From: Bolinopsis microptera
Taxonomy: Eukaryota; Ctenophora; Tentaculata; Lobata; Bolinopsidae
Length of the DNA stretch: 64,000 nt
Assembly: GCF_026151205.1 (NCBI RefSeq)
Contig: NC_087084.1
Location: 12,303,453 to 12,367,452, forward strand
Direction: 5' to 3'
Shown here: positions 1-64,000 of the stretch, in pieces
Position numbering within the stretch: position 1 is the stretch's first letter
Layout: each line of letters starts with the position of its first letter
Position numbers and translations under genes: made by a program
The notes under the pieces: model-generated
The model's input: only the letters and a program-made list of their open reading frames with translations
What the model was told of the DNA's origin: nothing
The model's database searches: none

Positions 1-16
1 TGAGTGAGCTACTAGG

Positions 17-1645
17 GTTACATACCTTGATGGTAGGTTCACATACCTTGATGGTAGGTTCACATACCTTGATGGTAGGTTCACATACCTTGATGGTAGG
101 TTCACATACCTTGATGGTAGGTTCACATACCTTGATGGTAGGTTCACATACCTTGATGGTAGGTTCACATACCTTGATGGTAGGTTCACATACCTTGATG
201 GTAGGTCCGCATACCTTGATGGTAGGTCCGCATACCTTGATGGTAGGTTCACATACCTTGATGGTAGGTTCACAGACCTTGATGGTAGGTTCACATACCT
301 TGATGGTAGGTTCACATACCTTGATGGTAGGTTCACATACCTTGATGGTAGGTTCACATACCTTGATGGTAGGTTCGCAGACCTTGATGGTAGGTTCACA
401 TACCTTGATGGTAGGTTCGCAGACCTTGATGGTAGGTTCACATACCTTGATGGTAGGTTCACATACCTTGATGGTAGGTTCACATACCTTGATGGTAGGT
501 TCACATACCTTGATGGTAGGTTCGCAGACCTTGATGGTAGGTTCACATACCTTGATGGTAGGTTCGCAGACCTTGATGGTAGGTTCACATACCTTGATGG
601 TAGGTTCACATACCTTGATGGTAGGTTCACATACCTTGATGGTAGGTTCACAGACCTTGATGGTAGGTTCACATACCTTGATGGTAGGTCCGCATACCTT
701 GATGGTAGGTTCACATACCTTGATTGTAGGTTCACATACCTTGATGGTAGGTTCACATACCTTGATGGTAGGTTCACATACCTTGATGGTAGGTTCACAT
801 ACCTTGATGGTAGGTTCACATACCTTGATGGTAGGTTCGCATACCTTGATGGTAGGTTCACATACCTTGATGGTAGGTTCACATACCTTGATGGTAGGTT
901 CACATACCTTGATGGTAGGTTCACATACCTTGATGGTAGGTTCGCATACCTTGATGGTAGGTTCACATACCTTGATGGTAGGTTCACATACCTTGATGGT
1001 AGGTTCACATACCTTGATGGTAGGTTCACATACCTTGATGGTAGGTTCACATACCTTGATGGTAGGTTCACATACCTTGATGGTAGGTTCACATACCTTG
1101 ATGGTAGGTTCACATACCTTGATGGTAGGTTCACATACCTTGATGGTAGGTTCACATACCTTGATGGTAGGTTCACATACCTTGATGGTAGGTTCACATA
1201 CCTTGATGGTAGGTTCACATACCTTGATGGTAGGTTCACATACCTTGATGGTAGGTTCACATACCTTGATGGTAGGTTCACATACCTTGATGGTAGGTTC
1301 ACATACCTTGATGGTAGGTTCACATACCTTGATGGTAGGTTCACAGACCTTGATGGTAGGTTCACATACCTTGATGGTAGGTTCACATACCTTGATGGTA
1401 GGTTCACATACCTTGATGGTAGGTTCACATACCTTGATGGTAGGTTCACAGACCTTGATGGTAGGTTCACATACCTTGATGGTAGGTCCGCATACCTTGA
1501 TGGTAGGTTCACATACCTTGATTGTAGGTTCACATACCTTGATGGTAGGTTCACATACCTTGATGGAAGGTTCACATACCTCGATGGTAGGTTCACATAC
1601 CTTGATGGTAGGTTCGCATACCTCAGGACATACCTTGATGGGACT
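17..1645. repeat. 21-bp minisatellite, about 76 copies, inside receptor A
   Basis: The plus-strand unit is TTGATGGTAGGTTCACATACC, written here in two parts: TTGATGGTAGG then TTCACATACC. Every copy keeps the 21-bp length, so both strands stay in register. On the minus strand it reads Ile-Lys-Val-Cys-Glu-Pro-Thr and continues the receptor A frame. Variants seen are GTA to GTC, TGT to TGC, ACC to ACA (all silent on the minus strand), and GAA to GGA, ACC to TCC, AAG to GAG (replacements). Each standard unit also contains AAGGTATGT, a strong 5' splice-site match. It could be coding (loop 3), intronic, or both. Confidence 0.95.
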
Positions 1646-2479
1646 AATAAGATTAACAGCTGTATTCACAGTGTTAGGCAGAATGATACACCTCTTTATA
1701 ATCTCACTTTTCTCAGTCACCACGCTCATCACATTAGGAGCTGAACTAACAGTATTGATTCGCCTTTTCTTAATTTTCTTCTGATTCCGGGGGGATATAA
1801 GCAACTTTATGATAAGAACTACAATTATACCAGATGCTACAATAGACATAGTCTGTAGAGCTATACTGATACTCATTGTGAGGACCTGGCTTTTCAGTAT
1901 CATATCATCAGTTGTATTTAGATTAAATGGATTTAGCTTCCACGCAGTGCAAATATTTGGCACGAAAACAGTATTTTGATTTGGCTCATAGTAATGTCTA
2001 ACAACTAAAACAAACTGCCCAAACATCAACATCACTAAAATCGGGATCACTTGAGCCTTCGTCAAACGATAAAGCGGGAACACGATGGAGATACACCTGG
2101 AGATAACCATGACACTGGAGATAACGAGAGTGGAGGAAGTCAGTATCTGAGACAAGGCGCTGAGGCTGATCTGTAAGGGAGACGCGGAGGGTTCATAACA
2201 ACTCCACACAGAGGGTATAACACCCTCCATACACTCCATAGTTTTAAAGTTGTACTCTACCCAGACTGATTGGATAAGCAGGAGGTAGACTGGTAGAACT
2301 AAATTCCTCATGAAATCAACCGGGGCCAGAAGTGAGAAGAGGAATGTTGATATGTTGTGTTTGTTGTGGTAGTAGACGGTGGAGTTGAGGAAGAAGGAGG
2401 AGAAGGAGCAGGTGACGAGGAGTATGGTGGAGATGACAGTTCCGGAGGGTGAGGTGAGGGTTCCTGTGTAGTCGAGCAT
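1634..2479 (-). CDS. Receptor A: divergent class A GPCR, 5' part (partial gene)
   Basis: An open frame of 282 codons runs from the ATG at 2479 to a splice-donor-like AAG|GTATGT at 1634. It holds five hydrophobic segments in the right order for a seven-helix receptor: TM1 about residues 13-38 (Asn in FFLNSTVYY), TM2 about 47-72 with the Asp of LLAPVDFMRN, TM3 about 103-131, TM4 about 144-161 and TM5 about 203-228. After TM3, SRC (127-129) sits where DRY is usual, so only the Arg is kept. A basic stretch after TM5 (RNQKKIKKRR) fits intracellular loop 3. TM6 and TM7 are absent and must lie beyond base 1. The frame does not stop at 1634: it stays open through the 21-bp repeat to base 2, 826 codons in all. 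The ligand is unknown. The GPCR assignment rests on helix layout and few motifs. Confidence 0.7.
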
Positions 2480-2511
2480 AGTGCTGCAGGGCTGTGCGTT
2501 TACTTAGTGGT

Positions 2512-2630
2512 TACGTGTAACAAACAGTAGTCACGTGTAACAAACAGTAGTCACGTGTTATAAACAGTAGTTACGTGTAACAAACAGTAGTCACGTGTAA
2601 CAAACAGTAGTCACGTGTAACAAACAGTCT
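2512..2630. repeat. 20-bp minisatellite with CACGTG E-boxes upstream of receptor A
   Basis: About six copies of a 20-bp unit (ACGTGTAACAAACAGTAGTC) start some 35 bp upstream of the receptor A ATG. Most junctions form the palindrome CACGTG, the canonical E-box of bHLH factors; two copies have TACGTG instead. Position just 5' of a gene makes a promoter role possible, but nothing else in the sequence shows it. Confidence 0.85.
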
Positions 2631-2639
2631 TATTCTGCT

Positions 2640-3290
2640 GAGTATTTAGAGAGTAAAACAATTTACAGTACATTTAATTAGTGTGATTCAACGCTAGTGA
2701 CTAACTTATCATGTTTAAAGAGTAACGTACGTTACACATGTTCACGCTACAGATTCGTATCCTCGCGTAAGGTTGACAGTAATGTTTTAATACTTCCTGG
2801 AATCTGACCACAGAGGTTTCTTTAATATATTCTTGGTGGTTTTCCTAGTGGTTTATGGTTTCTAGCTAAAGTAGATCTATAATTTTTTAACCAACATTAT
2901 ATATATGAACTTGAGTTCTATATAATTCTATGTTATTTTATATACTTCACAACTGCAGCTCAATGTTATCATCATCTACGAATTGTCGGAAAATTAAAAC
3001 ATTGACGTACTGATTGTGTCCACTGCTTATAGTTATAATACCCATAGTTAATTGGGTTGAGATAACCACTAATCAGACAGCAAAAAACATTTGCTATCTG
3101 CTAAAACGGGAAATCTCTGAATAAGTTTTGAAGTACATACAAGGAAGTAATTAACCCGATTACGCTTGTACATATCCTGTAAGTAAAAATAACTGTCAGA
3201 TCGACTAGTTGTGAAGCTTTTACCTTTTAATTAGAAGGGTAACAATAAAATACCTTGCTTCTGTTCCTCAAAAAATTACCTCAAACAGTC
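2640..3290. other. AT-rich spacer without recognisable gene
   Basis: This stretch lies between receptor A and the GTPase exons. On the minus strand a candidate acceptor (TTTACTTACAG near 3170) is followed by an in-frame stop, so it does not continue the GTPase gene. I see no repeat or RNA gene here. Confidence 0.6.
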
Positions 3291-3297
3291 CCCTTAC

Positions 3298-3885
3298 CTG
3301 TGAGAGTATCTCTGCGTTTTCCACTGGTTACTAAGGTGAATCCTTGGGTTTCTATGGCAACTCCTGTTCTTTGTATGGTTTCCTCGATATACCAGTTGAT
3401 AAAACTACTCTTTCCCGCAGAGTGATTACCTGATGTGATTGTAAATGGTCAAAATAAGTTTAAATTCCATTTTTAAACATCAAATAATTTGAACTTTGAA
3501 AAACTGAATGTTTATGATCATAAAATGGAACATTTGATTTGTCCCAAGATGCTTCACATTCAAGAGAGATTAACATAATATATAAAGACTTGAATGTGAG
3601 GTATTTACAGAGGTTGATACGAATGATCTGAAAGCAGACAAAAACTGCCTGATTATGCATTTTGGACAGACCAGTGAACATTTAACAGAATTACCTATGA
3701 GCATTATGTTTATTTTCTTTCTAGGAGGCTCAACAGAAAGACCCAAATCTTCTCCCACATTTAGAAGACTGTCATCTCCCTCGATGTAGAGGCTGTGGAC
3801 ATCTTGAAGGATGACTTCATTTATTGATTGTGTCAAACTCTCTGTATTTCCACCAGCCAAACGGCGAGCTCCACGTCGGGTCATC
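3298..3885 (-). CDS. EHD/dynamin-like GTPase, two N-terminal exons (partial or fragment)
   Basis: Exon 1 (3885-3695, ATG at 3884) encodes 63 codons ending ...KKINIMLI plus one base; exon 2 (3429-3298) continues in phase after TCAG and ends at ACAG|GTAAGG. Joined, they give MLIGNHSAGKSSFINWYIEE, a clear P-loop (G1: GNHSAGKSS) followed by IETQGF and VTSGKRR, where the dynamin/EHD families place the switch I threonine region. This layout resembles EHD or sarcalumenin-like GTPases, which remodel membranes. Only about 107 codons are present. No exon with the DxPG (G3) or NKxD (G4) motif was found before receptor A begins on the same strand, so the gene is either broken or has a very long intron. 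ATG sits one base after an acceptor-like TTAG, so an upstream 5' exon is possible. Confidence 0.65.
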
Positions 3886-5398
3886 CTAATTTAAAAGAAG
3901 GTATTATACAGCATAAGTTTTATGGGACAAACAAGTTTTACTTGTTTTCACTTTTGAATGATTGATGATGTGCACTAAAAATCTCACAATAGTTTGAAAT
4001 ACACCAATAAGAAATAGATGAAATGTAAATAATGAAGTATCAATTATTTACAGTAGCCGTTTCATAACAAAAATAGTGGCTGTCAAACAGAAGCATTGTG
4101 CATTTTATTTGAAAATCCAAATAATAATTATTCTTGAGAATTACATTTCAGCCATGCAAAACTGCATTGACATCATTTTTATGAAAACTTATGGAAACAA
4201 TGGTATAGCAATAGAAGTTGCATATTGAGTGGCCGGACAACTAAGCTGCACCAACACATAGCAGGAGCCATATTAACATTGGGGCCGTCTATTCTACCAA
4301 ATTTTTGAATAACAAACAATCAAACTTATCATGTAATAGTAAAAATATGGCTGATCACAATTCTGTCCCAACTCAAAGCAAAAAAGGAAAAAAAAGAAAA
4401 GATAATCAGACGGACAGAATTATAACCATTTTAAGATATATAATGTTAGGTATTTTAGGGAAAGAATTATTCCAGACTGTATCGGCAGCTAAGAGGTACT
4501 TGATCAGATTGGACTTGAATGAAGAAATCTGCACCAATTAATGTGAACTAGCAGGAACCCGTCTAACCCTAAATGGTGTCAAGACTCAAGAGACTTAAAT
4601 AATTATTACCTATTTAATTCGCGTTTTTGACACTTGGGGATCAAAATTTTGGGCACTAAAATTCTTATTCCTAGTTTATCGTAATAAGGTGTGAATAGTA
4701 ACATTTTTTAGCACCATTCAGTGTGGCACCATAATAAAGATACCCAGCTTGGGTGTGTACTGTGTGCTGTTTGATGGAAAAGTGCCTTCACAAAAAAATA
4801 CTTCCAATCTGGTTTATGTATAGCCACAACAAGTCACTCACCCTCGAAAATTTGAGTTGTGCATGGCATCAGTCTATGGATAGTGCTGCATAGGTGTTGA
4901 TTACTAGTTGCTATTAACTGGAGAATAAAGGAGTCAATTACAAATAAAGGAGTAAATGACATGCATGTAGATTGTAGGCTTGAAAACCTGAATATTTGTG
5001 GAAATTTAAAGTTTTCATTTACAATAGAATTACAGGTAAACCTCAAAATTCAACGTGCGATATCTTCAAATAGGAAACTTTGTTTTCGGTAAGGACAAAA
5101 GCATTTGAAAATTTAGATCGAGCTCTACAACATATCTCAAAATCTCAAAATCGACCTCGGACCTTAAGGGCGTGAAATCCCCTAAAGTTCTTAAAATCCT
5201 AAGATGCTCTGAATCTTCATATCATGAAAATTGCTAGCTGTTCAATTTCGTATTGGGTATCGTGTTTCTGTATCGAGATTATATAAACTTATAACAGAGT
5301 TGTTGGGGCTTTAAAGACTAAATGTGTTGACGTTAAGATTTTAAGATAATAACGTATAGTAATAATTACATCTTACATTGTGCACCAACTATTTATAT
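3886..5398. other. AT-rich intergenic stretch, no supported gene
   Basis: Only a 78-codon frame at 4305-4541 (plus; lysine-rich N terminus) stands out. It has no recognisable motif, and frames of this length are expected by chance here. No repeats or RNA genes were seen. Confidence 0.55.
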
Positions 5399-5672
5399 TC
5401 ATTCCAACGGTCTTGATGTGATGAGGCCCAGACGGAGATGCCTTGCTCTAGTCAATATCTGCTGCACGATTGTCGAGCTCGTCAAAGTCACCTTAACAGG
5501 TCGAACAGCCACTTGTTTCTTATCTAAGTTGGGTTTATTGAAACCAATTCTGCTAGCTTCTATTTTTGGTTTTTCACCAAGTTCTAACAATCTTGTTGTT
5601 TCATCTGACCCAAAGGTGTATATTGTAGTTTTCACTCTTCTAATATCTACACCTGAGTGTTCTACATACTTA
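5399..5672 (-). pseudogene. Decayed fragment of non-LTR retroelement ORF1-like protein
   Basis: The minus-strand frame contains GEKPKIEASRIG, RPVKVTL and VQQILTRARHLR. The same spaced pattern (KPRYEAVRIG, RPIKILV, VHEILLKSKNLR) occurs in the longer ORF1-like gene at 11485-12361, so the two are related copies of one family. Only about 80-90 codons survive; the part that should follow HLR (the YISPDRSPEEQ segment of the relative) is missing. ORF1 proteins of non-LTR retrotransposons bind RNA. That class is inferred from the pattern, not proven. Confidence 0.6.
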
Positions 5673-5862
5673 AAAATAAATAGTCAATGAGGAACCCTAT
5701 TGAAGAGTTCTCATTTCTCAATACACACGTAATTTAAATAACCTCACGTAGTCACGGACGTTAAGGGCCTCTATTGTATTGATATTGTTTTAATAGAGCT
5801 AATTGATTGTTAGCTAGCACTAGTGTGCACTGTTTATTCTTTCTTTATTTAGGTTAACCACC

Positions 5863-7458
5863 ATGGTGCTTTTTATCCTCCTACTTAACACACTCCTCTC
5901 AACATCCCACTCTGCAAACGTTTTAGTTATAGCAGGGCTGCGAGGTTCTCATCTGTACTTCTCCACTGACATAGCGGACAAGCTAGCAGAGTTTGGACAC
6001 AACGTAACTTTGGTGACTATGTTCAGTGACAAAAAAGTTGAAAAGGAGGACAGAGCCTTCAGATTTGTCACGTTTGGGGATGAAGATAAAAGTGGGCCAG
6101 ATATGGATTACTGGAGAGCTGTTTATGAACACTCCATACACCAACCATCTAAAGATATGATGCCAGAATCTCTTATCAGTCGAGGAGATATCAAAGAAGT
6201 CAAAATGTGGAGAGACGATTATAATAGTGTGGCGCAGAACTATTTTCAAGGGAAGGAATTTTCTAAATTACTGGACACCGGGGAGATCGATTTGATAGTT
6301 CTAGAAAATTCCATAGCTCTGTTAGCTATGGTATCTCTGGTTCACCGAGATATCCCTATAATGGGGATTGTTTGCTATCCTGGTGCAAGAGATGTAAACG
6401 ATCGGTTTGGCCAGTTAGCATTGTTGAACAGTATTCCTAGTTGGACTAATGATGTCACGAATTCTCCTCCAACTTTTCTAGAACGATTGCAGACTCTGGT
6501 GAAGATGGTACGTTTTCTCACGACATTTAATTCCATGATACAATCATTGGTGGACAAAACTATGGAACCCAGAGCGAATATTGAAGACTACTTCACAGCC
6601 ATCTACGATGTTGTCTTCATCAACGACCACCCAGCCTTTTCATTCCCCTTTCTCTCACCACCCAACTCTTTCTACCTTGGACTCTTCAATCTAGAAGACC
6701 GCCCTCTCAAACCTCTTCCTGAAGAATACTTGGAATTCCTCACCAACTGTCCCTACAAACACACTCTACTCTTCTCCTTTGGGTCCCATCTCCAGAACAT
6801 AGGGACATTTTCCATAACTCCAACCATCATGGAAACACTCCATCAACTAAACGCTTGTATCATCATGAACAGTCCGTTTGATCTAAGCTTACATTATGAT
6901 CTTCCAGCTGACAAATTTCTACAGCGGGCCTGGATCCCACAGAAGGATCTGCTAGGAAGTGGGAAGTTGGATTTCTTTATCTCCCACTGCGGTAATAACG
7001 GTAGAATGGAGGCTATTTACTACAACGTGCCACTGTTATGCATCCCGCTGTTAGGTGACCAGTACTACAATGGTAGACTGGTAGCTAGGAACGGGTTTGG
7101 GTTGGTGCTAACCAGGGAGACATTATCTGAGCAGACTCTCACAGAGACTATAAGCAAGATGTTAGCCAAGCGTGGAACTTTCAAAGCCAACATGAAAAAA
7201 GCTGTAGATATAGCTAGTAATGACCCGGGCTCTGGAACTGGTGTTTTAAAGTTTTACACCGACTTACTGATCAAGAACAGGAATGTTGACTATTTAGTAA
7301 ACAGGATTACTCTGAACCAGTCGTTTATTGAGATGCACAATTTAGATATTGCAGCACTGGCCTTGATTTTTATTATGTTTTTGTCAGCAGGGATCCTGTT
7401 TTGTTTTGTAAAATTGATTCGATTTTTTTGTAGCATGAGTAAAATTAAAACCGATTGA
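5863..7458 (+). CDS. UDP-glycosyltransferase (UGT family), membrane-bound
   Basis: This intron-free 531-codon gene encodes a GT1-family enzyme that would transfer a sugar from a UDP donor to small lipophilic acceptors in the ER lumen. A signal peptide covers about residues 1-18. GSHLY with His30 matches the catalytic His of UGTs. The donor-binding signature runs from about Trp357 (WIPQKDLL) through SHCGNNGRMEA (His375) to GDQYYN; the usual HGG is HCG here. A C-terminal membrane helix (about 495-520) is followed by a short basic tail, as in animal UGTs. The length is typical of the family. The ATG lies in an ideal CCACCATGG context 13 bases after an acceptor-like TTTATTTAG, so a 5' untranslated exon is likely. 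AATAAA signals lie at 7553 and 7563. The acceptor substrate cannot be told. EIDLIVLEN has Glu where many UGTs have the charge-relay Asp. Confidence 0.93.
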   Translation: MVLFILLLNTLLSTSHSANVLVIAGLRGSHLYFSTDIADKLAEFGHNVTLVTMFSDKKVEKEDRAFRFVTFGDEDKSGPDMDYWRAVYEHSIHQPSKDMMPESLISRGDIKEVKMWRDDYNSVAQNYFQGKEFSKLLDTGEIDLIVLENSIALLAMVSLVHRDIPIMGIVCYPGARDVNDRFGQLALLNSIPSWTNDVTNSPPTFLERLQTLVKMVRFLTTFNSMIQSLVDKTMEPRANIEDYFTAIYDVVFINDHPAFSFPFLSPPNSFYLGLFNLEDRPLKPLPEEYLEFLTNCPYKHTLLFSFGSHLQNIGTFSITPTIMETLHQLNACIIMNSPFDLSLHYDLPADKFLQRAWIPQKDLLGSGKLDFFISHCGNNGRMEAIYYNVPLLCIPLLGDQYYNGRLVARNGFGLVLTRETLSEQTLTETISKMLAKRGTFKANMKKAVDIASNDPGSGTGVLKFYTDLLIKNRNVDYLVNRITLNQSFIEMHNLDIAALALIFIMFLSAGILFCFVKLIRFFCSMSKIKTD

Positions 7459-7861
7459 AGAAATTTTACAGTGCATTTGAAATTCCATTTTAATACACTT
7501 TAGTTAAAACGGATACATTTTTAGCTTGTAATAACCTTAACCTCCAAAGTAAAATAAAAACGAATAAACAGGTCTTATTCAAAGTGAGATCTTATGAAAT
7601 AGTACAGACAGATCCGTCTGACAAAATCGATCTGCCGACACACAAAGCTTTCAGAGGATATTTGACGTTTTTGAGTCCCATTAGATGCCCTTTATAGCTG
7701 ACCAACTTTTCCAAACTGTTCCACGTGTCTTAAGGCCACTTTTTGCCACTTTACCACTTTTTACCACCATTCTTGTTTGTCGAATATCTTTAGTGGGGGG
7801 GGTGACATGTCTCCAATGTCTCCAATGTCTTTTGTCTTTTTTGAAAAGATAGGGTGCAGAG

Positions 7862-7995
7862 ACATGTCCTGGAGACATTGGAGACATTGGAGACACAGCT
7901 TTTGGAGACATTGGAGACATTGGAGACATTGGGGACATTAGAGACATTGGAGACAAAGCTTTTGGAGACATTGGAGACATTGGAGACACTGGAGA
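7862..7995. repeat. 9-bp GGAGACATT array, left arm
   Basis: About a dozen units of GGAGACATT with single-base variants and two interruptions by an AGCTTTTGGAGACA module. The same array appears inverted (AATGTCTCC) at 10521-10740, so the two arms could pair. Confidence 0.85.
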
Positions 7996-8004
7996 CGTAG
8001 ATGT

Positions 8005-10520
8005 ATGATTGGAGAAGGAGGAAGATCTAGGAGGAGGATGACCCAGGAGGAGGACTCAGGAGGAGAAGGAGGAGGATGAGGACTCAGGAGGAGGACTCAG
8101 GAAGAGGACTGAGGAGGACTGAGAAGGAGGAGGACTGAGGAGTACTGAGGAGGATGGCTGAGGAGGATGGCTGAGGAGGATGGCTGTGGAGGATGGCTGA
8201 GGAGGATGGCTGAGGAGGATGACTGAGGAGGAGGACCTAGGAGCAGGAGGACCCAGGAGGAGGAGGACCCAGGAGGAGGACTCAGGAGTAGGACTCAGGA
8301 GGAGGAGGACTCAGGAAGAGGACTGAGGAGGACAGAGAAGGAGGAGGGCTGAGGAGTACTGAGGAGGATGGCTGAATAGGATGACTGAGGAGGATGACTG
8401 ATAGGGAGGAGGAGGAGAAGGACTGAGGAGAAGGAGAAGGAGGAGGACCTAGGAGGATGAGGACCTAGGAGGAGGACTCAGGAGGAAGAGGAGGAGGAGG
8501 ACTCAGGAGGACTGAAAAGGAAGAGGACTGAGGAGGAGGAGGACTGAATAGGAGGAGGAGGACTGAATAGGAGGAGGAGGAGGGGGACTGGGGGAGGACT
8601 GAGGATGAAGAAGACTGACGAGAAGGATGAGAAGGAGGACTGAGGAGGAGGACTGAGGACTGAGGAGGATGAAGAGGAGGAAGACCTAGGAGGAGGACTC
8701 AGGAAGAGGACTGAGGAGGACAGAGAAGGAGGAGGACTGAGGAGTACTGAGGAGGATGGCTGAATAGGATGACTGAGGAGGATGACTGAGAGGGAGGAGG
8801 AGGAGAAGAAGGACTGAGGAGAAGGAGAAGGAGGAGGACCTAGGAGGATGAGGACCCAGGAGGAGGACTCAGGAGGAAGAGGAGGAGGAGGACTCAGGAG
8901 GACTGAAAAGGAAGAGGACTGAGGAGAACTGAGGAGGAGGAGGACTGAATAGTAGAAGGAGGAGGAGGGGGACTGGGGGAGGACTGAGGATGAAGAAGAC
9001 TGACGAGAAGGATGAGGAGGAGGACTGAGGACTGAGGAGGATGAAGAGGAGGAAGACCCAGGAGGAGGAGGACTGAGGAGGAGGATGAGGACTGAGGAGG
9101 ACTGAGGAGGATGGCTGAGGAGAATGGCTGAGGAGGATGACTGAGAGGGAGGAGGAGGAGGAGGAGGAGGAAGAGGACTGACGAGGAGGAGTAGGACTGA
9201 GGAGGAGAAGGAGGAGGACCTAGGAGGAGGAGGACCCAGAAGGAGGACTCAGGAGGAGGAGGAGAACTCAGGAAGAGGACTGAGAAGGAGGAGGACTGAG
9301 GAGTACTGAAGAGGATGACTGAGGAGGAGGAGCAGGAGGAGAAGGACTGAGGAGGAGAAGGAGAAGGTGGAGGAACTAGGAGGAGGATGAACCAGAAGGA
9401 GGACTCAGGAGGAAGAGGAGGGGGACTCAGGAGGAGGACTTAGAAGGAATGAGAAGGAGGAGGACTGAATAGGAGGAGGAGGAAGACTGAATAGGGGGAG
9501 AAGGAGGGGGACTGGGGAGGACTGAGGAGGAGGAGGACTGACGAGAAGGATGAGGAGGAGGACTGAGGACTGAGGAGCAAGAGGAGGAGGATGAAGAGGA
9601 CCCAGGAGGAGGAGGACTGAAGAGGAGGACTGAGGATGAGGACTGAGGAGGAGAAGGAGGACTGAGGAGGGCTGAGGAGGATGGCTGAGGAGGATGACTG
9701 ACAGGGATGAGGAGGAGGACTGAGGAGGAGGAGGAGAAGGACTGAGGAGGAGAAGGAGGAGGACCTAGGAGGATAACCCAGGAGGAGGACTCAGGAGGAG
9801 GAGGAGGACTCAGGAGGAGGACTCAGGAAAACTGAGGAGGAGGAGGGGGACTGGGGAGGACTGAGGAGGAGGAGGACTAAGGAGAAGGATGAGGAGGAGG
9901 ACTGAGGAGTACTGAGGAGGATGGCTGAGGAGGATGGCTGAGGAGGATGGCTGAGGAGGATGAGAGAGAGGGAGGAGGAGGAGGAGGAGAAGGACTGAGG
10001 AGGAGGAGGAGGAGAAGGAGGAGGACCTAGGAGGAGGAGGACTCAGGAAGAGGAGGAGGACTCAGGAGGAGGACTCAGGAAGAGGACTCAGGAGGAGGAC
10101 TGAGAAGGAGGAGGACTGAGGAGAACTGTCAACTTAGGAGGAGGAGGAAGACTGAATAGGAGGAGGAGGGGGACTGGGGGAGGACTGAGGAGGAGGGGGA
10201 CTTGGGGAGGACTGAGGAGGAGGAGGACTGACGAGAAGGATGAGGAGGAGGATTGAGGAGGAGGACTGATGATTGAGGAGGAAGAGGAGGAGGATGAAGA
10301 GGAGGAGGAGGACCCAGGAAGAGGAGGACCCAGGAGGTCCGGAGGAGGACCCAGGAGGTCCGGAGGAGGACCCAGGAGGTCCGGAGGAGGACCCAGGAGG
10401 AGGACCCAGGTCCCAGGAGGAGGACTCAGGAGGAGGAGGAGAACGACTGAGGAGGACTGAGGAGGAGGAGGACTGAGGAGGAGGAGGAGGAGGATGAGGA
10501 GGAGGAGGAGGAGGAGGAGT
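8005..10520. repeat. 2.5-kb purine-rich (GGA/GACTGAGGA) imperfect minisatellite
   Basis: The plus strand is almost entirely G and A with scattered CT, built from variants of GAGGAGGACTGAGGAG, GAGGATGGCTGAG and GACCCAGGAG. There is higher-order structure: about 300 bp from 8336 recur with few changes from 8723, a period near 390 bp. Three perfect GGTCCGGAGGAGGACCCAGG units sit at 10337-10400. Open frames here are composition artefacts. Confidence 0.9.
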
Positions 10521-10740
10521 CTCCAAAAGCTGTGTCTCCAATGTCTCCAATGCCCCTAATATCCATTTTATGTCCCTAATGTCCCCAATGTCTCCAATAT
10601 CCCCAATGTCCCCAATGTCTTTAATGTCTCCAAAAGCTGTGTCTCTAATGTCCCTAATGTCCCCAATGTCCCCAATGTCTCCAATGTCTCCAAAAGCTGT
10701 GTCTCCAATGTCTCCAATGTCTCCAATGTCTCCAATGTCT
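10521..10740. repeat. 9-bp AATGTCTCC array, right arm (inverted)
   Basis: Units AATGTCTCC and AATGTCCCC alternate with AAAAGCTGTGTCTCC modules. This is the inverted counterpart of the array at 7862-7995 and includes the same AAAAGCT module. Confidence 0.85.
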
Positions 10741-10801
10741 TTGTCTTTTTCGAAAAGATAAGGTGCGGGAGACATTGGAGACATGTCACCCCCCCTTTAG
10801 T

Positions 10802-11484
10802 TGTGAACATCGTAAAAGGTTGCAGATCAATCGAGTGTGTTCATATCAGGAAGAAAAACTTTTGTGCAAACAATTTTTACGTCAGATAATCAGTTAATTG
10901 GATAATTATCAATTAGCTAATTAGCAAAATTCTTAAAAAATTTATTGGCTCAAAATGATCGGAATAGCTTAAAACACGGAGAAAAGTAGTTTTTAGAAAC
11001 ACTTTCGAAAATTCAAAATATTTTTTTACGCCAAAAGTGATCAAATTGCATGAAACGCGGAAAAAAATGCTTTTCAAAAAAACTTAATGAATTTTTCGTT
11101 TCAAGAATACTAAAATCACCAATATTTGTAGTTGGAGTTCAGTAAATCAGAAATTTTGGCAGATTTTAGTAACCAGGAATTAGTAAGTGGAAAGGTCTGA
11201 AACTGAAAAACGTTAACCATACGATATAAGAGTTCCACAACTAATTACAAATACAATACAGCCTTATCGATTTTCACAGAAACTGCACCAATGGCACAGT
11301 CAAGATCGAAACAATAGCCTGCTGTACTATCATTTTATTGATTTCAATGATGAATCAGTGGGGTTAAGATAATCACATTTGTAATTTAATACTTTCAACA
11401 CTACTATATAACAAATAATTTGAGTAGAATCGTTTAATTACACTGCGCTCACCGTGTAGCCTTGTAATACAAGTTAAGTACATC
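10802..11484. other. AT-rich spacer with a diverged tandem duplication
   Basis: Two related segments begin near 10948 (GGCTCAAAATGATCGG) and near 11030 (CGCCAAAAGTGATCAA), each followed by a ...CGGAGAAAAG or CGGAAAAAAA stretch. No gene is seen. It may include the upstream region of the ORF1-like gene that starts at 11485. Confidence 0.5.
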
Positions 11485-12361
11485 ATGGACGAATTGGAAT
11501 TATTAGAACGTTTGTCAGCTCGTTCTGTATTTTTGACTGAAGCCTACGAGGACTTCCATATTTGGATAACAAAACTTGAAGAAGCCTCAACCTGTGATGA
11601 GTCAGAATTTTCAGCAGAACAATTTGAAAAACCAAGCAAACCAACTAAGAAAGTTATGTCAAAGTTGTTGTACAGTGTGTACAAAGAGACGAAGGTATTT
11701 GTCAGAGAAGCTGTCAAAATGAAGGAAGATGTGGAGGAGTTGAAGAGCTCTCTTATTCGGTCACAAAACTCGGTTATCAAACTGCAGAGTGAACTTCTTG
11801 AGGGCAAATCAAAGCAGTTGGAATCCGTTCAGACCAGTCAAATCTGCCGTTCAGGAAACTGTACAAGCTGAAATCAGGTCATACAGTAAAGCTGTTTCAA
11901 AGGACCCGCCGGAAACTGCACTGACAGAACAGGGCTTGAAAATGGCAGTTCAGAGTGCTGTATCGAAGGAGGACCGCAGTAAAAATGTTGTCGTGTTTGG
12001 TTTAATGGAGACGGATGATGAAAAACTATCCGATAAAGTAGACGAACTGTTTGAACAGATCGAAGTGAAACCACGGTATGAAGCTGTCAGGATTGGAAGG
12101 AGATCAGCCGACAAGACCAGACCTATCAAAATCTTGGTCACAAATTCCAATAATGTCCACGAGATATTATTGAAATCGAAGAACCTGAGACGGAGTCAGC
12201 ACCACAAAACAGTTTACATTTCTCCAGATCGGTCACCTGAAGAGCAAGCCAGACAACATCTGCTCGTTTTGGAGATGAAAGAGAAGGCAAAGAAGGACTT
12301 GAAGAGACGATATTATATCAGAAGTGGTATTATTTGTTGTGAGGAAAAGATATCAGAGTGA
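11485..12361 (+). pseudogene. ORF1-like protein of a non-LTR retrotransposon, frameshifted
   Basis: The first frame (ATG 11485) encodes about 118 sensible residues: an acidic N terminus, then a coiled-coil-like stretch (MKEDVEELKSSLIRSQNSVI). Near 11838 the sense moves to the next frame, which runs to the stop at 12361. A single missing base in ACCAG|GTCAAA would restore continuity. The second part has NVVVFGLMET, KPRYEAVRIG, RPIKILV, ILLKSKNLR, VYISPDRSPEEQAR and a basic C terminus. This is the pattern of ORF1-type nucleic-acid-binding proteins that accompany endonuclease/reverse transcriptase genes in animal genomes. No reverse transcriptase follows. A related fragment lies at 5399-5672. 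An alternative is a domesticated gene using a frameshift or tiny intron. Confidence 0.65.
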
Positions 12362-12402
12362 ACGATATGTAATTATGAAGTGTTTCTTTTGTGTACCCTA
12401 AC

Positions 12403-12481
12403 AGGTGATACTCGTAAAAATTCTAATTATATAAGACCGTTGACGAGTCTAACTCGGCACGCGTCTTGGTAGTTTTTAAAC
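12403..12481 (+). repeat. Short hairpin element, copy 1
   Basis: It starts AACAGGTGATACTCGTAAAA, has a hairpin around ACGAGTctaACTCGG enclosed by an outer AAGAC...GTCTT pair, and ends TTGGTAGTTTTTAAACC. Copies lie at 13469-13563 and (inverted, shortened) 34482-34524. It has no coding content. Class unknown; see findings. Confidence 0.7.
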
Positions 12482-12565
12482 CTTATATGTGACATATTTT
12501 AAAAGTTTTTGTGTGAATTAAAGTACATTGGTTCTTAAATTTTTATGAGACACCAGTTTATATAT

Positions 12566-12612
12566 TTAAAAAAAAACTTTCTGCTCTGAGGAAGAGAGAA
12601 AGTTTTTTTTTG
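12566..12612. other. Inverted repeat (A/T-rich hairpin)
   Basis: AAAAAAACTTTCT and AGAAAGTTTTTTT flank a loop of about 14 bases. It could fold as an RNA hairpin or be a tiny element end. No further support. Confidence 0.6.
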
Positions 12613-12710
12613 GAGAGCCGCTCAGACATGGGCACCGTATTGTGTAAATTATTTAAGTATATTTCATGCAATATCTTTGTCGCATAAGAGCGGGGTAGTA
12701 AGTACAGTGT

Positions 12711-12736
12711 TTCGTTTCGTTTCGTTTCGTTTCGTA
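12711..12736. repeat. TTTCG pentanucleotide microsatellite
   Basis: About five TTTCG units are followed at once by AATAAATAAA. A simple repeat plus a polyadenylation-like signal, 350 bp downstream of the ORF1-like gene, could mark a retroelement 3' end, but this is only suggestive. Confidence 0.8.
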
Positions 12737-13468
12737 ATAAATAAAACCTCTCTGTACCGTCAATTGTGCCTTCCTGGATTACCAGACCTCTTCTTTTCCT
12801 CAACAATCAAACCAAGTTGTTCATATCGCATTTGGTGGGCGATGTAAGTAGTAATACATATCGAGCTGTATTCAATCACAATACGACACAATACGTGTAC
12901 ATTATATGGCTCTTAATGAGGTTTATGATACGCTTTATACCGTGAGAAACCCGGTATAGAGACGTTTTACAGTTTATCACGAAAACGTATACTGGCCTCA
13001 TGGCTCATTTACAGTTCGAAGAAGGCAAGAACAACACAACCAAGGAAACTAAGGAACAGCCAGGTCCAGGAAGCAAGTGTAAATACACCTTCCAACATCT
13101 ACTGTGACTTGTTTTGTATTCAGTTAAACAAAAATTATTATACTGCATACCGCTTCATTTGTTATGCGGGATACCTCAAATCACCCCCATATATATATAA
13201 TATGTCAGGCCCAGAATACCTTACTGGTAGGGGCCTAACTTCAATAATAAAAGAGATAGAAACGTCTGGTTTTCAACAAAATGTTCGTTTCGTAAAACTA
13301 AGGTTACCTACCTCCCCAGGAGGAAAATTTAAGACAAAATAGTTGATGACTTATCTCAAAATCTCCAGAAAAGTCATATTTTGGGCCGATCAAAAGTCTG
13401 CAACTTTAACTTTGCAGATTCCTGACCTCTAATTGGCTAAATTGTGTCACGTGCTGGCTGCTTGAAGA

Positions 13469-13563
13469 TTTAACGGGTGATACTCGTAAAATATCTGTTC
13501 CACATACAGGACTGTCGACGAGTTCAACTCGACGCGCGTCCTGGTAGGTTGTAAACCTACAAG
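13469..13563 (+). repeat. Short hairpin element, copy 2
   Basis: It starts TTTAACGGGTGATACTCG, contains GGAC...CGAGTtcaACTCG...GTCC and ends with a perfect hairpin GTAGGTTgtaAACCTAC. Compared with copy 1 the outer stem changed from AAGAC/GTCTT to GGAC/GTCC on both sides, so pairing is kept. Confidence 0.75.
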
Positions 13564-14161
13564 CGAGGTCAAGCTGTTTGTTTAAAATAAACCACCTCTT
13601 GTAACACCGTCAGCCAGTAACTTTTGTTGGGCCTGCATAGGGTGAGACAAAATTTAATTTGTTATTTGTTATATCATATTAGAACGAAATTCATGAATTC
13701 ATGAAATATACAATCGTTTACCGGAATTATTAAATTTTTTTGTATAATAACACAAAAATTTAATATAAAACCCAATCCAGCTTTTTTTTAATAGCTAAAA
13801 AATATTTGCATCAAGTGACTTGTTTTATTTGTTTTATTTGTAGCACGATGCATTAACGGGACGCGCCGCGCATGAAACATGTTTCATGTTTATTTTCGCA
13901 CAAATTTTTATCGGATAAATAAAATGTCTATATCACTAATTCTAATCAATGCGATACATTTAATCATTTTGCATTGATACACTACTTGTTGAACTATGCG
14001 CAGCTATGAAGTATTTGCAACGGATTTTACTTGTTACTCGTCTATATTTCTTCGAAGTAGCGCGCTCCGGGCTAATCCATTAACAAAGGACAATGAAAGA
14101 TTAATATTGTCAATCAAGCGATTTATTATATTAGCTAGTATAGATCTCTTTTGAGCATGTG
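13564..14161. other. AT-rich spacer
   Basis: Contains AATAAACC near 13590, a perfect 18-bp palindrome (CATGAAACATGTTTCATG) near 13872 and GC-rich tracts near 13860 and 14060. No gene is recognised. Confidence 0.5.
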
Positions 14162-14516
14162 TTACCTAAGGACCCCAGGCTATTATGTTCATTAATAATA
14201 AAGATTTGGCGGAATGACAGGCTGAGCGCGGCCCAGTAAAGCATGTGCAATGCAATATTTAAGATTTATGTAAAAATAGAATTAGTGCAAGTGACTATTA
14301 TATTATAATTGCGCGCAGAGATCGAGATCTAGATAATGACATACTTAATAGTTTAATTTATATGTACTTATATATATTTAAAATAAATTGAAAACTCAAC
14401 AATATATAATTTGCTAATATATAATAATAACGAATTTACTGGGCCGCGCTCAGCCTGTCATTCCGCCAAATCTTTATTATTGTTAATGAACATAATAGCC
14501 TAGGGTCCTCAAGTAA
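14162..14516. mobile_element. MITE-like element with about 80-bp inverted ends
   Basis: The left arm (14162-14240, beginning TTACCTAAGGACCCCAGGC and containing TTTGGCGGAATGACAGGC) is matched in reverse complement by 14435-14516 with few mismatches, leaving about 195 bp of AT-rich centre. Half of a related, more diverged element lies at 34528-34625. No target duplication could be fixed, so the superfamily is open. Confidence 0.8.
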
Positions 14517-16315
14517 TAACGAATATGATGACCATGACATGACACTGCACTTTCGTTTTTTAAATTTTTTGTATTTTTTGTATTTTGTTGCAGTTGGCGG
14601 ATCAAAATCCTACAAACAAATTAAATTTTAAACAAATTTTATTAAATTTATTTTTGGTTGACGATGTCAACCCATCGAGATCGTTGCTCTGCGAAGCAGA
14701 GCAACGATGCGACGATCTGACGATGCGACGATCTGACGATGCGACGATGCGACGATGCGACGGTCGACGATGCGAAGCAAGATTGCTAGTTCGCGCGGCG
14801 CGTCGAAGCGGCGAAGTCCTCCAAATTTATTTGAAATAAATAATGCAAATTACTAAATAACTTTATACAAAATTTGTTGTATAATTTAACTTATATTATT
14901 AAACACGTGGCCCAGCAGTGCATGCAATCATGCATACAATAAGTGCATCTTGCCGATTAAATTTAACGAATGCGAAGAGCTAAAGCATGAGCATTGCATT
15001 ATTGGATCATATGACCCAGTATATAGTGTATTGCGCTACATATACATACATGATATGAAACGCAGTGTAGTGCTGCTTTTTTGACGGATAATTAAATAAT
15101 GCTCGTTTAACTTTTAAGTAGCGCCGCGCTCCGTGCTTTCTTGATCCGAAGGGAAGTGCTGCGTAGTAGCACGAGCCGTTGATTCACGATGTCAATCCTT
15201 CGCAGTTCGGTGAGGCACACTGGTGCATTTCGCCGATCTACCGAAGTGTGGTCTACCGAAGTGTGGTTGCGAGAAGAATTATTTGATGCGCGGCGCGACC
15301 CATACGCTACAATACGAGCCGGCTACGGCCAATTCATTAACAACGGATATATAAAAAGGCCACCTTTAATCTCGGTTTTCAAAAGTTGTACACAAATAAA
15401 AAATTTTGAAACTTTTTCGCAGCAAAATTGTAAATCTGAAATCTTTAAAATTTTATTGTTTTTATGGTTTGATTTGGTTTTGCTCACAAAATTAACCATC
15501 GATAAGCTTAGCTATTAAAATTCTATCCAAAGTTCTAAATTAGCATTCAAGTCTGACCTATTTGTGCACAAGTTATAAGTAAGTAAAATACAGTTTTGAT
15601 TAAGGAATAAATACCTTTTCAAATTGATACAGGTTGCACACTGAACTATAGACTAATAATTAACAAGATTCAAAGTCTTTTGTCTGGACTTCTCCTCAAT
15701 TTTTTAATTGACTTTTTTTTAATTGACTGTGAATCACGCTTTCTCGTTGATACAGTTGAGTTGATTATATAGGGCTGGTAAACATCTATTAAAGTCCTTA
15801 GCTCGCCCCTGGGATTATCATTGGGGCTTGACTTGCAACTTTCAGATAATAAAGTATTTTATTTAAAAGTAAATAAATTTTATAATGTATTTTTATTTAA
15901 GCCACCTTACCTTCACAACCAAGCCCCTTTGTCTAAACTATTTTAAATGTTCATTTTGAGAATGATTCATTTGTGTCAATGTTGTTCCTGGTTTTATTAT
16001 AACTGTACTCTACAGTATGGAAGTTAAATATTTTTAGAGGCTGAAATTTGCTACTTGATTAATTAACATCACCTGAGTGTTTATAAGTGTTTATTCTTAC
16101 TGATGAACACAGTTACTGTTTCTAAAATACTGCACAATGAACTAATATTCACGATCGACTTGCTTTTCTGATTTTTTGAAGACTTGTATCCTCAAAATTC
16201 TTGCAATAGATTCATTTGTTGTTTTTTAGTTGTTGGGAGAATGGGCCATCCATAAAACATAGACACAGATGAAAATATAAATATCCCTTTATGACACCTA
16301 ATTAATTATAGTTTT
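14517..16315. other. Mixed spacer with GC-rich GCGACGAT repeat
   Basis: 14697-14775 is a short tandem of GATGCGAC/GATCTGAC units. GC-rich pieces near 15120-15330 share short words with 14060-14100 (CATTAACAA..GGA), suggesting old repeats. Frames at 14585 and 15189 pass through these repeats and are not supported as genes. 15340-16315 is plain AT-rich sequence upstream of IPPK. Confidence 0.5.
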
Positions 16316-17794
16316 ATGGTACAGCGGAGAGCATCTCTGAAGCCAATCATCTTGAAGTTGAATGAAACAGATTGTTGGAAGTATCGTGGAGAAGGTAAAA
16401 CTGGTCTGGTGGTGACGAACAATTGTGGACTCGTAAGTAAACAATTTTTAATATGCATAATGACTGTCTGTTGATATTGTGTGACACGATATGAAAATAT
16501 TTGCTTTCAGGCTTTGAAGTTGCGCAAGGGAATCCGAGAGAACGATTATTTGTACCTCTATACAAGGAACTTATTGTATGTTGAAGTGTGCATAGCTCCT
16601 ATATTTGGACCGTTCTTGTGCTATGGACAGGTTAGTAGAATTTATAGCTTTATGGCAATTATCAAATCTGTTAGGAAAGTTTATCTTTGATTTTGAAATT
16701 AAGAAAATTATGCACTATGGGAAATCCAATAACTGTACAGTTCATATATTACCAATTTTTAGCTATATTGTTTATTAGAAGTTATAATATGAAACTTTTA
16801 GGTGACAAAGCTTCCTACAAATCTTGCTGCCACTGTTGTGTCTAAGATACAAAACAGACGGAGCAGCCTGAAGCACTCCAACATTGACGTTAAGTGCCCG
16901 TATGCTCTAATGATGCCAGATGCATGCGCTCTTCCTGGTCACAACAATATAATCACTATCGAGATCAAACCAAAAGCGTACTTGAGAACCACAGGAAAGC
17001 AGCAGGCCCCAATAAAATGCTGCAGATTCTGTTCAAATATTGAGAAGCGATATAATACTGGGTTGATCCCTGCACAAACTCAATATTGTCCAAGAGATTT
17101 CTTTTCACCAAGAGCAAGTAAAGTTGCTCAAGCTATCAATGCTTTGTTTGATGAACCTCTTAGCTACATGACCATCCACAAGGACAACCTAAGGATATTT
17201 GACGAAGACAATAAAAACATAGAAGAAATTCTGAGTCCTCAAAGCTACAGGACAAGAAATGAGCTTATCAATGTTATCGTGAAGATTCTGCTGTCCAAAC
17301 GGACTAGTAGTAACAGAAATGTCCTTCAAGTGATCGAAGAGGCTCAGAAAATCAATATGCTATCTATACCTGATCTGTGTCAAATATACAGTCGCTTCAG
17401 CAGCAAGGGTCTCGATATAGACATAGAAATAGGCAGATGGCTGGCTGGTGAATCAACTCTGAGTGAAGAATTTTTGAGACTTCTTGATCTTATCATCAAG
17501 TTCAGCATCAGTATCATAGCACAGGATATCAGTATTATGATATCGATATCATCTACATCTGATAACAGCCTTCCTCAAATTATCACCAATGGACGAGTGT
17601 ATTCCTACAAGGTAAGCATTGTGGATGTAGACTATAAAAGTGTTAAGAAGTTGCCCAAGTACCTGCTACAGGAAAAGGAGCTGTGTGTAAGTGAGAATGC
17701 TAGTAACCATAGTAACCATACTAGTAACCATTGTATGCAGACTAAGAATGGTGATCATGATGGTGAATGTGAAAATGGGGAAACCAAATCATAG
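16316..17794 (+). CDS. IPPK: Inositol-pentakisphosphate 2-kinase
   Basis: Three exons, 16316-16432, 16511-16630 and 16802-17794, join in phase (GT-AG introns of 78 and 171 bp) into a 409-residue protein. IPPK phosphorylates inositol 1,3,4,5,6-pentakisphosphate at position 2 to give phytate (InsP6). Family motifs appear in order: WKYRGEGKTGLVV near the start (nucleotide-binding N lobe), EIKPKAYL, the Cys-containing CCRFCSNIEK, YCPRDFFSP, LRIF, and near the C terminus KVSIVDVDYKSVKKLPKYL, matching the conserved VxxxDxDxKxxxKxPxY block. The protein is shorter than vertebrate IPPK (about 490). The tail after LLQEKELC is Asn/His-rich with a short SNHSNHTSNH run. The start ATG is the first in exon 1 and lies shortly before the WKYRGEG motif, as in the family. 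No neighbouring gene is functionally linked. Confidence 0.92.
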
Positions 17795-18778
17795 CTGGAA
17801 GAATTTTACTTGGGGTGAAACTTTCATCGTGTAAAATAGTGATTTTATTTGGAGGGATTGGTAGACTTATTAGAGAAGGTATCTATGACCAGTATATTTA
17901 GCCGGTGCATTAGGTTGATCCTCATGCAACAGGTTCGATGAGGTTCTGTTAGTGTTTAAATTTCAATAAGATAATCATGATACATTATAAATTAAAAGTA
18001 CACATATTATGAAGCTAGTTTTGATTAGGCTGATTATTAAGAATTAGATGCTTTTCTGCTGATTGATAGTTTATGCTATTTATACTCATGATCAGTTGAG
18101 TTAGGTTTAATATCTAAATTTAGAAAATTATTTGTTATTTATTTCTGAATTTTTAGCTTTATATTATGTGCAGTTAATTTCAGTAAGTTTCGTATGATCA
18201 TTTTGCTGAGTACTATCGTGGTAAAAATAATGCCTAAAGTTTTACATAGTAAAACACTTATCACAACCGTCCCACAATGATGTTGCCCAGCCTTAAAAGC
18301 TTAGAGTGCTTACTAATAACTGTCCTTGATGATTTCGAAGTGCAACACAAATCTAACAATGACGTTACAGTGACGTCACAATGACATCATAGTTCCTCTT
18401 TTATCAATACTAACCCTGGGTCCCTGAGAGTCCATTACACAATACACATTACACAGGAACTTACTTTACAGCAAAAACCAGTCTTTTGCCAAACCGCACC
18501 AAAACCTATCTGGGCAAATTATGTTTATTTCCACTGGGGAAATTGAAATCATTAATATCATATTCACTAGTTATGGAATCCATTGAAATGCAACCATGAT
18601 TAAAAATAAGAAAAAGATAGTTTTTGTTAGTTTTACAATTTTTCGTTCGTTATTTTCGTAATAGAATATTATACACAGAACGATTATTCCTTGATTAATG
18701 TAATGAGTTAATGTTAAAATGTAAATGATTTCTGTTCTCAATGGTAAACGGGACACATTTGTGTGTGTTATAATGTCG
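17795..18778. other. AT-rich spacer with a CRE-like cluster
   Basis: 18360-18390 holds TGACGTTA, TGACGTCA and TGACATCA spaced about 11 bp apart (see findings). The rest has no gene or clear repeat. Confidence 0.5.
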
Positions 18779-18890
18779 ATTAGGAAACGACCGAACCATT
18801 ATGAAAAGTTCGGCTGTATTTCGGTTTTTTAAAAACCGAACCGGTCAAAAACGGCCGAAACCCGAGCCAAAATTTCGGTCGTTTCCTAAT
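18779..18890. mobile_element. 112-bp MITE with perfect inverted ends
   Basis: The ends are ATTAGGAAACGACCGAA and its exact complement (17 bp), enclosing further inner pairing (GGTTTTTTAAAAACC). It has no coding capacity. Target duplication is unclear. Confidence 0.8.
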
Positions 18891-19766
18891 GTTGTTGATT
18901 CCACTTTAGGTAGAAAATCTGGGTTGCTATGTTGTTATTAATTCTGTTCCGAAATTATCAATCCTTGAACTTCAGATGTGAATTTATTTTGTGCAATAGA
19001 CTCCCTGGCTATCTGAAAAATACTGTAACATAATTGGAAATCCCTCAGTCGTGCAATTTACCGATAAAAAGTAAAAACGGTTTTCTGATATTAGATGGTA
19101 CTCCTCTCAGAGTCGCACATAAACTTTTAAAACAAAATATACTTTAACAGAAAAATGTTACATTATTAATTAAAATACAGCAACTTGTATGCTATATTAT
19201 AAATAACCGACCCCTAGACAGTATAATTGGACAACCTGAACAATCAGTGAATCAGCCATGTCTTAGTAATATTATCATCGCATCAGCACTTGTATAGCAG
19301 CAACTATAATGTTATGGTTCACAGTATAATCTTATAATTAAAACATTTCTGCGAGCTCAAAGTTATAGCTAGCATTTCTGATTTCGGCGATCAAATAAGT
19401 TTTACTTGAATTGTACAGGACGTATAGAACATTACTTTAAAAATATTAATATACTTTTAACTTGTCATCCTCCCGTCTAGAACAATGACCTTTATTATAT
19501 TATGTTGAAGAGTTTTTGGATCAGTCTATAGAAATTTCGTAAATTACCGTTTTAAATCATCACACGTTAGTTAAAATAAAACGTATTATATGACCTTTTA
19601 TAGTATAAACTAAAATATAAACTTATTAAGGCAGATAAATTTATCTCCAGAAAAATGCAACCTATTCTCAATTATCATCTGTACTGTTCTAATTAAAATA
19701 TAATGTGCCACTGTGGAAGCCAGGTCTGACTATTAACACACGTTCAATGTTCATGTCGTTCAATCT

Positions 19767-20192
19767 ACTCATCTACCCATCTACTCATCTACCCATCTAC
19801 TGACTACTCATCTACCCATCTACTCATCTACCCATCTACTCATCTACTCATCTACCCATCTACCCATCTACCCATCTACTCATCTACCCATCTACTCATC
19901 TACCCATCTACTCATCTACCCATCTACTCATCTACCCATCTACTCATCTACCCATCTACTCATCTACCCATCTACTCATCTACCCATCTACTCATCTACT
20001 CATCTACCCATCTACTCATCTACTCATCTACCCATCTACCCATCTACTCATCTACCCATCTACTCATCTACCCATCTACCCATCTACCCATCTACCCATC
20101 TACTCATCTACTCATCTACCCATCTACTCATCTACCCATCTACCCATCTACCCATCTACTCATCTACCCATCTACTCATCTACCCATCTACT
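19767..20192. repeat. 8-bp CATCTACY minisatellite
   Basis: About 50 units of CATCTACC or CATCTACT, often alternating to give a 16-bp period, with one TGACTACT interruption near 19800. It lies in gene-poor DNA. Confidence 0.95.
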
Positions 20193-21261
20193 GCCTACCT
20201 CGGAACCCTTTGCTGAGTATTTACATGTGGCATAATGAGACCCGTGCTTATTGGTGACTTTAAACATTGTACATACAACTTGAAATATATGCGGATATCA
20301 CAGTGTATCTGTACGCTTTATTGTACTAGGATATCTTAGCAATATTCTTTAAACGATATATGAAGTAATATGTTTACTACATTTACAAAGAGCCACGTGC
20401 AGTGCAATTTGTTTAATTGTTTAATTGTTTAACTAATGGATTGATTTGTTAATTGATTAAATTTCCACAGTTCTATGGCTACTTTCACCGTGACACTATG
20501 GAATTAGCCACATGATAAACATGAAATACCGACAAATTTCCGGTGATTTCTCTGATTATTGCCTTATTTATTGAGAAAGTTAACTTATCCTCCCTGATAT
20601 ATCCTATGAATTCCTAAACCTCAAAAATTGTAGTTTTTAAGAAAAAAATGTGAGAAAACACACCGAATACTTACACCACTAGCTCAGTTATACTATTCCT
20701 TAAATTATCTGTTTAAATATCATACGTTGGCCAAATCTTGCAATAATGTCGCATGTATTTCTGGCACAAAGAAAGTATTTTTAGAGCTAACTACTTTGAT
20801 AAAAAGTTAATTTAAAAATTGAACGTGATCTATACAGCGTTGTTCACATTAGAACAGCGCGTCAACTTATTGTAGCGTACTGTAAACATAGTACTATTAT
20901 CATTATTAACTGTATTGCACATTTATTTAATTATATGCTCAGTAAATTAACAAATAATTGGTTTACCTTTCCTAAAGATTACCCCGGCATCTTTTCCTGG
21001 AGGGTTATCACAGCCCAGAGCTAACCCTGTGACAAGCTAGTATTTAAGCTTACAAAAACTGTCTCTATAATCACTATAGACTCTAACTATCTAAGTCTAG
21101 TATTACGTAAAATACTCTATACATTCTCTTTCATCTTTTTCTTTCCGGGTTTGTAATGGGTTTGTAATTCAAGGAATGTCTGATAAAATTGACGTCGGTA
21201 AAAGTTTTCTATAAACGATACAACAAACTCGGTATTAACAGAATACTATTTTCAAACCTTG
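20193..21261. other. AT-rich spacer, nothing recognised
   Basis: No gene, RNA gene or large repeat is seen. A short TTTAATTG tandem occurs near 20410. Confidence 0.5.
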
Positions 21262-21264
21262 TAA

Positions 21265-21424
21265 GGGGTTGCTCACATATTACGTAATCAGCCGAGGGGG
21301 CTTTCCAAATGATTACGCTAGTGTAATTTTGACACAATAGCTATGTGTAAAACTGATAACCGAGGGGGGAGGGGGGTTGAAAATTGTCCAAAAAGTGATT
21401 ACATAATATTATGTGAACGACCCC
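21265..21424. mobile_element. PIF/Harbinger-like MITE, copy 1
   Basis: Ends GGGGTTGCTCACATATTACG and (inverted) CGACCCC...ATGTGAAC pair, and TAA flanks both sides (21262-21264, 21425-21427). A 3-bp TWA duplication and G-rich ends are typical of PIF/Harbinger elements. A second full copy is at 29644-29816; partial copies are near 29047 and 38356. Confidence 0.8.
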
Positions 21425-21427
21425 TAA

Positions 21428-22560
21428 CATCGACAGTGGAGGAGAATATTAGATTCAGGGCTCAGGGATAAGTCACATTTAAGGTAGACACACATAATAT
21501 CAGTGTGATTTAAATTAAATTTTAAACTAATTAAATGTAAATTAACTTAAAGGAACTGTGTGAGTGTGTGTGGTCGATTATATTTCTTCATAATATTCAC
21601 AGTCAGCTACGGTAAGTAAGCACCTCCCTTGTGTTGGGTAATACACAGCAAGCTTGTTTTAAAACAGCGATTCGGCGTCACAAGTTCTAAATACTTTACA
21701 ATTACAGATATTCTGGGAACATTCTCACTGGTCATCAGGTTAGAATTGTTATTTCAGCTCAGAGTAAAGAGCTATTAGATTGGGCTTACTTACTAAGTAG
21801 AGCGCATAACTTATAATCATGACAGTGGTAGTTCTACTTCCTTCCCCTACTTCCACGGCAAAAGTTAAGACATTACACTCGAACTTTTGAGATTTCTCCA
21901 CTGCGAAACTAACATATCAACACCAAGTTGAACTCGCTCTATCAACACTATGTTCAACTACCCTGTAAAAGTTAGTAGGTGTGTGTAACCTAGCTGCAGT
22001 TAGCTGGGTTCCCTTGTAGATGAAGGTCTTCCTTCCAAGGGGCTTATTGCCAAATATTTACTACATATTACTCCCAGGTCCATGTTATAATGTCAGTAAA
22101 TTTTAGTAAAATGACTGTATGAGTTAACTTTCACTGAAACAGGAAGTTTCTTTGCAAAGGTGGGACAAGAAGGGACAGGGGTTAACAGAAGAATTATGGT
22201 CAGAAGCCACATATTTTGTAGCCTCTTGATTGGATTCGAAATATTTGGAATTCTTTATATTCAAATCAGAGAGTCATAGATCGAGACAATAACAGATGAC
22301 ATTTTCTTCCATTTCGGGAAATCTATAATGTCAAAAGTTCAAATAATCAGTTAAGCTCGTAAGCTTAAATCCTGTTCAATAGCGAATATGACAAGGATCT
22401 CAGAGTTAGGGCAGGAATAGGATAAGCTGGGAATAAATTCGCAACAAACGTTACTCTTCAGGAATGCGTTGCCTATAGCCCCAGGAAACACCCCAAACAG
22501 TTGTCAGACTGAAACTGATGGGGAAACCTTTCTGGAGCAATTTTTCTCCATGCACCCATA
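21428..22560. other. AT-rich spacer before the 33-bp array
   Basis: No supported gene or repeat is seen. Confidence 0.5.
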
Positions 22561-22562
22561 CG

Positions 22563-23911
22563 CCCCAACCTTTACTTGAGCTTAATAGTAAGTAGCCCCA
22601 ACCTTTACTTGAGCTTAATAGTAAGTAGCCCCAACATTTACTTGAGCTTAATAGTAAGTAGCCCTAACCTTTACTTGAGCTTAATAGTAAGTAGCCCTAA
22701 CCTTTACTTGAGCTTAATAGTAAGTAGCCCCAACCTTTACTTGAGCTTAATAGTAAGTAGCCCCAACCTTTACTTGAGCTTAATAGTAAGTAGCCCCAAC
22801 CTTTACTTGAGCTTAATAGTAAGTAGCCCCAACCTTTACTTGAGCTTAATAGTAAGTAGCCCCAACCTTTACTTGAGCTTAATAGTAAGTAGCCCCAACC
22901 TTTACTTGAGCTTAATAGTAAGTAGCCCCAACCTTTACTTGAGCTTAATAGTAAGTAGCCCCAACCTTTACTTGAGCTTAATAGTAAGTAGCCCCAACCT
23001 TTACTTGAGCTTAATAGTAAGTAGCCCCAACCTTTACTTGAGCTTAATAGTAAGTAGCCCCAACCTTTACTTGAGCTTAATAGTAAGTAGCCCCAACCTT
23101 TACTTGAGCTTAATAGTAAGTAGCCCCAACCTTTACTTGAGCTTAATAGTAAGTAGCCCCAACCTTTACTTGAGCTTAATAGTAAGTAGCCCCAACCTTT
23201 ACTTGAGCTTAATAGTAAGTAGCCCCAACCTTTACTTGAGCTTAATAGTAAGTAGCCCCAACCTTTACTTGAGCTTAATAGTAAGTAGCCCCAACATTTA
23301 CTTGAGCTTAATAGTAAGTAGCCCCAACCTTTACTTGAGCTTAATAGTAAGTAGCCCCAACCTTTACTTGAGCTTAATAGTAAGTAGCCCCAACCTTTAC
23401 TTGAGCTTAATAGTAAGTAGCCCCAACCTTTACTTGAGCTTAATAGTAAGTAGCCCCAACCTTTACTTGAGCTTAATAGTAAGTAGCCCCAACCTTTACT
23501 TGAGCTTAATAGTAAGTAGCCCCAACCTTTACTTGAGCTTAATAGTAAGTAGCCCCAACCTTTACTTGAGCTTAATAGTAAGTAGCCCCAACCTTTACTT
23601 GAGCTTAATAGTAAGTAGCCCCAACCTTTACTTGAGCTTAATAGTAAGTAGCCCCAACCTTTACTTGAGCTTAATAGTAAGTAGCCCCAACCTTTACTTG
23701 AGCTTAATAGTAAGTAGCCCCAACCTTTACTTGAGCTTAATAGTAAGTAGCCCTAACCTTTACTTGAGCTTAATAGTAAGTAGCCCCAACCTTTACTTGA
23801 GCTTAATAGTAAGTAGCCCTAACCTTTACTTAAGCTTAATAGTAAGTAGCCCTAACCTTTACTTGAGCTTAATAGTAAGTAGCCCCAACCTTTACTTGAG
23901 CTTAATAGTAA
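22563..23911. repeat. 33-bp minisatellite, about 41 near-identical copies
   Basis: The unit is CCCCAACCTTTACTTG followed by AGCTTAATAGTAAGTAG. Copies differ only at few sites (CCCC/CCCT, CCTTT/CATTT, one TTGAGC/TTAAGC). Since 33 is a multiple of 3, a 447-codon frame runs through it (LSLIVSSPNLY repeats), which I treat as an artefact. Each unit contains GTAAGT, the core of a 5' splice site, on the plus strand. Confidence 0.97.
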
Positions 23912-26460
23912 GAAGATAATAAAGCACCTCTGGAATTAAAACTATTCGTACACACTCCACTATTTCCATAGTCCATACTGCATGCTAGGACATATCTTTA
24001 AACTGGTGTCTGAGATATTCTAGAATAGCATGTATGTGATGGAGTATTGATTGCTGGCTCTAGTCAGTTATTTCTATTAACTGTTGGTGAATGGAATTTA
24101 GTTCAAGGTTCAGGAATTTACGGTAACTCAGGTTCAGGAATTTACGATTTCAGTGAAACCTTATCAGCCCCTGTATACAGAGGGGCATAACTATACATAG
24201 TTGATGTAGGAATATTTACGTTTCTGCGTATATAATATAGAAGATAAATATTAAACTTTATTTGTACTTGAAACGTATTGAACTGGTAATGGTTATCGTG
24301 TTTTAGTCAATCAATTATAACATTTTATCCGAAATTATTGCATGCTGCTCGAAATTATTGCACTGGTACAACCAACAACGAAGCTTAAAGAATGTGTCCA
24401 AATATGTTAGGACGTCTGTTAAGATCGCTTTCTAGATATATGTAGAAAATGTTCTGTACAAAATCATTTAAAATTCTGCATTGAAATGATGTCAGTGTTC
24501 TAGAATAAGACGTATAATGATTAATGAATCGCAGCTTCTAGAAATTCACAATGTGACCTTCCAGATAATTTCGTGAAGGTTCTGGATATTTTAAACCATT
24601 CTGAATATTGTGTTAATTTCGGGCCACCCTGTAGAGTGTAGATGTCTTAAACACGTCTTGACTCTTGGTTCAATGATTTATTAGCTTTATTGTGTAGTCT
24701 GATAATGTTGTATCTAATATAGGCTCTAGTAGTTTCAATCATATTACAAACAGGGCAGTTTTCAAAAGTATTTATAAAAATGGATGATAAAAACAATAAT
24801 GTTTCAGACTGTTGATATTCACCATGACGTGAATTAGTTAGTTTCAAAGTAACATCTTAATAAACACTACAAACACTATATATACTATATACTATATATA
24901 CTATATACTACTACTATATACTACACCTCCTTCATTATAAACACTCCTTATAACAAACAAAAGGTGTAGCTGCCTCCCCACCCTAGTGTACACTGTTACC
25001 ATGGTGATGCAATAGTTTAGTGAGGGTAACGACTAGTACCACCCAGTAAGGGAGTGGTTATATACAAATAACACTGGTCCTATATCTTTACACATCGCGC
25101 CAGCACAGCAGAGATTTCGTATTTTGAGGAGTTTTATAACAACAATATTGGTCCAATATCCTAACTCTTTATATTATCAAGAGAGTTACAGTATGGTGTG
25201 AAAACCATTATTTCAACTTTTAATAGGGTAAAGTACTGAACTCAAGTAAAGTACTGAACTCACGATTACAGATAAAAACGATTGCAAAACTTTCAGTTAT
25301 TAAATAAATAAAAAACAATAATAATTTCATAATGTAACACATAAGGGCGTAAATGTCTGTATAAATTTTGAAACTCGGAAGGAACTTCGATTCCTTACGA
25401 CTTTAAGAGACCGTCACAAAATATTTGCAGACTTCTAACAATATTTGCTGATAATGAACCTATTTTGTGCATAACTTATATAACTTACATATCTTACGCC
25501 AGACTAATGTGTGACTAATGTGTGACTTATGTGTGACTAATGTGTGACTAATGTGTGACTAATGTTCATGTAGTCTCACTAAATATAACTGTACTAGTAC
25601 GCGATTTAGTCACTCAACTTCAAAGCTTCCTGTAAGATCTCAAAACTAAAATGGGCCTATAAATGAAATTGAGTCACTAATTGAGTCATTAATTGAGTCA
25701 CTAATACTGTAATACCTTGATAAAGGCCTGTGCTTCAGGGAAAATGTTTCTCACATTATGCAGACGATTGTGCATAATTGACTGTACTAGCAGTCTGAAC
25801 CTACAATTACTAATAACAACTGTTAGCTCATACACCCGTACTACACAGCTGTTATAGTACATGTGTATTGTGTAAGTAGTTACACTTACTTTGACTTTTA
25901 AGTACCAAGGAATTTTAACTGTTAGGAATTCTAACTATGTAATTGTAAACTATGTAATTGTACTGTACCGCATGACATTAACGGAAGTACTTTTCCATAA
26001 TTTGAGAAGTGTTGGAGTCACGTTATACACAGTACATATGGTGCATATTATTAAATTGCCATAACACATGGACTAGAGGGAATCGTGACTTCTCTCCAGA
26101 GGAGGCTGCCATATATTCACAATTGTATTTTACATTTGCTTGCACAAATTAGCTTTCAGACACCTCATTTAAAAAAAGCGTACATTGTGATGATAAACAT
26201 GTACAGACTGCACTCACACTTAAAGTTCAATTACCCTTCCCTTACAATCGAACAGCAGCTGTGACGTTACACATTTGTGACGTCATACTTGTGTATACCT
26301 TTACTTTATTACTTATGATCTGCTTTGTAAGAGCTTACATTGTGGCAGATCCTCCCCCTCCACCCCCAATATTAACCTATAATTTCTCTAGTAACTTAGT
26401 ATTATGAACTTCAGGTAAAGAGATATATGTAAACAGATTACTAGAATTGCACAGGTGTGG
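23912..26460. other. AT-rich spacer with small tandem repeats
   Basis: TATACTA-rich microsatellite at 24875-24925 and about six 11-bp ACTAATGTGTG units at 25502-25567; ATTGAGTCACTA units near 25670-25705. No supported gene. Confidence 0.6.
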
Positions 26461-26463
26461 TAT

Positions 26464-26535
26464 TTTAGCGAAGTGACACGTGTGAAGTGTCACGTGTGAA
26501 GTGTCACGTGTGAAGTGTCACGTTTTAAGTGTCAC
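26464..26535. repeat. 14-bp tandem array with CACGTG E-boxes
   Basis: About five units of AAGTGTCACGTGTG. Four carry a perfect CACGTG; the last ones drift to CACGTT. Comparable E-box arrays lie at 2512 and 30838 but use different unit lengths and flanks. Confidence 0.85.
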
Positions 26536-26877
26536 GTTATATAATGTGTTATTTGTTATCTAATAACTTGAAGTATTGTGGAAGTGAGATGAAATTCAGG
26601 GGCAGTAATTACAGATAAGTGATAATTCTGCAATATTATGTACTAATCATAGTCTTGTGATGTAAAATTCTTTGAACGTGACAAAAACAGAATTCCTTAA
26701 TTCAGAATACCTAAAACCATGGGCCAGGCAGATGTTTAAACAGTGTTTAGATTAGTTATCAAAATACGCGATTTTAATTGGTTGGTTACTTAAAATGTAC
26801 ATTGGTATGGGCTTGACCTGGTAACTAAACCTTAATCCAATATAACACTGAATTAAAGATAATAAATAATCCTATTA

Positions 26878-27064
26878 CAGTAAAACCCCGATTTACCGTG
26901 CCCCGATTTACCACAAACCCCGATATGCCGCGGCGATTTCCTTTCCCCCAAATAGGGCTTAACATGTATAATGTAAACAAACAAAACCCCGATTTAGCCT
27001 GAACCCCGATTTACCGCAGATGTTTCCTTTTCCCCAAACTCCGAGGTATATCGGGGTTTCACTG
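26878..27064. mobile_element. pogo/Tigger-like MITE, 187 bp
   Basis: The ends CAGTAAAACCCCGAT and ATCGGGGTTTCACTG are inverted and each is flanked by TA (26876-26877, 27065-27066). The CAGTnnAACCCC end and TA target fit the pogo/Tigger branch of Tc1/mariner elements. Internally, ACCCCGATTTACCG-type motifs recur. No transposase. Confidence 0.8.
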
Positions 27065-27066
27065 TA

Positions 27067-29640
27067 TTAATGATCTCATCACAGTAAATATATGTAGTAT
27101 GAAATTTGCGAGGTATTACGTACATAATAACTACACTAACTACTTATATGCAGCTTTCTCACTTAGATTTACGTTACCAAATCTACAGTTAAAATAGTTT
27201 ACAATTTTCTGTGATAAAAATCGATGACTAATAGAGGACAATCATGTACCCGAATTTTGTTTGTTTTGATATTTACAGGTAAAATAAGGATCATTAAGTA
27301 GAGAGCGAATGTTACGTTCAAATACAGTGCAGTGCAGTTGTGCGTATGTAAATTGGTGTTAATTTGTCGTGTTATTTGACTACAGAACAAAGGCAGAAAT
27401 TACCATCAATCATCATCTGCTTAGTTGTAATTATAATGCCTGAACCAAACAATCAGGCTCAGATTTATGGAGTTAGAATTATCTGCGAGATCTATAAGTA
27501 TTAAATAGTCAGCATTTGTAAAACGGAACTTATTATACGTGTTATATTTTAAGGAGGGAATTCAGATACAAACCAACTGATTGAGGGAGACTGATGTATC
27601 GTTAACTAAATTAGAAATTATTCTGCCGTCAGAGTATAAGAGTGAAAAATAAGAGCAATCTAGTTATTACTGGCTAAAAAAGAAAATATACTTTAATCAG
27701 AACTCAGAAGTTATATAATAACTGTACTCTGTTACACCTTTGCTTCACCATATTCCTGCAAAAAAGGAAAAAACTCTTCAAGTACCTTACAAAATCTTGA
27801 CATATTTAAGATGATCATAAAAGATAAACATATTAAGATGATAAAGTCAACCTAAATCTTGATTTTATAGCCAGCTAAATGTGAATCCTCGTGAATTTGC
27901 ATACAACACGACGGATTACGTAGTAACGCGCAATAACCTTCCATCGATTGATGTGCATCCGGCACGCGCGTTTATGTTTGAAGTGGCATAGAAATTAAAA
28001 TACGGCATGAATTTTGTGACCAAAACATTGCCACATAGCCATGTTTTGAGCACGGGGAAGGAAATGTACCCATACTGTAGCAACTGATCAAAGGCAGTAG
28101 TACAACGTATGAACTCCTACTGTTTATTGAAAGAACCACATTAATCACAGAACATCGGCTCCAGCACTGCCAATCCCAAATCTCTAGACTATATACGGAT
28201 TAGCCGGGAGATCAGTTAACAGACCAATTATAAGGTTGGTTAGACCCGCGTTAAAGGGGTACAAGGGATACTTTACCTACATCAGAGAAATATTTATCTC
28301 AGATCAGCATTTCTATACCCACTTAATTAACCGAGATATCTGCATGGCGCTTCGGTGCACAAAAACATACAGGGTATCCCAAAACGCTGAAATTTTGATC
28401 AGTAGGGAGGTTCATATTTTCAAAATGTTAATGAATAATTGTCGGAGTGTGCTGATCGGTTGCTTCTTGGGTTCAACAAAACAATTTCAAGTTCTTACTC
28501 GACCATCTTGTCTGATCGATAGTGTCTTGTCTGATCAATAGTGTCTTGTCTGATCAATAGTGTCTTGTCTGATCGATAGTGTTAATAACTCCACGAGCAG
28601 AGCGGTTGAGAACGTCATCCATCTTACGATGATATTGATATACGGTCTACGAGTCTGATGGAACTTGTACAATGTACTTAATATTGAGCCTACCTATTTG
28701 AGCATGAGCTTTGAGTGCGACGTGCAATATCAGGGCACTTAGTTCGATTGAAACCATTCATATTGTCACAGAGCATGTCCATTTTTTCAAATCCCCATTA
28801 TATGTTAATGTTTCCATGGGGTGAAAGACCCCATTCATCGCAGTCGGATAGTTTCACTGCGTCCAGATTGCAAAACATTGCGAGATCTCACTTTTCGGGA
28901 TCATTATGAGAGTAATTAGTATAGTGGACCAGGGTAGCGGTATGTTGCGATATACTCTGCTCCAATCTTGACATGGCAGAGCAAACTTGTCAAGATTTGG
29001 AGCTCATTCGAAACTACATCATAAAACGTAGGCATCACTGCATTTTAATGTGAACGACCCCTTATTACTTTATTAGTATCACTGAAATAATATTTCCGGT
29101 TTAAAAATTGGACTCATTTGAAAAATCATTCAAAACCGGGGTACGCATAATCACATGTCTTTTTAAAATTTGATATCGATTAAAAATCAATTCTCCTTGG
29201 ATTAGATCGCTGATTGCTAAAACAAAAATCACACGGTATTGTCGTAAATGGGATCGGGATGAATTGTCTGAAACATATTAAATTCTCATGAGAACATTTT
29301 TAATAAAATCTAACATAAATTCTCACAAAATATGATCATGGGACCATTTTTTAATAAAATTTAACGCACATATTTTAACTTTAATAAGAAGTACGCGTAA
29401 AGCAAGTGTGAGAAATGTAAGTAAAGTAAATATGTACGGTTGAGTATAACAGCTTGAGCATGGAACTTTTTACTGCAAAGTAATAACCTAGCCACGTTAC
29501 TGTTTCTTCACTGTCCGTTATTAATAACGTTCGGGTCACATAAAAACTTAAAAACCACGACCGCTTATAGATTTTATTCAATTGTCTGATGAAGTATTAA
29601 AAAAAGGGAGTTTAAGAAGTTCAATTTTGTTTTGTCTGAC
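27067..29640. other. AT-rich spacer with a 19-bp repeat
   Basis: Four 19-bp units (TCTTGTCTGATCAATAGTG) lie at 28505-28580. Near 29047-29062 a solitary TGTGAACGACCCC end of the Harbinger-like MITE family is seen. No supported gene. Confidence 0.6.
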
Positions 29641-29643
29641 TTA

Positions 29644-29816
29644 GGGGTCGTTCAGATATTACGTAATCAGCCGAGGGGGTGGTGTGGTTTTCAGAGGATT
29701 ACGCTATAGTGTAATTTTGACACAATAGCTAATATGTGTGAAACTGATTACGGTGGGGGGAGGGGTTAAAAATTGTCCAAAAAGTGATGACGTAATATCA
29801 ATATGTGAACGACCTC
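29644..29816. mobile_element. PIF/Harbinger-like MITE, copy 2
   Basis: Starts GGGGTCGTTCAGATATTACG, ends ATGTGAACGACCTC, with TTA on both sides (29641-29643, 29817-29819). It shares most of its internal sequence (CAGCCGAGGGGG, ATTTTGACACAATAGCTA, AAATTGTCCAAAAAGTGAT) with the copy at 21265. Different targets (TAA, TTA) show independent insertion. Confidence 0.85.
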
Positions 29817-29819
29817 TTA

Positions 29820-30837
29820 TTTTAAACTTTACACTCGTATTAATGGAGGCCATGTTCATTAATCATAATGGCAAATACTGGCTTTATTTTATTTTATTTA
29901 AAAAAAAGCAAGCTTGTAGTTTCTGGATAGCCTGTAGCAGGCTGAGGCAACGCCTGATTCTAATGCTTCTACAGACCTACACAAGTGCAAGTAAGTAGGT
30001 AAATATTTCTTGCTAGGTATGTGGCACCCATTACGGTAACCATCCATTAAAGTTTTTGCTTTTCGATGTACTACATTGCACAGCTCCCCATTTAACCCTC
30101 ACACACGATTTCTCGAGCATTCAGCTGGGTGAACCCGAAGGCTGCATAGATCCTACGGGATCCTTAGCAGAACGTCGACGACACTCACCCCACGACCAGG
30201 CCAGGCAGACTTGATTTATTACTTTAATAATTAATTTGTGGCTTCTTCGAAGTGCAATAGCCATCATATATCAAGCAGATTAACTGTTTGTATGGGTTGA
30301 TATATTATCTTGAAGATATTATCTTAAATAAATATATTTTACAGCCTCTCGTATCTCCCAGCTAGGTGGTCCCTTTTCCCCTGCACTCTTCTTCAGCTCC
30401 AACTCCCTCATCAGTCATCTATTTTCCCACTAATCACCATGGTCCCTGCTCCTGACTCCACTATCTATTAATATGTGATGTCCTTATATGGTCATGTTAC
30501 TGTGGTGAAACTTCCTTAATCCTTATATCTTTATATGGGTATCAGTAACTGTTTGCTTGGGTCAAAGATATTATCTTCAATCTCATAAAATATATTTTAT
30601 AGCCTCTGATCGTATCTCCCAGGTTATAATATCCTCTTCATTCAAAATACTTACTTGATGAGGAATATTCGATTCGTTGGCCGTATCACATTATTTGATC
30701 CAAAAATGGTTCACCTTCACGATCCTGATTTGATAACATTTTGTTAGCAAATGCTTCTCAGCCTAATGTGATATATCCCACAACGATGGTATTGTACCGG
30801 CATCACCAAGATACGATCTCTGTTCATATGATAAACA
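29820..30837. other. Spacer with an 80-bp diverged direct repeat
   Basis: Segments near 30285-30365 and 30548-30635 share GATATTATCTT, AAATATATTTTA and AGCCTCT..CGTATCTCCCAG. This is probably an old local duplication or dispersed repeat. No supported gene. Confidence 0.55.
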
Positions 30838-30841
30838 TTAA

Positions 30842-30990
30842 ACACGTGATACGTCCACGTGATGTGTCCACATGATATGTCCACGTGATATGTCCACGTG
30901 ATATGTCCACGTGATATGTCCACGTGATATGTCCACGTGATACGTCCACGTGATGTGTCCACATGATATGTCCACGTGATGTGTCCACAT
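30842..30990. repeat. 13-bp minisatellite of CACGTG E-boxes
   Basis: About eleven units of CACGTGATATGTC (variants GATACGTC, GATGTGTC, CACATG). Most units hold a perfect CACGTG, giving an evenly spaced E-box array with 13-bp pitch. Confidence 0.93.
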
Positions 30991-32586
30991 CTGCAAGTTA
31001 AATCTAGTTATCTTGCTTATAAATCTGATAGTGGTACACACCGTTATAATCCTTGTAACAGCAACAGTTCATAGCAATTGAGCTGATTAGCAGGGTAAGC
31101 AACAGTCCCCCCTGTACACGCGTGATTTCATCGCACATTAGATGTCACGTGACAAATCACATGACACTCAAACGTGACGAATCACGCAGCTCGGCACGCG
31201 AAACTGTTTACAATCAGTGATCGGTTTGATTGCTTTCGTGCTGATTAACTGCCATCTTGGAGTTACACGTGTTATTATCAGGCCTATCTTGGGAAAGCTA
31301 TGGTACAGCGAACCCTAGGACCCAAGACTGCGTGGAGTTACACGTGTCCTGAGTTATACCAGCCCTGTCAGGCCCTTTCATTCTGCTTGTAGTTGCGACA
31401 TACATCAAATGACAGTTCATTTTCATTACTTATTGCAGACATTGCTCCGTACAAATGCGCGTAAGGGGAATATGCCGTAATAACGAGTTGCTTTGCCGGT
31501 GCAGAATACAATTACATACCAATTGGCGATATCAGTATCACTCTTAATGCTATTCGTCATCAACTAGTTATTGAATATTCTGCTAATCCTGCTGATTAAA
31601 TTGAAGGGCAACTGTCCGCAACTGCACGGCGCACGCACGCATAGTCACACGTTTATTCATATTGTAAGGTTACTTTGTCATTCGCGACGAAATATTCATA
31701 TGGAAGAGTCAGAGAGGCATTTGGTTTATAACGTTTGCAATTTCATATTAACAAACTTCAAGATGTCAATTGATTTCAATCTGTGTTGCGAAATATGTAA
31801 CGGTGTCCGACGGTCATAGAATATCCATTCCGTACCGGTATCCGGCTAATGCTACTAAGTACTATTGACAAACTCCCGGATTTATTTGTTCGTGTGATTA
31901 ATAGTTGTGGATATATGCTGGTTTTTGTTCAAGCTCTACACCCCTTACTTGATTAGCTCTTTCTCATTTATGTTCCCCTGCCTTGAACTGATATGTCAAG
32001 TGTCAACCAAAACCAAATCAAAACACGAAATTACAGGTTTCTGCAATGAAGCGAGGAGACCCTAAATCAAGAAACAAGAATTGCGCCCGTTGTTTCGTTT
32101 TGGCGGACGCTAGATTTCCATTTCACATTTACTATAAATTTAAGTATAAGCTCCAATCAGCTCACTTCAGTCTTCATGATAATAATATTGATAAATTATG
32201 CATTAAGTACAGGAATTGAGGAAACACTTGAAATTCAGTTCAATTGCCAAAGAACTTAACTTGTAAAGCAAAGAACTTAAATTGTAAGCAAAGGTAACTA
32301 TACTCGTGTACACATCAATACACTACGCGTGCCACGTACAAATTGGGCTTATAACCTAATATTATACATTACATCGTATACATTAAAACACAGTTGCGCC
32401 GCGCATTCATAGATCACAGGCTATCTATACATCACATCTCCGCAAGCAATCCTCGCGCGCGCAACTTTTTCGTTGCATGGTTACTAACGGAAGTAAGGAA
32501 GGACTGACGACATATTCAGACTCACCTACTGCAATCTCCAAAATCCACGTTTTTCTGCAAAAACGTCCATTCGTAACCTTTCACTA
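30991..32586. other. Spacer upstream of receptor B
   Basis: No supported gene. This includes the probable promoter and 5' untranslated region of receptor B, but no defined element was recognised. Confidence 0.5.
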
Positions 32587-35500
32587 TTGCCTTTTTTCAA
32601 AAGGGTGAAAAGGAAAAAATATATCGTTCATGTAGGTTTCCATAATTTAAGAAGAATGAACGGGTTTCAGTACACACCTCTTGAACTGCTGCTGATGAAA
32701 ATAACCCTGATAGTGTTCATTGTAGTGGGAGCAGTGGGTAATCTTGGTGTTATTCTTGCTGTTGTTGGTAAGTGATTTTTGTTGTGTTTATTTGTATTTC
32801 TTTTACTTTCCATGTTGTTTTGCATGGATCAAATCATCCAATTTTATCAAATAATATTCAAAAATATAAAAAGTTTGTTTAATCATATCAATAAAAAGTT
32901 TGTTTAATCATACTAATCTTATCCAGGAATAAAAAAGTGGCGAACTCCTTCAAACGTTCTCTTAGCTAACTTAGCAACAGCTGATCTCATTGTTAACCTC
33001 TGGACCTTCCCCATTACTTTAGCCTCCATCATAAAGGGTAGTCGGGCAGTCAGCGTCAACTTTTGTCGGGTATGAGCTGGGCTTATTTAGATCCGATGAA
33101 TTGAAACGGATTGAACACCATAATAATCGCATACAATTTTTCGTACTCTATTACATGTCATTGATGAATAACCATTTTTCATCATTATACTTATGGTATC
33201 ATTAAACTGTATTATACGTTGGCCTGAATGCTATTTTGGAATGAGAACACTGTTCTGTTACTCCAACCATTCCGGTATACTACACTCATTACTCAACTTT
33301 TTAAAATCTTTTAAAACTTTTAAATCGGTCCAAAAAGTAATACTCACCCCAACCCTTACTATAACTTACAATTTATTAATATTAACTTCTTCAAACGGAT
33401 ATCGTTATCAGTTTACGTCATCTGATTGATATAGCTACATTGTAGCTGCTTCATTAACTAAGATTCAAAGCGTTTTCAACTGATTGCGTTTCAGATAAGT
33501 GGATTTATTGACAATGTGGTAATATTGGTGTCAGTATGGACCCTAGCAGCCAGCAGTGTGGTCCGATTCGTCCACATTACCCGACCAAACCAGTCCAGAA
33601 CTTGCTCTTACAATACAGTTTGTAAGTAATTAAGACTTAAGTAATTAGGTAATTAGGTAATTAATAAAATGGTGAAATCCTCTGGATCAGGCAGAGGTCG
33701 AGTGTTACCGGGATTACTTCTGTAGTAGTTGTACAGCAATACTACGTTCCATTACCTTAGTTGAGTTAGTATTGCTGTACAACTACTACAGTAATAAGTA
33801 AAAACATATTTCCGTGTGCATGTTTCATATTTCAAACAGTATTAGTATTACAGAGATCACCTCTTCGATAAGCACTTCTTTGTTTCAAATTATTCCCAGC
33901 GTTTCACCACAGAACTTTCACAAAAGCCATAGATTTATTTGGATTATTTTAATAATTTACAACCCTCAGATATGAGGATAGCTAGAACTAACCGTAACAA
34001 ACCTGCTATTTGGCTATATAATAATAACTTGCACGATATTTCCTTGTGTTTCAGTAAGGATAACCCTAATGATATGGACGAGCAGCTTGCTTGTAGCTGG
34101 AATGCCCATGTTAGGGTGGGACGAATACGTTTACTCTCCTGTCACTTTCTCCTGCGGTATCCACGGTCTTCCAGGCTTCCACAAGTGAGTTGCAGGTTAA
34201 TTACCTACTAGGTTAATTACCTACTAGGTTAATTACCTACTAGGTTAATTACCTACTAGGTTAATTACCTACTAGGTTAATTACCTACTAGGTTAATTAC
34301 CTACTAGGTTAATTACCTACTAGGTTAATTACCTACTAGGTTAATTACCTACTAGGTTAATTACCTACTAGGTTAATTACCTACTAGGTTAATTACCTAC
34401 TAGGTTAATTACCTACTAGGTTAATTACCTACTAGGTTAATTACCTACTAGGTTAATTACCTACTAGGTTAATTACCTACTACCAAGACGCGGAATAAAT
34501 ATCTTACGAGTATCACCTGTTAACAAATGAATTACCTGGGGGACCCCGGGCTTAGTGTTCATTATAAACACTATTAGACTATTAATTATATTGGAGATAT
34601 GGCGGAATGACAGGCAGAGCTCGGTCCAGTGAGAGTGTTTGTAAAACTTGAATTGTATAACTTTAACCTTACATTAACCTTACTTTCTCAAAAGAGTTTT
34701 TATCGGCAATTAATAACTGCTCGCCTATTTGCTTGATCGTTATTGCAAACTACATACCTAGCAAGAGGATTATATCCTTTTATTAATTCATTACTAGGCT
34801 AGCGTTCAGAATTGATCGAGATTTTGCAGTCGAGATATTTTCAATCATCGTAAATTTTACCAGCCAATCAGACGAATAAGTAAAATAAATGAACGCACTC
34901 CGTGGGGCTGATTAATTGAAGTCACCTAGTTCTCTAGTTGAATGACTGCCAGAACTTTGTTTATTTGTGCCGAACCCAAATAAACTATCATTTATCGAGA
35001 AGAAATCTTAAAATTGAGTAAGATTAAGAAGGTCATAGATAGTGGGGATGAAACAAACCTGAACGATTGCCTGACAATATCAATATTAATATTGATGTTT
35101 CAGCTCCAAGATTCTAACAAAATTTTGATTTTCTCCAAGACTCTAACAAAATTGTTGATGTTTTCTCTAAGATTCTAACAAAAGAACACAATATTTCCTT
35201 GTGTTTCAATAAGGATAATTTATGAACATGTTCTCAGGTACTACTTCCTCTTCTTCTGCATCATCGCATTCCCCGGTCCGTTCGTGCTTATGTCCTTTAG
35301 TTACAGTATGATATTCCTGAGGATGTGTACTGTCCAAAACAACACTCGCAAACAGACGATGAGACAGGTATGTGTTGTTATTACATAATCAAATAATCAT
35401 GATTATATAATTACGTTATGTGATCAAGTTTGTTAAGACAAACAACTTAATTATATAAAGTAGAGCTAGGGTGTATATTTTCTTTATGTTTTGCCTAATT

Positions 35501-36502
35501 AGCCAATTATCATGGTAGCACTTCCTTTCATATCAAATTCATAAAGTACACATGCGGCTTAAAAACGCTTAAATTTGCCGCATTTCTTTATAATTATTGC
35601 GATTTTGTAGGTAATATTTAAATTCATTGAGAGTATACATAAATACATTAACAGCCGCAGTTTAATCGAAATCAGATACCTAGTAATTCTTTTCAGGTGC
35701 GGGCCTCAGTGATTCTGCTGATTATAATAATCATGTTTTCAATCTCCACATTGCCCACTTTTATTGTGGCCCTCATGTTCTGGTCTAAGATGACCCTAAG
35801 GATTCCTATCCAAGTCCCCATAGTTCTTCATTGGGTGCTCCAGAGTAATGCGAGTCTAAATCCAGTAATATATAGGTGAGATTAACGTCTCTTTATCAAT
35901 GTCATAATATCCGTAGAATGGGAATGATCAAATTAAATTATCGGTTAATTTTGTAATCCAGATCAACAAGAACATATCTTTTATTTGTGTGCTGTCTTAT
36001 TGCCGTTCGGTGAGAAACATCAATAAGATACTTTCTCTATAAGAAAACCCTTGTGCTTGAAATTCACCCACTCTATATCCCCAGTCTGCTGAATAGACAG
36101 TACCGTACCACGTGGGTTGAGTTCGTAGCACGGCACCAACACCTCGCTAAACAGAGACGTTCCCTGGCAACAAACCCTCTCAACATGGACCGGTCACGTG
36201 GTTATAGTCGGGGGAATCTAGCTCCTAAACCTCTACTCCGGAGACAAGCTGTACCCATACCTGCTTGTAATGAGGAGTACAGGAGACAAGCTGTACCCAT
36301 ACCTGCTTGTAATGAGGAGTACAGGAGACAAGCTGTACCCATACCTGCTTGTAATGAGGAGTACAGGAGACAAGCTGTACCCATACCTGCTTGTAATGAG
36401 GAGTACAGGAGACAAGCTGTACCTGCTTGTAATGAGGATAACAGGAGACAAGCTGTACCCATACCTGCTTGTAATGAGGATTACAGGAAGACGCAAGATT
36501 GA
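32587..36502 (+). CDS. Receptor B: class A (rhodopsin-like) GPCR with repeated cysteine tail
   Basis: Seven exons join in phase: 32587-32767, 32927-33069, 33495-33621, 34055-34184, 35238-35367, 35697-35875, 36085-36502 (435 residues; the ATG at 32656 would give 412). Class A landmarks: GNLGV in TM1, LANLATADL in TM2, conserved Cys before TM3 (FC, end of exon 2), VRF at 131-133 instead of DRY, Trp/Pro-rich TM4 with GWDEYVYSPVTFSCGI giving the loop-2 Cys, Pro plus SYS in TM5, TLP in TM6 and NPVIY (292-296) in TM7. TM7 has Gln, not Lys, at the retinal-lysine position, so it is not an opsin. The layout recalls the amine/melatonin/opsin branch, but the ligand is unknown. The C tail carries six copies of RRQAVPIPACNEEY. 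Intron 3 contains a perfect 25-bp hairpin, intron 4 a 16-bp minisatellite. Confidence 0.88.
33720..33791 (+). other. Perfect 25-bp stem hairpin in receptor B intron 3
   Basis: Arms 33720-33744 (CTGTAGTAGTTGTACAGCAA...) and 33767-33791 are exactly complementary, with a 22-base loop. Size and shape resemble a pre-miRNA, but perfect pairing also fits a young palindromic element. Confidence 0.85.
34193..34483. repeat. 16-bp minisatellite in receptor B intron 4
   Basis: About 18 near-perfect units of AGGTTAATTACCTACT begin nine bases after the exon 4 donor. The unit is itself a palindrome (GTAGGTTAATTACCTAC across units) and abuts CTACCAAGACGCGG, the end of the short hairpin element family. The terminal hairpin of that family (GTAGGTT...AACCTAC) looks like the seed of the array. 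Confidence 0.92.
34482..34524 (-). repeat. Short hairpin element, copy 3 (internally deleted)
   Basis: Read on the minus strand it begins AACAGGTGATACTCGTAAG and ends CGCGTCTTGGTAG like the copies at 12403 and 13469, but the central hairpin half is missing. Confidence 0.7.
34528..34625 (+). mobile_element. Half copy of the 14162 MITE family
   Basis: Matches the left arm of the 14162 element (TTACCT..GGACCCC.GGCT, TGTTCATTA, GGCGGAATGACAGGC, GAGC.CGG.CCAGT) with substitutions and an insertion. No matching right arm is seen nearby. Confidence 0.65.
36238..36490 (+). repeat. 42-bp coding repeat in the receptor B tail
   Basis: Six units encode RRQAVPIPACNEEY; the fifth lacks two codons (PI) and the last two read NED rather than NEE. 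Units are nearly identical in DNA, so the array is young. It lies wholly within exon 7, about residues 349-430, in the predicted cytoplasmic tail. Confidence 0.95.
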
Positions 36503-39109
36503 GATTGTCTAAGATACTCTGAATAAATCTGAGATTCTCTAACTTCTAAGACTGATTAATTGTGTTTTTGTGATGTATTGCGAGGATATTAATTAGATTC
36601 AACAGCTTACGATTATCTGATTATGTTATTATCAGAGATCTTAACCGCCGATTCTAAATCGTTCCACTGTTGACTACAATATCTGATCATCACGTATCTG
36701 TCACAGACCTCAGATTGAGATTGTGACCAAACAGATATTATATCTGTTATGTAACGATTGTTCATATTCGCAATAAACAATAGAATAAATGCTTGCACTG
36801 TACATCGACCAATTTTCATTACTGACCCAGTGCAGTTATAGTGATTGAATTGCAAACTGCAGACGACGCAAATTTTGTCCTTTATTTTGGAAACAAAAGC
36901 TCACGAGATGATAATTATGATGGGCTAATTTTCAGAATGAAACTTTTATCTTGGATACTTTGGATTAAATATACTTGTTTACATATTGCTGGAAAAGGTG
37001 TCGACCGAGGGACGACCCTTTAAATAGAATCGAACTAGTCTAATTTCCATTGAAAATGAAATTACAATTTTCAATGTAAATAAGACTATTAGAATATTAG
37101 GTTACTATGCGGTAAACAAATCGTCCACGGCTACGATCAAACACCGAAAACTTTAAATTTTGTGAATTTTGAGCATATTCAACAGCCTTATTGGAACAAT
37201 AGTTTGAGAAACGAACTCCCGAACGAACCAGTAGGAATTTATATCCAGTAGGAATTTATACTTATAGCGAGTACGGTTTTTAAGCTAGTACGGTTTAGTG
37301 CCGGCTCTAGAGCCACTTTTTCACCATCGTTAAGTTTTAAAAACCTCATGCCCTTCAAACAATAAAACTGAAAAGTTGTAACCTTATCGGACGTTATTTG
37401 ACCGGAAATTTAATGTACGCTAGGGCCTCCAGCGTTCAATTAAATTCTGTTAAAATAAAATCCGATAAGGTATACATTTTTACATTGCATGGTTATGAGC
37501 GGTTATGAGCATTGGTAACGTTTCATTGCCTAAACTCTAGTCAATTTTACGACCTCAACTTGTCATAGTTTTTAGCTGTTTTACAATTCTACCATTAATT
37601 TTTCGGCAATTCAAATCTGTAATATATAAGCCATAGTATTTTTTGGATGAACTATTCAGCTAAAGTTAAACTGATATTTTTAATATTTGGGATCATTTTG
37701 CCGATAGAGGTACAAGTATTTATGTTATAAATTACATTATCCTTGATCAAGCTCTATATCTAATGCGTCAAATTTGATTTATATCTGCTGTGTATGATAC
37801 AAATAGAAGTTTCACTAATTATTGAACGACACAGTCAGAGAACTATTTATGGAACTATACATAATGAAATTACTTATGATAAACTCAAAATACTAAAGCA
37901 GCTCATCGTTTATTTACCAAATATCATCCAAAATGACAATACAACAAATTTCAAAAAACATCCAAATCCAAAGTGTACAGAAATACACTTAAACTATAAT
38001 ATCATGTCATCAGCCATATGCTAAATTTATCATCTACTCCGATCTAATCATCGCTGGACAAGACTTCTATAGAATGTTTATTTGTGTGTCTGACATGATG
38101 AGATCATGAATTCTACTTCCTTAGATTGGATTATCCGAGTTCATTAGTGATCCTCTACTCGCGGTGCAGACCCTTTGTTTTCTCCTATCTGTAGATTTGA
38201 AAGTTGATATGTTGATTGTTGAAATGCTGATTATTAGAGATAACATATTTGTATAAAATCATGGTTTTAATTTATTGTACCAACGATAATCGTCAACTTT
38301 GTTAATCGAAGCTTTTTCGAGATTCTCGATTATGTTCCAAATTATTATGGAATAAGGGGTAGTTCACATATTACGTAATCTGCCGAGGGGGTTGGGGGGT
38401 TACCTACATCGCTTCCTGTTAATATAAAACTCAGTAACATAAACGGAATTGAGATCTGGTAATATATTATGCGTAATCCTGTATAACTATAATCCTGTTT
38501 GATCCGTACCCCGTTTTATAGATCTAGATTGTAGAGTACGCAGTACGCTATATCAATATCTACCACGTACAACACTTTATACTATCACAAACGATTAGTA
38601 ACCGAACTAGAGTGCGCGTCCAACTAGAATACGTGAACGGTGAATCAAAGTGATACATTGATAATTCATAGTTTGGGTTGTTGTTGGGATCCCTACAATG
38701 GCGCAAAAGCCAAATTTAGCCAAATTAGGGCCAAACAATTGTTAAAAGACGTTTCACTTCCAAATAGTTTTGATCCTTCTTTATATCTTCCGATCAATTT
38801 ATACCAAATCTTGATCACAGTTGACAGTACACTCGAGGTATCCTCATGCCTCATCGGACTTTATTTGTACGCAATTTCCGGTCAAATAACGTTCAATAAG
38901 GTAACCAAAATCCAACAATCGACATTTGTAAGCTTAGCCTTAATACTAAACTGCGTTAATTCCCATTGATAATTCTGTATTTAACAATTTTATCAACAGT
39001 TAAAGGAGACGATGGCATTCTAACATCTCAACAGGATCAATCAACTCAATATTTGTATTATATCCCACAATGAAAAGACCACCATGATCGTGAACTGTCT
39101 GAACAACTG
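36503..39109. other. Spacer between receptor B and the membrane adaptor gene
   Basis: Contains a truncated Harbinger-like MITE end (38356-38402, preceded by TAA) and two inverted copies of a small repeat sharing CGTTATTTGACCGGAAATT (37383-37412 and 38873-38903). No supported gene. Confidence 0.6.
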
Positions 39110-41337
39110 ATGGACAATGTAGTTGAAGCACTTTTCCCTACTTTCGCCTCCCTTCTCACTGTATACCTGAAACTTGACGCAGGAATCATCCTCGAGTCGG
39201 ACGCTGAAACTTTCTTTTTATGGCTCAAGATCCTCCCTGCTCTGGCTACAGCCTTTGTCATAGGATTTATCCTGTTGATTGCGTTTCCGTTCGGGTAATT
39301 CGTTATTTAGCGGTCTTTCATTCAATTTTCATATACGTATAATTATCGTTAACCGTTTATCGTTAAGAATCTTGCCGCAGTTATGTTCAGTATATCAATA
39401 TTTTGCTGATTTTCTTAAAACAATAAAAGGCGTCTAATCTATTCTTATGTGCCTTGATATGATTACATCCGTCGAAAACTCTTACGGTCGCCATCAGAAC
39501 TCCTTTAGATATGCCATGATTGAATAATAAATTGAATCTGAAAGCGTTACAGCGATCATACTGTACATCATACTGTGTATAATATTGGCATTCTTGTTCT
39601 ACAAGTATACTACAAAATGTATACATGAAAAATGGTGACTTTAACTCCATATTAATTTCTTTCTTTCTTAGGCACAAGAGTTGTGGTCGTCCTCGACAAT
39701 CCTACAACGCGAAGACGCAAAACGAATTCACAGCTGATAATGGCGTAGAGTTAGACGGACCTAATGGCGAAGGAGTAGAATCTGATCCCGCAATTATTGA
39801 GCTACCACAGATGCATAATGAAGTTCATTGTCAACCACCTGAGAATCACGCGATCAGCGATAATCACTGGAACAACCAGAATCACGTAAACAACCACGAT
39901 AAACTTGATGATGAAGAGATAGAAACTAATTACAAGATCAACAAAAGATTGGCTAACGGTTTTGTCATGGTCAACCCTGAATTTGACGACAGACATCACG
40001 TGGAATATCGGTCAAGTTCGGAACGATCATCGAATCTACAAACGGACGATGACGGCGTAACAATGACCATTTCAGCTGAAACTGCGAATGTTAACAATAA
40101 CTACAAACCTATAATCACTGAGTCTGAAGGGCGGCAGTTATATGAATCTCTAGCTCTGAACCCATTGAATGAATCTCTGAACCATCCCCCCTCAGAGAAT
40201 GAATCCCTGAACCCATTTCCAGCCTACTACGATGAGGTGCCTCAGGAAAGTATCCCTCTCGAGAGTATCCCACCACCTAAACCTCTCCGGGCTGCCAATA
40301 GCATGAAAGCACTCCCTCGGCCTCCTTCTGATTCACCCGCTAAAAACCCTTGGTACATCAAACCAGAAAGGGGACATCAAACTTTAAAACCGCGACCAAA
40401 ACCACCACCGCGACCACCAAGCAATCAATTTGAAGACGAGCTGAAGCTAGCACTCCGCAGGGTGAGGACTAACTCGTCTATTTCCACTAATTACAGGGTT
40501 CCTAAAGCTGATCTTAACGGCCCTAGCCCAGGAACTAGCTCGTTAAACTTTGATAACGAGCTGAAAAAAGCGCTGACAATTAGACGAAGTTTGGTCAGCT
40601 CCAACAGACCTCAAGAAGTTTCTCAAGTAGATCTGCAACTCAGAAAAACAAAGGAATCAGTATCTGTAGCAAGTACTAGTGACGATGGTACCGTAACGGA
40701 CAGTGGGGATGACCAATATTCTAAAGGTAGCAACTCGGTGGTCTCTCAACCAATTCCTCGTCGGTCAAAACCACGTCGGCCTTTGCTGGAATCCGACTCG
40801 AGACCTCTCAGTGAAACTGACGTTAAAGTGATCGCGCAGTTCTCTGAGACCATGGAGAGGTTGAAGAAAAGGATGAGCACAGAGGAAGTAGCCAAGTTGA
40901 GATCTTCAATGTCCTCCATACATAAGATAGTGGGCAACGGGAGCAGCTCCAGTGATAGCGAACGTGGGAAGAAGAGTAGCAGTGAAGCTGAGACTAAAAT
41001 ACAAAACACTGGTGATCTGTCTGGAATACTGGTTGAAGACACTGAAAATAAAGTTGGGATTGGAGAGGTCAAGATTAACAACGGGATTGAAGCTGAGACA
41101 GAATTAATAAACAACGGTGCTGAGATTGAAGCCGAGGTGGAAGTGGAAATCAGCGAGATTGAAGCTGATGCAAAGACAAATGACCTCACCGTCAGTGGAC
41201 CTGATGTTGGAATAGTTACCAAAAGTAGCGACTCGTCCGCAGAACCAGTTGGAAAACCAAATGGAACTCTGGACATTATAATGCACGATCTTGACGATGT
41301 TATGGGCGAAATAACTTCCTATACTGATGCTAAATAG
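39110..41337 (+). CDS. Single-pass membrane protein with long proline-rich tail (unrecognised)
   Basis: Exon 1 (39110-39294) and exon 2 (39672-41337) join in phase (GG|G, Gly) into 616 residues. A short N-terminal part is followed by a hydrophobic helix (about 37-61, ending ILLIAFPFG) and a basic HKSCGRPRQ stop-transfer, so the remaining roughly 550 residues should be cytoplasmic. The tail is polar and acidic, with proline-rich KPRPKPPPRPPSNQ and PPPKPLRAANS (SH3-ligand-like). FEDELKLALRRVRTNSS and FDNELKKALTIRRSLVSS recur about 40 residues apart. A predicted helix, SETMERLKKRMSTEEVAKL, comes later. I recognise no family; a scaffold or adaptor role is inference. The start ATG gives the shortest protein with the helix intact. 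An AATAAA lies at 41872. Confidence 0.75.
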
Positions 41338-43032
41338 CTTCATCAAAATAATCATTTAAACAAAATAATGTTTAAATTTCGAAATTCTTACTCAATTTGT
41401 GTTTAATGCTACAACCGCTACAGTTTGTTGAAAGTTTTATGGACAGTTTCTAATTTTATGGACGAATTCATTATTTATAATTATAGTTCGTTGGTGTGAA
41501 ACCACTTGTTTCGCTGATCGGCCAGCGGCCTTCAATAGAACAATGCAAGTGATACAATCAGCTAGCTCAATCTCATTTAACCTGTTATAACTGTTGATTT
41601 CCGGACGTAATAATTACTGGTCTTTTGTTGTTTGGTCCGAACTGTTTAATTTAAAACAAAATAATTGCCAAATTCAGATTTTTGCATCAGCCAATTCTGT
41701 ATAAATTTAGAATTTATTTAATTCAAATGAGCAAATGGCACCGTTGTAGGTGTTCCTAGACTGTTGTAAAATCATTTTTTGGATGGAATGATTTTCATGA
41801 TATTTTGTAGGAGCATGTTCATCATTCCCACTTTGTGTTCTGATTTTTTTGGTTATTGCTCAAGAATTCTTAATAAACTTAAAAATATGCCTTTTCATTT
41901 CACCTGAAAGTGTTTCTATAATTTATTGAGGCGGTAAATTAAAAGACAAAAACACGATTTTTCTTTTTTTAAATTGATGGTTCTCCCGGCAAGAATTTGT
42001 TTTTATTTGGATTTTGGAGGTTGTAGTTCTACAAGTGCTAAGTAGACGTTGAAAATGATTTCCAAAATTGCAATTTACTGCATGGAAAAATTTAAGGATA
42101 TGGTTTGTTAATCTTTCTTGCCTCGTGAAAAATCTGGATTTTATTTTGAAGCAAATTATACATATTTATAGTATCAAACAAGATAGAAACGTTTTTTTCG
42201 AAACTGGAATTAATTTCTTGTATTGTTGTTATTGTAGCAAAACAGATAAGAAATCATTGATACATATCTTCGACAAAATTCAATAAAAATGTTTGCATTT
42301 TTACATGATGATAACAATTATCTATTTGAATTTAAAAAATTTGTTCATCTATGTGAAGAAGGGGATCATATAATACAATAGTCGAAGAAACATTTGTTTA
42401 TTTGAGCTTCCGATCAGCAAAAAATACTTCACCCGTGAGTTATCACTTATCTTGTATTCACTTTATCAGAGGCCTCTTTTTGAATAATTATCAAAGAAAA
42501 ATTGTACAGACAAAAACAAAACGATAGAGACGGTAGCTGTATTATAATTAAAACAGATCAAATGATTCCTCTAAGTTTTACTAAAGATCAGCAAATCTAA
42601 AATGATTAAAGCAATAATAAATAATAAATACATTACGAATAATTGGTCCTTATCAAGACAGCATTGGTAGTGAGTAGTCTGATCCAGTCATATCTTCAGA
42701 TATATTAAAACTAGCTCTACTAGTGTCACCTCTTAAGTCTTTTAAAGTTAGTTCGACAACAGGGTTTTGGTAACGGATAATCTTCGATACAAGATAATCA
42801 TATCTTTAAAATGTCAGGCTCTGAGGACTGAGAAACAGTTTGCTTTTTGAATTGTCTTGAGGGGCAGAGTGCAGACAAAAAGTCGATAATCTTTGATTGT
42901 AGCCCAAAGTCTAAGGGAAGCTTCTTTCGAAATCTTCATTTTTCAATAGTCATTCATGAAACAGGAAAATTTGAACAATGTTATGAGAGTTTGCTGAATG
43001 TGCAGAATGTAAGTGAACGATTCTAGAAGATT
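41338..43032. other. AT-rich intergenic stretch
   Basis: Probable 3' untranslated region of the 39110 gene followed by spacer and the 3' end of receptor C. Nothing else is recognised. Confidence 0.5.
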
Positions 43033-46000
43033 CTAGAAGGTTTGAATAGACATGACAGGCGCACTGATGGTGGACCTTAGCGAAGGTTTGGCCATGGACT
43101 CCTTGTACTTGATAATATCCTCCAACTTGTCCATCAGAATCCTGTTCCTCCCAAAGTAGATCAGAGGGTTCAGCGAGCTGAAACAGTGAAACATGGTTTT
43201 AAAATTCAGAATCTAAAAGTTATTCAGAAATGTATAATTTTTCTGTATGATGCTCCTGATTTTTCATGTAATCACCTTTTTTTATAAACATTTTTTAAAT
43301 TTTTTATAAGACTAGCATTGTACACAGGTTACAATTCACGGTTAATTTTAAGTAAAGTTTCAATCAACTGTAACTACAGTTACAGTTAAAGTAGATCCTT
43401 GCAAGACTTTTGAAATACCCAGTGATTATAGCAAACCTGCTGAGCAGTGTGGTAATGGTGAGGTAGAGGAAGAAGTAGTGAGCGAAGGAGGGAGACACGC
43501 CCCCCACCATAGACCTGTACCCCACAGAACCTGTGTACTCCATAAACGTCTCAAATGTCAGCACCCACCATGGTAAATAGCAAACAATGTACCTGAGTTG
43601 TGATGTGATGTTTCAGGTAGAATTAATTAATTAATTGATAAATTTCAGATGGAATTGATAAATATAATAAGATTCAAAGTTCAACGATTATCTAAAGTCT
43701 AACTTTTCTGAAATTTTGACTCTGAAAATTTAGTTTTCCCTCCTAGATTATTGTGAAACTGGAATGTTGGTAACTTACAAGAGAACGAGGTAGGAGATGG
43801 TAATAGCTGCTTGTTCCTGAGGGTCCACTTTCTGGACACGTTTGTTATCTGTATCTTTCTTCCTCAGCAGGTTCCCTTAGAACATTATAAGAGTATTATA
43901 TGATGTAGGGTTAACACTCATGGCACTATGATTAAAGTGAAGACAGGTTGATCTCCAAAATTTCGGCCTAAATTTACTTTCTAAATAATTCTTAAACGGT
44001 ACAAAATAATTCATTTTTGTTTTCATTGGAAACAGGAAAACGATGACCCCTTATTGGCAGCAAATCCCAGGTTTTATGCATCGGCCTCTCCCACATCCTA
44101 ATAAATACCAATATATTCCAATCTCTCCAACCTACCTCTCTCAGCACTCTTCTTCTCAGCCTCCTTTTCCCGTAGCCGAGAAGTCAGCCGATACACAACA
44201 GCCACAGAAGTGAGGACCATGAGGAGGCCGGGTACAATCACTACGAGGAAGACAAGGAAGAAGTACGCTGTTCCCACAGATTCGGGGTTGGAGACGTAAG
44301 GAGTCTGACGAGAGGGGTGTGAGGTTTTAACGGTATGTTGGGTGCAACGTTCGGTATCTCAATCTGTATTTAAATGAGTAGAAATAATTACAAATTATCT
44401 ACAAACACGTCATGATCGCCCTGATTAAACCCATCCTACCTCGTTTTGAGCGAGCATATCATTGCAGTCTCCCCCATTGCATTCCGGCTTCGTGATATCC
44501 TCGAAGTTGTAATGGCAGGCTGCGTAGTCCATATCCAGGGTGTACCGTGCATCTGTAGGGATGTTAATGTCAGTAGTTATATATAGCAGGGTTAAATCTA
44601 ATGTTAGATGAATATATTCTTTTAAATCATTTGATTATTGTGACATTAAGTGGGGTCCAGATCAAATGAGAAACTGCGTTCGTTAAAAAAATATAATACA
44701 TCGTATCCGTAGAATATGACGTATTCAAATGGCAAATGCAGTACGCTCAATCGTGAATCAGCATCAGCATCAACAAATATGTATCACTGACACTTACTTT
44801 TCATGAAAGGTACAACTGTAACGAGCAAGCTTATCACGTGGCACAGTGCCAGAGAAACCTTAACTCGTATTGGAGTCACCTGAAGTTGGGAGATACGTAT
44901 CAAGAACATGGATATCAGTCTGTTATCAGATTAGTCAGATATAATAACGATATTACTGGGTCTCGGAGGGTGGTAGAGAATAATAAGTATATTAGTTTTG
45001 CAAAGTTTTGTAAACATATTATAAGGGGAACAGGTCCAAAATGTAATTTGTTTTTGAGAGGTACGTGATGCGGCCAGCCAGCCATTATACTTACGATGGC
45101 CTTGTACTTGAAAGGTATGAAGATGGCAACGAATCTGTCCATAGCCCCAACAGCCAGAAAGAGCAGAATGGCCCTGGAACAGTAGTTGAAGAGGAAACCT
45201 ATAGTGTTACAAGCTATCACCGTCCCTGTGTCGTTATCTGGGAGATATAGGGAATATCAATCTCTGGCTTAAATGTCATATAAATTGGTTGATATAGGGA
45301 GTATAAAAAATGAAGTCAATCCCGCAACTTGAGCATTTAATTTCTTGTTTAAGATATTTACAGTAGGGTGATTAATAATAACCCTAATTATTACCCTAAT
45401 TACTAATTACCCTGCTGATAGAGAGTAGCGTGGAAGACTCTATCAGACATCAGGAGTATCAGAGTGAAGGGAGCCACGAAGAACACTATGATGTTATCAC
45501 AAACACACAGATTAAGAAGGATCAGAAGGTTGTTGTTGTTCCAGAGCAGCTTCGCTTTCAGCTGACAGAACACCGCTAGTGTCAGGCTGTTCGCTGTGGT
45601 AGTTAGTGTTACAGTTAGTGTTAGTGTTACAGCTAGTGTTACAGCTACTGTTAGTGTTACAGCTAGTGTTACAGCTAGTGTCAGACTGTTTGCTGTGATA
45701 GTTAGTGTTACAGCTACTGTTAGTGTTACAGCTAGTGTTAGTGTTACAGCTAGTGTTAGTGTTACAGCTAGTGTTACAGCTAGTGTCAGACTGTTTGCTG
45801 TGATAGTTAGTGTTACAGCTACTGTTAGTGTTACAGCTAGTGTTACAGCTAGTGTCAGACTGTTTGCTGTGATAGTTAGTGTTACAGCTACTGTTAGTGT
45901 TACAGCTAGTGTCAGGCTGTTCGCTGTGGTAGTTAGTGTTACAGCTAGTGTTAGTGTTACAGCTAGTGTTACAGCTACTGTTAGTGTTACAGCTAGTGTT

Positions 46001-48548
46001 ACAGCTAGTGTCAGGCTGTTCGCTGTGGTAGTTAGTGTTACAGCTACTGTTAGTGTTACAGCTAGTGTTACAGCTAGTGTCAGGCTGTTCGCTGTGGTAG
46101 TTAGTGTTACAGCTAGTGTTAGTGTTACAGCTAGTGTTAGTGTTACAGCTAGTGTTAGTGTTACAGCTAGTGTTACAGCTAGTGTCAGACTGTTTGCTGT
46201 GATAGTTAGTGTTACAGCTACTGTTAGTGTTACAGCTAGTGTTACAGCTAGTGTCAGACTGTTTGCTGTGATAGTTAGTGTTACAGCTACTGTTAGTGTT
46301 ACAGCTAGTGTCAGGCTGTTCGCTGTGGTAGTTAGTGTTACAGCTAGTGTTAGTGTTACAGCTAGTGTTACAGCTACTGTTAGTGTTACAGCTAGTGTTA
46401 CAGCTAGTGTCAGGCTGTTCGCTGTGGTAGTTAGTGTTACAGCTACTGTTAGTGTTACAGCTAGTGTCAGGCTGTTCGCTGTGGTAGTTAGTGTTACAGC
46501 TAGTGTTAGTGTTACAGCTAGTGTTACAGCTACTGTTAGTGTTACAGCTAGTGTTACAGCTAGTGTCAGGCTGTTCGCTGTGGTAGTTAGTGTTACAGTT
46601 AGTGTTAGTGTTAGTTAGTGTTACAGTTAGTGTTACAGTTAGTGTTAGTGTTAGTTAGTGTTACAGCTAGTGTTAGTGTTAGTTAGTGTTACAGCTAGTG
46701 TTAGTGTTACAGCTAGTGTTACAGTTAGTGTTACAGCTAGTGTTACAGTTAGTGTTAGTGTTAGTTAGTGTTACAGTTAGTGTTACAGCTAGTGTTAGTG
46801 TTAGTTAGTGTTACAGCTAGTGTTACAGCTACTGTTAGTGTTACAGCTAGTGTTACAGTTAGTGTTACAGTTAGTGTTACAGTTAGTGTTAATGTTAGTT
46901 AGTGTTACAGCTAGTGTTAGTGTTAGTTAGTGTTACAGCTAGTGTTAGTGTTAGTTAGTGTTACAGCTAGTGTTAGTGTTACAGTTAGTGTTACAGTTAG
47001 TGTTAGTGTTAGTTAGTGTTACAGCTAGTGTTAGTGTTAGTTAGTGTTACATGTACTTCAGACAGAACACCGCTAGTGTCAGACTGTTTGCTGTGATAGT
47101 TAGTGTTACAGCTACTGTTAGTGTTACAGCTAGTGTTACAGCTACTGTTAGTGGTACAGCTAGTGTTACAGCTAGTGTCAGACTGTTTGCTGTGATAGTT
47201 AGTGTTACAGCTACTGTTAGTGTTACAGCTAGTGTTACAGCTAGTGTCAGACTGTTTGCTGTGATAGTTAGTGTTACAGCTACTGTTAGTGTTACAGCTA
47301 GTGTCAGGCTGTTCGCTGTGGTAGTTAGTGTTACAGCTAGTGTTAGTGTTACAGCTAGTGTTACAGCTACTGTTAGTGTTACAGCTAGTGTTACAGCTAG
47401 TGTCAGGCTGTTCGCTGTGGTAGTTAGTGTTACAGCTACTGTTAGTGTTACAGCTAGTGTCAGGCTGTTCGCTGTGGTAGTTAGTGTTACAGCTAGTGTT
47501 AGTGTTACAGCTAGTGTTACAGCTACTGTTAGTGTTACAGCTAGTGTTACAGCTAGTGTCAGGCTGTTCGCTGTGGTAGTTAGTGTTACAGTTAGTGTTA
47601 GTGTTAGTTAGTGTTACAGTTAGTGTTACAGTTAGTGTTAGTGTTAGTTAGTGTTACAGCTAGTGTTAGTGTTAGTTAGTGTTACAGCTAGTGTTAGTGT
47701 TACAGCTAGTGTTACAGTTAGTGTTACAGCTAGTGTTACAGTTACTGTTAGTGTTAGTTAGTGTTACAGCTAGTGTTACAGCTAGTGTTAGTGTTAGTTA
47801 GTGTTACAGCTAGTGTTACAGCTACTGTTAGTGTTACAGCTAGTGTTACAGTTAGTGTTACAGTTAGTGTTACAGTTAGTGTTAATGTTAGTTAGTGTTA
47901 CAGCTAGTGTTAGTGTTAGTTAGTGTTACAGCTAGTGTTAGTGTTAGTTAGTGTTACAGCTAGTGTTAGTGTTACAGTTAGTGTTACAGTTAGTGTTAGT
48001 GTTAGTTAGTGTTACAGCTAGTGTTAGTGTTAGTTAGTGTTACATGTACTTCAGACAGAACACCGCTAGTGTCAGGCTGTTCGCTGTGGTAGTTAATGTT
48101 ACAGCTAAAGTCATCTTGAAAACAGTGTAGAAAATTTCGCTAAAAAACTTTGGAAACCAAATTGATTAGAAAGAGAATGTTACAAAGTTACCAATTAATC
48201 CAGTAGTAAGCACAATCGCGTAAAGGATGATGAAAAATATTTCCAGAGACTGGATAGAACGCTGAAACAATTATAATAGAAAGCTGTTCATTTTATGAAG
48301 GTATTATATATAGGGACCATTTGCTTTTTTAAGAACACTAATTTCTGTAATCGAGCATTTCCTGGTCTGAAATGTTACACAACCCATTAAATCACTCCTA
48401 AACTCATAAACAACTCACCTGCTATTTAATAGAATTAGAAACAACTAACCTTGTCCTTGATATCGGGCCAGTATCTAGAATCAGCAAGGTTCCAGCACCC
48501 TTCTCCTTCATTACTTGTTGAGTTACCGTACAGTACGCACTCCTCCAT
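43033..48548 (-). CDS. Receptor C: class A (rhodopsin-like) GPCR, ten exons
   Basis: Exons (5' to 3'): 48548-48450, 48261-48192, 45593-45411, 45237-45095, 44879-44798, 44552-44440, 44304-44136, 43875-43779, 43592-43437, 43177-43033. All join in phase at GT-AG sites into 418 residues. The N terminus has a glycosylation site (NST) and Cys residues. TM1 is split by intron 2 and reads IVLTTGLIANSLTLAVF; TM2 has LLNLCVCD; TM3 ends in AMDRFVAIFIPF (DRF in place of DRY, Arg152). The long second extracellular loop has several Cys (ACHYNFEDITKPECNGGDC). TM5 VVIVPGLLMVL is followed by a charged loop 3, TM6 has CYLPWW (CxxP) and TM7 ends SSLNPLIYF. It has peptide-receptor-like features, but the ligand is unknown. 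Intron 2 is a 2.5-kb minisatellite derived from exon 3 (see findings). Confidence 0.9.
43392..43421. mobile_element. Solo end of the mariner-like MITE in receptor C intron 9
   Basis: GATCCTTGCAAGACTTTTGA followed by AATACCCAG matches the right end of the element at 49578-49688 (TCCTTGCAAGACTTTAGAAA then CACCCTG). No left end nearby. Confidence 0.65.
45594..48110. repeat. Exon-derived 12-bp/composite minisatellite filling receptor C intron 2
   Basis: The basic unit is GTTACAGCTAGT (plus), i.e. ACACTAGCTGTA on the gene strand, a near copy of exon 3 codons ACACTAGCGGTG (Thr-Leu-Ala-Val). Interspersed are about twenty copies of the exon 3 start and acceptor (gene strand CTACCACAG|CGAACAGCC or CTATCACAG|CAAACAGTC). 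A larger unit of about 996 bp is duplicated: the landmark TGTACTTCAGACAGAACACC occurs at 47051 and 48047. Only the middle parts (46610-47050 and 47610-48045) contain GTTAGTTAG steps that break phase. Confidence 0.93.
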
Positions 48549-49577
48549 CTAACGGAACAGAGGTTTTAGGTTTTACTCAAAGATTGTAACTCGGTTACAG
48601 TTTATGTACCGCAAAATTAAAGTTAATTTGAGTTCGTGATTTCCGAAAACACGGTCAGTTAATTGGGAAATTACTGAATTATAAATCTAACTAATCATCT
48701 AATTATTTTAATTCAGGCGAGGAAATCACAATCCGTCACAAGCATTTAAACGCCATCAGAACAATTCCTGTCAACCAACCCTATTAGAGTATTAGTATCA
48801 ACGATCAATTAAACTAACTTTTGAGAAAACGTCTCAGTGGGTTTTGTATCTGCGTGGTCTGTAGAAACGCGTGTCTACTGGATGTAGTTTAGGGGGTGGT
48901 GTAGTCAACACCTGGTCTCCAATTATGTCCGTGTAAGCGTGTACAAGGGTGGTTCAGTAGTGGTGAAGGTGCTCGGTATAACCTCTAAGTACCAGTCTGA
49001 TATTCCTTGTTCTGCTTCTAAATGCGCTATTCCTAAGCAAGGTTATATATTCATAAGCTATGCATTGATACTAACTTTTCATTCAAAGTAGCAAAGTGAA
49101 CAACAAACTTCCTTTGAGTGTCGGTGTAGTATCAAAAACTAGGGTAGAACCGAAATAGGGCTTATAAAAATAACTCACGTTGATACAGCGTGACAGTAAA
49201 ATCAAAGTAAGAAAGTACGCAAAGCACTGATGATGTGACCTTTAAGTTTAAATATAGGTGATAAACCAAAAATATTTAGTTTCTCGGATTTACAAATTTT
49301 GGATATCATTGTGTAGATATAGCTATGCTGATCTCGGAATACACGGCCATAACTCTTGGAAACTTTGGATTGTTGAGATATCACGTTTTAACAACAGCCC
49401 TGCAACAAAATAATAAATAATAATTAAGTTAATTATTAAAATTAATAGATCTTTTGAGAAACTAGAATACTAACTACTCCTAGAAGTGTCTAGTGGGCAC
49501 TACAACGACTTGCTATGTGTTAAGTCATAAGTGCTCTGGTGGCAAAACATCATCCAACCAGACACCTATACAGTATA
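48549..49577. other. Spacer upstream of receptor C
   Basis: Likely promoter and 5' untranslated DNA of receptor C, with no defined element. Confidence 0.5.
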
Positions 49578-49688
49578 CAGGGTGTTCCAAAAGTCTTGCA
49601 AGGATGTACTTTTTGAATAACAACTTTAGACAAACGGATAAAACGTTATTCAAAAAGTGAATCCTTGCAAGACTTTAGAAACACCCTG
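49578..49688. mobile_element. 111-bp mariner-like MITE
   Basis: Long inverted arms begin CAGGGTGTTCCAAAAGTCTT and end AAGACTTTAGAAACACCCTG, continuing inward through GCAAGGAT and ACTTTTTGAATAACA. TA flanks both sides (49576-49577, 49689-49690). CAGGGTGTT ends plus a TA target fit Tc1/mariner. A solo end lies at 43392. Confidence 0.9.
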
Positions 49689-50068
49689 TAAATAAACATT
49701 GAATAAAGAAATAACATTCAACATAATCTATTAACGTGATCCTTAAGGGAACGTTAAAAGCTGCAAAAACAAGGCTAAGTTTTAGATTTCAAGAATGAGC
49801 TGTAACTGTCAACTACATAATATAAAGAGGAAACTTGACACCAATTGATTAAGTGATAATTTGAAATGACTAAGAGTAAATGAATGCCCAGCTAGGTTCG
49901 CTATAAAACAAAACCAAGGTATCAACGAGACGACAGGACCGCGGTACAGGTGTGCCTACTACAGTGCCATACCGCGTTATACCACAGATGAAAGTTAAGT
50001 CTATAACTTGACTACATTCCTTTGTTCGTCGGGGTGTATATACTGTAGAATTATACAGCTACATTGCT

Positions 50069-50148
50069 AGTATATAGCAAGGTATAGCAAGGTATAGCAA
50101 GGTATAGCAAGGTATAGCAAGGTATAGCAAGGTATAGCAAGGTATAGC
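50069..50148. repeat. 10-bp GGTATAGCAA tandem
   Basis: About eight units of AGCAAGGTAT in gene-poor DNA. Confidence 0.95.
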
Positions 50149-51867
50149 TGGGTAGCCACGTGAACAGTCCACAGGTTATTGAATAAGGGATGAGACATTA
50201 TAGCTCACACATAATTGATGAGACTTATATAACATCAGAGAATATGACATGAACTCTCATTAATAAAACAGTTGAGGAAATGAATATATTTTGTTGGAGA
50301 CCCACTACCCACACTAGGTAACTATTAAGTATGGACTTGTACTTAAAACCAACAAGAGAAACATACAGGTAACATTATGCAGGGTGAACCTAACAATGAC
50401 TTGTATATAACAACTAGGACTGTGTGTAGTTTAGGTACAACAACACAAGATACAAGGGCAGGTCTCTCCCGAACGTTGGGATGGCCTGAGGTGCTTATCT
50501 CCTTTCTAGTAACCCTAAGCCGAGGCACTATACTAGTATACTAGCTGTAGGGGGGTTAGTCCTAGTTCCTACAAGCCAGAGGGTGTGTATCACCAGCCGA
50601 AGCTTGTATGTAATTATAACAACTAGGACTCTGTGTAGTTTAGGTGCACTTGTTATTAAAACCATGGTGCAACAGCACAACATCGTTACAAGACCAATAT
50701 ATACGATCCACTAAATCTGAACTTTATATACTCTGTTCTCTATGACTACTCTATTAAAACCGGTACTTGTTCCGGAATGAAACATATATTCAATATTATC
50801 TGTGTTTCGCCTGTATTTCTATTGTTATAAAATCTCCATTAACCAACATTTCTGGGGTAACCGAGTTGGCGCATCGAAATTACTAGAGTAAGACTAACTA
50901 CTAAGTTAGTATAAATGATGAGTATACTAATGCACTGTGAGCGCAAATTCGCAACATTTGTAACAAAGAGCAGCGAGGAATACATTGAGCACAATAAAAT
51001 GGCATATACTTATAGCCGACCATCCAGTGTGTGGGGGAACTAAAGAGGGCTACAAGAATTATAACATGATAGGTTACGCACTATAATTGTAGAATGTAGG
51101 GAATGCCTTTCTACTTGTCTACATTCCTAGAGGGCAGTGAACCAGGTTATGACATACCTAAAATTAACTTGTCAACAAAATAACGTCACTTCTATGGTAG
51201 TGTGGTTTATATGTTATCCTGATTCCTGGGGAACTTACTTACGTTTATTTACTTATCGGGTAATTTGTGATACGTTTTTCCGGATCAGAGAGAGATCTGA
51301 TACCTTGTATTCTTTTCAATTATTCTTAAGCTTTAGATTTTGATTATATTTATTTGTAGCTAAGGATGTAACCGAATATATAACGATGTGAATATTGAGA
51401 ATTTAAAGCTGTCTAGTCACACCAACTATAAATTAAATTAAGAATAATGACATATCCATCATCACCATCAAGGGTATGTGTATTAAGGGTATTGGGCATA
51501 CATTAGTAAATATAGCTAATTATTGGTAAGTAACGTTAAATTTAGGACCTGCTGGTAATATATTGCACTATACATATTGAAATACTTAAGACTTGAAAAT
51601 AAGTTAATATTCTGTGTTGTGGAGGATACACTATTCTGGTGAGCCAGTGGCACTACACTGTAGGATAAGAGACAAGATCAAATATCCTACATCCCTAGGA
51701 TGAGTCTAGATACATGTTTTGAACTATTAGTGGGGAACGATGATATCAATAATTCAAAGTTAAATTTGAGCACAATGTTTAACTAAATATTGAAATACTT
51801 AAGACTTGATAGTTAATAATCAGTTTACACTTCAATTGTGTTGTGGAGGATACATCTCAACACGTGA

Positions 51868-52105
51868 CCAGTCGGGTGACCAGTCAGTGAGCAGTTGCAG
51901 TGACCAGTCAGTGACCAGTCAGTGACCAGTCAGTGAGCAGTTGCAGTGACCAGTCAGTGACCAGTTTTTGACCAGTCAGTGACCAGTTTGTGACCAGTCA
52001 GTGACCAGTTTTTGACCAGTCAGTGACCGGTCAGTGACTAGTCAGTGACCAGTCAGTGACCAGTCAGTGATCAGACAGTGACCAGTCAGTGACCAGTCAG
52101 TGACC
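51868..52105. repeat. 11-bp GACCAGTCAGT minisatellite
   Basis: About 20 units, with TTTTTGACCAG, TTTGTGACCAG and GCAGTTGCAGT variants in a partly regular order at the start. Confidence 0.92.
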
Positions 52106-52110
52106 TGCCA

Positions 52111-55100
52111 TTATAAGTGTAATGAGAGACAGGATCAAATGTAGGATGATACTTTTTCTGATAACAATCAGTGGATATCATTTTATGGAAAGCTGGAGAT
52201 CATACATACTAAATACTAATAGAAAAAACAGTGCAGGAAATTTGGCAAACAATTTAACAAAGCTATCGGAGCACAAAGGAAATGCCAAATGGTCAACCAG
52301 CTCATAATGATCAGCTAGAGCATACATTCATGATCTGTCCTTACTCACATAATGACATTATAACTGCGTATCATTATGGCATTATAACCATGTCAGCTCT
52401 CACAACTGAGGAGGAACTAGTTGCAGCCAGCTGTGTGAATATTGAATAATAGATGTAATTATGATTATCAAGTTAGAATTATTTAGCATATGTGGAGAAT
52501 GGAGATGTTAGTGAGTCGATATTTAAAGTTAAATCATATCAGATATTCCTGCAGCGTGGTCATATGCCTATATATTATAGTTTACGTTTTAATTATTCCA
52601 ATTATATAATTAATACATAATGAATCATTGTATTATGCTTTGTTGAATAATTAATTATATTTGTTCTAATTAGACACAGCTGGGGACTAGTGAGCAGCAA
52701 GGTTGTGACTACAGCGCGTGCACAATGTCAAACAATATGTGATTACATTATGTGATCATTAATTTAACAAGTGAAACTAACAAGTTTCTTGGGAATCGTA
52801 CTGTCCCGTGCATATTGCATGATGTTTTCAAATATTCACTGCGAAGAGTGAGAAAAAAATCGTGAAGAAATCTCGTATGTAAGTGAAAAGTTTCAAACAT
52901 TTTCTGTTGTAAGTTTAAGAATTTGTCAAGCTTATCTGTAAAAGATCAAATTATATTATCACACTAAAACAAATACAACGAGTTACAACTTCTATCAGGT
53001 CTGCTAAACGAGTATACAACACAGTGTATAAAGCAAGCAACACATTAGAACCAGGGCAGAACTTCAGACTACAACATAAAGCACTTAAAGTACTTCCAGA
53101 TAATTAGTGAGGTCACTGTTGTAGTGTGCTGTGTATCAACACAATTACAGCTCTAAATTTAAGTACCACGTGACATGACACGTGACAGTAAAATCATGGG
53201 TTCATGGAAGAGACTAGCAGTTGATGGGTCGTACCTAATCTTTATCTTTCCTCAATTTTTAGTCCATATTCTACTATAAAAAGTGAGCACTTAGTTATAA
53301 TGAGATAAACTGATCGTGAAAGCGGGGATTTGGGCATTTTCTTTCCATTTTCTTAGATTTATCGTCTCACGGCTCTCTTCTCCGAGACTCCCGGCTCTCT
53401 TCTCCGAGACTTACACGAAGATGAACTGCTGAAGTAATGTCGAGACCAACGGAAAATAAAAATTGATGCAAAACAATCGTAATTATAAATTACAATCAGG
53501 TGTGATATTTGGTTATTTTCTCTAATTTCTACAACGTTAATCTAAAAGGAGGGCGAAGCAATGTTGCTAATTGAAATACAATTGTGAAACAGTTGCAAAG
53601 AAATTCCTGGGCAGCCTTCAAAGAACATTCCCAACATACAGCGTGAACAGTATCTATAGGTTATATTATATAGTATGTGAACGGACCTTTCTAACTTTTT
53701 CTTTCGAAGAAGTTTTAACTCAAACACTTTTATTGATAGACTAATGTGGACGAATACGGCTCTGTGTATTATATTAAACAATTCAGTCTACATTATAATT
53801 ATATAGAGACTAGAAAGCCCGTGGTCACAGGGAGGAAGCTAATAGTATTCGTTGGTAGTCAGTTTTCATAGCATCAACAAATATCCGTCACAACCGAAGA
53901 TACAGCCAATTAAAATGTAGCTCGCACTGAACACAACGTAATTACCACAAAACCGATCAAAATGTCGCCCGCAAATCTTTGCACGTGCACGTGCGTGTAA
54001 CAACCCTCGTTACCATGGTTACTATGCAACTTCTATTTCTCATCTGATTTGCACGTGGGCGGTCGTGCAAATAGAATTCTTTAAATAATAATATAGATGT
54101 TGTGGCTGGACGACCAATCTTAAAATCTATCTACGTATTTATTTAATTCAAACAAGTGAAACACACCTTCAGTTGAAAACTTTTATGGGGAACCAAGCAA
54201 CAACTTAATATTATTCACTATAAAAGTATAAAGCTATAAGTACTACGTATTTATAAGCAGTATGTATGACTGTAACATCGTCCGAGTCCCAGCTAATATA
54301 AAACATATGTTATGCTATATTGCTATAGCTCTATAGGCAATAGAGCGCAGTTATGGTATGTAGTATCATAAAGCACGTGCTATAATGGGTAGCACATGCT
54401 ATAATAATGGGTAGATTATAAGTTAAGATAATATTTCCAGGTGGGTATGTAGTATTACACGTGTAATAGTATGTACAGGTGGTGAGCGTAGTGATATTAA
54501 GCAACACCGGCTTGGAAGTGTTGTAACTTGGGTAGATCTGAGAAATGAATAGAGCTCCTTCCACGCAGCCAAGTTTGTAAGTATAGATTATATTTCGTGG
54601 CTGATTAAAGAAATGCTGACTTGAATTCAAGTAAAGGCACGAATCGAGGAATGAAAAACAGCTGAAAACCATTTTATGATCTGGACATCTTGATAATGTA
54701 AAGCTTCATACAAAATAGTAAGACCATTCTGCAAATTATTATGTGAATGATGGAAGGAAATAATACGTATATTTATAAAATTTCCGCTTCCGCAGTATGG
54801 TCACTGATCAATACCCTTTGAAATGTAAAGTTAAAATAGGGAGCATAGCAAAGGTAGCTTAAACGCAAGTTAAACAGAGAATGACAACTTTAACACACAC
54901 CTCACACAATAAAAGTATACTAAGCTATTTGTATAGTATTATAGTGTGACCGTTGTGCACTGAGAACAACGAACAATGTGCCTATTTAACAGGCAAACAG
55001 CGCTAATAATTATTATAAAGGAGTATCATGACGTGTGGTGCACAGTCCGGCCTTTGTGCATTCGACGTTATATTTACCGATCAGGATTGTAACTGTACAT

Positions 55101-56320
55101 AGTTTTTTGCGCACTCAATAACGGTAGATGATCAGAAATACTGTATTAACAGTGATGAGTGAGATCTGATCCTCTCTGATGGGGTGGTCACATGGTGTGA
55201 TGGCCCTGTTAAAGCTGAACGAATCGCAAAGTATTACGTAGGTGACAATAGCATCAAATCATGACAATCAAATAATATAAATCTTATTGTGATCGAATAG
55301 TATCATATTCAGTAGAATAGCTTAAGGTAGTGGTGAACATCAAATATTGCAGAAAATATCTTTTCTATCGTACGAAGACTAACCACCAGGAAGATGCATT
55401 GCCTCAGCTGACTTATAGACTCAAGCGATCTGGTTTGACTCCAATATAACAAGCCGGTCAGTCAAATAAACAGTTTTACGGTTCCTGGTTCTCCCTTGAA
55501 TATATCCAATAACTGAGAAGGGGAAGGCAGCCCTTTACTCCTTTATAGATATGTCACATTCTTGTCTGATGACTCTAGTTGGAGTAATAAGACCGATAAT
55601 TGGTGTAATGGAAGGAGTTGTGCAGTTAACCACTCCAGACATTACGCACAAACTTGGTGAAAATAAAGATTAGAGGATAAAGAAAGCGGCTGACAGTAAC
55701 AAAGTACCTGTAACCAACAGCTGACGTCATAGTGTTCATTCTTAACTTATATTGGACGAGTGGGTATAATTCAACATATTCTACCATTGGGCTTATATTA
55801 AGTGGGTCATGTTAACCAACGTTTGGTCAAATCCACTATGACGTCATGGTGGATATGACCAAACGCAGATTTAGAGAACTCTACGGAAATTATAGAGACC
55901 GGAAATTAGAGAGAAAAGTGGGTTTCACCAACTTCTTCTGCAGATATTCAATCATCAATGATAACAAAATGGTGAAATCAGCTCACTGTTGGCTAGTGGC
56001 GTAACGAAGGGCCCCGTAAAATAAGGAACATTTCTCAACAGCCCATATTATTAATTACTAGCGAGCATCGTCACAATAACTCCCAAATCTCATGTTATTG
56101 TACATGTGAATAATTTTGGCTTAACAAATGACAATCCTCATGAGGGACCGGGTGTGTTACTGAGGGCCGTGCAGAGTTAGCTGTTCATGCCCATTGTCTG
56201 AAGTTTTTATCAACACGTTATCCTGCACCTAGTGTACATTTCAGAGATATGTGTGAAATGGCGTGCAGTGTACAGTGTACACAGTGATCAGTGTACCTTA
56301 TAGTGCGGTTAGCGGTACCT
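52111..56320. other. AT-rich gene desert
   Basis: Only short frames without recognisable motifs occur. No RNA gene, large repeat or convincing exon was found. Confidence 0.5.
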
Positions 56321-56329
56321 GCAGCTACA

Positions 56330-56367
56330 ATTGTTCTCATACACAATTGTTTGTGTATGAGAACAAT
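56330..56367. other. Perfect 16-bp stem hairpin
   Basis: ATTGTTCTCATACACA and TGTGTATGAGAACAAT flank a 6-base loop; outer AGCTAC/GTAGCT can extend it with bulges. Confidence 0.85.
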
Positions 56368-56369
56368 AA

Positions 56370-59070
56370 TAGAGTAGCTGGGCAGTGGGCTCTAATCGGT
56401 TAATAAGGGGACCGCGAAAGAGTGCTGCAGTTAGTCATAATCGCAGCAACAACAATTGCTCAACAACAAGTTCGATAGTTTTGTTTACGCCTCTTTGCTC
56501 AGGCTCTCAGTGGTCCTCATACATTTCACATGTATTATTTCGAATTGATCGAAACGGTCACTAAACTTAATTTAATTGGTCACCACACGTCGTACTACTT
56601 AAAATAACAAATCACTTAGTAACACTGTGGGGCAGCGTTGCAGTCACGTATACTCAACACGCGCGGTGTACATAGCATTTGACTCGCACGTGCGTATGCA
56701 AATAATTGCCACGCAGCGCGCATCTATCGATCGTTCTAGTACATACAGCTCATATTCCGTGGTCTTGTTTGGTTTCGTTGGACGTGCGATTTAATACATA
56801 GTTAACTGTACATACTTACGGTGTACATAGCTACAGTAATTGTGCTGCTCTAGGCTGAATATTATTTTCGATCGTTCTTATGTTTTCATTTATTTAGTTC
56901 ATTTATTTAGATCATTCAAATGACCCTTCTAGATATGAATATCTGATTAGTTCTCCGAGGCACCATTTGTCTATTCATTAATTAAACATCGGGAATATTC
57001 TGGCCAAGAGAATAGAAAAAATTATATCTTAATTATAACTACTTTGAAATCGACCAAATTGGTGGACGTAATTTATAAATGCCCCCTTGGCCCTTACACA
57101 ACATCGTCAGATTATCAGTTAAATATTCACTAGTTTGTATTGAGACAAAGAAAAATGTTCTTTACAATGGTGATCTGGTTATATTAGGTTCGATACGATT
57201 TTGAAATATACGATCGATCCGATGAATCACTTATCAATATCCTTTTTTGATTATTTCCATACTTAATGAGACAGAAATATGAACACTACATCCCGCTTTT
57301 ACCAAATAATAAATATGCTATGATAAAATCATATCACAACCTTAAAACCTAATATGGTATAATGACCACCCATCCTACTTTTACCAAATAAGGTAAAATC
57401 AGATCAACACACTAATAGTCCATGCAGCATAGCACAATCTCTCTGTGTGTGGTAACGTTCACATTTATGCTTGTAAATATTTATATCTGCCTGGCAAGCA
57501 CACTGCGTGTTTGGTATTGTGTTTTGTCAAATTTGTTATCGTGTGCTGCACCTGTGTAGTGTTTTAGAGTCTTATCGAGCATGCAATTATTACAATTATA
57601 TGTATTGTGCTAAAGTGACACATTTTCTTTGAGTGGCAGTGCTTTAATTTTGTACTCGCAGTTGGTTTATTACCACATCCTTTACTTGTTAAGTTTGAAG
57701 CTTGTCGAGTTGGTAACCTAATAAAGTTTTGGCTGGGTCTGTCAGTAAATATTGTATAGTTTTCTGCGAGTTATTTATAAGTTTATACTGAAGATATGAC
57801 ATATACGTATGAAGGAATCGATTCGGATCATATCAGAGGAAATATCAACCAACTTATTCGCCATTCTCATTTGAGCAAATAATAAAGCAAATCCCGATGA
57901 GCTCATGTCATAACTGTAAAATTACCCAAATAATTGGCAAAAACAATTTCCAGCAAGCATAAACGAAGAAGGCTACCAAACGGAAAACTAGGATATAAAT
58001 TTAGTAAGAATTTAGATCATACACGGTACACCGGCCACCGCCCACCGGTAATAGTATATTTTACATGGGTGATTTCATCCGTCTCTACGAACTAGGAACC
58101 TCATTCCTCGCTACAACCGCTTGATCAAATAAACCTTGGGTGCCGGAAGCAAGGGTAGCTTTCAGAAGTGCCGTGAGCTTTGTTTTATCAAGGTGCCCGC
58201 TATCTCTGTTCTGTGATTTGTGCATGGTCATTCCGTGTGGGTAAGTGTAAGTTGTAACTTTGCTCGTTTGGTAATTGTTTAGGGGTATGTGCTGGTTATT
58301 ATGTATGGTATTTCAAAATATTATGTATACATAATATTTAGTTTGGTCGAGAAGTTACCTTCTTTTACACCCTGACTTGCAGGTTATCTACTTATTAAGT
58401 TATTATTATTAGAAGTATTAACTTATTGACTTGCTGTTAAATCTTTAGATGAGTGTTACAATGATTACCTATCAACCTCTATCATATGTTCTTATCGCTT
58501 GCCGATTTTACTTGTTCTGTCTATTAGAACTGCTTTATATGCTGCGTACATAAAACATACAAGCGTACAATACCGTGTACAGTATACACACCATTATAAA
58601 CATGCTTCATAATTATGCTAAACTGAAATGATTCGATATGTATGTAAGAATACATTCGTAATTTATTTGTTTTGCATAATACATTCATTTTATCATATAA
58701 TCATCATTGGACATTGGACAACGGGTCCTTATCAGCTTTACAGTAGCTGGCACCGTTCACAGATGAGTATACATTCCCTTGTATTCTGTGAGGTGGCCAT
58801 TTCAGTACAGCCGTTTGTAAACATAATTTCTAATCGATAATTCGCGAGTAATTGATTGGTAATAAGTGTAACTTGATCGTCTCTGAGTCCTGAAGTTTCG
58901 CCCGGGCAATTTAATGAAATTTTCGGTTCGCCGTTCGGTCTCTCTTTCTAGACTTAACCTTATATTTCTGATAGTACACATTCATATCTTGTCTTTATGA
59001 ATATTTTAGTTTTAAATATTAGGTATTATAGCCTTACAAACAAAATCTGTTAACTTCACAAGCTGATTCA
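56370..59070. other. AT-rich gene desert upstream of the 62.6-kb gene
   Basis: GTGTGGGTAAGTG near 58236 is a good splice donor and could end a 5' untranslated exon of the gene at 62592, but nothing confirms it. No other feature. Confidence 0.4.
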
Positions 59071-59075
59071 TGTTA

Positions 59076-59581
59076 CCTTACAAGACTTTTTTGTGGCGGA
59101 CCAATTTGCGACGACCGAAATTTTGGCGGTCCGAAAATATGGCGAAATTGAACAAAAACCGTCAAATTTCGGACGTCACAGAAAATAAGGGTATTTTTCA
59201 TCATTTTTTGTGACAGTAAGCAGTAAGGAAATTTCTGAAATTCGGTAAAATCATGTTCAAACTTAGTCTGTATTAAGACTGTAAGACTTTCATGTTAGCA
59301 CATACATGTATTTTAATGCAAATTTAAACTGTATTGCTTGACATTCAATTCGTCATTGGTGTGGTGATAATTTGTCCCAAGATGCCAGAATTTATTTATT
59401 TATTTTACTTGATATTACTTTTTAGAAACAAAATAAAGCAGTGAAGGCACAGTCATTGAAATAAGCTAAAAGATAATGCGACGGATTCTATTACGACGAC
59501 CGAAATTTTGGCGGTCCGAAAATATGGCGAAATTTTCGGAAAACCGGCACATTTCGTACGTTATAAATATGTCTTGTAAGG
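59076..59581. mobile_element. 506-bp candidate element with CCTTACAAGAC ends
   Basis: CCTTACAAGAC at the left and GTCTTGTAAGG at the right are inverted, each next to TA (59074-59075, 59582-59583). Inside, a segment containing CGACGACCGAAATTTTGGCG and GTCCGAAAATATGGCGAAAT is present twice, near 59110 and 59495, in the same orientation. No coding frame. It could be a non-autonomous TA-targeting element. Confidence 0.65.
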
Positions 59582-59865
59582 TATCTAAATTAGGACTGAT
59601 CGTCCTATCGTAGGGCTCTCACCGAACAAGTGGTCAGCAAATGGTATGATTATAACGCAACAGAACTGTGAACGTTAGTTCATATAACATACAATGTACG
59701 CTGTACAATAAGTACATCCCAAGTACATGACGTATAGGATCTCACAGAACTATTCATTTCGGTGGGCACAGAAGGGTTTATACACGGTTATATAAGCTTA
59801 TAAGTATAGACTATAGGCTGTGTATGGAGTACTAAACTGAGTGTGTATACTGTAGTGGCAGTGTT

Positions 59866-59914
59866 CTTGTACCGTGTTTGTACCGTGTTTTGTACCGTGT
59901 TTTGTACCGTTTTG
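59866..59914. repeat. TTTTGTACCGTG short tandem
   Basis: Four imperfect 12-bp units. Confidence 0.85.
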
Positions 59915-60375
59915 AGATCACTCTGAAAATCCAGTTTTATCTATGAAATGCTGATTATTTCATTTGTGTCAGTGAATGTAATGTGAATAGATAGAAAATA
60001 TTGTTGGCTCCCTGCTTAATGTACCTCGTGTTCGTAGTCTACATCTGCACGTGTTCTTTTACTCTAGACATTGCATGTGCAGAATCTTTAGAAATAACGG
60101 GACACGTGCGCGGGGCACGTGCACGTGCGCGGCTTAGAAATGTTTGTTGTTTGTCCCGTCATAGTGTTCAGTCTTTATTATTCAGTTGTTTTGCACAGCC
60201 TGTCGGCAAGTTGCATGTCGTAGTTTGCGTTCGTCACGAGCTTTTACCTTTTAAGTTGTATTCCAAATGTGACAGGGAAAATACCGCATGATAATTGTAA
60301 CGTGACACGTGCTGCTTTTAAAAGGTGCACCAGTGCCCTGCAGAGTGTAGCTGAGTATGACGTCACCAATTGTAC

Positions 60376-60615
60376 TGTATAAACAGTACATCACTAACTG
60401 TAAATAGTGCAGCACTAACTGTACACAGTGCAGCACTAACTGTAAATAGTGCAGATAGCTGCTACTGAGATGTAGCTGAGTGATGACTGCACTAACTGTA
60501 CTGTGTACAGTAAAAATTGTAGTAAAAAGGTACACTCAGTAGCAGATAGCAGCTACCGAGTGTAGTAATGACGGCATTAACTGTACACAGCTCTAACTGC
60601 ACACAGTGCAGCACT
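60376..60615. repeat. Diverged repeats of GTGCAGCACTAACTGTA
   Basis: Around seven degenerate copies, containing self-complementary CTGTACACAG or CTGTAAATAG steps, spread over 240 bp and interrupted by AGATAGC-GCTACYGAG segments. Confidence 0.7.
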
Positions 60616-61199
60616 AAGCGTATCATTATTGGTGTCATGTTACGTGTTGGGGTAATGTTACATGTACGTGCTACAGTTGCTTCGTCGTGTCCGGTTACTT
60701 CTCCATTCCCTACGATTTTTAGGCTTTTACTTTATAATCTCGCTTTTTGTCTTTCTTGACTCCTTGTGCGCCAAAAAGTTATCTGCATCACACAATCATG
60801 ATCACAAACATTCAAATTGAGCTAGTGGTTCTTCAGACTTAAGACTTGATTTTCTAGTCTATTTAATAAATCGTAGCTCTTTAAAAGAAAAACCATTAAT
60901 GCTGATCGTCCCATTTGTGCGATAACTTGTTATTTGAATGAACTTTAGTGAAACCTGAACTCACACCTCCTAGTACACTCTTGTAAACTAGTCCTTTATA
61001 TTAAGTTAATTAGCGGCTTAAGTGCAAAACAGCTGTTCTCACTTCTTAACGACAAGTAGACATGTCTTGAACACAGCTGGTGGCTAGTAAATTAAAACAA
61101 CAACCTGTAGGTATCATGTACTATTATATACAAATAATACAGGGCCACCATGTGTATTGCACTGACTGAATCCCCCGGAGTCTGTGGCCCATCTGTTTA

Positions 61200-61580
61200 G
61201 GGGTGTAGGAAGAGGGGGGGGGCGACCGCCCCCCCATAAAATCTCGGCAAGGGGCGAAAAGGGGCCAACTTTTTTGGCCTCATTTGACCTATTCTACATC
61301 TAACTGTTATAGTCTAACTGCACGATAGTCGCCCAAATTTACATTCCTCATTGCTAGAATTAATTCCTTGAAACAAATTCGCTATTAGTATCCATCTGCC
61401 AAACGAATCTGGACAATATGCAGCCTTCGCTTAGGCCATCTTGCCATAAACCTTTTACAGGCATGATTGACACTGAACGTTTTGCTGTTTTTGAAATTTA
61501 GGCTGTGGCCAAAGCGTGTGCTAAATTTGTAAAACTCTAAGATTTTGGCCCCCTCATGAAGAAAATCATTCCTACACCCC
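61200..61580. mobile_element. Candidate 381-bp element with GGGGTGTAGGAA ends
   Basis: GGGGTGTAGGAA (61200) and TTCCTACACCCC (61569) are perfect inverted ends; GGGGCCAACTTTTTTGG and GATTTTGGCCCCC inside also face each other. Target duplication is not evident. Confidence 0.55.
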
Positions 61581-61603
61581 CGCTTCCGTCTATGCTTATT
61601 AGG

Positions 61604-61750
61604 GGGGGGGGGGGGGGTGGTCAGTTTCGATGCACCTTACTCGCCAAGTTCACTAAAAGTTACCAGGTTTGATGTACGTTTCTTACTGCTTTTGCTAAAA
61701 GTTACCAGGTTTGATGTACCTTACTTGCCATGTTCACCAAAAATTACTAG
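61604..61750. repeat. G tract plus three diverged tandem units
   Basis: A run of 15-16 G is followed by three copies of a roughly 45-60-bp unit with AAAAGTTACCAGGTTTGATG. Confidence 0.75.
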
Positions 61751-62591
61751 TTTTGATGAAAAATGGTGACCGATTTAACACGTCATGTTAAATTGTTTCT
61801 TTATATCCTGAAAATCTGAGTTACGTAATAATCAAATATTGTTTTAGAATTAATTAATATCAGGATGTATTCCCTTGGAATGGATTCAGTATTATGGTTA
61901 ATAGTAATTCAAAACATCCCCTAATTAACGCATGTATAGTATGTTATATCGTGTTTTTTAAATATATTTAATTATCGGTTAATAGTTAATTATCAAACGT
62001 GGGCCCACAATTTCATATGGTCCACGATCTGCCCGAATATTGGCCATCTCCAAGATAGCACCATCATTTCCCTCGACCAACATATTTTGATGAGGCAAAT
62101 AAACTCCTCAAAAATGGTGTAAAATGGCGAAATTTTATAATTTGGATACTCAATTCACCATAAAAATCAGTCACCATTTTTCACCATTTTTCACCATTGG
62201 AAACCCCCCTATCGGCTCGCTGACTCATGACCATGTTATAATGCTGCTCGATATAACATATGGTTGCTCATTGTAGTTTCATCTACATTCTACATACACA
62301 GTTATACAAGTTCTACTTCTAGCCGCTTGTTAGGTTTTGCTGGCCATGTTTTTCATATATAATATAAGATTGATGTTATCAGGCTTTTATCCAGGCTGAA
62401 ATCAAAATCACAATATTGATTGTATTATCTTATCCTATACAGTTGCTATTTATAATTGAATAAGTTAGTAACTCTTTTTGTTCTCATTTGTGTATCGCCT
62501 TCGTATCTATTTATAGATAGATTTATTAATTAATGTACATTTGTCGTGTATGATTATGTTAATTTTTTATTAATTTTTCACTTTAATTCAG

Positions 62592-63961
62592 ATGAAGCGG
62601 CGAGATGCGACCAAGATCTCGCTAGCGGTTGTTATGATAATTGTATTCTTTAACTTATCAGGTAAACTTATGAGAGCTAGTGTGTTTCGTCTACTCCCTC
62701 GATATCGAGATTCAAGGGTCACAGCATTTTACCCTAAATATTTGGAATATTTCGGCATCAAGATAATCATAATCAGGCATTCTTATAATGCTCAGCAATA
62801 TGGCTAAATTGACGATATCAAATTCCCATTTTAAATTATTAGTTATATAGATTAATAGATATAACTGATAATTTAAAATGGGAATTTTAGACCTATTAGT
62901 AAGTAGATCTACTTACTAATAGGTCTAAAATTGAAATGCATATTATATTCTCAACATTACTGTAATCTAATTATTAAGTAAAAACTCTATATTTACCAGG
63001 TTACTACTACCTCTCATTCGCAGACGATTCAGACCGACAGGAACACACATTAGAAATTATAGGAAAATATTCCACAGAAGAAGACTCTTTAGAGGACTAC
63101 ACAGAGATTAGTTTCGGTGGGCATCTGGATAAGATCTCTGTCGATACCAAAAACTTTCATCAACCTGAGCTTCAAATTCCCCTTAAAAACTCAGAATCAG
63201 AATCAGAAATTAATAATGATGGAATTTTAGATAAGGAGCTCGAAGAGCTGGAGACAAATCTTAAAAGGGTTAATCAGATAAACAAAGATGTGACTGCTCG
63301 AAATAATGCACCAGATATTGTTAAAAACTATCAGCATGACGAAAATGATGAGCTTGTTGGAAATAAACATCATGAGGAAAATGATATAAACAACTCTATA
63401 TATTCGGGTAATAATGTTCCTGAGATAAATCACGGGGATCAGTCACGTGATGATACTTTAAAGTTATTAAGAGAAGTGCATAATCTTCCTCAGTCTGATC
63501 ATAAGAATGAGATAATCATCGAGCCTATTGAGGATTCCACCCCATCACAAAAACCTAATCAAGTATTATCCGACGTTATAGAAGATGAAAATTCTATTGA
63601 AAAAAATGAACAGGGCGTTGGAACAGGTCCAGATAGGCTTGGTCAAGAAACAATACTGGAAAGAAATAATGATGAGCCGATAAACAATGACTGGGAAAAT
63701 AACTGGGACAATACAAATGATGATCCGATCCCTAACGATTCAGAAGATAACGATATAAGTCATAACTATCCAGATGATAAAGATGTAATTATTGAGAATG
63801 GCGCGGAATCAAACAAAGACGTATACCCTATTAGTGATCAGATAAAAGAAACGGGGCTAGACTCGGCGGATCTGGACGCCACGTACAATCTGACGAGGGT
63901 CAAGAACGTGGACCTGCACAATCTTAACTTCCTGGATAACTACTACCGCTACAATTACAAG
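62592..63961 (+). CDS. Type II (signal-anchor) membrane protein, 5' part (partial)
   Basis: Exon 1 (62592-62661) begins with ATG directly after an acceptor-like TTAATTCAG; exon 2 (63000-63961) joins in phase at a Gly codon and ends at AAG|GTTAGT, so the gene continues beyond the window. The first 344 residues comprise a basic MKRRDATK start, a membrane helix (about 9-23), then a long acidic, Asn/Asp/Glu-rich stem without Cys, with N-glycosylation sites (NNS, YNLT). A short cytoplasmic tail, signal anchor and long stem are typical of Golgi glycosyltransferases, whose catalytic domain would lie in later exons; that is inference. The end ...NNLDNYYRYNYK region begins to look folded. No family motif is visible yet. 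Confidence 0.7.
62818..62886. other. Imperfect hairpin in intron 1 of the 62592 gene
   Basis: AAATTCCCATTTTAAATTAT and its complement near 62869-62887 pair with small mismatches around a short loop. It adjoins the perfect palindrome at 62883. Confidence 0.8.
62883..62932. other. Perfect 50-bp palindrome
   Basis: Two 25-bp arms meet at AGATCT (62905-62910) with no loop; the inner half reads GACCTATTAGTAAGTAGATC. It contains GTAAGT on one arm and ACTTAC on the other. Confidence 0.95.
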
Positions 63962-64000
63962 GTTAGTTGGGTTGGGATCTGAGGTATTTTATCGGAGGTA

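Follow-up and report, generated by a model that had tools for sequence, protein, structure and literature searches.

An intron of a predicted receptor gene in the ctenophore Bolinopsis microptera is a splice-junction minisatellite, one of several in this genome

What has lengthened one intron of a predicted receptor gene of Bolinopsis microptera to well beyond the size of its neighbours, and are the copies of the splice acceptor that it contains of any use to the gene? An initial annotation had described intron 2 of this gene, hereafter receptor C, as an expansion of the start of the following exon, and had proposed that upstream acceptors could add hydrophobic residues to the first transmembrane segment (TM1). 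The window analyzed here is a stretch of 64,000 nucleotides, and coordinates refer to it unless a contig is named. On the minus strand, ten exons join into an uninterrupted product of 411 aa in a model that uses the exon-nearest acceptor of exon 3. The product contains the domain 7tm_1 (PF00001; E 2.1e-22, 80.3 bits against a cut-off of 30.5), by which receptor C is a predicted rhodopsin-type GPCR. Among the 60 of 140 matches listed, its relatives of solved structure are class A receptors or fusions thereof; their E-values are weak, and adenosine A2a scores best (3.5e-8). The gene is organized as follows.

48450..48548, minus strand: exon 1, beginning with ATG
48192..48261, minus strand: exon 2, first half of TM1, with last bases ATT G and donor GTAACTTT
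45411..45593, minus strand: exon 3, end of TM1, ICL1 and TM2, with the real acceptor at 45593
45237-45095, 44879-44798 and 44552-44440, minus strand: exons 4-6, within the block 43033..45237
44304-44136, 43854-43779, 43592-43437 and 43177-43033, minus strand: exons 7-10, with the ORF intact up to the stop

Intron 2 measures 2,598 bp and the other eight introns 135-281 bp; without its array, intron 2 would be 108 bp long. A search for close paralogues with the first 287 residues returned, outside the window and at E <= 0.001, only relatives on C3 (3.9e-9) and C11 (4.5e-6). The match of the C11 relative spans receptor C residues 45-198 and crosses the intron-2 position in a single stop-free open frame, so the intron is absent from that relative at this position.

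The real acceptor of exon 3, CTACCACAG/CGAACAGCCTGACACTAGCGG (a slash marks the splice junction), lies on the minus strand at 45593. Between 48088 and 45598 there are 21 instances of the motif CACAGC[GA]AACAG[CT]CTGACACTAGC, corresponding to the real site and 20 copies, 12 of them with G and eight with A, in agreement with the earlier estimate of about twenty repeats in two versions. All 20 copies retain CACAG/C, as the search pattern demanded, and they align to the real exon 3 over 22-35 nt with at most three mismatches. Each sits a multiple of three from the real acceptor, at distances of 99 to 2,490 bp. The copies at 99 and 330 bp had been taken for the first two decoys; both distances are indeed multiples of three, but copies at 204 and 273 bp intervene, and the one at 330 bp is the first of exact sequence. 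The exon frame is open upstream of 45594, as had been stated, up to 46614, a stretch that takes in only the 12 nearest copies.

45594..48083, minus strand: array of 2,490 bp, in which 12- and 18-bp filler surrounds 20 additional copies of acceptor plus exon-3 start
45594..46614, minus strand: stretch open in the exon-3 frame, holding 12 decoys

The internal structure of the array gives clues regarding its origin, and the parts that bear on this are listed below.

48084..48191, minus strand: unique part of intron 2, 108 bp, read as the pre-expansion intron; ends TTTAGCTGTAACATTAACTACCACAG
48065..48107, minus strand: putative founder duplication, a 39-bp step from TAGC at 48107-48104 (intron end) to TAGC at 48068-48065 (exon start)
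47091..48083, minus strand: first 993-bp higher-order unit, with 4 differences from 47090-46098 over the first ~928 bp, then 20 over the last ~65
46098..47090, minus strand: second 993-bp higher-order unit, partner of 48083-47091

In 18 of the 20 copies, the exon passes directly to the intron end at a common TAGC, giving the chimeric junction CTGACACTAGC/TGTAACAC. Arising at this passage, the repeated 12-mer ACACTAGCTGTA is half exon and half intron. There are two exceptions, 48083 and 47090, in which 35 and 32 nt of exon are matched, respectively. The latter is an internal copy at the start of the second 993-bp unit. In its 31 upstream bases, the former has six mismatches to the real site (0-3 in the other copies); it is likely the original acceptor, because the unique 108 bp ending TTTAGCTGTAACATTAACTACCACAG run straight into it. 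The filler matches the intron end at 16 of 17 positions, a value equalled by none of 2,000 shuffles. It had been thought that the 12-bp unit copies the exon codons for Thr-Leu-Ala-Val, and by eye 10 of its 12 bases do agree with exon codons; the local match to exon 3 gave p values of 0.09 and 0.11, which is within chance, and plain copying of exon codons was rejected in favor of an intron/exon chimera. The acceptor and exon start were thus amplified as first described, but by growth across the junction rather than by expansion of exon codons.

These features are consistent with the following history. An intron of 108 bp would have undergone a 39-bp tandem duplication over its 3' junction, with breakpoints at the TAGC of the intron end and the TAGC of the exon start, leaving the chimeric junctions that the copies display. 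The array would then have grown to the present 2.49 kb as the chimeric 12-bp unit slipped and segments of up to ~1 kb were duplicated, processes whose traces are visible inside it, presumably in this order. We also considered a gain of intron 2 by duplication of the TM1 coding segment, and rejected it: exon 2 and its upstream flank compared with the intron gave a DNA local score of 20 (p 0.44) and a protein p of 0.065. Alternatively, an ordinary genomic minisatellite of the CTAACACTAGCTGT type could have arrived at the junction by chance and picked up a piece of exon. Other chromosomes do carry 12- and 23-bp arrays akin to it (among them those at C12:86.7-87.5 kb, C5:8.997 Mb and C2:13.137 Mb), and the acceptor-exon motif is absent from all eight other related-array loci examined, as capture would have it. 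On the other hand, the 108-bp flank already holds TAGCTGTAACATTAACT, which agrees with the filler at 16 of 17 positions, and the chimeric junction accounts for the unit from local sequence, so that we regard capture as unlikely.

We then asked what distinguishes the real acceptor from its copies. Branch points follow the consensus yTnAy, and AG dinucleotides are generally excluded between branch point and acceptor; we therefore measured the AG-free stretch upstream of each acceptor and listed its yTnAy branch-like motifs. The real acceptor at 45593 has an AG-free stretch of 39 nt, with CTAAC at 9, 21 and 27 nt. In 18 of the 20 decoys, the stretch is 21 nt long and contains a single branch-like motif, CTAAC in 17 of them and TTAAC in 48083, at 9 nt from the site. 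These 18 decoys carry a G in place of the A found 22 nt upstream of the real site, which both creates an AG and destroys a CTAAC; in six of them this A/G change is the only difference from the real site in 31 nt. The remaining two decoys are of another kind.

46577, minus strand: decoy acceptor with 79 AG-free nt and six CTAAC; would insert 328 residues in frame, without a stop
47570, minus strand: decoy acceptor with 79 AG-free nt and six CTAAC; would end the protein after 230 codons

Neither departs from the real site in the final 31 bases of the intron, and both exceed it in AG-free interval and in number of CTAAC, so some splicing leakage is expected. Nor does a 21-nt interval alone disable a site, because two other real acceptors of receptor C have AG-free intervals of just 22 and 24 nt. 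A long interval occurs in three of the 21 sites, and the real site would be among those three by chance once in seven.

To assess whether receptor C is an isolated case, introns of other genes in the genome were sampled. Exon-by-exon matches gave 132 introns in four families, with a median of ~255 bp. The match rows were picked by hand (67 of 73 for myosin, 56 of 88 for SNF, 95 of 109 for kinesin and 22 of 35 for TCP1), the aim being to omit one-exon matches, overlapping duplicates and small contigs. The 34 stretches examined comprise 31 of the 32 introns longer than 700 bp (one of 19 kb was omitted) and three stretches from PF00122, two of which span an unmatched gap of ~38 residues; PF00501 contributed no long intron to the set. 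The junction was sought within ~60-145 bp of each end (other limits were set for two TCP1 introns), so that junctions lying farther away escape. In four of the 34 stretches, the intron contains three or more recurrences of an exon edge with its splice site, and each of the four is a long array; no repeated junction was found in the other 30. The rate of 4/34 (95% interval 3-27%) is rough because the four arrays are confined to three kinesin genes, one of which has two.

L044, kinesin gene: donor array, AINTSLSELG/GTAAGT, 52 copies
L049, kinesin gene: donor array, KPLVDWVFQG/GTAAGT, 25 copies, counted at the junction itself
L039, kinesin gene: acceptor array, TCCCCTTTTCTCAG/GTTTTCGTTTATAGACC, 26 copies
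L043, kinesin gene: acceptor array, GTTTTCAG/GAGGTAACAGTATG, 36 copies

Copy counts in the kinesin arrays include the real site and tolerate 4-5 mismatches. None of the 135 decoys in these four arrays keeps the frame, as each either shifts it or meets a stop; the exon-nearest site would therefore have to be used wherever the product is intact. The receptor C array is thus one of several in the genome of Bolinopsis microptera, at donors and acceptors alike, which is of more interest than any single array. A notion that founder duplications are always multiples of three was dropped: the step is 39 bp in receptor C, and other arrays have units or spacings of 33, 35, 49 and 21/23 bp, with no in-frame decoy there. 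The argument from AG and branch points also has bounds, as it cannot explain any silence of the decoys of L039 and L043, most of which reproduce the final 12-14 bases of the real intron end almost or entirely unchanged.

Repeats of splice-site words are abundant genome-wide: three GGTAAGT spaced 20-45 bases apart gave 5,305 matches against 36 for the reversed-pattern control, and three TTTTCAG spaced 12-42 bases apart gave 915 against 213, the counts being overlapping matches rather than arrays, including some dispersed copies, with one control word each. A 32-bp unit, GGTAAGTACCTGAGTAAAGAGCGCTATCATGA, forms arrays at C1:36576-37702 and C1:761375-762149; these two places are distant, so a donor-bearing array may be a dispersed copy with no exon beside it. 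Among nine stretches in which the fraction of recurring intron 20-mers exceeds 0.3, five (L032, L040, L041, L047 and L059) contain arrays without a junction. In one of these, from a chaperonin TCP1 gene (L032 749-2576, C13), an intron of ~2.4 kb consists mostly of a 30-bp array of 61 copies, the unit of which holds CTAAC and a pyrimidine tract, has a consensus devoid of AG, and stops recurring shortly before the acceptor. One intron of a kinesin gene (L041 770-2111, C2) holds two 35-bp arrays that meet there, each of ~19 copies and one nearly the reverse complement of the other. A 32-bp array at C12:86200 (L022 1-194), the reverse complement of which contains GTAAGTACTGA, is possibly another donor array.

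Other arrays lie within the window itself. A 33-bp array at 22562-23912 has 41 copies, a 99% match and GTAAGTA in its consensus, with no neighboring gene recognized. The region 7869-10742 contains a 2.5-kb AGG-rich array (8029-10519) with a TGGAGACAT-type minisatellite on both flanks, in inverted orientation. A second multi-exon receptor gene lies on the plus strand at ~32660-35880; in it, a 16-bp array of 18 identical copies (34194-34482) begins ~10 bp past a likely donor, and its unit is devoid of an exon edge. A receptor-like protein is encoded on the minus strand from 2479 to 1 and on to ~-428 (stretch L031) in a single uninterrupted frame of 969 codons. Between its apparent TM5 and TM6, the heptapeptide VCEPTIK and variants recur ~76 times, encoded by a 21-bp array (16-1623), each unit of which also comes near the donor-like AAG/GTATGT. 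This array was considered as a junction donor array and set aside, a coding repeat inside a continuous 969-codon frame being at least as likely.

Taken together, the receptor C array is most probably a neutral splice-junction minisatellite, a type of structure called “mirage”, with productive splicing only from the exon-nearest acceptor at 45593. Productive mRNA would arise only when the spliceosome picks this acceptor and the whole array is removed as intron. If exon 3 is recognized across the exon, the acceptor nearest the exon's own donor would be preferred, which favors 45593; in 18 of the 20 decoys, the upstream AG and the absence of a suitably positioned branch-like motif would act in the same direction. 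The same process has affected other genes of this genome, at donors as well as acceptors, and the receptor C array itself is most likely without function.

The reading frame offers the main case for another view, in which some splicing to the in-frame acceptors upstream would yield receptor isoforms whose TM1 carries hydrophobic insertions of TLAV type. Each decoy was spliced in silico to exon 2 and the frame followed through exon 7. Twelve of the 20 (45692-46577) give stop-free in-frame inserts of 33-328 residues, so the proposal of frame-preserving hydrophobic insertions into TM1 holds for these, and not for the other eight (47090-48083), which meet stops after 70-230 codons and would yield a truncated receptor; full retention of intron 2 leads to a stop soon after exon 2. 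The 33-residue insert has a GRAVY of 1.57, against 1.87 for the TM1 stretch beside which it would lie, and would greatly extend the hydrophobic run. The open frame in itself is uninformative as to decoy use, because any one frame stays open with probability 0.75 when a randomly shuffled 12-mer is repeated in tandem, and the near block is stop-free in three of six frames. The array does not behave as a protein-coding minisatellite either: beyond 46614 the exon-3 frame is shut, and the eight far decoys run into stops. Nor is frame compatibility a feature of such arrays, given that it occurs in 0 of 135 decoys in the four sister arrays.

Acceptor context is divided on the matter of isoforms. The in-frame decoy 46577 shares with 47570 the longest AG-free interval of the 21 sites, while the other 11 of the 12 in-frame decoys have only the 21-nt interval and one CTAAC 9 nt from the site. 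Both exonic differences between the decoy versions and the real exon fall at third codon positions, a point in favor of the isoforms. Over five arrays, 11 of 19 exonic differences between decoys and exon are at third positions (receptor C 2/2, L044 2/2, L049 5/6, L039 0/3 and L043 2/6), with a naive p of 0.024 that ignores shared history; some of these sites lie at copy edges, and receptor C sites beyond the chimeric junction were left out. This lean could hint at coding use, or at synonymous change of the exon itself. Overall, TLAV insertion is possible for 12 of the 20 copies, with no positive support beyond the frame, and we consider it improbable that such isoforms are made.

A regulatory role was weighed as well: as a splicing decoy or sponge, the array would hold splicing factors on its CTAAC/AG repeats and slow the removal of intron 2, so that array length would tune receptor output. 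Two decoys with six CTAAC in 79 AG-free nt would suit such a role, as would the TCP1-family intron with its 61-copy CTAAC and pyrimidine-tract array close to the acceptor and its consensus unit devoid of AG. The copies look recent and homogenized, however, as neutral minisatellite turnover predicts, and there is no sign of conservation, which makes this role quite improbable. Least probable of all is that the assembler inflated or scrambled the array length or the 993-bp duplication: the assembly report describes a wtdbg assembly polished by Illumina reads and pilon (PMC10232365), and 2.5 kb of near-identical units is judged hard to polish, but the first ~928 positions of the two 993-bp units show 4 differences, with more beyond, and the same anatomy is found at several unrelated loci.

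A broader proposal can be made, tentatively and at somewhat less than even confidence: ctenophore genomes may continually convert exon-intron junctions to minisatellites, at donors and acceptors, as a general route from short to long introns, in which dozens of near-identical sites compete and only the exon-nearest gives functional mRNA. As an array grew, intron recognition would give way to exon recognition, and the proximity rule would be put to a natural test in every such array. Duplicated splice sites in competition have usually been studied in constructs; here, 20 to 51 near-identical natural competitors per junction, donors and acceptors, are present in ordinary genes. Ordinary RNA reads could measure the choice, because only the exon-nearest kinesin copy keeps the frame. 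Recognition across the exon and intron-proximal choice are set out as two splice-site rules in one study (PMC9225289). By the terms given there, a kinesin array in which only the exon-nearest copy is in frame would match the across-exon prediction, the opposite of intron-proximal choice (PMC9225289).

Several known systems share features with receptor C. One is an intronic VNTR of ABCA7, with an effect on splicing according to the title of the report (PMC5954066); likened by title only, both are intronic tandem arrays in a gene. In the Rogers model and later work, as cited in PMC3087553, introns are gained by tandem duplication across AG/GT sites. Receptor C would likewise involve tandem duplication over a splice junction and the creation of competing sites, but here an existing intron is lengthened, and the comparisons did not support its being a copy of the adjoining exon. 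A further parallel is offered by NAGNAG-type tandem alternative acceptors, in which several in-frame acceptors precede one exon at a 3-nt step. Receptor C also has several in-frame acceptors ahead of one exon; unlike NAGNAG sites, they are 99-2,490 bp away and carry complete copies of the exon start.

Ctenophores branch near the base of animals. The closest counterparts of the receptor C array are the mirages of amphioxus, a cephalochordate, described in Adh3 and in the globin genes BflGb6 and BflGb9 (PMC3087553). In that report, edge copies escape homogenization, the BflGb6 mirage has 6 and 3 units in two haplotypes, length is unstable, and regular splicing is reported, from RT-PCR, to be undisturbed (PMC3087553). 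No report of mirages in ctenophores was found among the matches listed in the open-licence literature searched, and ctenophores are very probably a new phylum for them. In receptor C, tandem units span the exon-intron boundary, with 20 copies of the acceptor and exon start; many units keep their splice signals; and the interior is homogenized (18 of 20 copies share one junction), with a divergent edge copy at 48083. Compared with what is described of amphioxus, where BflGb6 has 6 and 3 units, the arrays of Bolinopsis microptera have 20-52 copies each, and that of receptor C adds a chimeric 12-bp filler and 993-bp higher-order units. The oddity of amphioxus would then not be confined to chordates, and it could be a general means of intron lengthening. 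The receptor C intron is a splice-junction minisatellite of the kind known from amphioxus.
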